Assembly: GCA_013036105.1 (NCBI GenBank)
Contig: JAAXCX010000002.1
Location: forward strand, 62,001-126,000
DNA from: Vulcanimicrobiota bacterium
GTDB taxonomy: Bacteria > Vulcanimicrobiota > Vulcanimicrobiia > Vulcanimicrobiales > Vulcanimicrobiaceae
Length of the DNA: 64,000 nt
Direction: 5' to 3'
In this document: one piece after another, positions 1 through 64,000 of the stretch
Layout of the letters: every line of letters starts with the position of its first letter
How positions within the stretch are numbered: position 1 is the stretch's first letter
The notes under the pieces: model-generated
Databases searched by the model: none
What the model was told of the DNA's origin: nothing
The model's input: only the letters and a program-made list of their open reading frames with translations
Translations under genes and position numbers: made by a program

Positions 1-983
1 CAAACCATCCCGAAGGTGCCGTATACGGAACAGCGATGCTCGCCTGCGTATACGCGCGAAGCGTGCAAAGACAGTTTCCGAATTCTGAGATCCACGTCCG
101 GCTCGTCGATGTGAAAGAGAGCTATTGCGCCAAGCTCGTAGAACGCACGCAGCGATTCCGCGACGACGGGATCGACGCCCAGGTCCTATGCGTTGATTGG
201 GTTGATGCGATTCAGCAAATCGTTCAAGAAATTAATACAGTTGCTCTCCGTTCCCTCAGCCTATGGTTCATCGATCCATATGGACCAACGGTGCTGACTT
301 TCGAGCGGCTCCAAGTATTGCTCAACGCCCCCGGCACAGAGCTAATCATCAACCTTGACGCGACCGGGTTAAGCCGGATGCGCGGGGTGGTGCAGAGCCC
401 GAAGGCAGCGCATAGTGCGCCCGTACGCGATCAGGCGGTGCTCCATCGCAGCCAGCTCGATGCCATTTACCGCAACACCTATTGGGAAGACCCTTCCGCA
501 CATGTCAAAGTGCGACCAGGCATGACATTGGAAGATCAGCTTGTCGAGGCATATTTGTTGAGCTTCAAGCGCTTTCGTGCACATGCATATCCGCTGCGAT
601 CAAGCGACAACCAGCGACGCTACCTCGTGCATTTGTCGCGAAGCCCATATGCGGAAAAGGCGTTTCAAGAAACCTATGAAGCATCGCGCAAGGTCGGTCT
701 CGCCAAGGGGAAAGCTCTGACCGATACCGAGTGCGCGCAACACACAAAGAATCTGTTCGATCTGTACCGCGGGGCAGAGGTCTCAATCGAGGACCTACAC
801 CTTGCGCAGGCGACGCCGCTCGACCGAGCGCAGCTCCGACGGGTTGCAAGCTATGCGGACGCGCACGAGTACGGCAGTTTTGCCGGAGACACGATCACCT
901 GGTACTCCGACGCCCCGGCAATTCCCGAAATGCCAGCCAGGAAGCGCCCGAATCAATCGCAGATGGATATGTTCGAGAGCTAA
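1..983 (+). CDS. tcmP: Three-Cys-motif partner protein (TcmP family), 5' end outside window
   Basis: The reading frame is already open at base 3, before the first ATG at 36, and the residues upstream of it (NHPEGAVYGTA) fit the family, so the true start lies outside the window. About 326 residues are visible. The WFIDPYGP motif followed by IINLDATGLSRMRG matches the central block of the TcmP family, which is named for its habit of sitting beside three-Cys-motif Gp37/Gp68 proteins; one lies 600 bases downstream here. The fold resembles a methyltransferase-like Rossmann domain, but I see no clear catalytic motif in the part present. Biochemical role unknown; the family occurs mostly in phages and mobile regions. 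The family call is fairly sure, the function is not. Confidence 0.72.
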   Translation, partial: NHPEGAVYGTAMLACVYARSVQRQFPNSEIHVRLVDVKESYCAKLVERTQRFRDDGIDAQVLCVDWVDAIQQIVQEINTVALRSLSLWFIDPYGPTVLTFERLQVLLNAPGTELIINLDATGLSRMRGVVQSPKAAHSAPVRDQAVLHRSQLDAIYRNTYWEDPSAHVKVRPGMTLEDQLVEAYLLSFKRFRAHAYPLRSSDNQRRYLVHLSRSPYAEKAFQETYEASRKVGLAKGKALTDTECAQHTKNLFDLYRGAEVSIEDLHLAQATPLDRAQLRRVASYADAHEYGSFAGDTITWYSDAPAIPEMPARKRPNQSQMDMFES

Positions 984-1540
984 GCGATCCGCCGGCGAAC
1001 CAACTCGTTCAACCCTTGAGTCACCGCGAGAGAACGGAATTCACGCTCTAAGCGAACCCAAAGACCAGAATTGATGACCTTGATGTTTCTCCCGACTTTG
1101 AGCCCGCGCTTGCGGCGCATGGCGCACGGCAGAAGAAAATCCGCCCAGACAAGCTGCCGTATCTTGGAGACAGACACGCCCTCCCTTTCGAGAAGGCCAA
1201 AGAAATCCGTTTGTCGTTCGTGGACGGCGGTCTTACGTTGATACTTTAACATTCGCAACGGATCTCGTAAAAGCACGCGCTCCGCGAACGCGTGCGCAAA
1301 GAAGTCGCCCAGAGCCGACTTCATCCTGTCCTCAACTGAACGCGGCACGGAAGACAACACACGCACGATCCGATCGGAATTCAGCTCTGAAACTCGAACC
1401 GATCCGAGCTTCCTCAGAAAACGCGCCACGTCGTTTGCATACGAGTGGGCCGTTCCTGGCGCGAGGCGCCCTTCCATGGTCCGACACCACGATTCATATA
1501 GGCGGCGATCTGGATGCTCCAGGACTCTTTTTCTTGGCAT
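980..1540 (-). CDS. Recombinase-like protein with only a core-binding (SAM-like) domain
   Basis: A 186-residue basic protein. Residues ~10-75 (LYESWCRTMEGRLAPGTAHSYANDVARFLRKLG and following) look like the N-terminal SAM-like core-binding domain of tyrosine recombinases. The R-H-R-Y catalytic half is missing, so it is either a truncated integrase or a stand-alone DNA-binding derivative. Its stop overlaps the end of the TcmP gene by 4 bases (tail-to-tail), and its start is 60 bases from the divergent DUF5131 gene, so it sits between the two partners of that pair. The ATG is followed at once by basic residues (PRKR). It could instead be an unrelated helical DNA-binding protein; I cannot exclude this without a profile search. 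Confidence 0.55.
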   Translation of the reverse strand: MPRKRVLEHPDRRLYESWCRTMEGRLAPGTAHSYANDVARFLRKLGSVRVSELNSDRIVRVLSSVPRSVEDRMKSALGDFFAHAFAERVLLRDPLRMLKYQRKTAVHERQTDFFGLLEREGVSVSKIRQLVWADFLLPCAMRRKRGLKVGRNIKVINSGLWVRLEREFRSLAVTQGLNELVRRRIA

Positions 1541-1599
1541 TAGAAAGTGTAAAATCTATACATGTATGACTTTTCCTGCTACACTTGTGTGAAATCGGT
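1541..1599. promoter_or_regulatory. Divergent promoter/operator region with palindrome
   Basis: These 59 bases separate the start codons of two divergent genes. They contain a perfect 10-base palindrome ATACATGTAT (1558-1567), an ACAC-TT-GTGT inverted repeat (1581-1590), and two direct copies of GTGT(A/G)AAATC (1547-1556 and 1587-1596). The stretch is much more AT-rich than its surroundings. This arrangement is what one expects of an operator controlling both genes, perhaps bound by the recombinase-like protein itself; that last step is inference. Confidence 0.45.
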
Positions 1600-2316
1600 A
1601 TGAGCGACTCCAGCAAGATCGAATGGACCGATGCCACCTGGAATCCCGTGACCGGCTGCACGCAGGTCTCGCCGGGCTGCGATAACTGCTACGCGATGCG
1701 GTTCGCCGAGCGATGGCGCGGCATAAAAGGCCATTATTTCCAGAACGGTTTCGACGTGGTACTGCGCGCCAAGATGCTCGACAAGCCCAACCAATGGCGC
1801 AAACCGCGCCTCATCTTTGTGAACTCCATGAGCGACCTTTTCCATCGCGATGTTCCCGACAAGTACATTGATCGTGTTTTCGAACGGATGGAGGCGACGG
1901 ACCGACACGTTTATCAATTATTGACAAAACGTCCAGAGCGAATGAAGCGCTATTTAGGAAAGCGCTATGGACAAGGCGCTTGTCCACCGCATATCTGGAT
2001 AGGAACCAGCGTGGAATCGAACGCTTATGCGTGGCGCGCCGAGACGCTAAGAAACATCAGGGCTGAAGTGCGCTTTCTTTCCGTGGAACCGATGCTCGGG
2101 CCCGTGGGCGGAGTCAAACTGGAGGGAATCGGCTGGGTCATTGCAGGCGGCGAATCGGGACCGGGTTTCCGGCCACTCCATGTTCAGTGGGTGAGGGATC
2201 TTCGCGACCGATGTGTCGCTGGGAACATCGCCTTCTTTTTTAAGCAGTGGCACAAAGGAAAGACCGGCCGCTTATTGGACGGCTGCACATGGGACGAAAT
2301 GCCACTGGTGGCGTGA
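1600..2316 (+). CDS. Phage Gp37/Gp68 family (DUF5131) three-Cys-motif protein
   Basis: 238 residues from the ATG at 1600; a TTG 15 bases earlier is in frame, but MSDSSKIEWTDATWNPVTGC is the classic beginning of this family. The signature Cys cluster (GC-TQVSPGC-DNC-YA, residues ~20-33) is intact, as are NSMSDLFHRDVP, the LLTKRPERM block and the GGESGPGFRP motif. The Cys arrangement suggests an iron-sulfur or radical-SAM-like protein, but no activity is established that I know of. Members are found in phages and genomic islands, commonly with a TcmP partner, which is present just upstream here. The interposed opposite-strand recombinase-like gene is unusual, because the pair is normally adjacent. 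Confidence 0.85.
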   Translation: MSDSSKIEWTDATWNPVTGCTQVSPGCDNCYAMRFAERWRGIKGHYFQNGFDVVLRAKMLDKPNQWRKPRLIFVNSMSDLFHRDVPDKYIDRVFERMEATDRHVYQLLTKRPERMKRYLGKRYGQGACPPHIWIGTSVESNAYAWRAETLRNIRAEVRFLSVEPMLGPVGGVKLEGIGWVIAGGESGPGFRPLHVQWVRDLRDRCVAGNIAFFFKQWHKGKTGRLLDGCTWDEMPLVA

Positions 2317-2566
2317 GCCAGTGCGCGGTCCACAGGACGCACACAACAAATATGGCTTCTCCATCGTTTCTCCATCGGTTCTCCACAGGCTACGTCTTGA
2401 TCGCGCAGTCGTTCTGTCCTACGGTTTCAACAGATAACTGAAATGACTATGTTGCCGCATCCGTCGTGGCACTGCCGACGCGCGACGCGAGTTTCTCTCA
2501 GGCAGCTCGGCGCGAACGAACGCGAATACCGCGTCGTTCGTCCGCGCCCTTCAGAGGAGATTATTC

Positions 2567-4345
2567 GTGAGCGCAGCTAGCATTTTGCAAGAATCGCCGG
2601 CGTTGAATGCGCAGTCCAGCAGACTCGCGCGTAAGGTCAGCGATCAGAAGAGAACCGGCGCACATTTTACACCGCCCGACCTCGCCGATTTTGTTGCGCA
2701 GCGGATTACAGCACATTTGACGTTCTCAAAAGAACAACTGGAAGTACTTGACCCATCTTGCGGAGATGGTGAGTTGCTACGTGCTTTTTGGGCTTCTATT
2801 CCCGCGCAGTATCAGGAACACGTTACTTTGCGGGGCATAGAGGACCATGAACCGTCTCTCAAGGCTGCCGAAGGCAGACTTGCTGGTCTCGGAGCTCGCT
2901 CTAAATTCATTCACGCCGATTTTATAACTACTACTCAACGGTTTCGAACACCACAGCTGTTCGCGAGCAACGGAGGTATACGCAATGTCGAAACTACGCT
3001 TCCGCAACCGCGGGTCATAATCGCAAATCCACCCTACGTTCGAACTCAGATTCTTGGAGCGGATCGAGCGCAAGATCTCGCACGCCAATTTGGCTTGTAC
3101 GGACGAGTTGATCTTTATCACGTTTTTCTCATAGCCATGGCAGAGGTATTGCAACCGGGCGGTCTCATGGGGGTGATAACTTCCAATCGCTTTCTGACGA
3201 CACGTGGCGGAGAGGCCCTCCGTCAAGAATTAGCAGCACGATTTGAGTTGCTCGAAATCATTGACTTGGGTGACACAAAAATGTTCACCGCGGCGGTATT
3301 ACCTGCGGTGATTATTGCCAAGAAACGCTCGGTTGCTCAGGTGCAGAAGTCTCCCCAGACAACTCGATTCATCCGAGTCTATGAACATCGCAAGGAGGAC
3401 TGTGCCCAAGAAAGTGTTGCAGCGTCGAGCATCTTAAAAACTGTCAATTTCGGGCAGGACGGGCAGTACACCGTCGACCAGCGGATCTTTAACGTCACTT
3501 CCGGGCAAATGACTATTGATACTTCGCCTCGAGATGCCTGGCGAATGGCTACAGCTAACGAAGCAGAGTGGATGAGTCGGATCGATCAATCAACCCGTTT
3601 TCGAGTCGCTGACCTCGCAAAAGTTCGCGTCGGTATAAAAACCACCGCTGACAGCGTTTTCATCAAACGCGATTGGGCGTTACTTGCGAAGACGAGCCGG
3701 CCGGAAAAAGCTATTCTTCGCCCGCTATTAACCCATCACGATGCAGCTCGGTGGACGTCTCTTACCTCAAGTGATAATTTGGCACAGATTGCCTATCCCC
3801 ACGAATCCGTTAATGGCAAGCGACAGACCATCAATCTCGAGCAGTATCCAAGAGCTAAGTCATACTTCGAATCGAATCGAAGAGTGCTTGAGAATCGGAC
3901 GTACGTAACAAGAAGCGGTCGAAAATGGTACGAAATCTGGGTCCCACAAGATCCGGCAGCTTGGGGAAATCCGAAAATCGTTTTCCCTGACATTAGCGTT
4001 GAGCCGCGATTCTTCTTCGATGGCACAGGAGCACTTGTGAATGGGGACTGCTATTGGATATCCCTGGATCCGGCGCACGTCGATATCCTACTTCTGATTC
4101 AAGGTGTGGCTAACTCAGCGCTTATGTTGAAATACCATGATCTTGCCTTCAACAACCGTCTATACTCAGGTCGACGCAGATTTATTAGCCAATACGTTGA
4201 GCGCTATCCCATACCTGATCCTACATCAAAGGGAGCGCGGGCTATCATAAAAATTGTAAAGCAGCTCAACAGACACCCCTCGGCTGATTTGGAGCAAAAA
4301 CTCAATAGAACGGTAGAGTTCGCTTTTGGGTTCCGCGCAGGCTAA
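2567..4345 (+). CDS. Type II N6-adenine DNA methyltransferase (Eco57I-like class)
   Basis: 592 residues starting at GTG, with GAGGAG seven bases upstream. SAM-binding motif I is DPSCGDG (residues 62-68) and catalytic motif IV is NPPY (154-157), the N6-adenine type. The N-terminal KRTGAHFTPPDLADF segment and a long C-terminal region that should hold the target-recognition domain match Eco57I/TaqI-type methylases. It converges on, and overlaps by 4 bases, an endonuclease-like gene, so it most likely protects the host DNA from that enzyme. The gene is clearly richer in A+T than the core chromosome to the right, which supports horizontal origin. The 250 bases upstream hold three TTCTCCA(T)C repeats (2357-2386) and a GC-rich hairpin next to the ribosome-binding site. 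Confidence 0.88.
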   Translation: MSAASILQESPALNAQSSRLARKVSDQKRTGAHFTPPDLADFVAQRITAHLTFSKEQLEVLDPSCGDGELLRAFWASIPAQYQEHVTLRGIEDHEPSLKAAEGRLAGLGARSKFIHADFITTTQRFRTPQLFASNGGIRNVETTLPQPRVIIANPPYVRTQILGADRAQDLARQFGLYGRVDLYHVFLIAMAEVLQPGGLMGVITSNRFLTTRGGEALRQELAARFELLEIIDLGDTKMFTAAVLPAVIIAKKRSVAQVQKSPQTTRFIRVYEHRKEDCAQESVAASSILKTVNFGQDGQYTVDQRIFNVTSGQMTIDTSPRDAWRMATANEAEWMSRIDQSTRFRVADLAKVRVGIKTTADSVFIKRDWALLAKTSRPEKAILRPLLTHHDAARWTSLTSSDNLAQIAYPHESVNGKRQTINLEQYPRAKSYFESNRRVLENRTYVTRSGRKWYEIWVPQDPAAWGNPKIVFPDISVEPRFFFDGTGALVNGDCYWISLDPAHVDILLLIQGVANSALMLKYHDLAFNNRLYSGRRRFISQYVERYPIPDPTSKGARAIIKIVKQLNRHPSADLEQKLNRTVEFAFGFRAG

Positions 4346-5400
4346 CTATCGAAGAAGTCCGCCGGTAACTGCATCTGCAATTTCTTGTTTAGTTCCCTGC
4401 CGCCGAATTGCCGAAAACGCGCGAAAAAATCTTGCCCCGTAACCAAATGAATGCTCGTAATGGATACGACTGCGCCGTCGGTCACGCCACCAACGATTAG
4501 GTAACGCACATCACAGTGCCTGATCTGGCGATCCCCCACGAACGGAATATCAAGTGCATCGACACTATTCGGACAGATCAATCCAAGGTCAATGGTGGGA
4601 GATGTTTGAAGTTTGATTTCCAAGAGCTGATTCTTAACGTCGGGGCAGCTTCCGTCATCTTCAAAATCTAGCTCGAGCACGGCACAGACAAGGCGATGCA
4701 AATCTCCGGCACGATTACGATCTTGTGTCGACCCGCGATCTACAAATGTTCGCCCAACGAGCCTTTTTAAAGGCTCAAACAAGGCTGCAATTGATAGTAG
4801 AGTATCAGACTTCGGATAGTCTACGGAACGCATCTGTGGCTGCCATGGCTCAGCTGATACGACCGGCGCCAAATTAGCTGTATCGACGGAACTAACCAGC
4901 TCGGCTTGTAATGTACCCGCCAAGAAACTAGCTTGATATTTTTGTGTCAAAGTACCCGTCGTATCCAGTTCCGTCAGCCGCTCACCTGTAGCCACTTTCA
5001 CCTTGTCTACAAGATCACTATTTGTAACATGAAGCAGCACGTAGCGCCGAGTGGGTTCTAGTTCCTCGTTCCAGATTTGGAGGTTCGTTGATTTTTGAGT
5101 GTAAACGTCGAACTGCTGACCCGGAAATCGTGGCTGCGCCTTGGTGAATGCTTTCGGAAGTGGGTACCCCAGCGCACCACAGATCGCGCTCTTTACAACC
5201 TTCGACCTTGTGCGCAACGGAAAGCCATGGAGATCGAGGTTTCGAAGTGACTCGTCAAGGACAGCCTCCAACTCAGGTGCCGGCAGCCAATAGGTTGTGT
5301 CCCCTATGGCGATTCGGTCGTAAATCGTCAGGCCGCTACGCGCGATACGCGAGACAATTTCCAGCCCGCGCGATAAGCTGGTCGACTCTGCCGACTGCAT
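4342..5400 (-). CDS. Type II restriction endonuclease, PD-(D/E)XK fold (predicted)
   Basis: 352 residues. A textbook PD-(D/E)XK nuclease motif is present: PD at 252-253 and EIK at 261-263 (PDVKNQLLEIKLQ), so D253, E261 and K263 are the predicted metal/catalytic residues. It lies tail-to-tail with the adenine methyltransferase, overlapping its stop by 4 bases, a common layout for type II restriction-modification pairs. The N-terminal ~200 residues have no domain I recognise and may carry DNA specificity and dimerisation. I cannot name the recognition sequence or an isoschizomer. Base composition is low in G+C like its partner. Confidence 0.78.
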   Translation of the reverse strand: MQSAESTSLSRGLEIVSRIARSGLTIYDRIAIGDTTYWLPAPELEAVLDESLRNLDLHGFPLRTRSKVVKSAICGALGYPLPKAFTKAQPRFPGQQFDVYTQKSTNLQIWNEELEPTRRYVLLHVTNSDLVDKVKVATGERLTELDTTGTLTQKYQASFLAGTLQAELVSSVDTANLAPVVSAEPWQPQMRSVDYPKSDTLLSIAALFEPLKRLVGRTFVDRGSTQDRNRAGDLHRLVCAVLELDFEDDGSCPDVKNQLLEIKLQTSPTIDLGLICPNSVDALDIPFVGDRQIRHCDVRYLIVGGVTDGAVVSITSIHLVTGQDFFARFRQFGGRELNKKLQMQLPADFFDS

Positions 5401-5462
5401 GCCACGTCCTGTTTGAGCACACGCCTGAATAACCTAGCGACGGCGCAGTAACGCTCGCGGCC

Positions 5463-6458
5463 TCATGGCGGATCTAACTTTGGCAAGCCGAGCTCCAGGC
5501 GCGTGTCCCCGCTGATGAATTTCTCAGCCCATTCATGGCCCATCTGAACGTCGAAAAGACGCAAGAGATCTTCGATCGCGCGAAGACGTCGGCCAAGTTG
5601 CTTGCGCTCCAGTGTGAATGCTCCGGCATGCACAAGTCGGTCGCGCTCAAACACAGCCTTCCTAAGCTGAACAATGATCGACGGAACAATACGCGCGCGA
5701 GAGTCCTTCGGGTAATAGCTTTCGAGAAGATTAACGATCGGGAGACTCTTGGGAGATTCGAGCATCTCGGTCAAGGTTGGATCGATGAACTTCAAGCACC
5801 GCTTCGTCCCAACTTCGGCCGCGGCGACGGCGATAACTAGGGCACTACGGGGGTTATCAAATTGCAGATGTTGAGCCTCCATCAGCAACTCGAACGCCAG
5901 TGGCTCAGCCGGCAGCGGCTCGTATTCCCCTTCTTCCGGCTCGATGATTGAGTCGAGATACTCAAACTGCCACTCTGTCTGTTCGATCGAGAAAGATCCA
6001 TACACTGTAAACCAAGTTCTCGCGTCCAGCGACCAGGAAAACGGCGCGAGATCCGTCTTCAGGACAAGCTGGGTTCCATGCGCATTACAGCGCCAACGCA
6101 AAGATTTCGCCAGGGTAAGCGCGCGGGCGCTCAGCTTCTCCTCGATAGCTCGGACAGCGTACGCCACTTTCGATGGGAACTCGTTGATGTCGACTGGCGC
6201 TGCTGCTGCTTGAGTCCCAGCCATTCTATTCGCCAAGAAGGGAACCGCGTATTCGATTAGCGCAGGCGGCCTTGACACGGCAGTTATTGCAACACAGGCT
6301 TGCTTAGGGACCAAGCTCCGTCCGTCGCGTGCCTGCAGAAACGCGATGGATACGTCATCGCCCACGCTGACGTTTAGATTTCCGCGATATTGAAGAAAAT
6401 GCGCCCGCGGAAACTCGAACTGCTTCTTAAGGAAAACTATCTGTTTTGCAGTTGCCAT
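5463..6458 (-). CDS. HEPN-like domain protein paired with a UvrD helicase
   Basis: 331 residues. The C-terminal third looks like an all-helical HEPN domain: an early helix ALVIAVAAAEVGTKRC (~residues 206-221) and, near the end, ERDRLVHAG with R272-x4-H277, the R-x4-6-H signature of HEPN ribonucleases. The N-terminal half, residues ~1-190, looks beta-rich and is not familiar; it could bind a ligand or sense a trigger. The gene lies 88 bases downstream of a UvrD-family helicase on the same strand, so they are probably co-transcribed. HEPN proteins in such islands commonly act in phage defence or as toxins; that role here is inference. The motif is short, so this could be a HEPN-fold protein without nuclease activity. 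Confidence 0.58.
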   Translation of the reverse strand: MATAKQIVFLKKQFEFPRAHFLQYRGNLNVSVGDDVSIAFLQARDGRSLVPKQACVAITAVSRPPALIEYAVPFLANRMAGTQAAAAPVDINEFPSKVAYAVRAIEEKLSARALTLAKSLRWRCNAHGTQLVLKTDLAPFSWSLDARTWFTVYGSFSIEQTEWQFEYLDSIIEPEEGEYEPLPAEPLAFELLMEAQHLQFDNPRSALVIAVAAAEVGTKRCLKFIDPTLTEMLESPKSLPIVNLLESYYPKDSRARIVPSIIVQLRKAVFERDRLVHAGAFTLERKQLGRRLRAIEDLLRLFDVQMGHEWAEKFISGDTRLELGLPKLDPP

Positions 6459-6546
6459 GGCTTGTCACTAAAACACTTCTAGGGCGCCTATCGCGATGAA
6501 CCGTCAGGTCCTTGAGGTCTGATCTGCGCTAGCGCTCGCGCTCGCT

Positions 6547-8490
6547 CTAGCTGAAATTTGAATCTGTCCACGAGTTTCCTGACTTCGTCTGATGACCCAC
6601 GCCAATCTCACGGAGAAAGCGGCTTGGCAACGTTCGACCCTGTTGTGATAGTCTCACTCCGATCTGCGGAGCCATTGGCGCACTAATTCGCGCGGGCGAC
6701 GATAGCACAAGAATTTCCCTGGGTCGCGTGACCGCCACATAAAAGAGCCGGCGCTGTTCCCTTAGCGTCCTCTCCTGATCATTGAGCGGAAGGTCTGTAT
6801 CTACGTTCGGAATCAGTGAGTCTACGATGCTCGCGATGATCGCAACCTTACTCGTTAGGCCTTTGGACGCATGCAAGCTCATAACCCTGACGAAGTCGGG
6901 CTCCTCCGGTACTTCGGGTTGCGATATATATTCGCTTAGCGTGCTGAGGATATCCGCGCAAGTTGCCGTTTCTTCGATTTCGCTCCCCTGTAGTATCTCA
7001 CGAAGCGACTCAGCCCACTGGGTACCGGCGGGGAATAGCTGATCTAGGAGGGCCGGACCTGTCACTTCGGCCAACTGGCCAAGCCGCTGTCGCAAGAGCC
7101 GAAATCGAGCGAGTGTTTGCGCAAAACCCGCAGCATTAAGATCACCTCGACTCATGCGATCCAGGGTGCCAAATGGCGATTCCCCGGTCTGCTGACAAAG
7201 GTCTCGCAAACGACAATATTGTTTGAAACGCCAGTCTTGGCTTCCAAAACCAAGCCAAAAGCGAAGAGCCACCCGATCCTCGACATTGCACAGGAGCGTG
7301 AGGAGCGCGTATGCCTCCTGCGCCCCATTTTCTTCTAGAGCTTCTTCGTGAAAAAAACTATGCGCGTCAACACCAAGATTGCGCAACTCATTTCGGAGTT
7401 GGTAGGCGATACGACGACGCGGACATAGTATCAGGAAGTCTTTGGCCTGATATCCACGATCGGCGATCAAATAAGCAACGTAGGCCGCAAGCCCTTGCAC
7501 TTCTGCATCCAGGTTTGTCCACTGAACTACATGGATCTCGCCGCGCGGATTGGCCGGCATTGGAGACATCCGAACATAGGACGCTTCACCGAGATGATTA
7601 TTCGTAATGACGCTGTTAGCTACGGCGACTATGTCTTGACCGCAACGACGACACTCGGATAGCGATTTGTCAACTGTATCGCCGTGACGTTGCAAGAAGT
7701 CCGCTATCCCTTCCGGATTTGCATACTTGAAGGCGTAAATGGATTGGTCCGCGTCTCCAACGATCGCCAAAACGGAGTTCTCCGCCAAGCGGTCGATAAT
7801 TGTCTGCTCCGCCTTGTTGAGATCCTGATATTCGTCGACGATAATTCGGTCGAAGGCGTGATGTTCGTCAGCGGTAGGATTGTCGTCCAAGTATCGAAGC
7901 GCTTCTGGAATGAGTTCGCCGATCAACATTGCGCGGTGGAAGCGCAGCCACGATAACAACGCCTCCTGAAATTGAAGATCCACCTCGTCCCTCTGCGCAA
8001 ATGCTTCGTCTTGCTGCGTTCGAGCATAGGCCGCTTCGTACTCGCGGATGCGTTTTATACGGCGCCTCTTGTTACCGAAAACCTCCTGATTGTCCAAATC
8101 AATCAAGAGCGGCGCGTATTCGAAGCCGAGAATGCCGTTTTGAGTCACCGGCAGCAAGGGGCGCGGTGTTCGGTCGTGAGCTTCGAGCGCAGATGCCCGC
8201 AAGAGCGTACGGAAGCAAAATGCGTGGAGCGTGCCTGCCCAAATTTCGTCGCACCCGGGCACACCGATTTCAGAAAGCTCGTTGCGCAGATCTCGCGCGG
8301 CCGTTCGAGTGAACGTAACCGCTAGGATCCGCCGAGGGTCTACGTTTTGCTCTAACAGCCGCATGACGTAACGCCTGATCGCGAAGGTTTTTCCCGTGCC
8401 TGGTCCAGCTAGTACGCGTAACCGCCTGTCATCGCTCGCAGCAATTTCAAGCGCGGCCCCCTGCAAATTATCGTTCCACGGCACGCCCAC
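6547..8490 (-). CDS. UvrD/Rep-family superfamily I DNA helicase
   Basis: 647 residues. The motifs run in order: Walker A GPGTGKT (29-35), Walker B IIVDEYQDLNKAEQ, motif III GDADQSIYAF, motif V VMSLHASKGLTSK, and motif VI RRLFYVAVTRPREILV. This predicts a 3'-to-5' ATP-dependent DNA helicase. It lacks the C-terminal nuclease domain of AddA/RecB and is shorter than canonical UvrD/PcrA (~720). GTG start at 8490; a second GTG at 8484 is better spaced from the GGAGG upstream and may be the real start. It is followed by the HEPN-like gene. The context resembles helicase-effector defence pairs such as Gabija, but no GajA-type nuclease is present. Confidence 0.9.
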   Translation of the reverse strand: MGVPWNDNLQGAALEIAASDDRRLRVLAGPGTGKTFAIRRYVMRLLEQNVDPRRILAVTFTRTAARDLRNELSEIGVPGCDEIWAGTLHAFCFRTLLRASALEAHDRTPRPLLPVTQNGILGFEYAPLLIDLDNQEVFGNKRRRIKRIREYEAAYARTQQDEAFAQRDEVDLQFQEALLSWLRFHRAMLIGELIPEALRYLDDNPTADEHHAFDRIIVDEYQDLNKAEQTIIDRLAENSVLAIVGDADQSIYAFKYANPEGIADFLQRHGDTVDKSLSECRRCGQDIVAVANSVITNNHLGEASYVRMSPMPANPRGEIHVVQWTNLDAEVQGLAAYVAYLIADRGYQAKDFLILCPRRRIAYQLRNELRNLGVDAHSFFHEEALEENGAQEAYALLTLLCNVEDRVALRFWLGFGSQDWRFKQYCRLRDLCQQTGESPFGTLDRMSRGDLNAAGFAQTLARFRLLRQRLGQLAEVTGPALLDQLFPAGTQWAESLREILQGSEIEETATCADILSTLSEYISQPEVPEEPDFVRVMSLHASKGLTSKVAIIASIVDSLIPNVDTDLPLNDQERTLREQRRLFYVAVTRPREILVLSSPARISAPMAPQIGVRLSQQGRTLPSRFLREIGVGHQTKSGNSWTDSNFS

Positions 8491-8661
8491 AACCCTCCGT
8501 CGCCCGATTTATCGCTGGGCAGCGCGACCCTATTTCGACCCCAAGCCTTCTTCAGCACCATACTATTGTTGCTCCCGCAAAGTGCCACCCAGCTGTCACT
8601 CTGAGAGTCTATCATCGCACTCGAGTAAGGCATCCACCTAATTTATAAGGATAGAAACCTC

Positions 8662-8934
8662 ATGGCCAAGACCTCAAAGCCCGCCGGACACACGAGCCAA
8701 AAAGTCGATCACATTGCTTCCAACCTGCTTCGCACCAGCCGAGATACTGAGGTACGAAGCGTGGCTGGCGCAGCCTTATCGGACACGCGGACCTCGCCGA
8801 AAGGCCACAAACCGATTGCCCACACCCGCGACCAGGTCGCGGCCATGGCCGGCTCTTTAATGAACACCGGAAACAAAAACGAGCGCAGGGTCGCGGCATC
8901 GGTTCTCGCTGATCATAAAACCAAAAAGCGCTGA
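8662..8934 (+). CDS. Small basic two-repeat protein of unknown function
   Basis: 90 residues, rich in Lys, Arg, Ser and Thr. It starts at ATG after AAGGATAGAAACCTC. The sequence is an internal duplication: SNLLRTSRDTEVRSVAGAAL (residues ~21-40) aligns with GSLMNTGNKNERRVAASVL (~64-82), and each is followed by S/A-D-T/H and a basic tail (KGHK, KTKKR). Each unit predicts a short helical segment. No family is recognised. It stands between the divergent helicase gene and the first winged-helix gene, 48 bases upstream of the latter, so it may be co-transcribed with it. Possibly a small nucleic-acid-binding protein. Confidence 0.6.
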   Translation: MAKTSKPAGHTSQKVDHIASNLLRTSRDTEVRSVAGAALSDTRTSPKGHKPIAHTRDQVAAMAGSLMNTGNKNERRVAASVLADHKTKKR

Positions 8935-8982
8935 AAGGGACCGGCGAAAGCCGAAAACGCAACTGACGTTATCGATTGAAAC

Positions 8983-9804
8983 ATGCATCGTATTTCTACT
9001 CGCTTCGAGGAATTCAAACGCTACAACCCGGCGTCCAGGACGTTGGCGCATCGCAAGGCCCAGACACCGCTTGACGTGCGCTACAAGCCGCCGCATCGGA
9101 AACGAAGCCGTCCGTTTAAGACCGTGCGTACGCCTATTCCGTGGATCTTCCGACGCGGCGGGTGCGATCGCGTTCTCATATGCCTAGCCATCAACGGACC
9201 AATGACCGTACGAGAAATCGGCCGCGCGATAAAATCTGACTCGCACAAGACCTGGGACATGGTGGAGCGGCTGCGCAAATCAGGCCTCGTCGTTAAACGC
9301 GACTATGCCGGCGGCCGCAAATATGTCGCCCTCAACCGGCAACTGCCGATCTACCGTCCCCTCCTGCACCTCTTGCTCGCACTAGACAAACATTGGCCGG
9401 GGCAACGCATCAACCGCGCAAGCGCGCGCTGGCACATGCCGTTCGATCGCAATCTCACTGCAGAGCGCACGGATCACATTTTTCAATCGCCGGTGCGCTC
9501 GCGCATCCTGCTGTTCATCTGCGCCGTTGGCGAAACCGACATGTCGACGATTTATAAGTTGCTGGGACTGGGAAGCGTCTCGACGATGCTGATCGTCAAC
9601 CACTGGGAAAAACAGGGAATCGTATGCACGCGCTGGTTCAAAAAACATCGGCTAGTGAAGCTGGATCCGAAATTCATCGTAGCCAAAAAACTCAAGGCGT
9701 TGATGCGCGAAATCGTCGTCCACTCGGATGAGTACCGGATGCTCCGCAAAGTCGCGCGCGCCCGGTTGGGAAAACTTATAAAAGCAGCAAACGCTACTCG
9801 TTGA
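8983..9804 (+). CDS. Dual winged-helix DNA-binding protein (paralogue A)
   Basis: 273 residues, strongly basic, with two apparent winged helix-turn-helix modules. The first (~60-113: DRVLICLAINGPMTVREIGRAI, helix, then RLRKSGLVVKRDYAGGRKYVALN) ends in a typical beta wing. The second (~165-226: SRILLFICAVGETDMSTIYKLL, then HWEKQGIVCTRW and HRLVKLDPKF) has the same layout. The N-terminal 50 residues are basic and probably disordered. The gene at 10509 encodes a shorter homologue with the same two-module plan. MarR/ArsR-like reading heads suggest transcription control or binding of the island's DNA; no ligand site or catalytic domain is visible. Confidence 0.68.
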   Translation: MHRISTRFEEFKRYNPASRTLAHRKAQTPLDVRYKPPHRKRSRPFKTVRTPIPWIFRRGGCDRVLICLAINGPMTVREIGRAIKSDSHKTWDMVERLRKSGLVVKRDYAGGRKYVALNRQLPIYRPLLHLLLALDKHWPGQRINRASARWHMPFDRNLTAERTDHIFQSPVRSRILLFICAVGETDMSTIYKLLGLGSVSTMLIVNHWEKQGIVCTRWFKKHRLVKLDPKFIVAKKLKALMREIVVHSDEYRMLRKVARARLGKLIKAANATR

Positions 9805-9976
9805 AGATCGCCGCAATCGCTCCGGGAATGTTAGCGGGAATCGCTTTGCCGCCATTCTCGCCACGCAACTCTAAAACAAACTCGCCTCTCTTCGATCCGG
9901 CGCCGTCATGCAACGCGATCTCCTGTGCGCCTGGGACCGACGTTAGGCTTGCGACAAGAATTCCACGTTGCCACAC
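9794..9976 (-). CDS. Small hypothetical protein, 60 residues
   Basis: GTG start with GGAGAG a few bases upstream (rc of 9977-9990). The product (MWQRGILVASLTSVPG then QEIALHDGAG, EFVLELRGENGG and AIPANIPGAIAAIF) looks like a compact beta-rich domain, and its composition is more protein-like than the other frames. It lies 33 bases behind the 132-residue gene on the same strand, and its 3' end overlaps the end of the winged-helix gene by 11 bases. Function unknown; it could be the remaining C-terminal part of a longer protein. Confidence 0.45.
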   Translation of the reverse strand: MWQRGILVASLTSVPGAQEIALHDGAGSKRGEFVLELRGENGGKAIPANIPGAIAAIFNE

Positions 9977-10009
9977 GTTCTCTCCGCAGAGGTCGGCGTT
10001 TTCTTTCCA

Positions 10010-10408
10010 CTACTCGAAGGGCAAGAACAGTTTTTTTACGCGGGCCTCATGGAACTCATAGTAGTGATCCGGCTCACCACCGCGCCTCCTCCACGCCTCG
10101 GCTAACACCGCGTCAAATACACGCCGAAGTGCGATAAACTCCGCGACCAACGGACTGCGTGACGTGTCGGCGCTCAGCGTGGCGTGAAGTCCTTCGCCGC
10201 AAGACTGCCATCCGGCATCGTCGGTCGCAACGCAACCGCACGCGAACCTGATCGTCTGCAACGGTTGAAGAGCGCCGGACTTCGAACCGCGTGCAAAGCG
10301 AATTTCATCTCGCTCAAACTCCAGCCCACGCAAAACCGCCAAAACAGAAGCTGCGCGCCAGGCTGGCTGTTGCTCCGGATCCTCAGGGTCCCAGTTATTA
10401 TCTTCCAT
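10010..10408 (-). CDS. Hypothetical acidic protein, 132 residues
   Basis: No family recognised. The sequence opens with an acidic stretch (MEDNNWDPEDPEQQPAW), then LRGLEFERDEIRFARGSKSGALQPLQTIRFACGCVATDD with three closely spaced Cys-containing positions (a CGC pair and a later SCGEG), and ends in a helical, aromatic tail (HYYEFHEARVKKLFLPFE). It is transcribed towards a 60-residue gene with which it probably forms a two-gene unit. The unit lies on the opposite strand between the two dual-winged-helix paralogues, which may control it. The alternate + strand frames across this stretch look like random translations. Confidence 0.52.
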   Translation of the reverse strand: MEDNNWDPEDPEQQPAWRAASVLAVLRGLEFERDEIRFARGSKSGALQPLQTIRFACGCVATDDAGWQSCGEGLHATLSADTSRSPLVAEFIALRRVFDAVLAEAWRRRGGEPDHYYEFHEARVKKLFLPFE

Positions 10409-10508
10409 ATACTAGGGTATCCGGCAAGGGGCTCCAGAGCACCCTTCGCGTGTCCGCCCGCCCTCAACCATTCCCAGGCCGGACTGATCCTAGGCCGAAA
10501 ATCGTCGA

Positions 10509-11243
10509 ATGCCTAGGCGGAAGGTGGACGTTCCTCCTCTGATCTACGGTTCGGGACCGCTAACATTAATCGTCATCGCCTTGTCGCTACACGGCAACTT
10601 GACGACACGAGAGTTAAGTTCTGTTACTACCCTACACAAGACTCGCGTCAACCGACTGCTCAACCAACTCAAACGACAACGGCTTGCCATCGATTTCCCG
10701 TGGGGCGGCTACAGGACGCTCACGGGTCCGCCGGGGCGTAGAATAAAGAATCCCGCGCGCGACAAGATGTGGGCGCTCGATCCGCACCACCCGCTTTTCT
10801 TGCGCATCGGGGACCTGGCGCGCTGCCTGGCCCGCCAGTTCCCGACGCCAAACGACCGGCTCAAGAAAAAACCTCGAAAGTACAATGGTCCCCGCTTGGC
10901 CAAATATCAAATTGCCGGCGAGGAGTGGAAGATCTTCGGTGACGCCCCGTTGTCAAGAATTTTGCTTCTACTTGCTTGGGCCAACAATGTCCCGATAGAA
11001 AAGATGTCCACTCTGCTCGGTCGAGGCCGCGGAACAAGAAATTCGATCTCGGTTCTGGAGAGATACGGAATCGTCACCGCGCGCTGGCACGGTCACGAGC
11101 ACCAAGTCTCTTTGAACCCAGCCTTCTGCGCGTACTGGTCGCTGCGCGAGATCAACCGGAAGATCGATCTCGAGAGCGGCCGGGAATACAAATCTCTGGC
11201 GCAAGCCCGCTGGAAGGCACTGCTCCGTAAGCAGATGCTGTAG
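10509..11243 (+). CDS. Dual winged-helix DNA-binding protein (paralogue B)
   Basis: 244 residues with the same architecture as the product at 8983. Module 1 is TLIVIALSLHGNLTTRELSSV followed by a recognition helix HKTRVNRLLNQLKR and a wing ending in KMWALDP. Module 2 is SRILLLLAWANNVPIEKMSTLL followed by VLERYGIVTARW and HQVSLNPAF. Identity with paralogue A is low but the spacing of hydrophobic blocks is conserved (SRILL, G-IV-RW, LNP/LDP F). The pair therefore arose by an old duplication. A non-coding repeat stretch lies directly downstream and could be a target site. The Met at 10509 lacks a strong ribosome-binding site. Confidence 0.66.
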   Translation: MPRRKVDVPPLIYGSGPLTLIVIALSLHGNLTTRELSSVTTLHKTRVNRLLNQLKRQRLAIDFPWGGYRTLTGPPGRRIKNPARDKMWALDPHHPLFLRIGDLARCLARQFPTPNDRLKKKPRKYNGPRLAKYQIAGEEWKIFGDAPLSRILLLLAWANNVPIEKMSTLLGRGRGTRNSISVLERYGIVTARWHGHEHQVSLNPAFCAYWSLREINRKIDLESGREYKSLAQARWKALLRKQML

Positions 11244-11252
11244 CTCAAAAAA

Positions 11253-11543
11253 ACGCAGGTTTGCCGAGCATGGGCCCGACGAAAACAAAAGAACGCTGCG
11301 ATCGGTAGGCCGTCAGGCCGCGCGAAAATACGAATAAACCGTGCAGCTGCTTCGAACTCAAAAATGACGGCCAAAATCGACAGCTGCGGCGAACGAAACA
11401 GGCCGGCTTTCTAGGCTCCGTGCCATCTCAAAGCGAAGGCACGAAGCCCCAAAATCCCTCACAAAAACCCGAGTTTACCACGCAGGTGCTTCGAACCAAA
11501 GTGCGATCGGTCGAATAAACCACGCAGGTCGCGCGAACTCAAA
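11253..11543. repeat. Non-coding stretch with degenerate ~30-base repeats
   Basis: The ~320 bases after the winged-helix gene hold no credible gene. Three related units are visible: 11332-11362 (GAATAAACC...TTCGAACTCAAA), 11472-11500 (TTTACCACGCAGGTGCTTCGAACCAAA region) and 11513-11543 (GAATAAACCACGCAGGT...CGAACTCAAA). A partial ACGCAGGT copy lies at 11253-11260. The first and third agree at 24 of 31 positions. Spacing is irregular (~140 and ~41 bases), which argues against CRISPR. They may be binding sites for the neighbouring winged-helix proteins or end sequences of the island. Confidence 0.5.
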
Positions 11544-11545
11544 GG

Positions 11546-11573
11546 TTGACAAAATCTGAGAATAATTTATAAC
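11546..11573 (+). promoter_or_regulatory. Sigma70-type promoter reading into the comEC remnant
   Basis: TTGACA at 11546-11551 and TATAAC at 11568-11573 are separated by 16 bases, close to the housekeeping consensus and rare in this GC-rich window. It lies exactly at the island/chromosome junction and points towards the comEC fragment and the lipoprotein gene that overlaps it by one base. Confidence 0.5.
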
Positions 11574-11883
11574 GCGCACCCCGGACGTGCTCAAGGTCGG
11601 ACACCACGGATCCGCCTACAGCTCGACGCCTGCGTTCATCAGCGCCGTGCACCCGGCGTATGCCCTCATCTCAGTCGGGGGCCACAACCTTTTCGGTCAC
11701 CCCGCGCTTTCAACGCTCGAAACGCTGCAGCGTTTCGGCGCACGCATTTTCCGTACAGACGAAGATGGCGCAGTAACGGTCACAACCGACGGCCACAAAA
11801 CTCGTGTCATGGCGCCAGTCCGGGTCAAGCCTGCCGGCGAAAAACAGGCCGCGCGGCGCCCGCCCTCAAAAGACGAAGAATAA
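11566..11883 (+). pseudogene. comEC: C-terminal remnant of ComEC/Rec2 (metallo-beta-lactamase end)
   Basis: The frame is open from 11566 and recognisable homology begins around 11581 with PDVLKVGHHGSAYSST. KVGHHGS, the ISVG turn, NLFGHP and the final DG-AVTVTTDG strand are the end of the ComEC metallo-beta-lactamase domain. Only ~100 residues of the usual 700-800 remain; the competence membrane domain and most of the nuclease-like domain are absent. A GTG at 11587 could start translation of a 98-residue fragment, but it would lack most metal ligands. The island has therefore interrupted or replaced comEC; its 5' part may lie beyond the left window edge. Confidence 0.72.
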
Positions 11884-12380
11884 TGACGAAACCATTGCGT
11901 TCTCTTGGCGCGCTAGCACTAGCGAGCTGCCTTGCTCTCGCGGCCTGTAACAATGGGTCGAGCACGCCGGCGGTCATCGCGCAAGTATCCAATATATCCG
12001 GCGACTACAGCGGCACGTTTCACGACGGCATCGCCGGCACAGGCGCAGCCACGACGACGCTCGCGCAGCATGGTTCGAACGCGGGCGGCGCCATTGCGGC
12101 GGCCACGCCCGGTGGCGGAATTGCGGCGCAAATCTCGCTGACCGTCGCGTCGTCGAATGCGCTGAGCGGCGCGATCGTTATCAACTACCCGAGCGGAACG
12201 ACCTGCACGTTTTCGACGACCGGCACATACAGTAACACGGGAACTGTAGCGAGCATCACCGGCTCGTTCACGCCGGTCACGGGATGTTCGGGCGACTCGG
12301 GTACGTACACACTCAACCAGGAATGCACGGATACGATCACAAGCGAGGTGCGAACGCTCAGTTTCCCGCCGCAGTGCTGA
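11883..12380 (+). CDS. Secreted lipoprotein, beta-rich
   Basis: 165 residues with a signal peptide ending in the lipobox LAAC (Cys22 predicted to be lipidated). The mature part is Gly, Ser and Thr rich with alternating strands (NISGDYSGTFHDG, TTTLAQHG, GGAIAAATPGG, AQISLTVASS) and four Cys residues near the end that could pair. This pattern resembles small beta-sandwich or lipocalin-like envelope lipoproteins. The start codon overlaps the stop of the comEC remnant (TAATG), so it was probably translated with comEC and is now served by the promoter at 11546. It ends one base from the stop of the opposite-strand regulator. Function unknown. Confidence 0.7.
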   Translation: MTKPLRSLGALALASCLALAACNNGSSTPAVIAQVSNISGDYSGTFHDGIAGTGAATTTLAQHGSNAGGAIAAATPGGGIAAQISLTVASSNALSGAIVINYPSGTTCTFSTTGTYSNTGTVASITGSFTPVTGCSGDSGTYTLNQECTDTITSEVRTLSFPPQC

Positions 12381-12381
12381 C

Positions 12382-15150
12382 TTAGGGAGCGAGCACCTTA
12401 AGCGCTTCTTCCTCGCTCCATTCGCCTCCGCGTTTGAGCAAGGTTTTGAATTCGCCATCGGCGAGGCGCGCTTCGATGGCGAGCGACGCATTTTTTAACG
12501 CCAGGCCATCATCCGGTTGCACTTTCCACTCGAGCTGCTCCAAACACTTGGTCGCGTAGCCAAAAAGCATCGCGGCTCCCTGCGGATCGCGTGCTGCGTG
12601 CAGCGGCGCGCAGTAGGCCAATGCCATCGCGCGGGCGAGCGGATGCTGCGCCCGCACCGCAAGCGTTAGCGCCTCGCGCGCATGCGCGCCCGCTTCTTCA
12701 GGGTCGCCGAGCGCCAAAGTCCACGCCGCCAGCTGAATCTCAAGCGACATCTGCGCGTTGCGGCCGGCGCATTTCAGCCCTTCCAGCGCGAGCGATTTGG
12801 CGCGTTCAAACGATCCTGACGCGGCTTCGCTAGACGCCCACCATTCGAGGACGATGCACGCTTCCTCGGGATCGCGTGCTGCGCGCGCCGCTTCCAGTGC
12901 TTCCGAAAACAGCGCGCGCGCGTCTTCAATATCTGCAGCTGGCAACGAGTAGGCACAGCGGCGCAGCACAGCGATAAGCACGCGCGGTTCTCCGAGAAGC
13001 CGGGCGCGGCGGATCGCCTCCGCCGCCGGCGCACGAGCTTCTTCAAAGCGTTGCGCGCGCGCGAGCTGCTGAGCAACTTGCGAAAGCGCGCGAATCAAAC
13101 CGCGTTCGTCCGCGGTCTGCTCCAAAAGCGCAACCGCGCGCTGTGCGGACGCCAGCGCTTCATGGTTTTCTCCCAGATTGTTGTGCATCATCGAAGCGAC
13201 GTATTCCATTCTGCCGGCGGTCTGGGCGGGCAGACCGGACACCGTCCGCGCCCGCTCGCACCATTGCAGCCCTTCGGCCAGCAGATCCAAGCGCATGAAG
13301 ATCGGACCGCAATCAGCCGCCATTTGAGCGCCGGCGCGACGATCGCCGGCGCCTTGAAGCGCTCGCTCCAGCGCCGCGCGAAAGTTATCGAGATCGGGCG
13401 ACAGCCGTTCGAGCCATTCCTCCGGAAGACGCGAATCGAACTCGTGGTACGCTTGCGACGCCAGCGCGGCGAAGTATGCGCCGTGCTGCGAAGCAGCGCT
13501 CGTGGCGTCGTTGTCGCCGGCCGCCTTTTCTGCTGCGAATTCACGGATCGTTTCGAGCAGCCGGTAACGCGTCGCGAACGCAATGGTTACCGTCAGGAGC
13601 GATTTATTCGCCAGTGAGGTCAGCGCGTCGAGTACCTGATACTCGTCGCATACACCGCCGTAGGCGCAAACGGCGGCCGCCGCCGGAAGAGAAAAACTGC
13701 CGCGAAAAGCGGCCAGCCTGCGAAAGAGCGATTGCTCGCCGGCATCAAGCAGATCGTAACTCCACTCGATCGCCGCCGCCAACGTTCGCTGCCGCGGGAG
13801 CGCGTCGCGCGAGCCACCAGTAAGCAAACGAAAGCGTTCGCGCAAACGCTCCAGAATTTCCCCGGGGCCAAGCGCGCTCGTCCGTGCCGCGGCAAGCTCT
13901 ATTGCGAGCGGAATACCGTCCAAGCGTTCGCAAATCTCCGCTACCGTTTGCGCGTACAGATTCACATCGAAATCGCCGGTGACGTTCGCGGCGCGCTGCG
14001 CGAAGAGTTCGGCCGCGGCATCGGGATGCAAAGAGCCTAGACGATAGACTTGCTCGCCTTCGAGATGCAGCACTTCACGGCTCGTGATCAACAACGTCAC
14101 GCCCGGACACGAGGCCCGTATCTGCGCGGCCATCTTAGAAACGTGCGCAACCACTTGTTCGCAATTGTCGAGCACGATCAATACGTCGCGCGGACGCAGA
14201 TGCTCGATAAGGCGCTCGAGGTCGCTATCGTGCTCTCCGCCGCCGGCGCTAAGCGCGGCTAGAGCGGTTGCCGCGACCAAGGCCCCATCTGCGATCGGAG
14301 CGAGATCGACGAACCACGCACCGTCCGCGCGACGGTCGATGGCATCGGCGGCGCACCGGAGCGCAACGCTGGTTTTTCCGACACCGCCCGGGCCGGTCAA
14401 CGTGACCAGATGCGATTGCTCAAGCGCGGCGCGCAGTTCGCCAAGCTCGCGGTCGCGGCCGACGAGCCGCGGCAGATTGGCCGGAATGTTATTGGGAACG
14501 CGCGAGCTTCGCGGCCGGAGGTGCGGATCGAGCGACCCGAGCGCTACGGCCAGATCCTGCGCGAGGCCGCCGAGCATCTGCATTTCGTCGGCGTCGTACT
14601 CGTCGGCCGAGTCCACCGTAACAAAACCTATAAGATCGCCGGCCGCCGTCATCGGGAATGCCCAGATTCCGCGCGCGGCCGAGTGAAGCGACGGCAGATT
14701 AGCCGGCGTTCCAGTGGAGCGCAGGCGCACCGCCAGCGGATCATCGAGCGGCACGTCCTCGAGTGAAGCATCGAACGACGACGCCTCGGCGCGAAATATC
14801 TCGCGCCGAACGTACACTCCACACGCTCGCGCCTCCAAATGCTGCCCAACCGCTTCGATGACCCGCCGCAGCAGCTGGCCGGAATCGCTAAACGACGTCA
14901 GCTCCCGACGAAACTTGGCGAGCGCGGCCAACGCCTGCCGCTTCTTCTTAGAGAAGGCCGACTCGATCGCTTGGTCGACCCGCTGATGCACGGGACGAAA
15001 GGCGAGTGCCGCGATGATGACGATGGAAATTTCAACCGCCGTTGACGCGGCGCGCGAGCGTTCGGAAATGAAACGCTCCGCACCCCACTCCGTCAGCGCA
15101 AATGCGAGGACGATTCCGGTCGTGGCCAACGTGTAGGCGTAGGCACGCAT
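12382..15150 (-). CDS. Membrane-anchored GAF-STAND ATPase with TPR-like repeats
   Basis: 922 residues. Two N-terminal hydrophobic segments (~7-22, 38-51) are followed by a GAF-like domain (~85-205), then a STAND/NB-ARC ATPase with Walker A GPGGVGKT (253-260), Walker B DVLIVLDNCEQ and the GxP motif DGIPLAIELAA. A C-terminal helical array of TPR-like repeats runs from ~590 to the end. The ATPase part is the one found in LuxR- and AfsR-like regulators, but no helix-turn-helix or other output domain is present, so it probably signals by oligomerisation or protein contact. The N-terminus looks like the tail of a larger sensor. It converges with the lipoprotein gene at 1 base distance. Confidence 0.8.
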   Translation of the reverse strand: MRAYAYTLATTGIVLAFALTEWGAERFISERSRAASTAVEISIVIIAALAFRPVHQRVDQAIESAFSKKKRQALAALAKFRRELTSFSDSGQLLRRVIEAVGQHLEARACGVYVRREIFRAEASSFDASLEDVPLDDPLAVRLRSTGTPANLPSLHSAARGIWAFPMTAAGDLIGFVTVDSADEYDADEMQMLGGLAQDLAVALGSLDPHLRPRSSRVPNNIPANLPRLVGRDRELGELRAALEQSHLVTLTGPGGVGKTSVALRCAADAIDRRADGAWFVDLAPIADGALVAATALAALSAGGGEHDSDLERLIEHLRPRDVLIVLDNCEQVVAHVSKMAAQIRASCPGVTLLITSREVLHLEGEQVYRLGSLHPDAAAELFAQRAANVTGDFDVNLYAQTVAEICERLDGIPLAIELAAARTSALGPGEILERLRERFRLLTGGSRDALPRQRTLAAAIEWSYDLLDAGEQSLFRRLAAFRGSFSLPAAAAVCAYGGVCDEYQVLDALTSLANKSLLTVTIAFATRYRLLETIREFAAEKAAGDNDATSAASQHGAYFAALASQAYHEFDSRLPEEWLERLSPDLDNFRAALERALQGAGDRRAGAQMAADCGPIFMRLDLLAEGLQWCERARTVSGLPAQTAGRMEYVASMMHNNLGENHEALASAQRAVALLEQTADERGLIRALSQVAQQLARAQRFEEARAPAAEAIRRARLLGEPRVLIAVLRRCAYSLPAADIEDARALFSEALEAARAARDPEEACIVLEWWASSEAASGSFERAKSLALEGLKCAGRNAQMSLEIQLAAWTLALGDPEEAGAHAREALTLAVRAQHPLARAMALAYCAPLHAARDPQGAAMLFGYATKCLEQLEWKVQPDDGLALKNASLAIEARLADGEFKTLLKRGGEWSEEEALKVLAP

Positions 15151-15182
15151 GCGGCGAGCGGGCGAAATCGCCCTTGCACGAC

Positions 15183-15575
15183 TTACCGTGACGGCAACGT
15201 AACCTTATCTACAAATAGCGGCGAGAAATACGCGCGCAACGGCCATGCAACGATAAACCAGAGCGCCAAGGTTACCAACGCCGGCGCGATCGTGGCGGGC
15301 ATCATCGTAATGTGGTAGGCCAAAATGTTTGCCAGAACCGCGGCAAGGACAAAGACCGCAAACACCACGTAGCGGTTGAACAGGAGCAAGAAACCCGCGA
15401 TGACCTGCACGCCCGACGTGAACCAGATGAAATGCGAGGCTATTATCGCGGCTTGGAATTCGCCGACCGGTCCGGTTAGCGGCGGCGCCTTGAAGAACCA
15501 CAAGAAACCGTTGAGGCCGAGCACCCCGAAAATGAAGCCGAGCAGTACGCGCGCGATCGGATGAATGATTCTCAT
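15183..15575 (-). CDS. DoxX-family membrane protein
   Basis: 130 residues with four predicted membrane helices (~7-24, 45-65, 68-90, 95-118). The opening RIIHPIARVLLGFIFGVLGLNGF and the later FNRYVVFAVFVLAAVLANILAYH are typical of DoxX/DUF-type small integral proteins. The substrate is unknown; some family members take part in thiol or sulfur redox chemistry. It lies just upstream (32 bases) of the STAND gene on the same strand and divergent from a cupin gene. Confidence 0.72.
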   Translation of the reverse strand: MRIIHPIARVLLGFIFGVLGLNGFLWFFKAPPLTGPVGEFQAAIIASHFIWFTSGVQVIAGFLLLFNRYVVFAVFVLAAVLANILAYHITMMPATIAPALVTLALWFIVAWPLRAYFSPLFVDKVTLPSR

Positions 15576-15630
15576 GTGCGACGCTTCGGCGCAACGATGA
15601 AAACTCTTGGGCAGTCCGAAATCAACCTAT

Positions 15631-16110
15631 ATGAAGAAAGTAAACACGAAGACGCTCGAAGAGCTGAAATGGACATCGCCCAAGGGCACGTTCAGCGGCG
15701 CAGGGATTCAGGTTTCCGAAGCGCTGGGGCGTCAGCCGCAGTCGATGGATCTGGAAGAGCGCCACCCGTTCGACGTCGAGATCACGCGCATTCCGCCCGG
15801 AGCCGTCCCGTATCCTTACCACTCACACAGCATGCAGTGGGAGTTTTACCACGTCATTACCGGGACCGGAAGCGTGCGGCACCAAGACGGAACGACGCCG
15901 ATCGAAGCCGGCGACGCATTTATCTTCGGGCCTGGCCAGCCGCACCAATTAAAAAATGACGGGACCGAAGATCTCGTCATCTATGTCGTTGCCGACAATC
16001 CATTCGGCGAGTCTACGCACTACCCCGACAGCGACAAATGGATCGTCCGCTCGCCCGAGCGCAGGGTCATGCGCGGCGAGTCACTCGATTATTTCGACGG
16101 CGAAGAGTAA
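15631..16110 (+). CDS. Cupin-domain protein
   Basis: 159 residues from the ATG at 15631 (an in-frame TTG at 15607 would add eight unlikely residues). A single conserved beta-barrel is visible: RIPPGAVPYPYHSHSMQWEFYHVITGTGSVR carries the first cupin metal motif (H-x-H-x5-E type), and DAFIFGPGQPHQLKNDG carries the second with its His. The C-terminal tail (KWIVRSPERRVMRGESLDYFDGEE) is conserved in phosphomannose-isomerase-like and mannose-binding cupins. Probably metal-binding; substrate unknown. It converges on the antiporter gene with one base between the stops. Confidence 0.8.
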   Translation: MKKVNTKTLEELKWTSPKGTFSGAGIQVSEALGRQPQSMDLEERHPFDVEITRIPPGAVPYPYHSHSMQWEFYHVITGTGSVRHQDGTTPIEAGDAFIFGPGQPHQLKNDGTEDLVIYVVADNPFGESTHYPDSDKWIVRSPERRVMRGESLDYFDGEE

Positions 16111-16111
16111 C

Positions 16112-17716
16112 TCATTGCTCGGGGTCGATATCCGTGTGGCCGCTCGTGCTGAGCAGAGCGATCTCTTCGTTTTCGAAGTCCAGCAGCGTAATAAAGCGCC
16201 GCATGACCGTGTTGTCGATCTTCCCGCCGTTGCGCAAGCGGAGCAGCTCATCGCGCTGAACGGCTATAAGTTCGTGTTCGATCGCGCGATACTGCGACGT
16301 CACGCGCTCGCGATACTCTTCGCCTTCTTTGGCGTCGGCGAACTCGCGCCAGCGTGAACGATGATGCTGCTCCAGCGCTGTCAGGATCGGCGCGGGCACC
16401 TTTTTCTCTTTGCGCAGCTGCGCCAGCCGGATAAGGGCGACGCGCGCGATGCGCGAGAGCGCTAAGCGTTCCTCGCGTTCGTCTTGGTCGTCTTCGCGGA
16501 TGCGCAGGATCCGCAGCAGCCACGGCAGCGTCCCGCCCTGTCCCACGAGCGTGGCGAGCAACACCGCGAAGGTGAGAAAAATAATGAGACTGCGCTGCGG
16601 AAAGCGGGCCGTACCGATCATCAGCGGCAACGCCAACGCCGCCGCGAGCGAAATGCCGCCGCGCATTCCCGTCCAAGCCAGAACGCTGACGTGCGCCCAA
16701 TCCGCTTGGCCGCGTTCGTGTTCGGGTTCGTTGGTGAACGGAATGAGCGCCTGACCGTACACCCACGCCAGGCGCACGATGATGACGGTTGCGCAGATCG
16801 CGAGCGCAAGCCACGTTAAATGCCAAGCCGAGTAGCGTGTGAGACTCTCGAGAAGAATCGGATTGAATTGCATTCCGACCAGCACGAAGATGAAAGCGTT
16901 GACGACGAAGACGATCGTCACCCAAAACCCCGTCGCGCGCAGGCGTGCGCGCGGCGTTAGCACGCGGGGCGTAAACCGGCTGACGAAGATTCCCGTCACG
17001 ACCACCGCAAGCACGCCGGAAACCTTGAAATGGTACGCCGGCAAATAGGCCAGGTAGGGAGCCATCAGCGAAATAACCGGCTGCAGTTCATCGTCACGGG
17101 TGAAATGCCACGCCGTCACGATCGCGGCGCCGGCTGCCAACCCGATCGCGATCGCGACGATGACCGAAATGACGAGCTGTTCGACAGCTTGCCCGAGGGT
17201 GAACACTTGCCCGACGACCGCGCCGATCGCGACGGCATAAATGATCAGCGACGTTGCGTCGTTGATCAAACTCTCGCCTTCGATCGTCGCGATCAGGTGG
17301 CGGGGAACGCGCAGTTTATCGGCGATACTTGCGAACGCGACTTCATCGGTTGACGAGACGATCGCGCCGAGTACGAACGCGGCCGGCCACCCCATGGCCG
17401 GGTCGACGCGGTGCGCGACGAAAGCGACCGCAACTGTTGTGGCGATGACCAGCCCGACTGCGAGTTGGAATATCCAGGCCGCGCCGGCCAAGAATCCGCT
17501 GGTCGGCGCGGTGACGCTTTCCCAATAGAGCAACGGCGGAAGAAAAACCAAGAAGACGAGATCGGGACGCAATTCCGCGCGCGGCACGCCCGGAATGTAA
17601 CCCAGGGCGATGCCGCCCAGGACGAGCACGATCGGATAGGCCACGCCGATGCGTTTGGCCAGCGCGACCAGGACGAGAATCGCTACGGCAATAACCGCCA
17701 GCGCGGCGACGCTCAT
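16112..17716 (-). CDS. Na+/H+ antiporter, CPA1 family
   Basis: 534 residues, about 12 membrane helices. The hallmark sequences are present: FLVFLPPLLYWESV in the third helix, GAIVSSTDEVAFASI with the TD ion-binding pair, EGESLINDATSLIIY with the conserved E-ND motif, and a GMRGGISLAAALALPL segment with the conserved Arg. The C-terminal ~120 residues are cytoplasmic and charged (HHRSRWREFADAKEGEEYRERV), as in bacterial NhaP/YjcE-type exchangers. It exchanges protons for Na+ or K+ across the inner membrane for pH and salt homeostasis; ion preference cannot be read from sequence. Confidence 0.92.
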   Translation of the reverse strand: MSVAALAVIAVAILVLVALAKRIGVAYPIVLVLGGIALGYIPGVPRAELRPDLVFLVFLPPLLYWESVTAPTSGFLAGAAWIFQLAVGLVIATTVAVAFVAHRVDPAMGWPAAFVLGAIVSSTDEVAFASIADKLRVPRHLIATIEGESLINDATSLIIYAVAIGAVVGQVFTLGQAVEQLVISVIVAIAIGLAAGAAIVTAWHFTRDDELQPVISLMAPYLAYLPAYHFKVSGVLAVVVTGIFVSRFTPRVLTPRARLRATGFWVTIVFVVNAFIFVLVGMQFNPILLESLTRYSAWHLTWLALAICATVIIVRLAWVYGQALIPFTNEPEHERGQADWAHVSVLAWTGMRGGISLAAALALPLMIGTARFPQRSLIIFLTFAVLLATLVGQGGTLPWLLRILRIREDDQDEREERLALSRIARVALIRLAQLRKEKKVPAPILTALEQHHRSRWREFADAKEGEEYRERVTSQYRAIEHELIAVQRDELLRLRNGGKIDNTVMRRFITLLDFENEEIALLSTSGHTDIDPEQ

Positions 17717-17777
17717 CCGGGCGTCTTAGTTGCCCGGAGATGATCTCCGCTTCACGCACACGAATTTGCGCCGGGCG

Positions 17778-18497
17778 ATGAGGGTGGTGTCAGAAGGTAC
17801 GCCCGGCGAGTTGTATGCGTTCGGGCGGCGCCGTCTTTGGTTCGTGATACGCGAACGTTTCTGGTGGTATGCCGGAATAGCGATCGCTGCCGCTTTCCTT
17901 ACTGCCCGCTACGCCATTGCTGATGAGGCGGTCAATTCCGCGCTCGAGCTTCTCGTCACGCTTTCGGCGATCGCCTCGGCTACGCGACTTGTCGTGCCTT
18001 CGTACCGGATGACGGTATCGCAATCCATCGGCGTCATCACCATTTGGCTGATATTCACGATACTCCAACTTGGAATAATGGCGGGCATGACACGGCTTAC
18101 CGGGATTTCGATGAATTGGGGCGCGCTTTATGTCATCCTGGCGCCGCTGTGGATCTGGCTGGCGGTAAAGTTTAGCCTGGCTACGCCGTTTTTCACGGTC
18201 GAGCACATGGGATATCAAAAGGTCGGAAAGGCTTTGGTCGACTCCTGGAACTTCGTTGAATCGGACCGCTGGTGGCGCCTCTTTGGCCTGCAGCTTGCGA
18301 TCGTCGTTACCATCGCCATCCCGTTTCTGCTTGTGAGGGGCGCCGGCGGATTGGTGCACGCGGCATCCGCCGGCCTCTCTCCCGCTTCTTTGGCGATAGC
18401 CCTGTGCGAAGTGGCACTGGCGATTATCGCCAACGTCTGGTTCCAGATAGCGTTTGTCGCGATGGTCTCGACGTCGCGGCCGCGAGCGCGGCCTTAG
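17778..18497 (+). CDS. Polytopic membrane protein of unknown function
   Basis: 239 residues from the ATG at 17778; an upstream TTG (17730) is in frame but would lie close to the divergent antiporter start. Five or six hydrophobic helices are visible (IAIAAAFLTARYAIA, LLVTLSAIASATRLV, GVITIWLIFTILQLGIM, YVILAPLWIWLAVKF, LAIVVTIAIPFLLV, IALCEVALAIIANVWF). The layout resembles glycerophosphoryl-diester-phosphodiesterase membrane-domain or DUF-type proteins that often start ...VLSEGWRL.. I do not recognise a family with confidence. It overlaps the end of the hemerythrin gene by 4 bases, tail-to-tail. Confidence 0.6.
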   Translation: MRVVSEGTPGELYAFGRRRLWFVIRERFWWYAGIAIAAAFLTARYAIADEAVNSALELLVTLSAIASATRLVVPSYRMTVSQSIGVITIWLIFTILQLGIMAGMTRLTGISMNWGALYVILAPLWIWLAVKFSLATPFFTVEHMGYQKVGKALVDSWNFVESDRWWRLFGLQLAIVVTIAIPFLLVRGAGGLVHAASAGLSPASLAIALCEVALAIIANVWFQIAFVAMVSTSRPRARP

Positions 18498-18949
18498 CGC
18501 TTAGCTCCCGCCTTTTCTTTCGCGGCGACGATCCGATCACCGATCTTGTTCAGTTCTTCCGGTTCGAATAACTCCCGCGCCATCGGAAAAAGTTCGCCTT
18601 CTTCCTCTTTCACGTGGTGCAAGACCAATTCCTTAAGCACTGTGAGTTTCGCTTTGTACTTTTCATCTTTCGGATCGAGGTCTTCCAGCTCGCCGATCAT
18701 GACCTTGACGACGCCGTGTTCCTCGTATGCTTCCAGAATCTCATCACGCTCTTCGCTGTCCTCGGCACGTTTCTTGAACTCCGGATAGAACAGCGTCTCT
18801 TCGATCTTCGCGTGCAGCGTCAGTTCCTGATCGATTTTCTGGAACAGATTCTTGCGCTGCGTCGCCGCGCGCTCGCCCAGTCCCTCGACTTCCTCGAAGA
18901 GCGCTTTGACCTTCTTGTGATCTTCTTTGAGCAGCTTAATTGCGTCCAC
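18494..18949 (-). CDS. Hemerythrin (HHE) domain protein
   Basis: 151 residues, starting at the GTG at 18949, which has GGAGG six bases upstream; a longer in-frame ORF to 19000 lacks this signal. The iron-binding His/Glu residues of a four-helix HHE domain are in place: LKEDHKKVKALFEE, LHAKIEETLFYPEF, YEEHGVVKVMIGEL and LHHVKEEEGELFPMA. Such proteins bind O2, NO or peroxide at a di-iron centre in the cytoplasm. The neighbours are a thioredoxin-like protein and a peroxiredoxin on the same strand, which suggests an oxidative or nitrosative stress cluster. Confidence 0.9.
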   Translation of the reverse strand: MDAIKLLKEDHKKVKALFEEVEGLGERAATQRKNLFQKIDQELTLHAKIEETLFYPEFKKRAEDSEERDEILEAYEEHGVVKVMIGELEDLDPKDEKYKAKLTVLKELVLHHVKEEEGELFPMARELFEPEELNKIGDRIVAAKEKAGAKR

Positions 18950-19003
18950 GGATAACCTCCTCGAGTGTGTTGCGCCCCAGAGTCTACCCAACGACGGCAC
19001 GAT

Positions 19004-19465
19004 TTATTGCAGCACTTCGTCCTCGGCCGGCTCCTCGATCACGCGCGCGATCGCGGCTTCCAAGCGATCGTGCCCTTTGTCGCCGGCCTGAAAGTGGCGC
19101 AGTTCGTGTGCACGGTTGAAGACATAGTATGAAGGAACGAACTCATTTTGGAACCGGTCGACGATGGTATGCTCGTTATCGATCGCACAAGGCTGAGTGA
19201 AGAGCATCTGCTCGCGCGCATCCTTGCGCACGGCCTCGATGTCGAGCTCGGCCTCGGAGCGCGGCTGATGGACGGCGATGAAGATCATGCCCTCCTTTTC
19301 AAAACGCTCGCGCCAGATTTTCAACTGCTCCGCCGCGTTGTGGCAGAGATGACACGTGATCGACCAAAAATGCACGAGGACCGGAAAGCCGCGCAGCTCT
19401 TCGGCCGCCGGCTTGCCGTTGACCCACTCCGCAACCCCCTCCAGCGACGGGAGGGGGGTGCGCAT
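19004..19465 (-). CDS. Thioredoxin-fold (TlpA/redoxin-like) protein
   Basis: 153 residues from the ATG at 19465, which lies 11 bases after the peroxiredoxin stop. The redox motif is CHLC in HFWSITCHLCHNAAEQL. The cis-Pro loop reads FVPSYYVFN, and the 25-residue insert between motif and cis-Pro resembles TlpA/AhpC-TSA-like redoxins. There is no signal peptide, so it is cytoplasmic and could reduce the upstream peroxiredoxin. Residues AEDEVLQ form the C-terminus. The non-standard CHLC (rather than CGPC) active site suggests an altered redox potential. Confidence 0.8.
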   Translation of the reverse strand: MRTPLPSLEGVAEWVNGKPAAEELRGFPVLVHFWSITCHLCHNAAEQLKIWRERFEKEGMIFIAVHQPRSEAELDIEAVRKDAREQMLFTQPCAIDNEHTIVDRFQNEFVPSYYVFNRAHELRHFQAGDKGHDRLEAAIARVIEEPAEDEVLQ

Positions 19466-19476
19466 CCGCAAAGGCA

Positions 19477-20040
19477 CTAGACTTTTTGCAGCAGTGCTTT
19501 TCCCGGCTTCCATTCGGCCGGGCACAGGCCGCCGGTTTGCAGCGCCTGCAGCACGCGAATCGTTTCGTCGACGCTGCGGCCGACGTTGTCGTCGGTCACC
19601 ACGGCATATTTCAGAATGCCTTCGGGGTCGATGATGAACAGGCCGCGCTGCGCGGCGCCGCTGCCTTCATTAAGAACACCGTACGCACGCGCCGTTTCTT
19701 TGGTGAAATCGGCGGCGAGCGGGTATTTCAATCCGGCGATACCATTCTTTTCGCGCGGCGTGTTGATCCAGGCCCAGTGACTGAAGACCGAATCCGTCGA
19801 CGCGCCGACGATCTCGCAGTCGACGGCTTTGAATTCGTCGGCGCGATCGGAAAGCGCCGTAATCTCCGTTGGGCAAACGAACGTGAAATCCAGCGGATAA
19901 AAGAAAAAGACCAGCCAACGGCCTTTGTAATCGGAAAGCGAGAGCTCCGTTCCGAGGTCTTTGGAGCTGGTCGCACCTTTGGTGCTTTTGAGTTTGAAAT
20001 CGGGGGCGGGCTTGCCAACTTGTGCCAACATAAACGACAT
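19477..20040 (-). CDS. ahpC: 2-Cys peroxiredoxin (AhpC/Prx1 type)
   Basis: 187 residues. The peroxidatic Cys sits in FYPLDFTFVCPTEI and the resolving Cys near the end in TGGLCPAEWKPG, the typical 2-Cys arrangement. Arg and Thr of the active site are retained. It reduces H2O2 and organic hydroperoxides in the cytoplasm using a thioredoxin-type donor, plausibly the CHLC protein encoded directly behind it. Translation start ATG at 20040 with AGAGAAAG upstream. A GTGAAA-N5-TTTCAC-like inverted repeat in the upstream 60 bases could be a redox-regulator site. Confidence 0.93.
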   Translation of the reverse strand: MSFMLAQVGKPAPDFKLKSTKGATSSKDLGTELSLSDYKGRWLVFFFYPLDFTFVCPTEITALSDRADEFKAVDCEIVGASTDSVFSHWAWINTPREKNGIAGLKYPLAADFTKETARAYGVLNEGSGAAQRGLFIIDPEGILKYAVVTDDNVGRSVDETIRVLQALQTGGLCPAEWKPGKALLQKV

Positions 20041-20120
20041 TCACTTTCTCTTATGCGTGAGATGGGTTTGAGGGTTGATTCTACCCTATCCGGCTAAAAA
20101 GTGAAAACGACTTTCACACC

Positions 20121-20142
20121 AGGCTTTAGGGCCCAAAAGCCT
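20121..20142. terminator. Near-perfect 22-base inverted repeat
   Basis: AGGCTTT and AAAGCCT flank a GGGCCC core, making a compact hairpin between the peroxiredoxin gene and a small opposite-side reading frame. It lies downstream of the small minus-strand gene (stop at 20156) and would terminate that transcript or serve as an operator for the peroxiredoxin promoter. There is no clear T-run, so termination is tentative. Confidence 0.35.
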
Positions 20143-20155
20143 TACCGTGCAGACC

Positions 20156-20356
20156 TTAAATATGCAAGACCAGTTCGACGACGAGGTAGATAACGAGTCC
20201 AAGGGCCACTGTCAGGGAAGCGCTCACGAGTAGATTAGGCCGCCCGCTAGCCCGCCTTGCTCCCTTAGGGTACCGTTTGGAAACAAATGGCCAGCCGTAC
20301 CTCGGCGTCATGCCAACAGGGTCCAGTTCCACCGGAGGCATCGGTTTTTTACTCAC
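20156..20356 (-). CDS. Small single-span membrane protein
   Basis: 66 residues if started at GTG (20356): a Pro-rich, basic N-terminal part (SKKPMPPVELDPVGMTPRYGW, KRYPKGARR) followed by one strongly hydrophobic helix near the C-terminus (ASLTVALGLVIYLVVELVLHI). An ATG at ~20282 would give a 41-residue version. No family recognised. The upstream part of the longer open frame is antisense to other genes and was left out. The hydrophobic tail is unlikely to arise by chance in this GC-rich DNA, but the start is uncertain. Confidence 0.42.
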   Translation of the reverse strand: MSKKPMPPVELDPVGMTPRYGWPFVSKRYPKGARRASGRPNLLVSASLTVALGLVIYLVVELVLHI

Positions 20357-20399
20357 GCTTGGGAGCGGCTTCACGATCAACGTGCTCAAAACCCGGCGT

Positions 20400-20449
20400 A
20401 CGAGAGCGGTTGGGGACAGTTGTCCCAAACCGCTTTCTCGTGGGACAAT
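20400..20449. promoter_or_regulatory. Long palindrome carrying a possible leaderless promoter
   Basis: Bases 20400-20418 and 20421-20441 form an imperfect ~20-base inverted repeat (ACGAGAGCGGTTGGGGACA against TGTCCCAAACCGC and following) with a 2-base centre. A further TGGGACA copy follows. TTGTCC (20420-20425) and GACAAT (20444-20449) lie 18 bases apart and resemble -35/-10 boxes; transcription would begin about at the ATG at 20456, giving a leaderless mRNA. The palindrome would make this a strong operator or cruciform. Confidence 0.38.
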
Positions 20450-20455
20450 AGACCT

Positions 20456-20644
20456 ATGGCACGAGCACGAAAAGGCGGGGACCCGGGGGCCAAGCGCTTC
20501 CAGGCGACCCTGGCCAACCTGAAACACACGCCGCCCAAGGCGGCGGAGGCCTCGGCACCGGCTGAGGAAGCGGCGGTCGTCGAAAGCCAGGTTCCCAAAG
20601 CCGAAGCCCCCCAGCGGCGGCAGGCCAAGAGCAAGCTGCGCTGA
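20456..20644 (+). CDS. Small basic/Ala-rich hypothetical protein
   Basis: 62 residues from the ATG at 20456: a basic start (ARARKGGDPGAKRFQATLANLKHTPPK) and a low-complexity Ala/Glu/Pro tail ending in RRQAKSKLR. There is no Shine-Dalgarno sequence before the ATG, but promoter-like boxes end six bases before it, which fits a leaderless transcript. It lies 17 bases upstream of the Xaa-Pro peptidase gene and could be read with it. Composition suggests an unstructured nucleic-acid-binding tail; function unknown. Confidence 0.45.
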   Translation: MARARKGGDPGAKRFQATLANLKHTPPKAAEASAPAEEAAVVESQVPKAEAPQRRQAKSKLR

Positions 20645-20661
20645 CCGCGAAAGAGCGCAGC

Positions 20662-22059
20662 ATGGATACGCGAAAACGCGAAGCCGCGGCGGCTCCCGAA
20701 AGAGCGGCCCACGACCCCGATACGCCACAAGCTTTGGTGGACTTCATGTCGAGCGGGTGGCTGGAGGCGCCGATTACCGTCGCGCACCCCAAGCAAACCG
20801 AAAGTTTTGCAGAGCGCCGCGCGCAGCTTGCGCGCGCGTTTCCCGATGCGGTGCTGGTCGTTCCGGCGGGCGAAGAACAAGTGCGTTCCAACGATACGAA
20901 TTACCGCTCCCGTTCGTCCAGCGATTTTGCATATTTGGTCGGACCGGGCGAAGCCGGCTCGACCCTCGTGCTGGAACCCGCCGGCGGATCGCATCAGTCG
21001 GTGCTCTTCGTGCCGGCACATAATCGCGGCGATAAGGCGTTTTTTGCCGATCGCGTGCACGGCGAACTGTGGGTCGGACGCCACCGCGGCGTTGACGAGA
21101 GCCAGCTCTTTTTCGGCGTCGACCGCTGCCGGCCGATGGATCAAACGCAAAGCTATCTGGACGAACTGCGTTCGCGCGGAGCGACCATTCGCAATGTTGA
21201 CGATGATGCCGAGCTGGCGACATATCTCGCCGAGATGCGCCTGATCAAAGACGACTACGAGATCGCCGAACTGCGCACATGCGCCGAAATCACGAAGCGC
21301 GGATTCGAAGATATCATCCGCATTCTTCCGCGCGCTCGCTCCGAGCGCGAAGTCGAAGCGGCATTTTGGTCGCGCGCCAGAATCGAAGCCAGCGACGTCG
21401 GCTATTCGACGATCGCCGCGAGCGGCGAACACGCATGCACGCTGCACTGGATCCGCAATCACGGTGAGCTGCGTCAAGGTGACTTGCTGTTGGTCGACGC
21501 GGGCGTCGAAGCCGAGTCGCTCTACACCTCGGATGTCACGCGCACACTTCCGATTAACGGCCGTTTTTCGAGCGAACAGCGCACCGTGTACGATCTCGTC
21601 TTCGAAGCGCAGCGTGCGGCATTCGGCGAGGTCAAACCGGGCAGCGATTTCTTAGCGCCGCATCGCGCCGCAATGCGCGTGCTGGCGCAAGGCTTGATCG
21701 ACCTGGGCATTCTCAAGTGCTCGCTCGACGAAGCGCTCGATCCGCAAAACCAGTATTACCGCCGCTACACGCTGCATGGCACCAGCCACATGCTCGGCAT
21801 CGACGTCCACGACTGCGCAAAGGCGCGCACCGAAAATTACCGCTACGGAAAATTAAAAGCCGGCATGGTGTTAACGGTCGAACCGGGTCTTTACTTCCAG
21901 CCTGACGACGCCACCGTACCCGATCGTTTCCGGGGCATCGGCGTGCGCATCGAAGACGATGCCGTCGTCACAAGCGCCGGCTGCGACAACCTCACGGCGA
22001 TACTTCCGTCGGCTGCCGGTGCGGTCGAAATGTGGATCGCCCAGATTCAGAGCAGGTAA
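20662..22059 (+). CDS. pepP: Xaa-Pro aminopeptidase (M24B)
   Basis: 465 residues. An N-terminal creatinase-like domain (~40-200) is followed by the pita-bread catalytic domain. The five metal ligands can be seen: Asp in LLLVDAGVE, Asp in YTSDVTRTLP, His in LHGTSHMLGIDVHD, Glu in LTVEPGLYF and Glu in GVRIEDDAVVT. It removes the N-terminal residue before proline using two Mn2+ ions, in the cytoplasm. The length matches E. coli PepP (441) with a ~25-residue N-terminal extension. The nicotinamidase gene begins two bases after its stop. Confidence 0.93.
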   Translation: MDTRKREAAAAPERAAHDPDTPQALVDFMSSGWLEAPITVAHPKQTESFAERRAQLARAFPDAVLVVPAGEEQVRSNDTNYRSRSSSDFAYLVGPGEAGSTLVLEPAGGSHQSVLFVPAHNRGDKAFFADRVHGELWVGRHRGVDESQLFFGVDRCRPMDQTQSYLDELRSRGATIRNVDDDAELATYLAEMRLIKDDYEIAELRTCAEITKRGFEDIIRILPRARSEREVEAAFWSRARIEASDVGYSTIAASGEHACTLHWIRNHGELRQGDLLLVDAGVEAESLYTSDVTRTLPINGRFSSEQRTVYDLVFEAQRAAFGEVKPGSDFLAPHRAAMRVLAQGLIDLGILKCSLDEALDPQNQYYRRYTLHGTSHMLGIDVHDCAKARTENYRYGKLKAGMVLTVEPGLYFQPDDATVPDRFRGIGVRIEDDAVVTSAGCDNLTAILPSAAGAVEMWIAQIQSR

Positions 22060-22061
22060 CG

Positions 22062-22637
22062 ATGCAAACGGTCGGTTCGGGTGATGCGCTTATCGTCGTC
22101 GACGTCCAAAACGATTTTCTTCCCGGCGGCGCCTTGCCGGTCGCGGAAGGCAACCGGATCTTCGGGCCACTGCAACGGATCATGCCGCTCTTTCCTTACG
22201 TGGTGGCGACGCGCGACTGGCACCCCAAAGAGCATCCGCACTTTCGCGATCAAGGCGGAACGTGGCCGTACCATTGTTTGCAGCACACGCACGGCGCGGG
22301 TTTCGCGCCGCAGATGAACCTCGCGTACGTTGACGAGATTCTGAGCAAAGGAACGATGGCGCCGTGGCACGGCTACAGCGCGTTCGAAAACTCCGACTTA
22401 GCCGAGCGGCTGCGCAGCCGCGGCGTCCGGCGCATTTTCGTGGCCGGGTTAGCCACCGACTATTGCGTGAAAGAAACGGCGCTGGCGTCGGCGCAGTGTG
22501 GCTTCGAAACGCTCGTGATCACCGACGCGATCGCCGCGGTGAACGTCTCTCCCACCGATGAAACCGCCGCTCTGGCGGAGATGGAAAAACAAGGCGTGCG
22601 CTTTGTGACGAGCGATCAACTGCGCACCGCTGCATGA
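22062..22637 (+). CDS. pncA: Nicotinamidase (isochorismatase-like hydrolase)
   Basis: 191 residues from ATG at 22062. The catalytic triad is visible: Asp in ALIVVDVQNDF, Lys in ILSKGTM and Cys in GLATDYCVKETA. The metal site (D-x-H-x-H type) is in TRDWHPKEHPHF. It hydrolyses nicotinamide to nicotinate for NAD salvage in the cytoplasm. The stop overlaps the start of an NCS1 permease (ATGA), which suggests uptake and salvage are coupled. Usual family length ~190-210. Confidence 0.93.
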   Translation: MQTVGSGDALIVVDVQNDFLPGGALPVAEGNRIFGPLQRIMPLFPYVVATRDWHPKEHPHFRDQGGTWPYHCLQHTHGAGFAPQMNLAYVDEILSKGTMAPWHGYSAFENSDLAERLRSRGVRRIFVAGLATDYCVKETALASAQCGFETLVITDAIAAVNVSPTDETAALAEMEKQGVRFVTSDQLRTAA

Positions 22638-24181
22638 CCGATAGGGTCTACCGCGATCAAGTTCTCGAAGTAGAACCCACCGGCATCGAATACATCCCGC
22701 CCGAGCAGCGGCACGGCAATCCGCGCCAACTCTTCGGTTTATGGTTCTCGGCGAACGCGGAAATCGCCACATGGATGGTCGGCGTCTTTGCCGTCGCACT
22801 CTACGGCACGAGTTTGGCGGGCGCGGCCGCCGGCCTGATCGTCGGAAACGTGATCGGCTTCGCGCTGCTCGGCGTGCTCGGCACGTTCGGCCCGCGGTAC
22901 GGCGTACCGCAAATGGTCGCGTCGCGGCTGGCGTTCGGGCGCTACGGAAATGCGCTTCCGGCGGCGTTGAGTTTCTTGGCCGGCGTCGGCTGGTTTGCGA
23001 TCAATTCCGTCTTCGGCGCGTATGCGCTGCAGACCATCACCAATTTGCCTTACGCTTTCGCGCTCGGCATCATGCTGCTGCTGCAAATTCTGCTCGCGGT
23101 CTACGGCTACAACATGATTCACTGGTTCGAACGCGTGAGTTCCGTCTTGTTGGCAGCGGGTTTCACGCTGCTCGGCATTATTACGTTCGAACGCGCCAAC
23201 TGGCATGCCGCATTCAACGCGCACGCGCCGTTTGCGACGGGCGGCGAGATCGGCGGCATCATTCTGGCGACGGCGCTGGGATTCTCGTACGCGACGGGAT
23301 GGGTTCCCTGCGCGTCGGACTACTCGCGGTATCTGCCCGCCGCAGCCGACCCGCGCAAGATCTGGTGGTACTCGTTCTTAGGAACCGTCATTCCGTGCGT
23401 CATTCTTGAAATCATGGGCGCCGCCACCGTGACGGCAGTGCGTGGCGGAAACTTCGGCGACGCAAGTCCAACCCAAGCCATTGCAACGCTGCTCGGGTCG
23501 ACGGGCAGCGGGCACATCGTTGCGATCCTCGTGCTGTTCACCATCGTGCTGGGAACGCTAACGGCAAACTGCATGAATTTGTACTCGGGAGCGATGGCGG
23601 CGCTCGTCGTAAAATTCCCGACGCCGTCTTTACGCGCGCCGGTCGCGATCGGCGCGTTCTTTGCGCTGCTGACCGGCGGACTCTTTGCGATCGCTCACAT
23701 GCCGCCGCTGACTGCGTCGGGGTTCGCCATCGCCGTTGGGTTGATCGTCGGCGTCGTCGCGCACGTGCGCATCGCCCGCTGGCGCGCCGCGATCATCGTC
23801 GGCGTGCTGGGAGCGCTGCTCGCTTCAGGGGGCGGCCGTCCGGAAGAAACCGCCAAGCTCTACACCAACTTCTTGCTGCTGCTTTCGTATTGGGCCTCAC
23901 CGTGGGCGGCGGTCGTCTTCATCGACTGGCTGCAGCGCCGCGGCCAAAACGTCGCCCCTGAAACCTTTGAATCGGGCGCACGTATACAGGTTGGTTTGTA
24001 CGCCTGGATTATTGGTTTGCTCGCCTCGCTGCCGTTTTGGAACCAAGCGTGGTACGTCGGTCCGTTTACGAGCGCGTATCCGCAATTCGGCGACCTTTCG
24101 TATTACGTCGGATTTATCGTGGCCGCTGCGATCATGCTCTTTGCATCGCCAAAATATGCTCGACGTCCGGCACGTACGTAA
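22634..24181 (+). CDS. NCS1-family nucleobase/vitamin permease
   Basis: 515 residues with about 12 membrane helices. Family signatures include the amphipathic start IEYIPPEQRHGNPRQLFGLWFSAN, GPRYGVPQMVASRLAFGRYGN in helix 3, and GWVPCASDYSRYLP near helix 6. NCS1 proteins are Na+- or H+-symporters for cytosine, purines, allantoin, hydantoins or thiamin-type compounds. Translational overlap with nicotinamidase (22634-22637) suggests a pyridine or nucleobase substrate for NAD salvage; this is inference. The downstream ABC ATPase starts inside its last codons. Confidence 0.88.
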   Translation: MTDRVYRDQVLEVEPTGIEYIPPEQRHGNPRQLFGLWFSANAEIATWMVGVFAVALYGTSLAGAAAGLIVGNVIGFALLGVLGTFGPRYGVPQMVASRLAFGRYGNALPAALSFLAGVGWFAINSVFGAYALQTITNLPYAFALGIMLLLQILLAVYGYNMIHWFERVSSVLLAAGFTLLGIITFERANWHAAFNAHAPFATGGEIGGIILATALGFSYATGWVPCASDYSRYLPAAADPRKIWWYSFLGTVIPCVILEIMGAATVTAVRGGNFGDASPTQAIATLLGSTGSGHIVAILVLFTIVLGTLTANCMNLYSGAMAALVVKFPTPSLRAPVAIGAFFALLTGGLFAIAHMPPLTASGFAIAVGLIVGVVAHVRIARWRAAIIVGVLGALLASGGGRPEETAKLYTNFLLLLSYWASPWAAVVFIDWLQRRGQNVAPETFESGARIQVGLYAWIIGLLASLPFWNQAWYVGPFTSAYPQFGDLSYYVGFIVAAAIMLFASPKYARRPART

Positions 24182-25055
24182 GGAGTTCGGCGCCGTGCGC
24201 GCCGTGCGTGACGTCTCGTTTTCGATTGCAGCCGGGTCCACTTTTGGGCTTCTCGGACCCAACGGCGCGGGCAAAACCACAACGATGCGAATGATCGTCG
24301 GCATCTATATGCCCGACGGCGGCTCAATCCAATGGAAAGATGCGCCGATCGACACACGCATGCGGCGGCGCTTCGGCTACTTGCCCGAGGAGCGCGGACT
24401 CTATGGGCGCATGGACGTGCGCGAGCAGATCGCGTTTTTCGGACGCTTGCATGGACTGGTCGAACCCGACGTCAGCACACGAACGGATCGGTGGATCGAA
24501 AACCTGGAGTTAAACGAATACGCCAAGCGCCCGTGCGCCGAACTCTCCAAGGGCAATCAGCAGAAAGTGCAGATCGCGTGCGCGGCCGTGCACAATCCCG
24601 AGCTGCTCGTTCTCGACGAGCCCTTCACCGGACTCGATCCGGTCAATGCCGACATGCTGCTGGCCACACTGCGCGAGTTGAAACGCAACGGCACGACGCT
24701 CATCCTTTCGAGCCATCAGATGTGGCAGCTCGAGCAGTTGTGCGACAACTTTTGCATCATCACCGGCGGCGAAAACCGCGCCTCGGGAACGCTCGCACAG
24801 TTGCGCGGAGCGTGGACCACGCGCGTCATCCGGATCGAGCCGGCAAGCCCTGCCGTGCGCGGCGTCCTCGATCGCGTGCCGGGAGCTCGCTCGCTGCCGG
24901 GCGAGGAAGGCGAGCTGCTCTACGAAGTTCCCGCGGGAACCGAGCTTCCCGTCATTTTGCGCGATCTTGTCGCGGTCGAAGCCGTTACGCGGTTCGAAGC
25001 CATAGAGCCCTCCTTGCACGACATCTACATTCGCACGATTGAAGGCGCGGCATGA
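24156..25055 (+). CDS. ABC transporter ATP-binding protein (NatA-like)
   Basis: 299 residues from ATG at 24156, inside the 3' end of the permease gene; the longer frame upstream is antisense-like read-through of that gene. Walker A is GPNGAGKTT, the signature is ELSKGNQQKVQ, Walker B is LLVLDEPFTGLDP and the H-loop is LILSSHQM. The C-terminal ~80 residues form the DUF4162-like extension of Na+/drug exporter ATPases. The following gene (4-base overlap) encodes the matching permease, so the two form a NatAB/ABC-2 exporter. Confidence 0.92.
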   Translation: MLDVRHVRKEFGAVRAVRDVSFSIAAGSTFGLLGPNGAGKTTTMRMIVGIYMPDGGSIQWKDAPIDTRMRRRFGYLPEERGLYGRMDVREQIAFFGRLHGLVEPDVSTRTDRWIENLELNEYAKRPCAELSKGNQQKVQIACAAVHNPELLVLDEPFTGLDPVNADMLLATLRELKRNGTTLILSSHQMWQLEQLCDNFCIITGGENRASGTLAQLRGAWTTRVIRIEPASPAVRGVLDRVPGARSLPGEEGELLYEVPAGTELPVILRDLVAVEAVTRFEAIEPSLHDIYIRTIEGAA

Positions 25056-26278
25056 ACGAGTTCATCACCGTCTACTCGGCCGAAACGATGCGCCGTTTGC
25101 GTTCGCGGATCTTCATCGTGGGCGTGCTCTTGGGCGCGGTGGGCATCGGCTTGATCATCAAGCTGCCCACGTATATGGACACGGTGATGAATCAGGCGAA
25201 CCGGGTCGCGCTCGCCGGCGACGCAGCGCTGGTTTCGCAAGCCGAGCCCTTACTGCGCAAGGATTATCACGTGGTCCGCACGATGCCGGGCAAGACGACT
25301 GTTGCGCCTTCCGATCTCACCGATACGAAGAAAATAAGCGCCATCATCGTGTTACGCCGAGCCGGGCATGCGATGAGCGTCGCCGTCTATGCGCGCGATC
25401 CGGGAAACATCACGGTGAGTTCTTTACGCCGCGACCTGCTTCCAATCTCGATGCAAGTTGCCACGGGGTTACCGCGGACAGAACTCGCGAAAGCCATGAA
25501 ACTTCCGGTCACGGTGCATGCGACCAATTCGAAGTTCGGCACGGCGGCACAAGCCAACGATGCGCGCATCATCGCCTACATCATGCTCTTCTCACTCTAC
25601 ATCCTCATCATGATCAACAGCCAGCTCATCATGAGCTCGGTCGCCGAAGAGAAGACCAGCCGCATCGCAGAGATGCTGGTCGCGTCGGTAAACCCGAGCG
25701 CGCTGCTCAGCGGCAAAATCGCGGCGTCGGCCACGCTCGCGATCGTGCAAATGATCATCTGGATCGCAATCGGCTTCATACTGGGCGGACACCCCGGAGC
25801 TCCGCCTGCGCTCGACGCCGCCGACGCTTCACGCGCGACGACGTTTTCGCTCTCAAACGTGTCGGCCGGCGATATCGCCGGTTTTGCGGCCTTCTTTTTG
25901 CTCGGCTACTTGCAAGTATCGACGATGTTCGCGGCCGTCGGCTCTCTGGTAAACCGCACCGAGGATCTCGGCGCGCTCGCCGGCCCGCTCGTCATTCCGA
26001 TCGTGGCCGCATTCCTCATCGCCATGACCGCCCTCGGCGCCCCGAATACGCCGGTCGTCATCATCACGAGTTTCGTCCCGCTCATCGCGCCGTTCGTCAT
26101 GTTCGCGCGCATCGTCGTTAGTGACGTACCCGCATGGCAAATCGCAGTGTCGCTCGCGATCAACATCGTGGCGACATATGCGATCGCCGTACTGGCCGGA
26201 AAGATCTACCGCGTCGGAATGCTGCTCTACGGGCGTCCGCCGAAGCTCTCGCAAATTTGGTCCGTGATACGATCGTAA
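25052..26278 (+). CDS. ABC-2 type exporter permease (NatB-like)
   Basis: 408 residues. One N-terminal helix (IFIVGVLLGAVGIGLIIKLP), a ~130-residue extracytoplasmic domain, and then five C-terminal helices. EEKTSRIAEMLVASVNPSALLSGKI is the cytoplasmic coupling motif of NatB/YhaP-type permeases. It forms the membrane half of the exporter with the ATPase upstream. Substrate unknown; relatives move Na+, antibiotics or peptides. A long foldback structure follows immediately after its stop. Confidence 0.9.
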   Translation: MNEFITVYSAETMRRLRSRIFIVGVLLGAVGIGLIIKLPTYMDTVMNQANRVALAGDAALVSQAEPLLRKDYHVVRTMPGKTTVAPSDLTDTKKISAIIVLRRAGHAMSVAVYARDPGNITVSSLRRDLLPISMQVATGLPRTELAKAMKLPVTVHATNSKFGTAAQANDARIIAYIMLFSLYILIMINSQLIMSSVAEEKTSRIAEMLVASVNPSALLSGKIAASATLAIVQMIIWIAIGFILGGHPGAPPALDAADASRATTFSLSNVSAGDIAGFAAFFLLGYLQVSTMFAAVGSLVNRTEDLGALAGPLVIPIVAAFLIAMTALGAPNTPVVIITSFVPLIAPFVMFARIVVSDVPAWQIAVSLAINIVATYAIAVLAGKIYRVGMLLYGRPPKLSQIWSVIRS

Positions 26279-26280
26279 GG

Positions 26281-26428
26281 CCGCGCTAGCCTTCGGGTCT
26301 CGTTTCAGCGCAGGTCGTCTGACTGCAACCGCGGAGCCACGGATGGCGGGAGCGGTCTGCAGTCAGCAGAGGCCGGATGCCGTAGCGAGCGCGTGGCCAA
26401 GCGAAATGAGACCCGAAGGCTAGCGCGG
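26281..26428. other. Large nested foldback (structured RNA or bidirectional terminator)
   Basis: A 26-base arm at 26281-26306 (CCGCGCTAGCCTTCGGGTCT and six more) is the reverse complement of 26403-26428 except for one position, which is a G-U pair in RNA. Inside, CTGACTGCA (26319-26327) pairs with TGCAGTCAG (26358-26366), continued by ACCGC/GCGGT and GCC/GGC. About 148 bases could fold into one long multi-stem hairpin. It sits between convergent genes, and the right arm enters the last 9 bases of the downstream gene. There is no T-tract. Confidence 0.6.
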
Positions 26429-27775
26429 TGTAACGATAAGTTTCTGAACTAAGCTTTGCTCGGAGACGCCGGACGATACGCTTGCGACGACGTAGTACGT
26501 CGTTTCGGATTTTACGCTCGGCGCTGAAAGCGTGACCGCGTCTTGACCCGCCGGGACGTCGCCTTGCTCGACGGTGTTGCCGGCGGAATCGGTCAGCGAA
26601 ACACGCGAATCGCCGTGATTGCCCTTGAGTGTGACGATAACGTCGTCGCCCGGTGCAACGCTAGAGGCCGATAGAACAAGCGCCAGCGGCGCGTTCGGTG
26701 ATGTAGCTGCGGCACTCGATGCGACGACGGCGCCGGGTTGGACCGTGATACCGAGCGATGAGACCGCATCGGCTGCGCCGTTGCGCGCGTGCAAGACGAC
26801 GCGCATTTTCTGTCCCGCGGCGCCTTGCGGCACTTTCAGCGTCGTCACGCCGTCGGCGAAAATCGGCGCGCTCGCCCAGAGGCGGCCGGTTTCGTCGATC
26901 AGCCACACTTGCCCGGACTTCGCGTTGGTCGTGTAATGCACGACGAGCGGATCTCCGGCGACGATCGAAGGTGACGTCACGGTGAACGACTCGATGCGCG
27001 GTGCAAGCGCAAGGGGTTTGGCCGCGGGCGGCGCTTGCGCGATCAGCACGCGGCGCGATGCTTGCGCCGTGCCGAGCGGACTGGCCAGCGTCGCGGCAAG
27101 CACGAGCTGCGAACCCGCATTGCGCGGTAGGACGAAATGCAGCGTTCCCTGGCGGCCGGTCAGCAGACCGGCGGCGAGCTGTCGGCCGTCTTTGGTTTGC
27201 AGCGTATACTGCATCGACCCGAAGCCGCCGAAGGCGTAAGGAATATCGAGCGGCGCGCCGGCAAACGCGCGCGCGGGCGCTGCAAGTAAGTCTATGCGTG
27301 GAGTCGCAACCGCTGCGCCAAATGCGGCGCCGAGAACCGCAACGATACTCGCGGCGAGCACTTTGAGCCAGCGGTTGCGCGCGTTCGCGCGCGGCGGCGC
27401 GGGCGCTTCGAGCGTGAAGGCGATATCGGCGCTCGAAACTTTGACGATCGCGCGATCGTATGGACCAACTTCAGCGAGCCGAACCGGAAGCAGCGTTTCG
27501 GCGATCGAGAACGGCGCGACGTGCACGTCGAGCGGATACGCCAAAACGGGCAGCCCGCGCGAACGCGCGCAGGTCATGTGAGCGCGCAGCGGCGATGCGC
27601 TTTGGTTCGCGATGCGCAACGCGTAAATTGCCGTGCCCGCGCGGCGGTCGACTCCCGTGAGCGCGAGGCCCCCTTCGACATCGCCTTGCGCCATCGCGAC
27701 GCGCGCCCGGGTTCCGTACGGCAGCGTCTGCGGCCGGCGTTTGGAGAGAGCGGGAAGCAATGCTCGTTCTCCCAT
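26420..27775 (-). CDS. Membrane-anchored protein with Ig-like domains, Tad-locus associated
   Basis: 451 residues from the ATG that overlaps the TadE stop (TGATG at 27775); an extra 33 codons upstream are antisense to TadE's frame and unlikely. N-terminal ~150 residues are cytoplasmic and beta-rich (LPYGTRARVAMAQGDVEGGLALTG...), then one membrane helix (WLKVLAASIVAVLGAAFGAAVATP) and an exported part with two or three repeated beta-sandwich modules (ESFTVTSPSIVAGDPLVVHYTT; LVLSASSVAPGDDVIVTLKG). It is the last gene of the secretin-TadG-TadE-TadE unit and so may belong to the pilus envelope complex. No known Tad subunit matches it. Confidence 0.62.
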   Translation of the reverse strand: MGERALLPALSKRRPQTLPYGTRARVAMAQGDVEGGLALTGVDRRAGTAIYALRIANQSASPLRAHMTCARSRGLPVLAYPLDVHVAPFSIAETLLPVRLAEVGPYDRAIVKVSSADIAFTLEAPAPPRANARNRWLKVLAASIVAVLGAAFGAAVATPRIDLLAAPARAFAGAPLDIPYAFGGFGSMQYTLQTKDGRQLAAGLLTGRQGTLHFVLPRNAGSQLVLAATLASPLGTAQASRRVLIAQAPPAAKPLALAPRIESFTVTSPSIVAGDPLVVHYTTNAKSGQVWLIDETGRLWASAPIFADGVTTLKVPQGAAGQKMRVVLHARNGAADAVSSLGITVQPGAVVASSAAATSPNAPLALVLSASSVAPGDDVIVTLKGNHGDSRVSLTDSAGNTVEQGDVPAGQDAVTLSAPSVKSETTYYVVASVSSGVSEQSLVQKLIVTPR

Positions 27776-28206
27776 CAGCGCGAGATGTACATCGCCGACG
27801 TGCTGGTAATGCTCATCGCCTTGAACGGCCCAAATGACTGAAAGGGGTAAGACGCGGTGACGGTCACCAGACATCCTGGAGATTTATAGGGAGCGGTATT
27901 GCATTCGTCCGCGGGAACGGCGCTCCAGGTCGCCGTAACGGTGAGCCACGCCGGATTGATGTTGGGCGAGACTCCGCGCACGTACGTTTGAATGTCGTCG
28001 CTCGACGCCGGACAGGTCGCAAACGTGCACATGGAACCGTGCACGATCGCATAGCGCGCGCCCAAGCGAGCCCCGCTGGTCACCAGATTATATACGTACA
28101 ACGCCTGACCGAATTCCATGATCGCCAGCAGCACGAAGAGCAGCACGGTAGCCGCGATGCTGAATTCGACCATCGCGCTCCCGCGTTGCGCGTGAAGATT
28201 CGGCAC
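27775..28206 (-). CDS. tadE: TadE-like pseudopilin
   Basis: 143 residues, GTG start one base after the preceding stop. QRGSAMVEFSIAATVLLFVLLAIMEFGQALYVYN is the TadE signature: a short leader ending in G, then E at +5 and a hydrophobic helix. The C-terminal domain has four Cys and ends with FGPFKAMSITSTSAMYISR, typical for TadE (CpaJ). It is probably processed by the prepilin peptidases encoded in the same locus and acts as a minor pilin at pilus initiation. Confidence 0.88.
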   Translation of the reverse strand: MPNLHAQRGSAMVEFSIAATVLLFVLLAIMEFGQALYVYNLVTSGARLGARYAIVHGSMCTFATCPASSDDIQTYVRGVSPNINPAWLTVTATWSAVPADECNTAPYKSPGCLVTVTASYPFQSFGPFKAMSITSTSAMYISR

Positions 28207-28207
28207 G

Positions 28208-28651
28208 TTATTGATCCACCGTCATAACGGCGGTACGGGAGATTGAAAAAGTGCGGGGCAGCCCGGGATATGCCAACAGCGAGTTGAGCGATCCGGTGAC
28301 GATCACCTGAACCCATAAAATGCGGTGCAACGGCAGCGGACAGTCCGTCGAGAGACATGTGGAGGCGCTGCCGTCGGAGCATTTGCAAAAATGTGACGGA
28401 CTGGCCGAAAAGCCCGTTGCGCTCCCCCAATCGACCTTCGCGGCATTTGTCATTCCCGTATCGTCGCTGGCCGCCGATAAGCTTTGCGCGCCATATTGGA
28501 CGCCGGCGTGCGCCGCGTTCGCCGCGATATTTGCGTAGTTGGCGTACCGTCCGATCTCGATCGCGCCGATCGCCAGCAGCAGCAAGAGGGGAAGGATGAT
28601 CGCGATTTCCACGAGCGCGACGCCGCGCTGGCCATGCGAAGCTTTCGTCAT
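28208..28651 (-). CDS. Second TadE/TadG-like pseudopilin
   Basis: 147 residues from the ATG at 28651, which overlaps the TadG stop (ATGA); the longer frame upstream is spurious. QRGVALVEIAIILPLLLLLAIGAIEIGRYANYANIAANAAHAGVQYGAQ is the TadE-like N-terminal helix and following segment. The C-terminal part has four Cys (FCKCSDGSASTCLSTDC) and ends in RTFSISRTAVMTVDQ. Together with the next gene this gives two minor pilins in tandem, as in TadE/TadF pairs, so it may be the TadF equivalent. Confidence 0.82.
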   Translation of the reverse strand: MTKASHGQRGVALVEIAIILPLLLLLAIGAIEIGRYANYANIAANAAHAGVQYGAQSLSAASDDTGMTNAAKVDWGSATGFSASPSHFCKCSDGSASTCLSTDCPLPLHRILWVQVIVTGSLNSLLAYPGLPRTFSISRTAVMTVDQ

Positions 28652-29844
28652 TCGGCGAGCACCACGTTGGCGACGCCGCCGGTCATGCCTCTGCCGTTGG
28701 GACCCTGAAGATTCGCACCGTTTAACGTGATTGAGGAGCCGATGATAAGCGTCCAAGCGTCGCCCGAACTATTTCCCGTAATGGTTGCGCCGGGAAAGTA
28801 TAACGCCCCAATGAGACTGCCGCTGTGACCTGAGTTCAGCGTCGGCCCGGTCGTATTCGCCTTGGGCTGAAAAAAGAGCACGCCGTTATACGTACCGCTC
28901 GTGGGCGCGCTTAACGTGGTCGTGCCGTTACCGTTGAGCGTTACCCCGCCCGAAGTCATGTCGATGGTGACCCCCGTGCCGGTGATCGTACCGGCGCCGT
29001 TCATCGTGAGGTTTCCGGTCAGCACGTACAGTCCCGGATTTAAGACCACGTTCGTTCCGCCGCTTGCCGTTATTCCGCCGCAGTAGACCCCGGGGTTCAA
29101 TGTCGTGTCAGTGTGCAGGCTAAGCCCCGTGAAGAGGCAGGGCGACGTGGACGGAGGGTTGTCGGTGAGGTACGCGCATCCGGGAATTTGCGCGCATGGA
29201 TCGGTAGCGGGGATCGACGGCGCCGGGCTGGCGTCCGGGAACGTGGTGGAGTTGACCGAGATGCTCCCGGCATACCCAATTGTCGAAGCGGTGACCGTCC
29301 CGCTATTGTACGTCGAGCTTCCGTTGGCAATAATGCCGCACGTCGGCGCGTAGACATTCGCGGAGTTTGCGGTAAAGTTCCCGGCGGGGTTCAACTGATA
29401 CACACACGGCGCGGTGCCGTTGCTCGTGAGTATCGCAGTCGCCTTGGTTTGGACAGTCGTAGCACTCTGACCGATGATGCCGCCAAAGACATTCGGACGC
29501 GTGCTGGTGATCACGACTTGGACCGCGCTGCTGTTGCCCGAGTAATTTCCTGAAACGGGGGGCCAGTTGACGGTGACCGTGTCGTTGGTGTCGCTCGTGA
29601 AACCGTTCGACGTCGCATCGGCGGCGGCCGCAGCCGAAATCGTCGCCGCCGCGCTCGAATACTCCGCCGCTGAAGCACCGGCAATCGCGGCTGCGTCGGT
29701 GGCCGTCTGCTGCATACGCTGACGGTATTGCGAGGCGCCGACGTCCACGGCGAGCGCGGCAAAGCCGAAAATCGCCACGAAGCAGACGGCAATCAGCGGA
29801 AGCGCCTGCCCGCGTTCGTAGACGCGGAACGGACCGAGCTTCAT
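28648..29844 (-). CDS. tadG: TadG-like protein with repetitive beta-helix-like exoprotein part
   Basis: 398 residues. ERGQALPLIAVCFVAIFGFAALAVDVGASQYRQRMQQTATDAAAIAGA is the TadG membrane anchor. The remainder is Gly/Thr/Asn rich with regular strand repeats (GITASGGTNVVLNPGLYVLTGNLTMNGAGTITGTGVTIDMTSGG) that suggest a parallel beta-helix, like filamentous surface proteins or ice-binding-type domains. Canonical TadG has a von Willebrand A domain instead; none is seen here. Four Cys lie in the middle (C-QIPGC, SPCLF, YCGG). It is probably exported and surface-exposed at the pilus base or tip. Confidence 0.8.
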   Translation of the reverse strand: MKLGPFRVYERGQALPLIAVCFVAIFGFAALAVDVGASQYRQRMQQTATDAAAIAGASAAEYSSAAATISAAAAADATSNGFTSDTNDTVTVNWPPVSGNYSGNSSAVQVVITSTRPNVFGGIIGQSATTVQTKATAILTSNGTAPCVYQLNPAGNFTANSANVYAPTCGIIANGSSTYNSGTVTASTIGYAGSISVNSTTFPDASPAPSIPATDPCAQIPGCAYLTDNPPSTSPCLFTGLSLHTDTTLNPGVYCGGITASGGTNVVLNPGLYVLTGNLTMNGAGTITGTGVTIDMTSGGVTLNGNGTTTLSAPTSGTYNGVLFFQPKANTTGPTLNSGHSGSLIGALYFPGATITGNSSGDAWTLIIGSSITLNGANLQGPNGRGMTGGVANVVLAE

Positions 29845-29845
29845 G

Positions 29846-31276
29846 CTAGCGCGTAATGACTTCCGGCGTCATCACGAAGACGACGTCGCTGCGATTGTTT
29901 TGGTAGTTCGTGGAGCGAAAGAGCTTGCCCAGAATCGGCAGATCGCCGAGCAGCGGAATCTTTAGAATCGTACGCGTCTCGACGTGGCGCACCAAGCCGC
30001 CCATGATGATTGATTCGCCGGGTTGTGTGATCACGTTGGTCGAGAGCTTGCTCTCTTTGAGAGCCGGAATGATGAAGCCGTTTTGATTGACGCCGTCGGC
30101 AAAATCGAGATCCGAAATGTCGGGCGTGATCTGCGCTTGGACCGAGCCGTTGCCCAAAAGGATCGGCGTCACGTTGAGCTGCACGCCGAAATTCTCGTAC
30201 TGAATGCTCACCACGCCCAACCCCGTGGAGATCGGAATCGGAATCTGCCCGCCGACGAGAAACGTCGCCGGCATACCCGGCATGGTGACCAGATCCGGCG
30301 AGGAGAGCAGCCGCACGTGGCCCTCTTGTATCATCAAGTTCAGCGTCGGAGCGAGGGTGATCGTGCGCAGGAATGCACCGACCTTGCCGCCGGCGCCGGG
30401 AGCACCGGCCGCCGGAGGAAATTCGACCACCGGAAAACTCGGCGTCGAACTCGTTTTATAATCATAGGGATCGGCGGAGGAAAACACCGCCGATTGCAAC
30501 TGCACGCCCAAATTGCTGGCGCCGGTGTTATCAACTTCCAACACGTAAACCTTGATGTCGATTTGACTGTTCGTGTCGGTGCTGATGCGGTCGATTAACT
30601 TGCCGTCGCTGGCAAGATAAGGACCGGCGAGCCCGCGGGCCCGCTCGAGAATCGCGGCAACCGTTACCGCATCATGCGCGTGACCGCTGACGATGACGTT
30701 GCCCTTGCCATCGGGATCGACGCGGATCTCGCCCGCGCCGGGAATCATCGAGAGGCCGCGCTGCAGGTCGCCCAGCGGATGTGCGACCGTTACGGCGTTC
30801 ACGATCGAATATTTTTCGCTCTGCGCGTATTTGTCGAACCGGCTGAGGATATCGCTCAGCATTTGGAAATGCGCTCCGTCGGCGACCGTACCGCGAACCA
30901 CGACCGAGCGGTTGAAGCTGACCACTTGCACGTGGGGTTCATCGATCGAGGTCCGCAGCATCTGCGCGATCTGGTCCACCTCTTGCTCGGTGACCGTCAC
31001 CTCATAGGTCGCCCGGCCGCCCCCTTCCCAGATGAAGACGGTCGTGTGCCCCGGGGCCTTGCCGTTGATAACCAGTTGGGAACTGCCGATGGGAACGACC
31101 CCGGCGATGCGTCCGTCGCCCACGGCAACCCTGGAGAGTCCCGGCGTCTGGAGCAGGACGGAGTGTCCCGACTGCACCGAGAGCAGCTGGACGGCCTCGG
31201 TTTGGGAAGCGGCAGGCCCGGCTGCGAGCATCGTGAGCCCGAGCGCGGCGGCTACCCCAATGAGCATCGATCGCAT
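29846..31276 (-). CDS. cpaC: Tad pilus secretin (CpaC/RcpA)
   Basis: 476 residues with a signal peptide ending near AAGPAASQT. The N-terminal ~80 residues are the pilus/BON-like domain of RcpA (VLLQTPGLSRVAVGDGRIAGVV and INGKAPGHTTVFIWE). The C-terminal secretin domain contains VGAFLRTITLAPTLNLMIQEG, LVGGQIPIP and the end motif VITQPGESIIMGGLVRHVETRTILKIPLLGDLPILGKLFRS. It forms the outer-membrane pore for the Flp pilus, which implies a diderm envelope. GGAGG lies 10 bases before the ATG; it is transcribed away from the pilin genes. Confidence 0.95.
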   Translation of the reverse strand: MRSMLIGVAAALGLTMLAAGPAASQTEAVQLLSVQSGHSVLLQTPGLSRVAVGDGRIAGVVPIGSSQLVINGKAPGHTTVFIWEGGGRATYEVTVTEQEVDQIAQMLRTSIDEPHVQVVSFNRSVVVRGTVADGAHFQMLSDILSRFDKYAQSEKYSIVNAVTVAHPLGDLQRGLSMIPGAGEIRVDPDGKGNVIVSGHAHDAVTVAAILERARGLAGPYLASDGKLIDRISTDTNSQIDIKVYVLEVDNTGASNLGVQLQSAVFSSADPYDYKTSSTPSFPVVEFPPAAGAPGAGGKVGAFLRTITLAPTLNLMIQEGHVRLLSSPDLVTMPGMPATFLVGGQIPIPISTGLGVVSIQYENFGVQLNVTPILLGNGSVQAQITPDISDLDFADGVNQNGFIIPALKESKLSTNVITQPGESIIMGGLVRHVETRTILKIPLLGDLPILGKLFRSTNYQNNRSDVVFVMTPEVITR

Positions 31277-31472
31277 GTACGGCTGTCCTCCGATAGAGAG
31301 ACGACCCGGGGTTGAGCCGGGTTCGTGACGCCCTCGATTATCCCACGGCGAGATACGTTAACACGTCAACGATCAATAGACAGGCAGTTAAGAGTCCGTA
31401 CAAACCGTCACTTTTCTCTTGAACGCCGGGCCAAGCGATGGGATGATGACGCCACCGAAAAGGAGACGGAAC

Positions 31473-31952
31473 TTGCGGACGACCTTGGTTCTAGCCACGG
31501 CGCTCATGCTTTCCAGCCTCCCGGCTATCGCAGCCGGGGCTGGGGCCAATTCCGCCGTGCTTTCCGCAAAGGGTACGCACGTCGCTCAAGCCGACACCGT
31601 CGCGCACGGATTCATCTCTCTTGAGGCCAGCCAGCTTCAAGGCGCGGAGGCGATCGTCGTTGAGGGAAGCGCGCCACCCAACTCCCCCATCACGATGACG
31701 CTCCTGGCAGTCGTATCGACGGACGTTCCGACGATCGTCGTTAGCCGCCAAGACGTCATCACCGACGTCAACGGGCGTTTCCGGGCAATCATCCCGGTCG
31801 CGCCGGCGTACGAGCGTGGGACGATCCTCAAAGTCGTTGCCACTTCGTTGCCCGGCGTCAGTCCGGCGTCGGCGCAACTCGTCATGAACGCTCCCAACGC
31901 GGGAGTAAGCGTCCCTCTCGAGCAGACGCAGACGCCGCCCCCAGCTCGATGA
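31473..31952 (+). CDS. Secreted protein at the head of the flp operon
   Basis: 159 residues from the TTG at 31473, chosen because AAAAGGAG lies 7 bases upstream and it gives a clean signal peptide (LRTTLVLATALMLSSLPAIAAGAG, cleavage near AAGA). Upstream in-frame starts would put 18 charged residues in front. The mature protein is beta-rich (GFISLEASQLQGAEAIVVEGSAPPNSPITMTLLAVVS, VTDVNGRFRAIIPVAP) like a single Ig-type or carboxypeptidase-regulatory domain, with a Pro-rich end. Its place just before two pilin genes suggests an envelope accessory protein for the pilus; unproven. Confidence 0.7.
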   Translation: MRTTLVLATALMLSSLPAIAAGAGANSAVLSAKGTHVAQADTVAHGFISLEASQLQGAEAIVVEGSAPPNSPITMTLLAVVSTDVPTIVVSRQDVITDVNGRFRAIIPVAPAYERGTILKVVATSLPGVSPASAQLVMNAPNAGVSVPLEQTQTPPPAR

Positions 31953-31983
31953 CACATCTGCACTCACACGAATCGGAGGTCCT

Positions 31984-32145
31984 ATGATCAAGCACATGCT
32001 CGCGATGCTTCGCGACGACGAAGGCGCCACGATGGTCGAATACGGCATCATGGTCGCACTTATCGCCGCCGTTTGTATCGTGCTCGTGACCACGCTGGGC
32101 AAGAACGTTTCCAACGCGTTCGGCTCAGTCAACAACAACCTATAA
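31984..32145 (+). CDS. flp: Flp pilin 1
   Basis: 53 residues; GGAGGT three bases before the ATG is a strong ribosome-binding site. The prepilin leader ends at G14, with the processing site G|ATMVEYG and E at +5, followed by a hydrophobic helix (IMVALIAAVCIVLVTTLG) and a short polar tail (NVSNAFGSVNNNL). This is the major Tad/Flp pilin type, cleaved by the CpaA/TadV-type peptidase and polymerised by the TadA ATPase. A nearly identical second copy follows after 77 bases, with six substitutions in 53 positions (residues 2, 4, 5, 36, 40 and 52). Confidence 0.95.
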   Translation: MIKHMLAMLRDDEGATMVEYGIMVALIAAVCIVLVTTLGKNVSNAFGSVNNNL

Positions 32146-32163
32146 TTCGAAACGAAAAAACAC

Positions 32164-32200
32164 TAGCCGGGGCTGTCCTCTCTCCCTTCAGCCCCGGCTA
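32164..32200 (+). terminator. 12-bp stem hairpin between the two flp genes
   Basis: TAGCCGGGGCTG (32164-32175) is perfectly complementary to CAGCCCCGGCTA (32189-32200), with a 13-base pyrimidine-rich loop. CTTCTC follows rather than a long T-run. It would work as a partial terminator or as a stabilising or processing hairpin that raises the first pilin's mRNA level relative to the downstream genes. Confidence 0.65.
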
Positions 32201-32222
32201 CTTCTCAAACGACAGGAGACAC

Positions 32223-32384
32223 ATGTTCAAGAATCTGCTCGCGATGCTTCGCGATGACGAAGGCGCCACGATGGTCGAGTACGGCATCATGGTTGCGTTG
32301 ATCGCCGCGGTCTGCATCGTCCTGGTCATGACCTTGGGTCAGAACGTTTCCAACGCTTTCGGCTCGGTCAACAACACTCTCTAG
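32223..32384 (+). CDS. flp: Flp pilin 2
   Basis: 53 residues, a tandem duplicate of the pilin at 31984: leader MFKNLLAMLRDDEG, cleavage G|ATMVEYG, helix, and tail NVSNAFGSVNNTL. CAGGAG lies five bases upstream. It precedes the cpaA-type peptidase gene by 24 bases and so heads the assembly part of the operon. The two copies could make mixed pili or be used under different conditions. Synonymous differences between the copies show that the duplication is not very recent. Confidence 0.95.
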   Translation: MFKNLLAMLRDDEGATMVEYGIMVALIAAVCIVLVMTLGQNVSNAFGSVNNTL

Positions 32385-32408
32385 CTCGTCGCTAGGCAGG
32401 CACCGCAC

Positions 32409-32927
32409 ATGACCTTGCAACTCGTAACCGTCCTCGCGGCTTCGCTTATCGGGGCCGCTTGTGACATACGGACGAGGCGCATCCCCAATGCGCTGGTGTT
32501 TGCGCTGCTGCTCTGCGGTGTGATCGAAAATGCCGTGTTCTCAGGCTGGAGCGCCGTCTTTACGGGCCTCGCGCTCGTTGCGGCCGTTCTCGTTGTGGGC
32601 GCGATCGCGTTTTCGTTCAAACTGATCGGCGGCGGCGACATCAAACTTCTAGCCGCTGCAGCCGGAACGCTTTCCTATCCGGCCGGTACCACGTTCCTGC
32701 TCCTGACACTCCTGAGCGGCGGTCTTCTTGCCATTGCTTATGCTACGTGCAAGGGCCGCCTTCAGGCGACATTTGCGAACATGCATGCCATGACGCTTCC
32801 GCTCTTTGCCGGCGTCGCGCCGGCACGGCCGCAAGGCTCGCTGGCCATGCCCTATGCGGTTGCGATTTTTTCCGGAGCGCTCTGCACCGCGGCCATGAGC
32901 GCCGCACACCTGAGGTTGCTGCCATGA
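32409..32927 (+). CDS. cpaA: Prepilin peptidase CpaA/TadV
   Basis: 172 residues, six membrane helices. The two aspartates of A24 peptidases are in AACDIRTRRIPN and KLIGGGDIKLLAAAAG. This short, methylase-less type processes Flp and TadE-like prepilins. It follows the flp duplicates and overlaps cpaB (ATGA at 32924). Confidence 0.93.
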   Translation: MTLQLVTVLAASLIGAACDIRTRRIPNALVFALLLCGVIENAVFSGWSAVFTGLALVAAVLVVGAIAFSFKLIGGGDIKLLAAAAGTLSYPAGTTFLLLTLLSGGLLAIAYATCKGRLQATFANMHAMTLPLFAGVAPARPQGSLAMPYAVAIFSGALCTAAMSAAHLRLLP

Positions 32928-33814
32928 ACTCCCGACGCACGACATTAGTTATCGCGCTGGTGCTCGCCGTGGGCGCCGGTTGGCTCACGCTCAATTACCT
33001 GTCTTCGATCCAGCGGTCCAGCGCAATCAACAACGAACCGCGCCAAATCGTCGTTGCCTCGCAAGAGATACCGGCGCGCGTTCCGATCACGCCGGCCATG
33101 CTCACCACGGCCACGCGTCCTGCCGCCGCAATCGAGCCCGACGCATTCACCGATCCATCCAAAGTCGTCGGCGCGCTTTCGCTCATTACGATTCCGGCCG
33201 GCGGAAGCATAACGCTCTCCAAAGTCGGACACCCCAGCGACATGCCGCTGCCCGTGCGTCTGCAGCCGGGCTCGCGCGCCGTCAGCATTCCGATAGATAA
33301 GGTCAAAGCGGTCTCGGGATTGATCGAACCGGGAGATCGCGTCGACGTCATCGCGATTCCGCCGAAGACCGGCGATTCGCCGCCTCCCGCAGCAACGATT
33401 CTGCGCGGCATTCGCGTCCTGGCGGTAGGACCGCTGCTCGAAAACAGCTCGGCAACGCCGGCTCCGGAGAATCAAGTTTCGACCACGATCACGCTCGAGG
33501 TGACGCCCAAACAAGCGGACCTGCTCGAGATGGCCGACGTCAACACCAACATTCGTCTCGCGCTGCGCTCGCCGCGCGAGCCGCTCAACTCGCAACCGAC
33601 CGAAGCGCTGCACTTCCCGGCCGGTTCTTCGGACAACATGGCCTCTGCCGCGGCCCCGCCGCCTGCGCCCGATGAAACGGCTCTCGCTCTTCGTGCGCTT
33701 GCCGCTCAGCAACAAGCACGCAGCGTTCCGCGCCCGGCTCCGGCCGGCGGATCCGGAGGCGTCATCGTCATCGACGGTGACCGCTACACCTCGGGCGGCC
33801 AAAGCCAGCCGTGA
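32924..33814 (+). CDS. cpaB: Tad pilus assembly protein CpaB/RcpC
   Basis: 296 residues from the ATG overlapping the cpaA stop; the longer upstream frame is spurious. One N-terminal membrane helix (TTLVIALVLAVGAGWLTLNYL), then the SAF domain (RQIVVASQEIPARVPITPAML...GSITLSKVG) and the RcpC/CpaB domain (LQPGSRAVSIPIDKVKAVSGLIEPGDRVDVIAIPP), ending in a disordered Ala/Pro/Gln tail. It sits in the periplasm with the secretin. The stop overlaps the start of the next gene by 4 bases. Confidence 0.93.
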   Translation: MNSRRTTLVIALVLAVGAGWLTLNYLSSIQRSSAINNEPRQIVVASQEIPARVPITPAMLTTATRPAAAIEPDAFTDPSKVVGALSLITIPAGGSITLSKVGHPSDMPLPVRLQPGSRAVSIPIDKVKAVSGLIEPGDRVDVIAIPPKTGDSPPPAATILRGIRVLAVGPLLENSSATPAPENQVSTTITLEVTPKQADLLEMADVNTNIRLALRSPREPLNSQPTEALHFPAGSSDNMASAAAPPPAPDETALALRALAAQQQARSVPRPAPAGGSGGVIVIDGDRYTSGGQSQP

Positions 33815-35907
33815 GCGGACCGGTTTTCGCGCTCATCGGCGCCAAAGGCGGATCCGGCGCGACGACGATCTGCGCGGAACTTGCCAAGTCCATGAGCGGC
33901 GACCGTACCGTTGCACTCGTTGACGGCGATCTTTCCGGCCGGCGAAGCGCGGCCATTCTCTTTGATTCGGTTCGAAATCTCGACGTTGCGCGAGAAGACG
34001 GCTCGATTGCGCTGGCCCGGGCGGACGGCGTCACGCTCGCGGAGCTCGCGCCAACGTACGATTCGGCTTTTACGATAAAGTTCGACGACGTCGAAGCGCT
34101 CGCGGTTTCGCTCGTGAGCACATCCGACTACGTGCTCGCCGATATCCCGATACCTTTCGCGGCGCCCGTCCGCCCATTCGTCGTGAGAGCCACTCGTTTT
34201 ATCGTGGTCGCCGAGCCGACGGTGTTAGGCTTGGCTTCGGCACGGACGATGATCGGCGAATTGAAAAAATTCGGCGTTCCGGCTTCGCGCATCATGCTGC
34301 TGACAAACTGCCGCGACGGCAAACCCGTCGAAGAGCGGCCCCAGATCGAGCGCGCGCTCGATGTAAAAGTTGTCGGCGAGTTGCCGTCTACGCGCGACCG
34401 CACGTTCGGCCGCGCGCTGCAGAATCTCGAACGGACGCTGCGCACGATCTCCGCCGAACCGCAGATCGAAGCGCTGCTTCCGTCGGCGCGCGGTTTCATC
34501 CAAGACCGCCGCCGCGAACCGCGGGCCGCCATGCGTCCGCGTGCGGCCGCCGCCGATTTACCGGATCATTCCGGCAATGGAAAAGCGGCGCCCGGAGCGA
34601 TGCTCCTCTCGCCGCGCGACCGCATCAAAACCGATATTCACGAGATGCTGGCTAAGAAAGTGAACCTCGTCGAGGCCAGTCAGGTGCACAGCGACGCCGC
34701 CAAGCTCGCCGAGCTGCGCGTGAAAGTCGAAAACATCACGCAGCAGATTCTGAGTGAGATCAGCCACCGGGATCTTACGGCGGAAGAGATCGCCCAATTG
34801 AAAGACGAGGTCGTCAACGAAGCGCTCGGGCTCGGCCCGCTCGAAGATCTCATGACCGATCCGGCCGTTACCGAAATCATGGTGAACGGCCCGAAAACCG
34901 TCTACGTCGAGCGTTTAGGAAAGATCGACCGCACCGCTAAGGAGTTCACGAGCGAACAGCAACTGCGCTTGGTCATCGAACGGATCATCGCGCCTCTGGG
35001 CCGGCGCTTGGATGAATCGGTCCCGATGGTCGATGCGCGGCTTCCCGACGGATCCCGCGTCAACGCGATCGTCGAGCCGCTCTCGATCGACGGCGCCACA
35101 TTAACGATCCGGCGCTTTGGAACCAGGCGCCTCACCGCTGCGGATCTGATCGAAAAAGGCTCGGCCATCCCGCCGATTCTTGATTTCTTGCGCGCGTGCA
35201 TCGAGGGACGCCTGAACATTATCATCAGCGGCGGCACCGGGTCGGGCAAGACGACGTTCTTGAATATTCTCTCCAGCTACATTCCCGAACGCGAGCGCAT
35301 CGTCACCATTGAGGACTCGGCCGAACTCTTCCTCAACCAGCCGCATGTCGTACGGCTTGAGTCACGCCCCGCGAACATCGAAGGCCGCGGCGAAATTGCG
35401 ATCCGTGACTTGGTCCGCAACTCGCTGCGCATGCGTCCCGACCGGATCATCGTGGGCGAGTGCCGCGGCGGCGAAGCGCTGGACATGCTGCAGGCGATGA
35501 ACACCGGACACGACGGGTCGCTCACGACCGCGCACGCCAACTCGCCGCGCGACGCGCTCTCGAGGCTGGAGACGATGGTCATGATGGCGGGTTTCGATTT
35601 GCCCGTGCGCGCGATCCGGGAACAGATCGCCAGCGCCGTCGATCTGATCGTGCAGACCGCGCGCATGCGCGACGGCAGCCGCAAAATCATCTCCGTGAGC
35701 GAGATCGTCGGCATGGAGGGCGACGTCGTCACCATGCAAGAGATCGTGCGTTACCAGCAGCACGGCGTGGACAAAGACTCCAAGGTTTCCGGTGAGTTTC
35801 AGTACACCGGCGTCCAGCCGCAGTGCCTGCGCCGCTTCGACGAGTACGGCATTCAGTACGACGTGCGCACGCTCTCAGGACTCGCTTCGACCGGAGCGTT
35901 ATGGTAG
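33811..35907 (+). CDS. CpaE-CpaF (TadZ-TadA) fusion: pilus localisation and assembly ATPase
   Basis: 698 residues. Residues 1-~240 are a MinD/ParA-like domain with a deviant P-loop KGGSGATT (12-19); the lysine before the T pair is replaced by Ala, as in TadZ-type proteins. After a ~30-residue linker comes a complete TadA/CpaF ATPase (~270-680): an N-terminal helical part, Walker A GGTGSGKT (474-481), [10 protein letters not shown] (Asp box), [38 protein letters not shown] (Walker B and His box). TadZ localises the machine and TadA powers pilus polymerisation; normally they are separate genes. No stop or frameshift signal lies between them, so one polypeptide is expected. Confidence 0.92.
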
Positions 35908-36704
35908 CCAGCACCTCCTCGCTCGACTTCCGGGCGGGTTCGGACAACTTCAAGAAGCTCGCCGAGACACTCGACCGGGCCGGCATCACCACCAGCATCC
36001 GCGATCTCGGGATCCGCGTGGGAGTCGGCGCCGTTATTCTCTTCGTCCTGGCTGTGCGCTTCATGCACCCCTCGCTGATTGGCGCCGCGCTGCTTCTTCC
36101 GATCTGCGCCGGAATTGCGGCGGGCGGATTTTGGCTGAACGTTCAGATGAAGTTACGCAAGCGCCGGGAGCAGTTCGTGCAGCAGCTCGAACTCGCGCTG
36201 CGGCTTATGGCCAGCGGCGTGCGCATCGGTTTAGGTTTGCGTCAAGCCATGGCCATCGTGATCGAAGAGATGACCGATCCGGCGCGCCACGAATACATGC
36301 GCGTCATCGGCCAGACGAACATCGGCGCCAGCGTCTACGACGCTATGGACGATCTGGCGGCGCGGATGCCCGGCAACGAGACGCTGATGATGGCGCGCGC
36401 CGTTCGCATTCAGTCGCAAACGGGCGGCGACCTCGGAAAAATTCTCGAACATCTCGCCAACACGATTAAAGAACGCCGCCGCATTCAGCGGAAGATCTCG
36501 GCGCTCACCGCCGAAGGGCGCGCCGGAGCGGTCATCCTTTCTGCGCTTCCGCCGTTTCTTACGGCGTTTATCGCGTTGACCGAACACGAGATGGGACACG
36601 CGCTGCTCTTTACGACGCCGGGACACATCGCGCTCGGCCTGGTTGCCGTCTTGGAAACGCTTGGCGTCATAACACTCATGAAGATGCTCAAGGTCGACGT
36701 ATGA
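35901..36704 (+). CDS. tadB: Tad inner-membrane platform protein TadB
   Basis: 267 residues from the ATG at 35901 overlapping the previous stop by 7 bases. Two N-terminal and two C-terminal helices surround a T2SSF domain (LELALRLMASGVRIGLGLRQAMAIVIEEMTDPARHEY, RIQSQTGGDLGKILEHLANTIKERRRIQRKISALTAEGRAGA). With TadC it forms the membrane platform on which TadA extrudes the pilin. Typical length and gene order. Confidence 0.93.
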   Translation: MVASTSSLDFRAGSDNFKKLAETLDRAGITTSIRDLGIRVGVGAVILFVLAVRFMHPSLIGAALLLPICAGIAAGGFWLNVQMKLRKRREQFVQQLELALRLMASGVRIGLGLRQAMAIVIEEMTDPARHEYMRVIGQTNIGASVYDAMDDLAARMPGNETLMMARAVRIQSQTGGDLGKILEHLANTIKERRRIQRKISALTAEGRAGAVILSALPPFLTAFIALTEHEMGHALLFTTPGHIALGLVAVLETLGVITLMKMLKVDV

Positions 36705-37546
36705 TCGTCTTCGGCATCGTCTTCCTGGGCATGCTCGCCGCGTTCTTATTCGGCGTCTCGCTGATCCCGCAGAAAAGTCCGCTCACACGCACGCTCGAAG
36801 AACTTGAAGCGCGCGGAATGCAGCGTGATTCCAAAGCCGTCCGCCCGTTCGATAGAATGTTTTCCAACGAGCGTCGCAGCCGTCTGCTGCGCAAGCTCAT
36901 GGAGGCCGGATGGTACACCGTCACCCCCGCGCAGATGGGTGCGCGCATCGTCGCGTTCGGCTGCGTCGGTTTAATTCTTTCCTTTGTCTTGCTGGCTTTC
37001 ATCCACGCGAGCGTGACGCTCACGATCGTGATCACACTGATGATGGGCGCCGGCGCCGCCTACTTGCCGTTCTCTTCGCTTGAACGCGCCTGCGAAGCAC
37101 GCAAGCGTCAAGTGCAGAAAACGCTGCCGGACTTTCTGGATATGGTCGCCACGACGGTACAGGCGGGGCTTTCAGTCAATGCGGCGTTGGTCTATTCGAT
37201 CGATGCAGCGCCCGGCGCGCTCGGAGAAGAAATTAAAGCCATTCTTTCGGAAATGCGTTTGGGCCGCTCGCGCATTGAAGCGCTGCGCGGCGCGGCCGAA
37301 CGGCTGCAGCAGCAGCAATTCACCACGACCGTCACGGCCATTACGCAAGCCGAACGGCTCGGAAGCAACATCTCCAACGTGCTGAACGAATTAGCCGAAG
37401 ACGTTCGCAATCAGCGCATCATGCTCGTCGAAGAGCACGCGGCCAAGCTTCCCGTAAAAATGATCTTTCCGATGGCGCTCTTCATGCTGCCGGCGATCTT
37501 CGTCGTCATCTTCGGCGCACTCGTCGCCAATTATTTCACCCAATGA
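36701..37546 (+). CDS. tadC: Tad inner-membrane platform protein TadC
   Basis: 281 residues, starting with a 4-base overlap with tadB. The T2SSF domain is seen in KTLPDFLDMVATTVQAGLSVNAALVYSIDAAPGALGEEIKAILSEMRLGRSRIEALRGAAERL and ITQAERLGSNISNVLNELAEDVRNQR, between two pairs of membrane helices. It partners TadB as in other Tad systems. The next gene begins inside its stop (ATGA). Confidence 0.93.
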   Translation: MIVFGIVFLGMLAAFLFGVSLIPQKSPLTRTLEELEARGMQRDSKAVRPFDRMFSNERRSRLLRKLMEAGWYTVTPAQMGARIVAFGCVGLILSFVLLAFIHASVTLTIVITLMMGAGAAYLPFSSLERACEARKRQVQKTLPDFLDMVATTVQAGLSVNAALVYSIDAAPGALGEEIKAILSEMRLGRSRIEALRGAAERLQQQQFTTTVTAITQAERLGSNISNVLNELAEDVRNQRIMLVEEHAAKLPVKMIFPMALFMLPAIFVVIFGALVANYFTQ

Positions 37547-38151
37547 TCGTCGCCTCGCTGCTCGGAGCGTTCTTCTTCGGCGCCGCCGGTTACGCGGGCT
37601 CGCTGCTCGGTCTGCTCTTTGCCGAACGCATCGAGCGTTTCCCCGATGGACCCGAGCCCGGACGCGCGCCGATCCCGTTGCTGATAGCCGGATGCGCGAT
37701 TATCGGCGCCGTCGCCGCCGCGCACGCCGATCGCGGACAGATCGTCTTGATCGCGATCGTTTGCGCCGCTTTGGTAGCTATTTGGATCACGGATTCGATC
37801 TGCGGCATCGTGCCCGACGTTTTCACGCTCGGGCCGCTTGGACTCATCCTCATCGTCGCACTTTGGCAGCATAACTGGTTCGCCTTCGGATCGGCAGCGA
37901 TTCCGTTCGTGCCGTTTGCATTTGTGGCCGTGATGTCGCGCGGCCGCGGAATGGGATGGGGCGACGTCAAGTTGGTCGCGCTCGGAGGCGCTTTGCTGGG
38001 CGCTGAAATATCGGTGCTGGCTTTTTCGGCGGCCTGCATCGCGGCCGTCGTTCTCAACTACGCGCGCGGACGGCGTCGCGGACCGATTGCATTCGCGCCG
38101 TACCTGGCCGCGGCGATCGGGCTCGCAATCCCGCTCGGGCTTTTGCGCTGA
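37543..38151 (+). CDS. Second A24-type prepilin peptidase
   Basis: 202 residues, about seven hydrophobic helices. The catalytic aspartates are in WITDSICGIVPD and GMGWGDVKLVALGGALLG. It has a short N-terminal cytoplasmic piece (FAERIERFPDGPEPGRAPIPLL) that lacks the Cys-rich methylase domain of PilD. Its presence next to a CpaA gives two prepilin peptidases per locus; they may divide work between Flp pilins and TadE-like minor pilins. It follows tadC with a 4-base overlap, so it belongs to the operon. Confidence 0.86.
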   Translation: MIVASLLGAFFFGAAGYAGSLLGLLFAERIERFPDGPEPGRAPIPLLIAGCAIIGAVAAAHADRGQIVLIAIVCAALVAIWITDSICGIVPDVFTLGPLGLILIVALWQHNWFAFGSAAIPFVPFAFVAVMSRGRGMGWGDVKLVALGGALLGAEISVLAFSAACIAAVVLNYARGRRRGPIAFAPYLAAAIGLAIPLGLLR

Positions 38152-38162
38152 GTGGTGACGGC

Positions 38163-38507
38163 ATGCCGAAACTGCACAACGTTACCACGGGCGAAATCAT
38201 CGCCGAGGACGTTCGCATTGCCGACGGCTGGTGGGAACGCTTCGCCGGACTGATTCCGCGAAACATCGTCACGCCCGACGAGGGGCTGTGGTTTCGCGAC
38301 TGCTGGGCGATCCACACGCTCTTGATGAAAACGAAGATCGACGTCATTTTTTTGGACGACCAGTCTCGCGTGTTGCGCACGCACGCCCGCGTCAGGAAAA
38401 ACCGCTTCGCCGTGGCCTGTTTCGGAGCGAACGGCGTCGTTGAGCTCGGCGCGGGCGCGCTTGAGGGCCGCGACGTTCTGCCCGGCGACCGGCTGGAGTT
38501 GAAATGA
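38163..38507 (+). CDS. DUF192 family protein
   Basis: 114 residues. ERFAGLIPRNIVTPDEGLWFRDCWAIHTLLMKTKIDVIFLDDQSRVLRTHARVRKNRF matches the DUF192 core (usual form: RxxGLMxR... IHxxxMxxPIDVxFLD). It lacks the signal peptide that many homologues have, so it is probably cytoplasmic. Function unknown; related single-domain proteins occur near pilus and envelope genes. It is followed with a 4-base overlap by a membrane protein gene. Confidence 0.82.
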   Translation: MPKLHNVTTGEIIAEDVRIADGWWERFAGLIPRNIVTPDEGLWFRDCWAIHTLLMKTKIDVIFLDDQSRVLRTHARVRKNRFAVACFGANGVVELGAGALEGRDVLPGDRLELK

Positions 38508-39817
38508 AAGGCCGTTTCGCCGCCGGCATCGTCGCGTTCGCACTGGCAACGGCGGTGGTCGCTTCGGGCGGAACGCTGCCCGAGTTTTTCATACAGCTGC
38601 GCGATCCCAATCTACTGGGCGGGGGCATCTATGCCTGGCTGCTGCATACGTTCGGGTTTTCGTTCGTGCTTGGTTCGTGCGCGGCCATTACCGCCGCCGC
38701 GGTCTTGATCGCAGCGTGGCGCACGCGCCTGCGCGGCGCTTCGGATTGGCATGTGGGATTGGCGGCGGTCCTTATCGCGCTCTGCCTTATCGGACGCCTC
38801 GGCGTGAGCCTCGATCCGATCGCTTGGCTGTGCGCGGCAGTAATCTGCCTGCTGCTCGATCGGGACGATCTTTGGAGCGCCGTTGCCGTCGTGATCGTGA
38901 CGGCGTCCTGGTCGCTGCTGCAGGGTGGTGCGACGCTAGGCGCGCTGCTCGTGTCGCTCGCGGCCATCGCGAAGCTCGTCGAGCAAAAACGCTTCGACAC
39001 CGCGGTCGTGCGGAGATTTTGCGCCGCCGGCGCGTGCGTCGCCGTGTCGCTCGTGCAAGTGCATTCGGGCGTGTTTGCCGGCTATGGCGCGCACGCACTC
39101 TATCTCGATTCGCTTTTGGGCGGCGCGCAGCGCGACCGTTTATGGACCGGAGCGATCTCCCCGCGAGATCTCGGCTTCGCGGCGATCGTCATTGCCGCGG
39201 GCTGGTATGGAATCCGCCGGCGCGGGCGCCTCGGAGACGCGTTCGTTTTCTTTGCGCTGCTTCTGCTCTCGCTGGCGGACGCGCGTAATCTGCCCTTTTT
39301 CGGGATCGTCGCCGCGCCTGTTGTCGTAGACGCGCTTGCGAGTTACTATATCGAAAGGCGCTCACTGCCTTCGGGCTCGCTCGCCGCATACCGCTTCGCG
39401 TTTTCAGCCGCCGCTTGCGCCTTTCTCGCCGTTATCACGGCCGTTGAGCCGAAGACCGTAGCGTGGCCGAGCCCAAGCGTTGCCCCGCTCCTCAGCTCGC
39501 TGCTGCATCAGCCGGGCCGCCACAACATTCTCTGCGTTCAGCCGCGCTGGTGCGATGCCGCGTCGCTCGTGCGTTCGCGCGGCGTCACCGTCGTGCTCGA
39601 TGACCGCGGCGGCCTCGCGGCGCCGCTCGCGCGCCGCGTTCAACGGGACGTATCCGATGCGATCGGAAATTGGCAGGAAGATCTGCGCCGCGAAAATGTC
39701 GACGCCATCCTCGCCGATCAGGACAGCCGGCTGATTTCACTGCTTCACGCCGACGGATGGGAAAGCACGATCTCTTCCGGCGGCGCCATCCTGTTGCGCA
39801 AGATGGGAAGGCAATGA
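38504..39817 (+). CDS. Polytopic membrane protein with C-terminal W-C domain (1)
   Basis: 437 residues: about nine hydrophobic helices (to ~residue 310) and a ~120-residue soluble C-terminal domain. That domain opens with HNILCVQPRWCDAASLVRSRGVTVVLDDRG and contains RRENVDAILADQDSRLISLLHADGWE. The same plan and motif order (C-x5-W-C, VxVxLDxR, VDA(I/V)L, GW, then a strand ending the protein) recur in the next gene. Resembles the glycosyltransferase-like membrane proteins with extracytoplasmic tails, but no catalytic motif is clear. The genes directly follow the Tad locus, so glycosylation of pilins is possible but unproven. Confidence 0.6.
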   Translation: MKGRFAAGIVAFALATAVVASGGTLPEFFIQLRDPNLLGGGIYAWLLHTFGFSFVLGSCAAITAAAVLIAAWRTRLRGASDWHVGLAAVLIALCLIGRLGVSLDPIAWLCAAVICLLLDRDDLWSAVAVVIVTASWSLLQGGATLGALLVSLAAIAKLVEQKRFDTAVVRRFCAAGACVAVSLVQVHSGVFAGYGAHALYLDSLLGGAQRDRLWTGAISPRDLGFAAIVIAAGWYGIRRRGRLGDAFVFFALLLLSLADARNLPFFGIVAAPVVVDALASYYIERRSLPSGSLAAYRFAFSAAACAFLAVITAVEPKTVAWPSPSVAPLLSSLLHQPGRHNILCVQPRWCDAASLVRSRGVTVVLDDRGGLAAPLARRVQRDVSDAIGNWQEDLRRENVDAILADQDSRLISLLHADGWESTISSGGAILLRKMGRQ

Positions 39818-41226
39818 AGATCGTTTGGGCGGTGATCGCGATCTTCGCCGCGCGCTTCGGAGCGATTGCGTGGCATTATCGCGGTCAAGACGCCGATCTG
39901 GCATGGCAGCAATGGCTGGGCAATCAAGTGCTCACGCTGCACCACATTCCGTCGGTGCTGGGCCCTGAAACGTTTACCGCGCCGGGCGCGCATTGGGTCG
40001 CTCAAGAGTGGCTGTTCAGCACCGCCGTGGCCGCAACGATTTCCACGAATCGGTATTATCTGCTCGCGATTGCCGTCGCTCTGGCGGCGGTCTGCGCGCT
40101 CGCGGTGACGGCTTGGCGCGCGCGCCGGCGCGGCGCTTCGCCGTTTGCTACGGCGCTGACGGTCGCGCTCGTCGGATTTACGATGATGCAATCCTTCGGC
40201 GTGCGCGCGCAGATCTTCGGATGGATGCTGCTGGCGGTCATCATGCTCTTGCTCGACGTAGAGTCGCCGCTCATGTTCTTGATCATCCCGCTGACGGTGG
40301 TCTGGGCAAACGTTCACGCCAGCGCGCTCATCGTCCCCGCGCTCGTCGGCATCTGGACGCTGGGCACCGCAATCGAGGACCGGGGCTGGACGCCGCGCGT
40401 GGAGCGTAACGTTTTGCTGACCTTCGGGACGTGTCTCGCCGTCTTGCTGACGCCATTCTCCTGGCACTTGCCGGCGTATGCCGTGACGCTGCAGACGAGT
40501 GCCATTCGCGCATCGATCAGTGAGTGGCGGCCGCCCGATATCACGATCACATCTTTTTCCGCCGGCTTGCTGCCGCTTATCGCGATGGGATGCTTCTTCG
40601 GAATTGCCGCCCCCCGCGAGCGTTGGCGCGACGGAATGCTGTTCGCCGTCACGACCGTCCTGGCGTTCACCGCGATCAGGCACATGTCGCTGTGCGCGAT
40701 CGTCATCGCGCCGATGGTCGCGCAGCGGCTGAGCAGCGCGATTCCGCAGCACGCGCGGTTGAACGTCGTGCTCGGCGAACGGTTTAGTCAGACCCTGATC
40801 GTCGCTTCGAGCGCTGTTGCCTCACTGCTGATCATCGTGACGCTCAACCAAGCGCCGGCTATCGCGCGCTCGTCTTTGCCGGAGACCGCGATCACGCGAA
40901 TTTCACAGTCGCCCGGCGAACACAAACTGTACTGCGAGGATTTCGCGTGGTGCAGTATGGCGCTGCCGAAAAAAAATGTGCGCGTTTTCCTCGATGGCAG
41001 ATGTGACCCGTTTCCGCCCGCGGTCTGGCAAGCGTATCTCGACGTGGAAAACGTGACGCCGCGCTGGTCGGCCGTTCTCGACAAATACTCCGTTGACGCC
41101 GTATTAACGAAGCCGGGAAGACCGCTGGCCCAGGTGCTCGCGCTACGAGCCGGCTGGCGCGTGTTCTACCGCGACGCCCGCTACGTCGTTTTTACGCGCG
41201 ACGCCATACACACCGCAGAGCGCTAA
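39814..41226 (+). CDS. Polytopic membrane protein with C-terminal W-C domain (2)
   Basis: 470 residues from the ATG overlapping the previous stop; the longer frame upstream is spurious. Ten or so helices, with an N-terminal loop carrying HYRGQDADLAWQQWLGNQVL and PGAHWVAQEWLF (a first-loop D/E motif like that of GT-C transferases, with D and E in loop 1). The C-terminal soluble domain has YCEDFAWCSMALPKKNVRVFLDGRCDPFP and KYSVDAVLTKPGRPLAQVLALRAGW. It is clearly related to the preceding gene. A GT-C sugar transferase is the best guess. Its last 84 bases overlap the end of the opposite-strand gene. Confidence 0.62.
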   Translation: MKIVWAVIAIFAARFGAIAWHYRGQDADLAWQQWLGNQVLTLHHIPSVLGPETFTAPGAHWVAQEWLFSTAVAATISTNRYYLLAIAVALAAVCALAVTAWRARRRGASPFATALTVALVGFTMMQSFGVRAQIFGWMLLAVIMLLLDVESPLMFLIIPLTVVWANVHASALIVPALVGIWTLGTAIEDRGWTPRVERNVLLTFGTCLAVLLTPFSWHLPAYAVTLQTSAIRASISEWRPPDITITSFSAGLLPLIAMGCFFGIAAPRERWRDGMLFAVTTVLAFTAIRHMSLCAIVIAPMVAQRLSSAIPQHARLNVVLGERFSQTLIVASSAVASLLIIVTLNQAPAIARSSLPETAITRISQSPGEHKLYCEDFAWCSMALPKKNVRVFLDGRCDPFPPAVWQAYLDVENVTPRWSAVLDKYSVDAVLTKPGRPLAQVLALRAGWRVFYRDARYVVFTRDAIHTAER

Positions 41227-42573
41227 AGAGATCAGGCCGAGCCAGGTCGGCAGTTTTGGAATCCACCACACGATTCCGGAGCTCGAGGTTTGCTCGGAGA
41301 TGTGTTGCGCCCAAGACGCCTCGGCGAGCAGCGGATCGAACGACGCTTGCGCCGCATGCGGCGCCGTTTGCGGACCCAAATGCCACGCGACCACGACCAC
41401 GGCAGCACAAAACAGCGCGGCGCCTAGGCCTAGCCGCAGCGACGGACGCATTGAGCTGCGCAGAACGACCAGCGAGATCGCGATCGTACCCGCGACAACC
41501 GGCACGACCAGTGCCGGCTGCGTGACGATCGACTGCCACGGCAGTGCCACGAGCACCAGCGACGACGCCGCGAATCGCTGTGCGGTCCCGCGCGTGCGGG
41601 CATAAAGCAGCAGGGCCGCCGGAAAAGCCAGCGTGATCTCGCTGTAGTGAATAAACGACCCGAACGTCACGGCGAGCGCCGCCGGAATCAGCAAGAGAAA
41701 TGCCGGATCCGCGAACCTGCGCGCCGCAGCGCCGGCCAGCCACACGCCGAAAATGACGGAGGCAAGATAAGAAAGATTTCCCGCGAGCAGAGCGATCCGG
41801 TCCGGCGCGCCCAAACCTTGCGCAAACCACGTCATGCTGTACTGCGTGACGAAACCGATCTCCGAGGCGGCGTGATTGGGTAGGACGCGCGTAAAGTACG
41901 AAATGGCCAGCTGCGGGCCGCCGATCGTGAGATCGATCGCGGCAAGTGCGGCGCAGAGCACGGCGACGGGCAAGCGCGCCGCGCGATTCCACATGAAGAG
42001 CGCTAAAAAAACCGGCAGCGCCACATGCGGCAGCAACGCGATGATTGCAAGCGCGGCGATGACGGGCGCGTTTACGCCGCGCCGAAGTGCCAGCGCGCCT
42101 CCCGCCAGCGCCGCGAAAATAAGCGGCGCGAGTTCGCCGTATGGAATGACCGCAACGCTGAACGCAACGGCGAGCAGCGTGAGCACCGCGTACGGAGGCC
42201 GCTCGATCAAACGCGCGGTGAACGCGCAGGCCGCCGCCGTGCATGCCAGCAGCAAAGTAAACCACGATGCCGCGGCAACCGGATATGGCAGCAACGCGAA
42301 AATAGCGAACAGCGCGAGAGCGTAACCGGGAAAGGGCGCCGGCAAATCCACTTGGTCGCGCGCCGTGTGCAGACCAAACGGCTGTGGAACTTGCTCGCAA
42401 TGCAGCAGCGGACCCGCAGTATATGGGTTCGCTCCGTGCAGTACTGTCGAGCCGCCGCAGTAAAATGCGCGAAAATCGCCCAGGAGCATGCGCCCTTGTG
42501 CATTGACCACCAGTTGCCAAGCTAAGACGGCGCACGCCGCGACCACCAGCGCGGCGAGAACCGGTTTACGCAC
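41143..42573 (-). CDS. GT87/DUF2029-like membrane glycosyltransferase
   Basis: 476 residues, about eleven helices. GDFRAFYCGGSTVLHGANPYTAG in the first extracytoplasmic loop is the D-F-x3-Y...G-NPY signature of the PimE-like GT87 family, and the later AAPFPGYALALFAIFALLPY also fits. Such GT-C enzymes use polyprenyl-phosphate sugars outside the membrane. The 3' end overlaps the neighbouring polytopic gene for 84 bases tail-to-tail, and its ATG overlaps the stop of the upstream regulator by 8 bases, so it is transcribed with it. Confidence 0.78.
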   Translation of the reverse strand: MRKPVLAALVVAACAVLAWQLVVNAQGRMLLGDFRAFYCGGSTVLHGANPYTAGPLLHCEQVPQPFGLHTARDQVDLPAPFPGYALALFAIFALLPYPVAAASWFTLLLACTAAACAFTARLIERPPYAVLTLLAVAFSVAVIPYGELAPLIFAALAGGALALRRGVNAPVIAALAIIALLPHVALPVFLALFMWNRAARLPVAVLCAALAAIDLTIGGPQLAISYFTRVLPNHAASEIGFVTQYSMTWFAQGLGAPDRIALLAGNLSYLASVIFGVWLAGAAARRFADPAFLLLIPAALAVTFGSFIHYSEITLAFPAALLLYARTRGTAQRFAASSLVLVALPWQSIVTQPALVVPVVAGTIAISLVVLRSSMRPSLRLGLGAALFCAAVVVVAWHLGPQTAPHAAQASFDPLLAEASWAQHISEQTSSSGIVWWIPKLPTWLGLISLALCGVYGVARKNDVAGVAVEHAPAGS

Positions 42574-44164
42574 TATCGCGCTTGTTGCGTCTGCGTTCTT
42601 CGAGCGAAGCGGGAGCGGACGGAATGCGGTACTGCGGCGCGACCTTGCCGAGCATCTTCACCAACCCTTCGGAGTCGGGCCGCAATTGCGCGACGCGGTA
42701 AGCGTAGTCGGCAGCGCCCTTCATGTCGCCTTCGTCGAAGGCGAGTTGCGCGAGACGTTCGAGCACGATGACATAGCGATCTTCGAGCAGCTGCGCCTGC
42801 GCGGCGAACCACGCTTCGGGCGCGTCGGCTTCGAGCAGGCGTCCTGCGTAGAGTTCTTCCGCCGCACGGTAACGCGCCGCAGCTTCTTCTAGGTCGCCGC
42901 GGTCGAATGCGCCGTCGCCGTCGGCGACGTGCGCTCCGAAACGGCGGACGTCGGCCGCAACTTGTGAAAGTTCGAGCGCGACGTCGGGATCGGCGCGAAA
43001 GTATCGTTCGACCACGGCGTAGCCGGTGATTGCCGCAATGGCTTTGCGGATATTGCTGCAGGCCGTGCGCACGCTCTGCGCGGCGAGCTGGCGGTCCGCG
43101 TCGGGCCAAAAAATCGAGGCGAGTTCGGTGCGCGTAGCAGATGCGGATGGTTTGAGCAGCAAGTATTTCACGATTTGCTGATCGCGTTTTCGTATCCATG
43201 CGATCTCGCTGCCGCCGATGCGCACTTCGAAATGGCCGAACATGCGCGCCGACATCGGCGCGAGCTGCGTCTGCGGCGAACGCACCCGGCCTCCGCGCAA
43301 GTGCCGGATCGGACGCAGCGGACGGCAGCCGTCCGCGCCGTCGATAACGAACAGCCCCGCGGCCTCGAGCCGTTGCAAGTGCTCCTCGTCGTCGGGCAGC
43401 GCGCCCGCCATGATGCCGCGCAACAGCGCGCGATCTTCCTCAGCGGCGCTTTCGAGCTCGGCCGCGATAAATTCCGTGAAGAGCTGACCGTACCGCGCGC
43501 GCCAGTTCTCGAACGCGCTATTGAGCGAACGGCTGTCCTCCGCGGCGCACCGCACGGCGCCGCTCAGCACGATGGCCCAGCCATCACTTTCTTCAATCAG
43601 CCGCGAAACGTCGGCGTCGCTGTGCGCCACGCCGCACGCTTCGGCGAGCAGTTGCGTTTCGGCAGCGTCAAAGGCGAGTTTGCGTGAGTCGCAGAGCACG
43701 GCCAGGCCGCGCGCGATCCACGTTTTTGCATCGAGCGCATCGCGCGCGCGTGCGGCGTAGACGAAGCTGATGCTCTCCGGCGCGCTCTCAACCAGACGGT
43801 GCAGGTGCACGATCGCTTGCGGCGTCGCATTGTCGGCGTCGTCCACGATCAATTCAACCGGACCGCGCAAACCTTGCAGCAGCGCCATCGCATCGTCAAA
43901 GGATTGCGGAATACGCGGCAGCGCGAGGCCGGCCGATAAAGCCGCAAAAAGCGCAGCCGGTCCGCAACCGGGCGGCAGCGCGCAATAACCCGCGGATATC
44001 GGGCTCTCCGGAATGTACTTTAAAAGAAGCGTCGTCTTTCCGGATCCCGAGGGTGCGATTAAGAGCCGCACCGGAATTCCGGCGTGCGCAGCGAGCCAGC
44101 GTTCGAGCCGCGGACGCCTAACGGTGGAAGGCGCGAGACGCGGCAGCGTGTGGGTCAGCGTCAT
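42566..44164 (-). CDS. AAA/STAND ATPase with BTAD (SARP-like) domain
   Basis: 532 residues. A MalT-like P-loop APSGSGKTT (38-45) and Walker B VELIVDDADN belong to a STAND/AAA module. From ~305 a winged-helix trans_reg_C segment (MFGHFEVRIGGSEIAWIRKRDQQIVKYLLLKPSASATRTELASIFW) is followed by a bacterial transcriptional activator domain (BTAD) of helical repeats. This order is the reverse of AfsR, where the DNA-binding part is N-terminal. It is probably a transcription activator; possible targets include the flanking glycosyltransferase and pilus genes. It is followed with an 8-base overlap by GT87. Confidence 0.78.
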   Translation of the reverse strand: MTLTHTLPRLAPSTVRRPRLERWLAAHAGIPVRLLIAPSGSGKTTLLLKYIPESPISAGYCALPPGCGPAALFAALSAGLALPRIPQSFDDAMALLQGLRGPVELIVDDADNATPQAIVHLHRLVESAPESISFVYAARARDALDAKTWIARGLAVLCDSRKLAFDAAETQLLAEACGVAHSDADVSRLIEESDGWAIVLSGAVRCAAEDSRSLNSAFENWRARYGQLFTEFIAAELESAAEEDRALLRGIMAGALPDDEEHLQRLEAAGLFVIDGADGCRPLRPIRHLRGGRVRSPQTQLAPMSARMFGHFEVRIGGSEIAWIRKRDQQIVKYLLLKPSASATRTELASIFWPDADRQLAAQSVRTACSNIRKAIAAITGYAVVERYFRADPDVALELSQVAADVRRFGAHVADGDGAFDRGDLEEAAARYRAAEELYAGRLLEADAPEAWFAAQAQLLEDRYVIVLERLAQLAFDEGDMKGAADYAYRVAQLRPDSEGLVKMLGKVAPQYRIPSAPASLEERRRNKRDSA

Positions 44165-44215
44165 GCAGGAGCTAGTATCGGCCTTCCTCCCCTCCGGCCT
44201 TAGCGAGCGTCTTGC

Positions 44216-44231
44216 CCGCCCGACCGGGCGG
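44216..44231. terminator. Short GC-rich hairpin
   Basis: CCGCCCG and CGGGCGG with a 2-base loop form a perfect 7-bp stem just after the stop of the glutaredoxin-like gene (minus strand). There is no T-run behind it, so it may be only a transcript-end stabiliser. Confidence 0.3.
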
Positions 44232-44243
44232 TGCTCAAACCGT

Positions 44244-44504
44244 TCAACCGCGCGGTGGAGAACCCCAGCCGGATTGGACGTATTTCCCGTTCACGGCAAT
44301 GGCCGGAACCGTGGGATCGCCGCCGGTCAGGGCCAGCATCTGCTCGCGCAGTTGCGGATCGTTCGCAGCGTCGTAGACGGTATATGGCGTCCCCACGCGA
44401 TCGTAATGCTCGCGCGCGGCCCGGCAGTATGGGCACGATGGACTAACGTACATCTCGACCTTTATCCCCGGAGGGATGTGCTCAACGTCGAACTCCGCAG
44501 TCAT
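44244..44504 (-). CDS. Glutaredoxin-like protein
   Basis: 86 residues from the ATG at 44504. The active site CPYC is in EMYVSPSCPYCRAAREHYD, and the cis-Pro region is DPTVPAIAVNGKYV. It lacks a signal peptide. Glutaredoxins reduce disulfides with glutathione or another low-molecular thiol. Its ATG and that of the divergent rsmI gene share the same CATG, so the 5' ends of the two genes overlap; an internal Met (VEMYVSPS) could be an alternative start. Confidence 0.75.
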   Translation of the reverse strand: MTAEFDVEHIPPGIKVEMYVSPSCPYCRAAREHYDRVGTPYTVYDAANDPQLREQMLALTGGDPTVPAIAVNGKYVQSGWGSPPRG

Positions 44505-45336
44505 GCCGCTCGTGTTCGTGCCGACTCCGCTGGGCAACCTTCGCGATATCACCCTGCGCGCGATCGACGTGCTCACGGAGTGTGAGCTCGTCGTCGCGGA
44601 AGATTCGCGGGTCGCGCGCAGGCTGATCTCCGCGCTCTCGCTGCCGGGCAAAGAGATCCGCAGCTACCGCGAGCAGAATGCTCGCAGCGCCACCGGCCCG
44701 ATTCTCGAGCGCGCCCGCACATCGCTTGTTGCAGTCGTTACCGACGCAGGGACGCCCGGCATTTCCGATCCCGGCTCAGAACTCGTTGCCGCTGCGCGCG
44801 AAGCTGGTATCGGCGTCGAAGTTTTGCCCGGACCAAACGCCGCGCTCGGCGCCGCCGTTCTTTCCGGGTTCCCAATCGCGCGTTTCATCTTCGAAGGGTT
44901 TCCGCCGCGTGCGGTGTCGGCGCGGAAAGCCGCGCTGGAAACGGCGCTCGCATTGGGCATTGCGAGCATTTGGTACGAATCGCCCAACCGCATTCGCGAA
45001 ACGCTGCAAGCGTTGGAATCGCTCGATCCTTCGGCGCGCGTCTTTCTGCTGCGAGAATACACCAAGCGCTTCGAGCAGCATCTGAGCGGAACGGCGGAAC
45101 ACGTCGCTGCCGCCTTGCCCGATCGGGTGCGCGGCGAAATCACGCTGGTTGTCCTGCCGTCGCCGAAAAAGCCTGTCGCGCACTCGCCGCGGCAGCTCGA
45201 TGCGCGCATCGACGAGCTGCTCGCGGATTCTCAAAGCGTCGCATCGGTCGCGAAAACGCTGGCCGCGCAAGGGTTTGGCGAGCGCAGCGCGATCTATGCG
45301 CGAGCGGGCAAGCGAAAGCGCGCTCGCGGGGAATAG
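44503..45336 (+). CDS. rsmI: 16S rRNA (cytidine1402-2'-O)-methyltransferase RsmI
   Basis: 277 residues from the ATG at 44503. The SAM tetrapyrrole-methylase fold is shown by FVPTPLGNLRDITLRAIDVL, VAEDSRVARRLIS, VVTDAGTPGISDPGSELVAAA, and VLPGPNAALGAAVLSGFP, all RsmI signatures. It 2'-O-methylates C1402 of 16S rRNA in the 30S decoding centre. A C-terminal LDARIDELLADSQSVASVAKTLAAQ segment fits the RsmI helical tail. The metG gene follows after eight bases. Confidence 0.94.
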   Translation: MPLVFVPTPLGNLRDITLRAIDVLTECELVVAEDSRVARRLISALSLPGKEIRSYREQNARSATGPILERARTSLVAVVTDAGTPGISDPGSELVAAAREAGIGVEVLPGPNAALGAAVLSGFPIARFIFEGFPPRAVSARKAALETALALGIASIWYESPNRIRETLQALESLDPSARVFLLREYTKRFEQHLSGTAEHVAAALPDRVRGEITLVVLPSPKKPVAHSPRQLDARIDELLADSQSVASVAKTLAAQGFGERSAIYARAGKRKRARGE

Positions 45337-45344
45337 CGGTATAC

Positions 45345-46868
45345 GTGCGTTCTTTTTACGTCACGACGCCTATCTATTACATCAGCGGCGACCCGCACAT
45401 CGGGCACGCCTACACGACGGTCGTGGCCGACGTGCTCGCGCGCACTGCGCGCGCGGCCGGTGAAGCGCGCTTCCAGACGGGCACCGACGAGCACGGACAA
45501 AAAGTAGCCGACGCCGCCGCTTCGGCCGGAAAGACGCCGCAGGAATGGTGCGACGCGCTCGTCCCGCGCTGGAAGGAGTTGTTCGCCGTGTACAACGTGC
45601 AGTACGACGACTTCATCCGCACGACGGAGCCGCGCCACGAACGCGTCGTGCAGGCGGTCTTCGAAAAAATGCTCGAGAGCGGCGACGTGTACCTCGGCAA
45701 ATACGAAGGCTGGTACTGCGTTGACGACGAGACGTTTTGGCCGCAGGCAAAACTCGTGGACGGAAAGTGTCCGACATGCGGACGCGTCGTGCAGTGGCTC
45801 TCGGAAGACGACTGGTTCTTCAAGCTTTCGAAATACACGGAAAGGCTGAAAGAACACTTCCGCGCGCACCCCGATTGGGTGCGCCCGCGCGCGGTGTACA
45901 ACGAGATGATGGCCATACTCGATGAAGGTCTGGAAGATCTCAGCATCTCGCGCAGCAACTTCGCGTGGGGGATACCGGTGCCGCAGGCCGCGGAAAACAT
46001 CTCCGGCAAAGCCGTGATCTACGTTTGGTTTGACGCGCTGCTGAACTATATCTCGGCGCTGGGCTGGCCCGGCGGCGCAGAGATGAAAAGATTTTGGCCC
46101 GCGAGCGTACAGCTGGTCGGCAAAGAGATCGCGCGCTTTCACACGCTGATTTGGCCGGCGATGCTGTGGAGCATCGGCGAGCCGGCGCCGGAGCTGGTCT
46201 TCGCGCACGGCTGGATTACGCTCGAAGGCGAAAAGATCGGCAAGAGCCGCGGCAATGCGGTCGATCCCTTCGCGCTCGCGCAGCGGTTCGGCGCGGACTC
46301 GCTGCGCTATTTTCTCCTTCGCGAAGCGCCGTTCGGCAGCGACTTCTCGTACTCCGAAGAAAAAATCGTTCAGCGGTACAACAGCGATTTGGGCAATGAC
46401 TTGGGCAACTTGCTGCGGCGGTCGCTGTCGATGCTCGCGCAATACCGCGAGAGTTTGGTGCCGCAGGCGGTCTCGGGCGAACTTGCCGAGCGCTTTGCCG
46501 ATTTGGGCGTCCGGGTGCGCGAATTGATCTTGCGGCTGCAGTTCCGCGAGGCGCTCGAAGCGATCTGGGAGCTGGTCACGGCCCTCAACCGCGCCATCGA
46601 CGAACGCAAACCGTGGGTCTTATATAAGGAAGGCCGGGGCGCGGATTTGGACGCGCTCCTGTACGAGCTCTGCGAAGGGCTTCGCTGGCTGGCGATACTT
46701 CTGGCGCCCTTCATGCCCAACCGGGCACGCGAAATGTGGGCGCAGCTCGGCGCCGGCGAACCGATCGATGCGGCCTGGGACGCCTCTTTGCGCTGGGGCG
46801 GATTAGCGGCCGGTACGCTGACCGTGCCCGGCGGCGCACTTTTTCCGCGTAAGGAACCGGTGAGGTAA
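45345..46868 (+). CDS. metG: Methionyl-tRNA synthetase
   Basis: 507 residues from GTG at 45345; the longer frame reaching upstream is antisense to RsmI. The class I motifs are HIGH in GDPHIGHAYT and KMSKS as KIGKS (ITLEGEKIGKSRGN). A single zinc knuckle (KCPTCGR, partner Cys in WYCVDDETFW) corresponds to the one-knuckle MetRS subtype. It ends with the anticodon-binding helical domain and has no C-terminal tRNA-binding (EMAP) domain. Genes for a cyclase and TatD follow directly, in the familiar metG-tatD neighbourhood. Confidence 0.95.
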   Translation: MRSFYVTTPIYYISGDPHIGHAYTTVVADVLARTARAAGEARFQTGTDEHGQKVADAAASAGKTPQEWCDALVPRWKELFAVYNVQYDDFIRTTEPRHERVVQAVFEKMLESGDVYLGKYEGWYCVDDETFWPQAKLVDGKCPTCGRVVQWLSEDDWFFKLSKYTERLKEHFRAHPDWVRPRAVYNEMMAILDEGLEDLSISRSNFAWGIPVPQAAENISGKAVIYVWFDALLNYISALGWPGGAEMKRFWPASVQLVGKEIARFHTLIWPAMLWSIGEPAPELVFAHGWITLEGEKIGKSRGNAVDPFALAQRFGADSLRYFLLREAPFGSDFSYSEEKIVQRYNSDLGNDLGNLLRRSLSMLAQYRESLVPQAVSGELAERFADLGVRVRELILRLQFREALEAIWELVTALNRAIDERKPWVLYKEGRGADLDALLYELCEGLRWLAILLAPFMPNRAREMWAQLGAGEPIDAAWDASLRWGGLAAGTLTVPGGALFPRKEPVR

Positions 46869-46870
46869 CC

Positions 46871-48547
46871 GTGCGCGATCGCCGCAGGCGGTTGCTCTAC
46901 CCCGTGATTCGTTTCGCGGTGCTTCTGCTTGCGATCGTCGCGACCGCTTCGGCCGCGCCGCGAGTCTTTTCCCGTTTGCATCCCGCCGACGGAGTTGCGC
47001 TGGCCGTAGCGCTCGTGCTTTTCACGCTGCTCGCCCGAATCAACGTGCCGCTGACGGCGCGCGGATCGTTCTACCGGCGGCGCAGCGCGGAACCCGGACG
47101 CATCACGCTGGAGTTGCCGCTGATCCTCACCGTCGTCAGCATCTACGGACCCGTCGTCGCGGCGGCCCTGACGCTGGTCGCGTACCCGTTTGCGCTCACG
47201 AGCGAAGGCGGATCGCGTTTCTTGCGGCGCGTTTTCGAAGGTGCGCCGCAAGCGATCCTTTGGCTCTTCGCGGGCACGCTGCATGCCGAACTCTATCGCG
47301 GGCCGGTCACCCTTTCGCTTCCGTCGTATCTCGCGTTCCTTGCGTTTTACACGCTCGCCATCTACATGTTCTTGTACGGAATCTGGACGCCGCTGCGCAT
47401 GATTGCGACGCATGTGCGGCTGCGCCGTTTTTGGCACAACCTCTCGCGCGACACGCGGCTGCTCGGCTTTCTGCTGCTGCTGACTTCGTGGGGTTATGTG
47501 TGCACGGTGATTTGGCTGCACGCGGGCATCGCCATCGGACTGGCCAGCCTGGCTCCGCTGCCGTTCCTCGCGTACACGCTGCGCGGGCTGCACGAATCGC
47601 AAGTGGAATTGCACCGGCTGCGCCTGGCGCGCGACGCCGTCCAAGCGATGCTCGGCGCGGGCGATCCGATTCCGCAGATGAATTCGCTGCTGGCGAGCTT
47701 GCACACGCCGACGGCGCGCGAGACGCTGCAAATCTTCGCGGCGATCACGCCCGACGAAACGCGGCTCGCACCTCTGGCAACGATCGGCCATCAGCCTACC
47801 GTCGAACAAGTCGAGCTGTGCAGCCGCGCACTCGCGGAGTTAAGCCGTTCAGATAGCCCCGCGGTCACCGTGCGCAACTCGGGCTACGTCGTCTTCGCCG
47901 ACGCCGCGCGCAGTTCGGACGATGAGTTGCTGGGCGTGCTGATCGCGCACCGGCCGCTGGGCACCTCACAGCTGCTTCAACGCCGGCGTTTCGCGCAAGC
48001 CGCAGCCGACCTCGCCCCGTTACTGCGCGACTTCCGCTCGATTGCGGCGACGCAAAGCGCTGCCGCGCTCGACGCGCTGACCGGCCTGCCCAACCGCCGC
48101 ACGATCATGCAGCTGCTGCGCGACCGCGTCGACAACGTCGCCTTCGGCAATCCGTGCGCCGTGCTGCTGCTCGACATCGACCGCTTCAAATCGATCAACG
48201 ACATGCTCGGCCACCCGGCGGGGGATCGCGCGCTGCGCGTTGTGGCCGGCACGATCGCGCGCTCGATCCGCAGCCACGACCGCGCCGGCCGCATCGGCGG
48301 CGAAGAATTTCTCGTCCTCATGCCGGAAACCAACAGCGAAACGGCCATCGCGGTGGGCGAACGCCTGCGCGGCGCGATTGCCGGCGCCGAGATCCGTCAC
48401 GCCAACGGCGACCGCGTCACCGCCAGCATCGGCGTGGCCGTCGCGTCGATCAGCGATACGATCGAATCGCTGCTGGCCCGCGCCGATCACGCGCTCTATC
48501 AGGCCAAACGCCAAGGCCGCAACCGGGTCGTCGAAACCGTTCAGTAG
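46871..48547 (+). CDS. Membrane diguanylate cyclase
   Basis: 558 residues. Seven or so N-terminal helices (to ~residue 210) form a putative membrane sensor of the MASE type. A central ~150-residue region (~230-385) looks GAF-like (TARETLQIFAAITPDE...). The C-terminal GGDEF domain has DIDRFKSINDMLGHPAGD, RIGGEEFLVLMP (GGEEF active site) and, five residues before it, RSHD, the product-inhibition I-site. It should make c-di-GMP at the membrane with feedback control. It is inserted between metG and tatD, which are normally adjacent, with a stop/start overlap to tatD (TAGTG). Confidence 0.9.
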   Translation: MRDRRRRLLYPVIRFAVLLLAIVATASAAPRVFSRLHPADGVALAVALVLFTLLARINVPLTARGSFYRRRSAEPGRITLELPLILTVVSIYGPVVAAALTLVAYPFALTSEGGSRFLRRVFEGAPQAILWLFAGTLHAELYRGPVTLSLPSYLAFLAFYTLAIYMFLYGIWTPLRMIATHVRLRRFWHNLSRDTRLLGFLLLLTSWGYVCTVIWLHAGIAIGLASLAPLPFLAYTLRGLHESQVELHRLRLARDAVQAMLGAGDPIPQMNSLLASLHTPTARETLQIFAAITPDETRLAPLATIGHQPTVEQVELCSRALAELSRSDSPAVTVRNSGYVVFADAARSSDDELLGVLIAHRPLGTSQLLQRRRFAQAAADLAPLLRDFRSIAATQSAAALDALTGLPNRRTIMQLLRDRVDNVAFGNPCAVLLLDIDRFKSINDMLGHPAGDRALRVVAGTIARSIRSHDRAGRIGGEEFLVLMPETNSETAIAVGERLRGAIAGAEIRHANGDRVTASIGVAVASISDTIESLLARADHALYQAKRQGRNRVVETVQ

Positions 48548-49317
48548 TGCGCGTTCTGATCGACACGCACGCCCACATCCACGATAAAGCCTTCGATCCG
48601 GACCGCGACGCAGTCGTCGAACGAATGCGAGCGGCCGGCGTCGCCGCGGCGATTACCGTCGGCTGCGATCTCGCCGATACGGAACGCGCGTTCGAGATTG
48701 CGGAGCGCTACGATCTCCGCGCTGCCGCCGGCATCCATCCGCACGAAGCCAAAGATGCGCCGGCAGACATCCGGGCGGCGTTCGAGCCGTTCCTTCAGAA
48801 TAAACGCATCGCCGCCATCGGCGAGACCGGTCTTGACTATCACTACGACAACAGCCCGCGCGACGCGCAGCAGCGCATCCTGCGCGATCAGATCGCGATC
48901 GCGCGCGATGCGAGCCTGCCGCTCGTTTTTCACCACCGCGACGCCTTCGAAGACTTCACCGCGATCTTGCGCGACGAGTGGCGTCCCGGCATGCGAGGCG
49001 TCGTGCACTGCTTCACGGGCGATGCCGCGCAAGCGAAAACCTACGTCGAGGAGTTCGGTCTCTATCTCGGAATCGGCGGCATCGTTACGTTCAAGACCGC
49101 GCAACCGATTCGCGACGCGGTCGTCGCTACGGGCCTGGGGCAAATCGTGTTAGAGACGGACTGCCCCTATCTTGCGCCGGTGCCGCATCGCGGGGAACGC
49201 AACGAGCCCGCGTTCGTTGCGGAGACTGCGAAATACGTCGCGGAGCTGCTCCAGTTTTCTCCTGATGAGATCGCTTCGCGAACGGCGGAGAACGCGAAGA
49301 AGCTCTTTGGGCTGTAG
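48547..49317 (+). CDS. tatD: TatD-family metal-dependent DNase/hydrolase
   Basis: 256 residues from GTG at 48547 overlapping the previous stop. The amidohydrolase-type metal ligands are visible: H-x-H in IDTHAHIHD, E in AIGETGLDYHYD, the H of FHHRDAF, H in VHCFTGD and D in LETDCPYLAP. TatD acts as a Mg2+-dependent 3'-5' exonuclease in DNA repair. The neighbourhood metG...tatD is conserved in many bacteria. Confidence 0.94.
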   Translation: MRVLIDTHAHIHDKAFDPDRDAVVERMRAAGVAAAITVGCDLADTERAFEIAERYDLRAAAGIHPHEAKDAPADIRAAFEPFLQNKRIAAIGETGLDYHYDNSPRDAQQRILRDQIAIARDASLPLVFHHRDAFEDFTAILRDEWRPGMRGVVHCFTGDAAQAKTYVEEFGLYLGIGGIVTFKTAQPIRDAVVATGLGQIVLETDCPYLAPVPHRGERNEPAFVAETAKYVAELLQFSPDEIASRTAENAKKLFGL

Positions 49318-49321
49318 AACT

Positions 49322-49738
49322 TCAGCCAAACGTATTTGGCCTGAACATGGGACTCTTGCGCATACCCTCGATGCCCGCCTCGAGCATCGCTTTTAACTCG
49401 GCAGCCGCGCCGGCGTCGTAGCTGTGAAAATTAAAGCACGATTTTCCTTGCATGCGTTTCTTTAACGACGGTGCATACTTCTCGACGAGCTCAGGACGCA
49501 TGTAGACGGCCATGAGATGGAAGGAAACGTAGGCTTTTCCGGCTTTGACCGCGGCCACCATGAACGGCTGCGGCCGCTTCTGCCATTTTCCGGCGACGAG
49601 CACCTCGAACGAATCGGCTTTTGTCTCCAGTACCCAGGAGCCGTCGCCGTCGTGACGCAGCACGAGCCGCTTCTTGGCGTACGGCCGAAGCAGTGCGGCG
49701 TAACGTTCGGCGACGGCGATCCGCTCGGCTTTATCCAT
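49322..49738 (-). CDS. Conserved hypothetical protein (DUF1801-like)
   Basis: 138 residues. KQKRPQPFMVAAVKAGKAYVSFHLMAVYMRPELVEKYAPSLKKRMQGKSCFNFHSYD is a conserved block of small proteins often annotated as DUF1801 or YdhG-like. Basic and probably cytoplasmic. The stop lies four bases from the tatD stop; the start is 36 bases from the end of the phospholipase-D-like gene on the same strand. I cannot assign a function. Confidence 0.65.
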   Translation of the reverse strand: MDKAERIAVAERYAALLRPYAKKRLVLRHDGDGSWVLETKADSFEVLVAGKWQKRPQPFMVAAVKAGKAYVSFHLMAVYMRPELVEKYAPSLKKRMQGKSCFNFHSYDAGAAAELKAMLEAGIEGMRKSPMFRPNTFG

Positions 49739-49774
49739 GCCCGGAATTTCGCGCCGCTCTTTTTTCGAACCTCG

Positions 49775-50644
49775 TCAAAATGGCTGCGCGGCACGCCACG
49801 TCGTTGCAAAGCGCCGCGATACATGATGCAGCACGTCCGGCGCATCCGTTCGCAAGCCCCAGTCGACCTGATCGCCATTTGGGAATGCCGACGTCGCGTT
49901 GGCCGATCCGATCCACGCGCGCGTGCCGTCAACGACCGCCATTTTTTCGTCCGAATCGCTGATGCGAACGGCAACGCCGGACCGCGCGAGTACCGTCAAT
50001 GCGCGTTTGGACCGGTCGCTGAGATCGCGCCGAGAAACGATCAACCGGCAAGGGATGCCGGACGCCGCCAGGTGTTTGAGCTCGCCATAGACACCGCTGC
50101 CGGCTCCGAACGACTCGCTCTCCACGTCGACCCGTTTCGCGCGTCCCGCGCCGGCGAGCAGGCGGCGTTCGGCCCACAGCGCATCGCGTTTGCTCGTCGA
50201 GAATTCCGGCGTGCGATCCGCGCGTCCGAAGAGCGCCGCCGATCGAATCGCCCCGACGTCTGCCCCAAAGTCGTCGCGCACGATCGTATCGCCGGCTTCG
50301 GGCCAGTTGCGATCGTCGAGGAACGCGACGCCATCGCAGATCGCCGCTTTCATATGGAGCGCGGGTCCGTTGCGCGCATTGGTGTCGGCGAGTCTTGCAT
50401 CAGCGCCCAAACGGCGCAGCTCGCGGACCACGCGCTTATTGTTCGCGGTCAGAACACCGGTCGGATCGCCGTACGGGCGTCCTTCCAAGCGCACGGTGAC
50501 GCGTGCGCCGCGCGCGGCCGCATCTTCAACAGAGTCGAGCACGGCGCCCGGACGAAGCGTGTAGGCCGTGAGCAAAACCGCGCGCGCGGTGCGCATCGCG
50601 CGCACCAGATCGGTATCCGAACTCAGGGAAATCACCTGACGCAA
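49775..50644 (-). CDS. Phospholipase D-like protein with one degenerate HKD motif
   Basis: 289 residues, starting at the ATG after a run of divergent promoter region. The duplicated PLD fold is seen: the first HKD is intact (LHMKAAICDGVAFLDDRNW, H-x-K-x4-D), but the second lacks its His (DEKMAVVDGTRAWIGSANAT, with D in its place). Loss of one His normally abolishes phosphodiesterase activity or leaves a weak nuclease, so this may be a binding or regulatory member. No signal peptide. The upstream menG gene is divergent. Confidence 0.72.
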   Translation of the reverse strand: MRQVISLSSDTDLVRAMRTARAVLLTAYTLRPGAVLDSVEDAAARGARVTVRLEGRPYGDPTGVLTANNKRVVRELRRLGADARLADTNARNGPALHMKAAICDGVAFLDDRNWPEAGDTIVRDDFGADVGAIRSAALFGRADRTPEFSTSKRDALWAERRLLAGAGRAKRVDVESESFGAGSGVYGELKHLAASGIPCRLIVSRRDLSDRSKRALTVLARSGVAVRISDSDEKMAVVDGTRAWIGSANATSAFPNGDQVDWGLRTDAPDVLHHVSRRFATTWRAAQPF

Positions 50645-50720
50645 TCACGACGGAGGCACCATCTGCCCAGGGGTCTCCCCACAGGAACGCCGACCGCCGC
50701 TTGGAAGCGTACTCATCCGC

Positions 50721-51452
50721 ATGAATGCAAGCCCGGCGGCGGCACCGCCGCCGAAGAACGACAAAAGCGCCTACGTCCGCGACATGTTCGCGACGATCGC
50801 GCCGCGCTACGATCGTGCCAACCGCATCATCAGCGCCGGAATGGACGAGGGCTGGCGCAAACGCGCGATCGCGCTGCTGCGCGCCCCCGCGGGCGGACGG
50901 ATCGCCGATTTGTGCTGCGGCACGGGTGACATCGTCTTTCATTTACTGCGGACCGATCCGACCTTGCGCGTGACCGGCATCGATTTCTGCGAGCCGATGC
51001 TGGTTCGGGCGCGCGCGCGCTCGGTCCGGGAAGGCGCCGGCAGCACCGAGTTTCTCGAAGGCGACGTGATGGCGCTTCCGTTTGCCGATAACTCGTTTGA
51101 TGGTGCGATTATGGGTTTTGCGATGCGCAACGTAGCGAGCATCGATGCGACGCTGCGCGAGATCCGCCGCGTGCTCAAACCGGGAGCCCGCTTCGTGAAC
51201 CTCGACATGAGCAAAGCTCCCAACGCCGCGTGGAAGGCGTGCTTCGATCTCTACTTTTATGGAATCGTTCCACTGATCGGCGGAATTGTCGGCGGCTCCC
51301 GCGAGGCTTACACGTATCTCCCGAACTCGCTCACGCATCATCCGGACGCCGAAGCTTTGCGCGACCGTTTCAGGGAAGCCGGTTTCGCCAATGCGGCGTT
51401 CGCGCGCCTGATGGGCGGCGCCGTCGCGATTCACTACGGAGACGCGCCGTGA
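50721..51452 (+). CDS. menG: Demethylmenaquinone/ubiquinone C-methyltransferase
   Basis: 243 residues. The SAM site IADLCCGTGDIVFHLL (motif I), GDVMALPFADNSFDGAIMGFAMRNVASIDATLREIRRVLKPGARFVNLDMSKAPN (motifs II-IV) and the family box SYTYLPNS-like (SREAYTYLPNSLTHHPDAEALRDRF) are all present. It makes menaquinone from demethylmenaquinone. The adjacent polyprenyl diphosphate synthase (4-base overlap) supplies the side chain, so the pair forms a quinone unit. Menaquinone is the likely quinone in this lineage. Confidence 0.94.
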   Translation: MNASPAAAPPPKNDKSAYVRDMFATIAPRYDRANRIISAGMDEGWRKRAIALLRAPAGGRIADLCCGTGDIVFHLLRTDPTLRVTGIDFCEPMLVRARARSVREGAGSTEFLEGDVMALPFADNSFDGAIMGFAMRNVASIDATLREIRRVLKPGARFVNLDMSKAPNAAWKACFDLYFYGIVPLIGGIVGGSREAYTYLPNSLTHHPDAEALRDRFREAGFANAAFARLMGGAVAIHYGDAP

Positions 51453-52402
51453 TTCAAAGCGAGCGCCCGGGGCGGCACGACGAGATCGAAACGTTCTTCC
51501 GGGAACGTTTCACCACCGACAATCCGCTGATCACCGAAGCGGTAAAACGCATGCTCGCGGCCGGAGGAAAACGGGTGCGTCCGCGCATTACGCTGCTGGC
51601 CGCGCAAACGCACGATGTCCAATCCGAACGGCACATGCAGCTGGCCGCGTACATGGAACTCATTCACGTGGCCACGCTCATTCACGACGACGTCGTTGAC
51701 AACGCGCAAACGCGGCGCGGCGTAAATGCTACGGCAATTGATTACGGAAACCGGATCAGCGTATTGGCGGGCGATTATCTCTTCGCTTGGATCTTCAAGA
51801 ATGTCACGCACCTCTACGCACCGCCCATTCCCAACATCCTTTCGGCGACGCTGGCTGAAATCTGTGACGGCGAGGTGCTGCAGCTGCGGTCGCTCGGCGA
51901 TCTGAACGTTTCGCTGCAGTCGTACATAGAGATAGTGGAAAGGAAAACCGCCTCGCTTTTCGCAGCGTCCGCACAGTGCGGAGCGATTGCGGGAGGAGCC
52001 CCGCCACGGGTGGTGCAGGCGCTGCGCGCCTTCGGCCTGGCCTACGGCATCGCATTTCAGATGCGCGACGATTTGCTCGACGTGACCGCCGACGCGGCGG
52101 CGCTCGGAAAGCCGGTCGGAAACGATCTGGCCGAGCGCAAGATGACGATTCCGTTAATTCTGGCCCTGCGAAGCGGCACCGGAGAATTCCGGAGCATGGT
52201 CGAGCGTTTGTATGCGGGAAGAAACCCCGACGTCGCCGCGGTCATCGCGGGCATACGGCAATCGGGCGCGATCGAAGAGACGCGCGCGACGATCGCCGAG
52301 TATTCCCGGCGCGCGGAAGATGCAATCGGCGGCCTGGAAAATACCGGGGCCAAAGCCGAACTGCAGCGGCTTGCCGGCGAATTGCTCGAAGAAGCCTCTT
52401 AA
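51449..52402 (+). CDS. Polyprenyl diphosphate synthase (all-trans, quinone side chain)
   Basis: 317 residues from GTG overlapping the menG stop. First aspartate-rich motif HDDVVDNAQTRRG, second MRDDLLDVTAD, GGKRVRPRI and the conserved K-T-x-L at KTASLFAASAQCGAIAGG. This is the type that makes C35-C50 diphosphates. Chain length cannot be read with certainty (residues before the first motif, MELIHVATLIHDD, have small side chains, consistent with a long product). A GG-rich spacer and AAAGGAGAG separate it from tatA. Confidence 0.93.
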   Translation: MIQSERPGRHDEIETFFRERFTTDNPLITEAVKRMLAAGGKRVRPRITLLAAQTHDVQSERHMQLAAYMELIHVATLIHDDVVDNAQTRRGVNATAIDYGNRISVLAGDYLFAWIFKNVTHLYAPPIPNILSATLAEICDGEVLQLRSLGDLNVSLQSYIEIVERKTASLFAASAQCGAIAGGAPPRVVQALRAFGLAYGIAFQMRDDLLDVTADAAALGKPVGNDLAERKMTIPLILALRSGTGEFRSMVERLYAGRNPDVAAVIAGIRQSGAIEETRATIAEYSRRAEDAIGGLENTGAKAELQRLAGELLEEAS

Positions 52403-52413
52403 AGGAGAGAAGT

Positions 52414-52716
52414 ATGCACGTCACGCTCGCCCTGGGTAGCCCGGAAATCGTCATGATCTTAATAGGCCTAGGGCTCTTGCTGTTCGGAGCGGAGAAGCTG
52501 CCGAAGTTAGCGCGCAGCGCCGGCGCGGCCAAGAAAGAGTTCATGGTCGGACAAGCCGAGGCCGATGCGGCCGCCGCCAAGGCGCGTGAAGACGCGCGCC
52601 TGCGGGCCGAAATGGCGCGCGCCGACGTCATGGATAACGTCTCGCAAAACAACGCGGACGGCACGGGCGCCAACATTCCGCCGCCGACGCCGGATAAAGG
52701 GACATTGAGCAGCTGA
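52414..52716 (+). CDS. tatA: Sec-independent translocase protein TatA/B
   Basis: 100 residues with AAAGGAG seven bases before the ATG. A short periplasmic N-terminus, a membrane helix (IVMILIGLGLLLFGAEKLPKL with the hinge FGxxKLP), then an amphipathic helix (LARSAGAAKKEFMVGQAEADAA) and an acidic/polar tail. The helix-hinge pattern is typical of TatA/TatB, forming the variable pore of the Tat system. It precedes tatC directly. Confidence 0.92.
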   Translation: MHVTLALGSPEIVMILIGLGLLLFGAEKLPKLARSAGAAKKEFMVGQAEADAAAAKAREDARLRAEMARADVMDNVSQNNADGTGANIPPPTPDKGTLSS

Positions 52717-52721
52717 GCATC

Positions 52722-53468
52722 GTGTCCGACGCCTGGGACCAAAAAGAGATGAGCTTTACGGAGCACCTTCGGGAGCTCCGTAAACGTCTCTTGATATCAC
52801 TCGTCACCGTTTTCGCGCTCGGCGTGTTCTTGTTCATTCCCTCGCCCTACGTCATCGAATTCCTCAAGACCGCGTACTTTCACAACGTGCAGCTGCATGC
52901 GTTCGGCCCGGCCGACGCGATCCTGGCAGAGTTCAAGTTTTCGATTTACGCGGCAATCGTGCTCGGCTTACCGGTTCTTTTATATCAACTGTGGATGTTC
53001 GTCGTGCCGGCATTTCATCCGCGCACGCGCAAGCTCGTCTACGTTTACGTGGCTCCGTCAGTGTTGCTCGCGTTCGTCGGCATTGCTTTTGCGCACTTCG
53101 TCGTGCTGCCGCGCGTCGTCCAGGCGCTGATTGCGGTCACCAACCACATCGCGACGCCGACGTTCGGCATCGAATCGACCATCAATTTCATCCTGCTGAT
53201 CTTCTTGGCGTTCGCGCTCATATTTCAGACGCCGATCGTCATGATTGCGCTTGCCCGGATCGGCATCATCAATTCGGCGTTCCTGAAAAAGAACCGCAGA
53301 TATTTCCTGTTCGGCTTTTTCGTCTTCGGCGCGATCGCCGCACCGGACGGAAATCCGCTGACGATGGCGCTCATGGCGCTGCCCATGTACGTTCTGTACG
53401 AAGCCAGCCTCTGGATCATCGTCCTGCTCGAGAAGTCGTGGCGCGCGGAGGCCGCCCGAGTAAACTAA
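52722..53468 (+). CDS. tatC: Sec-independent translocase TatC
   Basis: 248 residues from GTG at 52722, six membrane helices. EMSFTEHLRELRKRLL is the TatC N-terminal motif and AFHPRTRKLVYVYVAPS with FIFQTP (LIFQTPIVMIALARIG) match its conserved blocks. TatA and TatC together export folded cofactor proteins, among which the Rieske protein encoded downstream (with N-terminal SRRQW twin-Arg) is a likely client. Confidence 0.94.
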   Translation: MSDAWDQKEMSFTEHLRELRKRLLISLVTVFALGVFLFIPSPYVIEFLKTAYFHNVQLHAFGPADAILAEFKFSIYAAIVLGLPVLLYQLWMFVVPAFHPRTRKLVYVYVAPSVLLAFVGIAFAHFVVLPRVVQALIAVTNHIATPTFGIESTINFILLIFLAFALIFQTPIVMIALARIGIINSAFLKKNRRYFLFGFFVFGAIAAPDGNPLTMALMALPMYVLYEASLWIIVLLEKSWRAEAARVN

Positions 53469-53474
53469 AGGGAC

Positions 53475-54830
53475 ATGCAGGCAGCCCGGGAGCTCTACGA
53501 CGATTTCATCCGCACGTTCGGAAACGTGCTTTTCGCAGTGCTGCTCTTCATCGTCTGGGGGCTGCTGACACTGGTCGGCGTCGTCATCGCGCAAGGTAAG
53601 GATCCGGCCACGTATTTCGATGACTACGCGGCGCCGCTTGCGCGCCTGATCCTGCGGCTCGATTTCAACAACATCTACCACACGCCGTACTACGTCGGCA
53701 TCATCGGGCTCATTCTGCTTTCGCTCGCGGTCTGCACCTTTAAACGCGTCATTCCCGCGCGTTTGCCGCCGCTGCGGGCGGTAGCGATCGACAAGATTCC
53801 GCTGCACGCCTCGTTCGACGTGACCGGCGATCCCGAGACGATCCGCGAACGCATCGCTTCGTTCTTTCGCGCGCGCGGGTGGAACGTGCGCAAGCGGGAA
53901 CTGGGCGGCGTCGAATGGACGTTTGCCGACAAACACAACTGGGCGCGGCGCGGCGTGCTGGTCGCACATGCCGGTTTTGTGATCATCGCCGCGGGCACCA
54001 CGATCTATTGGGCGAAGGGCTTTTCCGGCGACGAAGCCATCATCACCGGTCAAACGGTTTCGGTGCCGCATACGCAAACGTCGATCAAGCTCGACGGCTT
54101 CTCGTATAAAATCAAGCCGATCATCACCAAGAGCGGCATGGTGTACCAGCCTATCGACTACGTGTCGCGCGTCACGGCAACCGGGAACGACGGCATCGCG
54201 CGCACGGCGACCATCCGGGTCAATCATCCGCTGGATGTAGACGGCGTGCTGTACTACCAGTCGAGTTACGGCTTTGCCATGCGCTTTCGCATAACACATG
54301 ACGGCGTGCGCGTCCCGGCGTTGATGAATCGCGATTACCTGACCGGCGATGCAATCGACCTGCCCGGAACGCAGCGCACGGTGGCTGTCGCGCAGTTCGT
54401 GCCCACCGTCGATCGCTTGAACGGACAGCCTTCGGCCGATCCGCGGGTGAACAACCCGGCCGTCTTTCTACAAATTTTCGATAGCGGGCAAGCGTCGGGC
54501 GCGGGACTCGTGCCGATGAAGGCTTCGATCGACGTCGGCGGCGGCTGGCGCATTACGCCGCAACACTACCTCCTGGTGAGCGGCATACAATACACGCACG
54601 ATCCGGGCGTCGCGCTGGTCGGCATCGGCGCTTTCGTGCTGCTTGCGGGGTTGATGATCTCGTTTTATTTGCTGCCCGCGCGCATGTTCGTGCGCATCGA
54701 TCCGGCGCCGGGCGGATCGCGTATCGGACTGGCCGCCACGACCGTCAAAGGGTACGACATTTTCGAGCGGCAATTCAACGATTTGGCGGCGGCGCTTGGG
54801 ACAAAACTGATCGGAGATACGCGTGGCTAA
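53475..54830 (+). CDS. resB: Cytochrome c biogenesis protein ResB
   Basis: 451 residues. Four membrane helices (one at 14-35, then ~60-85, ~155-170, and one near 385-405) and a large periplasmic domain (~175-380: GDEAIITGQTVSVPHTQTSIKLDGFSYKIKPIITKSG... VDGVLYYQSSYGFAM). The His residues of ResB-type proteins are present around HNWARRGVLVAHAGFVII. With CcsA it delivers heme to apocytochrome c in System II. The last bases overlap the start of ccsA by 8. Confidence 0.92.
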   Translation: MQAARELYDDFIRTFGNVLFAVLLFIVWGLLTLVGVVIAQGKDPATYFDDYAAPLARLILRLDFNNIYHTPYYVGIIGLILLSLAVCTFKRVIPARLPPLRAVAIDKIPLHASFDVTGDPETIRERIASFFRARGWNVRKRELGGVEWTFADKHNWARRGVLVAHAGFVIIAAGTTIYWAKGFSGDEAIITGQTVSVPHTQTSIKLDGFSYKIKPIITKSGMVYQPIDYVSRVTATGNDGIARTATIRVNHPLDVDGVLYYQSSYGFAMRFRITHDGVRVPALMNRDYLTGDAIDLPGTQRTVAVAQFVPTVDRLNGQPSADPRVNNPAVFLQIFDSGQASGAGLVPMKASIDVGGGWRITPQHYLLVSGIQYTHDPGVALVGIGAFVLLAGLMISFYLLPARMFVRIDPAPGGSRIGLAATTVKGYDIFERQFNDLAAALGTKLIGDTRG

Positions 54831-55716
54831 CGGACGGATGCCCTTGGACGAAGTCCTGATGATCATCGCGATCGGCGCCTACGTGGCCGGCGCGCTCGCC
54901 CTGCTCGTCTATTTTTTCTCCCGCTCGGAATGGCTGCGGCACCTGGCGATTCCGCTCGCCATCGCCGGCTGTGTCGCGCAGTTCGGACAGCTGCTCGCGC
55001 GCTACGAGATCACGCATATCTGGCCGCTGCTGAACTTGTATGGATCGCTGTCGCTTTTCGCCGCGGTCGCAGTGTTGATTTTCATCATCTTTGCGTTCCG
55101 CTACGACCTCTGGTTTGCGGGTGGGTTCGTGCTCGGCCTCGCGGCGCTGTTTCTCGCCTATGCGATCACCTGGAACGAAGGAACAATGCCCGCGGTGCCC
55201 TCGCTGCAATCGTACTGGGCGAAGATCCATGTTCCCCTGGTCGTGTCCTCGTACGCGGCGTTCATGGTCTCGTTCGTCATATCGGTGCTCTTTCTCGTCA
55301 AGTACTATTTCGAACGATCGCTCGCTGGGCAGAGCGTAATGCCCGCCAGCGGCGCAGCGGCTGCGGCAAGCGGCAACTCCGGCGCGCAATGGCTCAATAC
55401 GATGCCGAGTCTAGCGCAGCTCGACGTGCTGATTTACAGGATCGTCGCGGTGGGACTTCCATTGTTGACGCTCGGGATTATTACCGGTGCGATGTGGGCC
55501 CACGAGTCTTGGGGACATTATTGGCAGTGGGATCCGAAGGAAACCGCCGCGCTGTTTTCGTGGATCGTCTACGCGATCTACATGCACTTGCACACCCGTA
55601 ACGCCTGGCGGGGAATGCGCACGGCCTGGGTGAGCGTGATCGGATTTCTCTCGATCATGTTCTGCTACTTCGGGGTCAACTTGTGGATTAGCGGGCTCCA
55701 CAGCTACAAAGTCTAG
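54823..55716 (+). CDS. ccsA: Cytochrome c biogenesis protein CcsA
   Basis: 297 residues from GTG at 54823. About eight helices; the tryptophan-rich heme-handling signature is WGHYWQWDPKETAALFSWIVYAIYMHLHTR (WGxYWxWDPKE), with conserved His residues nearby. It is the System II heme-binding partner of ResB. The downstream complex genes contain a CxxCH cytochrome c, which needs this pathway. Confidence 0.94.
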   Translation: MANGRMPLDEVLMIIAIGAYVAGALALLVYFFSRSEWLRHLAIPLAIAGCVAQFGQLLARYEITHIWPLLNLYGSLSLFAAVAVLIFIIFAFRYDLWFAGGFVLGLAALFLAYAITWNEGTMPAVPSLQSYWAKIHVPLVVSSYAAFMVSFVISVLFLVKYYFERSLAGQSVMPASGAAAAASGNSGAQWLNTMPSLAQLDVLIYRIVAVGLPLLTLGIITGAMWAHESWGHYWQWDPKETAALFSWIVYAIYMHLHTRNAWRGMRTAWVSVIGFLSIMFCYFGVNLWISGLHSYKV

Positions 55717-55800
55717 GAAGGGCGCCCCCGCTCCGGCCTAAGAGGTTGGTCGTGGCGGCGGCGGAAAAGCCGCCCTACAATCGGAGTGGAGGAAGCGAAT

Positions 55801-56454
55801 TTGTCCAGTCACACCCACGTCCACGGCGCATACGAGGAGCCGGAGAGTCCCGAGGTTATCTCCAGGCGCCAGTGGATGGCCAATGCGACCATTGCCATCA
55901 GCGGCATCATCGGGCTGACCCTGGCAATTCCTATCGTGGGTTCGCTCGTCCCCGACGTCGGCTCCGGAGGAGCGACGTGGACGCCGCTGGACGAGAACGG
56001 GTGGAAACAGCTCCAGAGCGCGACCGACAAAGCCGTGCAAATCGATATTAATCTCAAGAGCAAAGACGCGTATCTCCCGGCGCAGAGCGCCCCGCAATCG
56101 GTCTGGGGAATCAAGGTGAAAGATCCGCAGAAGTTCATGCGCGATCGCAAAGACCTCTTCGCCGCGGACAATAAAGACATGCTGCCCTATCCGGTCGTCA
56201 CCATGGGATTTGTCCTTTTCAGTCCGATTTGTCCGCACCTCGGCTGCTATTATCAATATAAAAGCGACACCAATTCGTTCTTTTGCCCGTGCCACGGGTC
56301 CACGTACGACGAGTACGGAGCACGCACGGGCGGCCCGACCGCGCGGGGGCTCGATCCGCTGCCGCTGCGCGAGCAAACCGGCGTCGCGCAGGTTGAATGG
56401 ATTCGTTACGCGCCCACGGTTCCCAATCGCCTCGTGATTTCGTACACGTCATAA
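55801..56454 (+). CDS. Rieske iron-sulfur protein of the cytochrome b complex
   Basis: 217 residues from TTG at 55801, favoured because GGAGGA lies 7 bases before it; a GTG at 55786 is in frame. An SRRQW twin-arginine-like motif precedes one membrane helix (MANATIAISGIIGLTLAIPIVGSLV), so Tat export is expected. The [2Fe-2S] ligands are in FSPICPHLGCYY and FFCPCHGSTYDEYGA (CxHLGC and CxCHG). It transfers electrons from the quinol to cytochrome c. Overlaps the cytochrome b start by 1 base. Confidence 0.93.
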   Translation: MSSHTHVHGAYEEPESPEVISRRQWMANATIAISGIIGLTLAIPIVGSLVPDVGSGGATWTPLDENGWKQLQSATDKAVQIDINLKSKDAYLPAQSAPQSVWGIKVKDPQKFMRDRKDLFAADNKDMLPYPVVTMGFVLFSPICPHLGCYYQYKSDTNSFFCPCHGSTYDEYGARTGGPTARGLDPLPLREQTGVAQVEWIRYAPTVPNRLVISYTS

Positions 56455-57941
56455 TGCTGAACTGGATCGATCGGCGGACCGGCTTCGTCACGATGACGAA
56501 GGATTTCCTGACCGAGGACGTGCCCGGGGGCGCCAGCTATTGGTACGTCTTCGGAAGCGCAACGCTCTTTGCGATGATCGTGCAGATCGTCACCGGCATT
56601 TTCTTGACGTTCTTCTATGCCCCGTCGGCGATGACGGCGTGGGAATCGACCAAATACATCTACGATCATCCATTTCAACACGCTGTTTTAAGCATTCACT
56701 ACTGGGGCGCATCGGCGATGATCGCGCTCGTCTTTTTGCACTTGCTGCAAGTCGTGATCTGGGGCGCTTACAAATCGCCGCGCGAGATTCAGTGGATCGT
56801 CGGCGTGCTGCTGCTGCTGGTCACGATGGTGCTCGGTCTCACCGGATATCTGCTCCCGTGGGACATGGACGCGTACTTTGCCTCGCAAGTGGCGATTAAC
56901 CTCACGCTCAACGTCCCGTTCCTCGGCGGCTGGATTCAGCAATTCGTGCAAGACGGCACGACGATGGGCACGCTCACGATCAACCGTTTCTTCGGCCTGC
57001 ACGTCTGGCTGATGCCGGCTGCGCTCGTCGCGCTCGTCGGCGCGCATTTGGCGATCTTCCGCTGGAACGGACCCGCCGGACCGCCCGTCGAGGATCCGCG
57101 CCCGCTGCGCAAAGGCCGGTTCTGGCCCGACCAGATGTTCATGGACACGGTCGCTTCGCTGCTCGTGCTGATCGGCATCGTCGCGCTGGCGACGTTCTGG
57201 CCTCCGTTCCTCGACGTCAAAGCCGACCCGACCGTGCAATTCACGCCGTATCCGGCTTGGTATTTCCTCGATCTGTTCGGCTTGCTGAACATCGTTCCGG
57301 GCAATTTGGAGATCGTCGGCGCGATCATCATCCCCGGCATCGCAACGACGCTGCTCATTCTGCTGCCGTGGATCGACCGCAGCACGACGCGCGTCACCGG
57401 CTCGCGCAAGTTCATCCTGTGGCTGCTCGGAGTCTCACTGCTCATCATTTGGGCGCTGACGATTTGGAGCCAGCTCTCGATCATGCAGAAACAGGCGACG
57501 ACCCCGGCCGGCGGTCCACCCGCCGTTGCAGCCAAAGAACAAGCGAACATGACCAAGAGCGGCGGAAGCAACGTCTCCCCGCCGAGCACGACTGCCGCGG
57601 TTAGTCCGGCCGCAAAAGCCGGCCAAGCGGTCTACTCGCAAAACTGCAGCTCGTGTCATGGAATGGCAGGAGCTGGTACACCGCCGAACTTCCCGCCGCT
57701 CGCGGGCAACTCGTACGTCACCGGCGATCCCAAGCAAGTGATTCTCACCGTCCTCAACGGGAAGACCGGACCCATACAGGTGAACGGCACGAATTACAGC
57801 GGAGTGACGCCGATGCCGCCGTGGAAGTCGACGCTCTCGACGAAAGACATCGCAAACGTCGTTACGTACATTCGTTCCGCGCTGGGAACCAATAATGCGA
57901 GCGCGGTGACTCCGGCTGACGTTGCCAAGCTCAAAAAATAG
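56454..57941 (+). CDS. Cytochrome b fused to cytochrome c (quinol oxidoreductase subunit)
   Basis: 495 residues from ATG at 56454. The cytochrome b part (~1-350, about eight helices) has heme His pairs in LSIHYWGASAMIALVFLHLLQ and FFGLHVWLMPAALVALVGAHLA. The Qo-site PEWY is replaced by PAWY (YPAWYFLDLFGLLN). After a Pro/Gly/Asn-rich linker, the C-terminal ~100 residues are a class I cytochrome c with CSSCH and a distal Met at VTPMPPW. One protein thus combines cytochromes b and c as in some menaquinol-cytochrome c reductases. It follows the Rieske gene. Confidence 0.92.
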   Translation: MLNWIDRRTGFVTMTKDFLTEDVPGGASYWYVFGSATLFAMIVQIVTGIFLTFFYAPSAMTAWESTKYIYDHPFQHAVLSIHYWGASAMIALVFLHLLQVVIWGAYKSPREIQWIVGVLLLLVTMVLGLTGYLLPWDMDAYFASQVAINLTLNVPFLGGWIQQFVQDGTTMGTLTINRFFGLHVWLMPAALVALVGAHLAIFRWNGPAGPPVEDPRPLRKGRFWPDQMFMDTVASLLVLIGIVALATFWPPFLDVKADPTVQFTPYPAWYFLDLFGLLNIVPGNLEIVGAIIIPGIATTLLILLPWIDRSTTRVTGSRKFILWLLGVSLLIIWALTIWSQLSIMQKQATTPAGGPPAVAAKEQANMTKSGGSNVSPPSTTAAVSPAAKAGQAVYSQNCSSCHGMAGAGTPPNFPPLAGNSYVTGDPKQVILTVLNGKTGPIQVNGTNYSGVTPMPPWKSTLSTKDIANVVTYIRSALGTNNASAVTPADVAKLKK

Positions 57942-57947
57942 CGTGCG

Positions 57948-58685
57948 ATGGAAGCCGCCGAGCGTGAAGCGCTTCTCCGCTCGCTGGGCGCGAGCGAAGA
58001 TACACTAACTCAACCCGAGATCGCCGCGCTGGATCGCGACGGGTACGTGGTACTGCCCGCGCTCTTGAGTGCCGCCCACGTTGCAGACGCGCGCGGGGCT
58101 CTCGACAAACTGATCGCTCAGGCTCGCCTCGATCCGACATGGCACGCGGGCGGAACGCTCCATCTCAACGATCTCGTCAACGAGCGGGCCTTCGATCCGG
58201 TTTGGAGATCGGAACGCCTGCTCTCCGCGATCGTGCACGTCATCGGCTACGATCTGCGCATAGGCTCGGTCGCCTATCGCGCTCCGCAGCCAGGGTACGG
58301 CGCGCAGGCGCTGCACGCCGACTTCAGGCAAGGCTACCGCGGCGAATACCAAGTCGCAACGGCGATCGTCGCGCTCGTGGATTTTACGCCAAACAACGGC
58401 GCAACGCGCGTCATTCCGGGATCGCATCTGCCGGGTGATATCGCGGTGCCTTCCGACACGGATACGCCGCATCCGGCACAGCGGGTTGTCGCCTGCGGCG
58501 CGGGATCGGCGATCGTCTTCAACGGTCATTTGCTGCATTCGGGCACGCGCAACGCGTCGCAAGAAACGCGCCATGCGCTGCAAATAACCTTCGCCCGGCG
58601 GGCGGCGCCGATCGTGGGAACCGCAAAGATTGAAAACGCTACGCTCGAGCGCGCCGGCGACGCCGCGTTTCTCTTTCTGTCATGA
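57948..58685 (+). CDS. Phytanoyl-CoA dioxygenase-like (PhyH) Fe(II)/2-oxoglutarate oxygenase
   Basis: 245 residues. The double-stranded beta-helix has ALHADFRQGYRG (H-x-D), and the distal His plus the 2-oxoglutarate-binding Arg in LLHSGTRNASQETRHALQITF. The N-terminal FDxDGYVVLP-like segment (ALDRDGYVVLPALLS) is typical of the PhyH family. Substrate unknown; members hydroxylate lipids, antibiotics or ectoine. It is followed by a 4-base-overlapping gene of unknown function. Confidence 0.86.
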   Translation: MEAAEREALLRSLGASEDTLTQPEIAALDRDGYVVLPALLSAAHVADARGALDKLIAQARLDPTWHAGGTLHLNDLVNERAFDPVWRSERLLSAIVHVIGYDLRIGSVAYRAPQPGYGAQALHADFRQGYRGEYQVATAIVALVDFTPNNGATRVIPGSHLPGDIAVPSDTDTPHPAQRVVACGAGSAIVFNGHLLHSGTRNASQETRHALQITFARRAAPIVGTAKIENATLERAGDAAFLFLS

Positions 58686-59221
58686 CGAAGAGCAGCGGCG
58701 TCATCGGCGTATCGGATCACGGCGGCTGGGCCATCCTGGTGACGGCGGCGCGCGACGGAACGCTCCTCGACCGCCGCCGTGTCGAGCTGGTGGACGAGGC
58801 TCTACCGGGCCTGCCGCATCACCACGAGGGGCAACTGCTCCCGATCGGCGCAGCCGTCGCTCTGGTCGACCGGGTACGCCTTTCGGCCGAGCGGCATGCG
58901 GTGCGGGCGTTGGACGCCGTCGCGGCGGCGGTGCCGGACGTCGGGGGCGTCGCGCTTCGCCATTGTCCGCAGCTCCCGGATACGATCGCCGAACGAATCA
59001 CAGACTACCGCGCGCGAAACCTTGCCGACTGGGTGATGTACCGCCAAGCTCTTGCGGCTGCCGCAAAGGCTCGCGGTTGGGCGATCCACTGGTACGACGC
59101 GAAGACGGTATTCGTTTCGGCGAGCCGGGCGTTACACGTCGAAAACCTCGACGCTCACTTTCTCACCATGCGCCGCATTTGCAGCGGCTCTGAGTTCCAG
59201 CGGTTAGGCCACTTACGATGA
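58682..59221 (+). CDS. Conserved hypothetical protein (ATPase-like N-terminal fold)
   Basis: 179 residues. It begins GVIGVSDHGGWAILVTAARDGTLLDRRRVELVDEALPGLPHHHE, resembling small proteins that share this start in various bacteria, and contains a His-rich stretch (PHHHE) and FLTMRRICSGSE near the end. No catalytic motif is certain; the first strand/glycine pattern (GVSDHGGWAIL) is reminiscent of actin/RNase H-like folds, which is a weak hint. Start overlaps the PhyH stop by 4 bases; the end overlaps the opposite-strand GT39 gene by 9 bases. Confidence 0.6.
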   Translation: MTKSSGVIGVSDHGGWAILVTAARDGTLLDRRRVELVDEALPGLPHHHEGQLLPIGAAVALVDRVRLSAERHAVRALDAVAAAVPDVGGVALRHCPQLPDTIAERITDYRARNLADWVMYRQALAAAAKARGWAIHWYDAKTVFVSASRALHVENLDAHFLTMRRICSGSEFQRLGHLR

Positions 59222-60883
59222 CACCGGCTGCGCGCACGTGGGACCGGTATAGAGATAGAGATTTGCTTCTCCCCACGTCGTGACGAGCGTGCGTTTCCGT
59301 CCAAACGTGTTTTGCGTGAACGGCTTGTGGCGCGGAGCGATCAGCCAGAGACGCTGCGCGCCGCAGATAATGTTGCGCGGAACGGCTGTGCCGTTGGCGA
59401 TCGGCTCGCCCGGTCGCGCAAAAACATAGACGACCGGACGCGTGTAAAAGATCAGCGCGTTGCCGCCCGCGAGGTTTTGAATCGCGACGTCGTCGCCGGG
59501 AAGGCGCCGGCTGTCGATGAGCGCCGCCAAATGCGGGACGGGTTTGAATTGCTCGCCTTGCGGCAGCACGACGAGCGCGAGCAACCCGATCGCCGCCGCC
59601 ATCGAAAACCCGAGTACGTACGGCGCGGCAAACGCCCGCGAGCGGTTGAAGAGCAGCACGAAACTGGCGATGGAGCCGGCGAAGATCGCGCCGCCGACCC
59701 AGATCAAGCTCCGTGCGGCGACGGCGAGTTCGGTATTTAAGCGGTTGTCGCGCGAAAAAATGACGATCGCAAGAGCAACGAGCAGAATCGTCAGCGGCAC
59801 GGCCGCCGTCGAGATCAGCGCCGAACGGCTGCGCACGCGCTCGAGCGCCGTTTCGAAGTAGAGCGCGACCAGCAACGCAGGCGCCGGTAATTCGAGCGCG
59901 ATGTAATTCGGAAGTTTGGTGCGCGCGAAACTAAAGAACACCAGCGGAAGCACGATCCAAACGATCGCAAGCCGCACGAGCTGGTGCAGGCGGCGCTCAT
60001 CGGTCGTGGCCGCGGGATCGCGCAGGCGGCGCACAGATGATGCGATGGCCGACGGCAGGAATGCGATCCACGGAAAGAATCCCAAAATGATAACCGGCAA
60101 GTAATACCATACCGGACCGCTCTGACTCTCGATCGTTCCGGTGTAGCGGCCGAACGTGTAGTGTCCGAGCAATTCCGCGATCGAACTGCTGCCCGCACGC
60201 TGCCAAAGGGCCGCGATCCACGGAAGGACGATGACCGCGAAGAGCGCGATGCCGCCCGCCCACGCGCGCCAGCCGGGCGGGCGCGCGTGCGTGGCGCGCC
60301 TTTCCCATAAGTAATAAGGAACGATCACGAGCAGCGCGACGACCGGCGCGACCGGACCCTTGGCTAAAAATCCAAAGCCCGCCGCAATCCAGCCGTAGAT
60401 GAAATACGCATCTTCACCGGTTTGCACGGCGCGGTACCACCAGAAGATCGTGGCCGCGACGGAAAGATCCAGCAGCGCGTCCATGATCGCGAGCCGGCCG
60501 ACGATCGCCTGCATCAGGCACGTTGAAAGAATGACGCCGGCGTAGATTCCCGCGCGCGTCCCAGCTTGCCGCGAGACGGCGTATGCCGTCATCGCGCCCA
60601 TCGCGATCGTCGCAAGCGCGGCCGGCAGCCGGAGCGCCAATGTTGTCACGCCGAAAATCTTCGCGCAGATCGCGGCAATCCAAAAATAGAGCGGCGGCTG
60701 AACGAACCACGGATCGCCGTTGAAGTGCAAAACGATCCAATCGCGGGCTAGAAAAATCTCGCGAGCGACTTCGCCGTAGGCGGTCTCGCTGTTATCCCAC
60801 AGCGTGCCGCTGCCCAAGCCCGGCAGCGTGACCAGCGCGGCGACCGCCGCTCCGATGAGAGCGGCGCGCCAAGGAGTACGCAT
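59213..60883 (-). CDS. GT39/PMT-2-type dolichyl-phosphate sugar transferase
   Basis: 556 residues from ATG at 60883; the far longer open frame upstream runs antisense through the tetrapyrrole fusion and is not coding. It has about eleven helices. The first loop has LWDNSETAYGEVAREIFLARDWIV (the D-E motif of PMT-2/ArnT proteins) and FVQPPLYFWIAAI. YFLPVIILGFFPW-type and FSFARTKLPNYIALELPA segments match ArnT-like enzymes, which move a sugar from a polyprenyl phosphate to lipid A or proteins. A soluble C-terminal domain of ~100 residues faces the periplasm. Confidence 0.86.
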   Translation of the reverse strand: MRTPWRAALIGAAVAALVTLPGLGSGTLWDNSETAYGEVAREIFLARDWIVLHFNGDPWFVQPPLYFWIAAICAKIFGVTTLALRLPAALATIAMGAMTAYAVSRQAGTRAGIYAGVILSTCLMQAIVGRLAIMDALLDLSVAATIFWWYRAVQTGEDAYFIYGWIAAGFGFLAKGPVAPVVALLVIVPYYLWERRATHARPPGWRAWAGGIALFAVIVLPWIAALWQRAGSSSIAELLGHYTFGRYTGTIESQSGPVWYYLPVIILGFFPWIAFLPSAIASSVRRLRDPAATTDERRLHQLVRLAIVWIVLPLVFFSFARTKLPNYIALELPAPALLVALYFETALERVRSRSALISTAAVPLTILLVALAIVIFSRDNRLNTELAVAARSLIWVGGAIFAGSIASFVLLFNRSRAFAAPYVLGFSMAAAIGLLALVVLPQGEQFKPVPHLAALIDSRRLPGDDVAIQNLAGGNALIFYTRPVVYVFARPGEPIANGTAVPRNIICGAQRLWLIAPRHKPFTQNTFGRKRTLVTTWGEANLYLYTGPTCAQPVSS

Positions 60884-60927
60884 CCGGTGCAGTTTTGGGC
60901 AGTCGTGCAGCGAAGTCATGCGCACCG

Positions 60928-62772
60928 ATGTCGTTTCCCGTGACGCTCTACGTTCGCGGCCGCCTGGCGGTGGTGGCCGGCGGCGGTGAAGTCGCGCGCA
61001 AGAAGGCCGCGACCCTCCAGGCCGCCGGTGCGCGCGTCCGCGTCGTTGCGCCCGAAATCGCGCCGGCGCTGCGCGAAGCGGCCCTCCGGGACGGCTTCGA
61101 ATTACGTGAGCGCCGCTACGAAGCAGCCGACCTCGACGGAGCATTTCTCGCAATCGCCGCCACGTCCGACGACAGCGTGAACGAAGCCGTCTGCGCCGAC
61201 GCGCACGCCGCCCGCGTTCTGGTCTGCGATGCTTCCAACGGCGGGCGCGGAGATTTCGCCACATCGGCGACCGTACAGATCGGCGATCTGACCTTCGCCA
61301 TCGATACCGGCGGCGCTGCGCCGGCCTTTGCAAAACGGCTGGCCTCCGAATTGCGCGAACACTTCGACGATTCGTATGCCGCGGCGCTAAAAACGCTCGA
61401 GCAAATGCGCGACTATGCCAAGAGCGAGCTCTCCGAACACGAACGAAGCGGAACGCTGCGCGATCTGGCGCAGCTTCCGATCGACCGGCTCGCGACGATG
61501 AACGTGAGAGCTGCCGTCTGCGCGACGCGCGCGAGCGCGCTGGCGATGATCCAAGCGCGAACCGTTGCAGCTCAACTCGCGCGGCGCGGGATCGCGACAA
61601 CATTTTTGAACGTGACGACGACGGGCGATCGTATCGTGGACCGGTCGATCGCGGCGATCGGATCCGAAAGTTTATTCGTGAAAGAGCTCGAGATCGCGAT
61701 TCGCGAGGGGCGCGCGCAATACGCGGTGCATTCGTGCAAAGATCTTCCCACCCAATTGCCCGCCGATATGCGCATCGCCGCGGTCTCCGCGCGCGAAGAT
61801 CCGCGCGACGTTTTCTGCAGCGAACGGTTCGCATCGCTGGCCGAGCTTCCGCCGGGCGCCAGGGTCGGCACGTCGAGCGCCAGGCGGCGCGCGCAACTGC
61901 TCGCGCTTCGCAAAGATCTGGACTATGCCGACGTGCGGGGCAACGTGGACACGCGCTTAAGGAAACTTCGCGACGGCGAGTACGATGCAATCGTTTTAGC
62001 AGCCGCCGGTTTGGAACGCTTGCACGCAAGGGCGGCGCACATGGGCCCGTTCGAACTGACCGAGATGGTGCCGGCTGCGGGACAAGGCGCGCTCGCAGTC
62101 GAGATTCTCGCCGGCGGCGAGTTCGAGACGCAGATTCGCGAAGCGGTGAACGATCGCTCAGCGGAACTTGCCGTGATCTGCGAACGCGCGGCGCTGCGCG
62201 AGCTGCGCGGCGGATGTCAGGCGCCGATCGGCATTCACGCGCGCTTTTCCGGTGGCGCACTCGAGGCCTTCGGCGCCCTTGCCGAAGGCGAGGGTGGGGC
62301 GATCGTGCGCGCGCAGCTCAGCCGGCCTGTCGAGACGCCGGCGCAAGCCGAACTCCTCGGCGCGGAGCTCGCGGCTGCGCTGAACGCGCAGAAAGGCCGC
62401 CGGCTGGACGGCAGACTCGTGGTGCTTCCGCGCACGCAAGAACGCTCCAGCGTCATTGCCTCGGCGCTCCGCGCGGACGGGGCGGAGGTGCTCGAGATGC
62501 GCTCCGGTGAAGCCGAACCGCCGGGCCTGGGTCAGCGGGTGCCGGACATCATCGTCTTTCCCTCCAGCGGATCGGTCGGCGCGGCGGCAGAGTACTTGGC
62601 GCGCGTGCACCGGTTCGAGCGGCGCCCGGCCATCGCCGCAATGGGCCCGGCCAGTTCGGCGGCGGCGCACGCAGCCGGATTTACGCCGGATCTGGTGGCG
62701 CCCGAAGCGGCCATCGACGCGCTGGTCGGCGCGATCCGCGATCATCTTTCTTCCAAGGAGCGCTCCAGCTGA
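60928..62772 (+). CDS. Tri-functional fusion: precorrin-2 dehydrogenase - HemC - (partial) HemD
   Basis: 614 residues from ATG at 60928. Residues 1-190 are a CysG N-terminal/Met8-like domain with AVVAGGGEVARKKA (NAD site). Residues 194-490 are hydroxymethylbilane synthase: VCATRASALAMIQ, VHSCKDLPTQLP, GTSSARRRAQLL and the dipyrromethane Cys430 in RGGCQAPIG. Residues ~495-608 resemble uroporphyrinogen-III synthase but are only ~115 long, half of the usual ~250: the start (RLVVLPRTQERSSVIASALRADGAEVLEM) is joined to the end (PDIIVFPSSGSVGAAAEYL...PAIAAMGPASSAAAHAAGFTPDLVAPEA). HemB lies directly behind it. Confidence 0.88.
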   Translation: MSFPVTLYVRGRLAVVAGGGEVARKKAATLQAAGARVRVVAPEIAPALREAALRDGFELRERRYEAADLDGAFLAIAATSDDSVNEAVCADAHAARVLVCDASNGGRGDFATSATVQIGDLTFAIDTGGAAPAFAKRLASELREHFDDSYAAALKTLEQMRDYAKSELSEHERSGTLRDLAQLPIDRLATMNVRAAVCATRASALAMIQARTVAAQLARRGIATTFLNVTTTGDRIVDRSIAAIGSESLFVKELEIAIREGRAQYAVHSCKDLPTQLPADMRIAAVSAREDPRDVFCSERFASLAELPPGARVGTSSARRRAQLLALRKDLDYADVRGNVDTRLRKLRDGEYDAIVLAAAGLERLHARAAHMGPFELTEMVPAAGQGALAVEILAGGEFETQIREAVNDRSAELAVICERAALRELRGGCQAPIGIHARFSGGALEAFGALAEGEGGAIVRAQLSRPVETPAQAELLGAELAAALNAQKGRRLDGRLVVLPRTQERSSVIASALRADGAEVLEMRSGEAEPPGLGQRVPDIIVFPSSGSVGAAAEYLARVHRFERRPAIAAMGPASSAAAHAAGFTPDLVAPEAAIDALVGAIRDHLSSKERSS

Positions 62773-63758
62773 AAACACTCCCGAAACTCCGGCAAACGAT
62801 CCGTCCGCGGCGGCTGCGCCGGAACAGCGCAATGCGCGAACTCGTGCGCGAGCACCGCACCGATCCCGCGCAGCTCGTGCAGCCGCTCTTCGTGGTCGAG
62901 AACCCGGACCAAGCCGGACCGATTGCCTCGATGCCCGGCATCGAGCGCTACACCGTCGAGAGCGCGGTGCGCGAAGCGCGCACGCTCGACGCCCTCGGAC
63001 TAGGCTCCGTGCTGCTCTTCGGCATTCCAAAAACGAAAGACGCGCGCGGCAGCAAGAACTTCGATCCCGATGGCGTGGTGCAGCAAACTGTGCGCGAGAT
63101 AAAGAGCGCCTTACCTCATATGATCGTGATCGCGGATCTCTGCAACTGCGAATACACCGATCACGGACACTGCGGAATTCTGAACGAACGCGGAGACGTT
63201 GACAACGACGCGACGGTCGAAATATTAGCGCGCACGGCCTTAACGTACGCGCGCGCCGGCGTTGACGTCATCGCGCCTTCCGACATGATGGACGGCCGCG
63301 TGGGCGCGATTCGCGAAGCGCTCGACGCCGAGGACTTTGAACAGATCGCGATCATGGCCTACAGCGCGAAATATGCGTCTGCATTTTACGGTCCATTCCG
63401 CGAAGCCGCGGGATCGACCCCGCAGTTCGGCGATCGCCGTACGTATCAAATGGATCCGTCCAACGTGCGCGAGGCGCTGCGCGAAATGACCCTCGACGTG
63501 CAAGAAGGCGCCGACATCCTGATGGTGAAGCCGGCGCTCGCATACCTCGATGTCGTAAGAGCCGCGCGCGACCGTTTCGACGTGCCGATTGCCGTCTACA
63601 ACGTCAGCGGCGAATATTCGATGATCAAAGCCGCCGCACTCAACGGATGGATCGATGAAGAGCGGGCGGTGCACGAGATGCTCGTCAGCTTCGCACGGGC
63701 CGGCGCGAACATCGTCATCACGTATTTCGCCAAAGAGTATGCAGCCCGCAGCCGCTGA
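62769..63758 (+). CDS. hemB: Delta-aminolevulinic acid dehydratase (porphobilinogen synthase)
   Basis: 329 residues if translation starts at the CTG at 62769, which overlaps the upstream stop as CTGA and has AAGGAG eight bases before it. The first ATG is at 62832, but the 21 codons before it encode RPRRLRRNSAMREL, the well-conserved HemB start (RxRRLRRN...R), so the earlier start is preferred. Active-site lysines lie in MAYSAKYASAFYGPFREA and DILMVKPALAYLD. The Cys-rich DLCNCEYTDHGHCG marks the zinc-dependent type. It condenses two aminolevulinates to porphobilinogen, the substrate of the HemC domain upstream. Confidence 0.9.
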   Translation: MKTLPKLRQTIRPRRLRRNSAMRELVREHRTDPAQLVQPLFVVENPDQAGPIASMPGIERYTVESAVREARTLDALGLGSVLLFGIPKTKDARGSKNFDPDGVVQQTVREIKSALPHMIVIADLCNCEYTDHGHCGILNERGDVDNDATVEILARTALTYARAGVDVIAPSDMMDGRVGAIREALDAEDFEQIAIMAYSAKYASAFYGPFREAAGSTPQFGDRRTYQMDPSNVREALREMTLDVQEGADILMVKPALAYLDVVRAARDRFDVPIAVYNVSGEYSMIKAAALNGWIDEERAVHEMLVSFARAGANIVITYFAKEYAARSR

Positions 63759-64000
63759 CGTCGCCGTCGTCATTCTCGCCGGCGGTGAAGCGACGCGCTT
63801 TCCGGGCAAGCTCGAGAGAGACGCCGGCGGAGTGCCGCTGCTCCTGCGCGTCTACCGCAACGTGCGATCGATCGGTCCGGTCTACGTCTCGGCCAACGCG
63901 CCGTTCGGCGACACGGTTGCGCGCGAACTCGATTGCACGATAGTCCCGGATAGCCAGCCGGGCCGCGGACCGCTCGGGGGAATCGTCTCTACATTTGAAA
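63739..64000 (+). CDS. mobA: Molybdenum cofactor guanylyltransferase MobA, 3' end outside window
   Basis: 87 residues are visible before the window ends. The nucleotide-binding start VAVVILAGGEATRFPGKLERDAGGVPLLLRVYRNV matches MobA-like NTP transferases (LAGGxSxRMGxDK pattern, with E-A-T-R-F-P-G-K here), and VVPDSQPGRGPLGGIVSTFE matches the following D-x3-GxGPLxGI motif. It should attach GMP to molybdopterin. Its ATG lies 18 bases inside the hemB end. The ligand residues are mostly conserved, so a working gene is likely, but the rest cannot be checked. Confidence 0.82.
   Translation, partial: MQPAAADVAVVILAGGEATRFPGKLERDAGGVPLLLRVYRNVRSIGPVYVSANAPFGDTVARELDCTIVPDSQPGRGPLGGIVSTFE

Follow-up and report, generated by a model that had tools for sequence, protein, structure and literature searches.

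The window analysed here is a stretch of 64,000 nucleotides from a Vulcanimicrobiota (Eremiobacterota) bacterium. It corresponds to positions 62001-126000 of C2, a contig of 212,117 bases in a 2.34-Mb bin of 29 contigs (95% complete, 4.2% contaminated). Among named records of the genome collection, the nearest relatives of its comEC come from MAGs labelled Candidatus Eremiobacterota. The stretch raises the question of what has happened to comEC, the gene of the DNA-uptake channel: does an island of foreign DNA join the chromosome inside this gene, and do mobile elements enter comEC at preferred positions in related genomes? Positions without a contig name refer to the window, and C3 is a second contig of the same bin.

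A junction inside comEC

The homology to comEC begins at a 9-bp core, CGGACGTGC, at positions 11582-11590 on the forward strand. The identical nine bases are present at C2:37787-37795, and the core is thus common to both ends of the intervening DNA. The 102-aa translation of 11575-11880 matches the ComEC_Rec2 model TIGR00361 (1.7e-13, model positions 602-663 of 663), and no Pfam match could be found for it at a threshold of 0.001. The 3' remnant on the forward strand, which runs from LKVGHHGS to the stop codon (11582-11883), was also aligned by tblastn to residues 742-810 of the ComEC of a relative. It comprises the final ~80 conserved codons of the gene and its tail, and the surviving ORF encodes 98 aa (11587-11883).

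A 5' partner piece of comEC was found on the same contig, at C2:37429-37795, 24 kb left of the first base of the window. Its bases C2:37435-37793 align to the comEC copy on C3 (80.5% over 359 bases) and end where the piece in the window starts; the latter shows 76.4% identity to the same copy over 237 bases. The left piece corresponds to comEC residues ~621-742 and the right piece to residues ~742-820, with the insertion point between ...HADV and LKVGHHGS... of ComEC. When the two pieces are fused at the core, a single open frame is obtained, ...SEGIDLHADV-LKVGHHGSAYSS..., which stops at position 11883. By chance, a 9-mer was shared in 2 of 100,000 random pairs.

A 36-kb block of foreign DNA really does lie inside comEC. 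The original prediction of an island-chromosome junction within this gene is borne out by the profile match, the partner piece and the frame restored on joining. Its statement that only the last ~100 codons are left holds at the junction, where the 98-aa ORF remains, but not for the contig, which also carries the partner piece. This piece, itself cut again, lies to the left of the window, where it had proposed to look. Similarly, the predicted insertion in comEC stands, but the single island does not, as the second cut beside a serine recombinase gene points to more than one insertion.

The 35.8-kb element, its ends and its cargo

The element in comEC spans 35,786 bases (C2:37796-73581), of which the right-hand 11.6 kb forms positions 1-11581 of the window, and both of its ends were located and read. 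Its GC content is 0.558 and that of the sequence right of the core 0.621, which agrees with the compositional change that had been predicted at the junction; the value for C2:1-37428 is 0.552. The right end sequence (11566-11581, reverse strand) is an inverted relative of the left end: of the 16 bases beside the core, 12 match in inverted orientation, a level reached by 7 of 100,000 random pairs. The promoter-like sequence that had been noticed at the end of the repeat region is visible by eye as TTGACA/TATAAC at 11546-11573, but a promoter scan found none, and the stretch overlaps the element end sequence, of which an inverted relative lies at the opposite end. The repeat region itself was confirmed: the window has three copies of CGAATAAACCACGCAGGT with at most 3 mismatches, against an expectation of 0.09. 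These arm-like repeats, at 11331-11348, 11470-11487 and 11512-11529 on the forward strand, are joined by two left-end copies just inside the far end (C2:37849 and C2:37890). All five, three at the right end and two at the left, point in one direction. Arm sites of tyrosine integrases have a comparable layout.

Two winged-helix proteins are encoded beside the junction on the forward strand: protein 1 at 8983-9804 (MarR_2, 6.5e-08) and its distant paralogue, protein 2, at 10509-11243 (23% identity over 243 aa), for which there was no Pfam match. A homologous pair lies beside a comEC fragment in G013, which belongs to another genus, and beside a comEC 5' piece in G110, and such pairs also occur at a distance from comEC in G006 and G100. 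A structure search with protein 1 returned generic DNA-binding folds only (top PDB match ScpB, TMq 0.29) and so gave no evidence that it is a recombinase. A 186-aa protein (980-1540, reverse strand) is weakly similar to tyrosine integrases over their N-terminal part (Phage_int_M 0.0063 and Phage_int_SAM_1 0.027, both below the cut-off), and the catalytic part of such an enzyme is not seen in it. We infer that a tyrosine-type integrase made the junction, although the element is not classed as a tyrosine-integrase member because no complete integrase with catalytic residues was found among the subset of island ORFs scanned. An element of ~36 kb would have entered by conservative recombination at the 9-bp core in the codons for ...HADV|LKVGHHGS.

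Judged by profile matches, the cargo is defence-like. It comprises a type II DNA methyltransferase (2567-4345, forward strand; PDLC03226, 7.1e-191) paired with a type II restriction enzyme (4342-5400, reverse strand; PDLC03565, 2.4e-125), a UvrD/GajB-like helicase (6547-8490, reverse strand; GajB, 8.4e-52), TcmP (36-983, forward strand; TIGR04474, 6.9e-16) and a DUF5131 protein (1585-2316, forward strand; DUF5131, 5.9e-93). Further left in the island, a caspase and a RelA/SpoT protein are encoded, and a DDE transposase gene lies ~4 kb from the left end (DDE_Tnp_1, 6.9e-10). A subtilase gene adjoining a secretin gene was also observed within the island (C2:45944-48997).

The codons entered by this element, LKVGHHG, are referred to as site 3. 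In these codons, C2 (both ends), G111, G113 and G076 show breaks at GAC-GT. The sequences outside the G111 and G113 breaks are alike, a deletion begins at the site in G076, and G006 has an 8-bp tandem duplication there. Two further candidates were discarded as exact breaks: in G099 the second fragment starts ~20 bases upstream of the site, and in G013 the edge is ambiguous and only near the site.

A second break beside a large serine recombinase gene

The left comEC piece begins at C2:37429-37435, in the HPHGDHAGG codons (site 2), and the gene of a large serine recombinase (504 aa) starts 92 bases from the break at C2:37429. The protein has Resolvase (3e-18), Recombinase (1.2e-06) and Zn_ribbon_recom (1.2e-05) domains. 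At a threshold of 1e-20, 16 recombinase matches were found in 14 of 99 family genomes, and comEC is present in 3 of these 16 loci, which reach ~1.5 kb per side at most. Four matches have at least 45% identity (the enzyme itself and those of G006, G058 and G095), three of which adjoin comEC; the genes in G006 and G058 are located 93 bp and 33 bp, respectively, from their comEC breaks. Searches of viral contigs gave no relative of either the recombinase or ComEC.

At site 2, 17 3'-fragments (13 genomes) and 6 5'-fragments (5 genomes) were read, from 15 genomes together, and the GA dinucleotide was retained in 17/17 and 6/6 of these, all of which had been preselected for one end near residue 620. 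The bases left of GA diverge from comEC in some 3'-fragments (G076 and G092), and those right of GA diverge in the 5'-fragments of G002 and G006. Because the flanks depart from comEC on either side, GA is what all site 2 fragments share. The outer halves are inverted relatives, GTGTGAGCAGGA in G004 as against TCCTGCTCACAC in G002, the latter a genome of the same genus as the window. In G002 and G006 the frame ends after H-P-H-G-E-P, so that the channel part remains and the nuclease domain is missing. A second element, one that encodes a large serine recombinase, would part the left comEC piece from the rest of the gene, with the GA in the Asp codon of HPHGDH as its attachment core.

Displaced and exchanged 3' ends

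In several relatives, e.g. G024, G076, G092 and G113, at least one 3'-fragment starting at GA lies downstream of a long comEC. The comparison of G111 with G113 showed a step at the core, with 227/235 bases (96.6%) in agreement before it and 389/555 (70.1%) after it. Moreover, a displaced 3' copy lies ~12 kb downstream in G111. Because this displaced copy agrees with G113 at 448/547 bases, neither copy is the untouched original. The alignments indicate that the 3' end of comEC in G111 has been exchanged at the core. The corresponding test gave no decisive signal for G092/G094, G024 or G076, and a step was seen only in G111/G113. Elements that bring their own gene 3' end are known for some tRNA and protein genes. 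An element carrying its own comEC 3' end would yield the pattern seen in G111, and the exchanged 3' ends may have arrived on elements in this way.

Rows of displaced 3' fragments were observed downstream of comEC in L100 (G111:C386:29001-44514) and L102 (G113:C4:599001-619000), resembling a record of successive insertions. In L029 (G006:C5:268001-286000), two comEC 3' fragments lie 5 kb apart, each with its own DoxX-like and cupin genes; this is a small tandem duplication of the region downstream of comEC. The comEC of G005 was dropped as a broken gene, as it is split merely by contig ends.

A casposon in the comEC copy of C3

The comEC copy on C3 is split at residue ~291, in the TAGLHLG codons (site 1), by an insert of 15,367 bases (C3:115388-130754; L027 and L025). 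The insert has inverted ends and a 14-15-bp duplication of GTGCTCGTCACCGC(G), read at both ends. It encodes Cas1 (PF01867, 1.6e-38) and a PolB-like protein (DNA_pol_B_2 4.8e-4, below the curated cut-off; PHROG DNA polymerase 7.2e-07), together with a methyltransferase and an Mrr-type nuclease. For the HNH nuclease of casposon families 2 and 3, the single candidate scanned (L025:4645-5166) gave no Pfam match at 0.05. By these signs, the insert appears to be a casposon. The same end sequence is found at the identical comEC base in G001 (L204).

The state of comEC in the bin

Searches with TIGR00361, PF03772, PF13567 and the ComEC of a relative detected no intact comEC in the bin, only the C2 pieces and the split copy on C3, which was thereby ruled out as an intact gene. 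A search of the bin with the remnant in the window likewise gave the remnant itself and the comEC on C3. The suggested check for an intact copy elsewhere in the genome was thus answered as far as the bin reaches. The chromosomal backbone of the window (15203-64000) is colinear with C3 at 82-88% and with the comEC-downstream genes of genus mates; the full colinear stretches are C2:77,203-158,652 and C3:132,394-210,757 (82-88% identity), and their divergence is about that between other species of the genus. The genes alaS and pnp are present only on C2 and gyrA and leuS only on C3, each once. Because each of these marker genes is on one contig only, neither contig is simply redundant. In its simplest reading, the bin looks mixed, a mosaic of two species; a true 80-kb duplication would be less likely given the ~15% divergence.

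Between comEC and the DoxX-like gene of C2 there are a small lipoprotein-like gene (11883-12380, forward strand) and a gene for a 922-aa ATPase-like regulator (12382-15150, reverse strand). Both are also found in G005 and in one G006 copy and are absent from C3.

The original prediction also held that DNA uptake should be disabled. This is not supported: the bin seems to be a mixture, codons 1 to ~620 of the gene are not on the contig and, according to passages of one study, almost half of ComEC proteins lack the nuclease domain (PMC8579336), which is the domain cut here, so that cells whose ComEC ends before this domain, as in G002 and G006, may still take up DNA. DNA uptake may have been lost or altered.

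Alternative explanations

The insertions and their positions, the adjacent serine recombinase and the casposon features were observed directly, and several explanations can be weighed against them. One is that the junction in the window is an artefact of assembly or binning, a mis-join of an island contig with the chromosome. The 4.2% contamination of the bin and its mixed appearance, with colinear ~80-kb stretches of C2 and C3 at 82-88% identity, would be in keeping with this. However, a mis-join is very improbable, as the comEC pieces on C2 have a common core and make one frame across a distance of 35.8 kb, and as breaks at these comEC codons recur in other genomes; the same winged-helix pair next to a comEC 3' fragment in G013 also speaks against it. 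A less remote but still unlikely source of the element is a transposon without site specificity, which would have arrived by chance, duplicated 9 bp of its target and have imperfect inverted ends of ~16 bp. Besides the inverted ends, the 9-bp direct repeat and the DDE transposase gene inside the island, the 8-bp tandem duplication at site 3 in G006 looks more like the scar of a transposon than the work of an integrase. On the other hand, C2, G111, G113 and G076 all have a break in the same codons, the five same-direction repeats are spread over both ends, and neither end is abutted by a transposase gene.

The recurrence of comEC breaks could also reflect neutral decay, in which comEC is dispensable in small genomes and takes any insertion, the common positions being a matter of coincidence or ascertainment. 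The frameshifts and stops in some copies (e.g. G006) point this way, as do the preselection of the fragments read and the many transposons that struck comEC of P. salmonis at non-identical positions, according to passages of PMC12955456. Yet in 15 genomes, which belong to several genera, the break at site 2 falls at a single dinucleotide, the recombinase gene adjoins it in three, and many relatives keep long open comEC frames, and we consider such decay improbable. The counts refer to fragments chosen for ends near the sites and are not a share of all comEC breaks, and G004 also breaks at residue ~386, off all three.

The most probable explanation, which we hold with good confidence, is that comEC is a favoured landing site, entered by the 36-kb element at the 9-bp core, broken a second time by a serine recombinase at the GA of HPHGDH and recurrently hit across the family. 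As a landing gene, it would receive serine-recombinase elements at HPHGDH, elements of the window type at LKVGHHG and the casposon at the TAGLHLG codons; some insertions leave comEC broken, and in other genomes a long comEC precedes displaced 3' fragments. A further-reaching proposal is offered tentatively, as its chances appear slightly short of even: comEC of Vulcanimicrobiota might be a dedicated landing gene for multiple elements, in which three unrelated systems (a large serine recombinase, a casposon, and a system of tyrosine or unknown type that goes with the winged-helix pair) each recognise a different ComEC motif, with some elements carrying a replacement 3' end and swapping the nuclease domain and others breaking the channel, in a contest over DNA uptake.

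Mobile elements in competence genes are a main argument that transformation purges parasitic DNA, in what is known as intragenomic conflict. Here, one uptake gene is struck at fixed nucleotides by more than one enzyme class in many genera of a little-studied lineage, and long, broken and exchanged versions occur side by side. Their comparison could tell if elements gain by breaking ComEC or by replacing its nuclease domain. In addition, the gene offers a natural series of GA-core serine-recombinase sites and a casposon in a protein-coding gene.

Comparison with known systems

In one open-access library, no publication was found on Eremiobacterota and natural transformation, on a casposon and comEC, or on casposons in Eremiobacter; judged from the listing in that library, PMC4260502 was relevant for comEC with a serine recombinase, and no paper on comEC with a serine integrase looked relevant. 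According to passages of PMC4260502, the integration site of Phi1207.3 (Tn1207.3) and Phi10394.4 in S. pyogenes is one particular GA within comEC, and Phi1207.3 carries serine recombinases; serine-recombinase insertion at GA in comEC has therefore already been published for streptococci (PMC4260502). The break at C2:37429 and its relatives are like these phages in that a large element, a serine recombinase and a GA in the comEC coding sequence are involved (PMC4260502). However, the hosts belong to a distant phylum, the C2 recombinase is only 20-27% identical to phage integrases of the collection among the best 12 matches, and the likeness is at the level of the GA dinucleotide in comEC. The junction in the window differs further, lying at another comEC site where a serine recombinase is not known.

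Records of Ca. Heliusvirales gut phages also contain a 3' half of ComEC at the record end, starting at the motif of site 1. It was noticed in L217:3272-4891 (PV036424.1) and L218:3935-5518 (PV036442.1), annotated as hypothetical protein, and the frame in PV036424.1 runs upstream into Q-T-G-V-H-I-A-I-I-G, the site 1 motif. The passage of the paper in which the order is named makes no mention of this ComEC half. These are phages of Bacillota, and the likeness noted is that of the ComEC motif.

With casposons, as described in passages of PMC4046053 (Krupovic et al. 2014), the C3 insert shares a solo Cas1, a PolB-like gene, inverted ends and a target duplication close in length to the reported median (15). 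In contrast, the gene targets named there are tRNA and aEF-2 genes, entered at their 3' ends and left intact, whereas the C3 insert splits the middle of comEC (PMC4046053).

Competence genes have been hit by mobile DNA in other bacteria. Passages of several papers report comM, comYC, comFA and comK struck by mobile elements (PMC4774983, PMC11472951), comEC interrupted by transposons in P. salmonis (PMC12955456) and an enrichment of serine-recombinase targets in competence genes (PMC10083194). What the comM, comYC, comFA, comK and P. salmonis comEC cases have in common with the present one is that mobile DNA has entered transformation genes, which is interpreted as intragenomic conflict (PMC4774983, PMC11472951, PMC12955456). 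The present case differs from these in that different kinds of element have entered a single gene at three fixed motifs, with displaced or exchanged 3' ends. As far as our searches go, the new features are that elements of three kinds occupy three conserved comEC motifs, the casposon, and the displaced or exchanged 3' ends of the gene.
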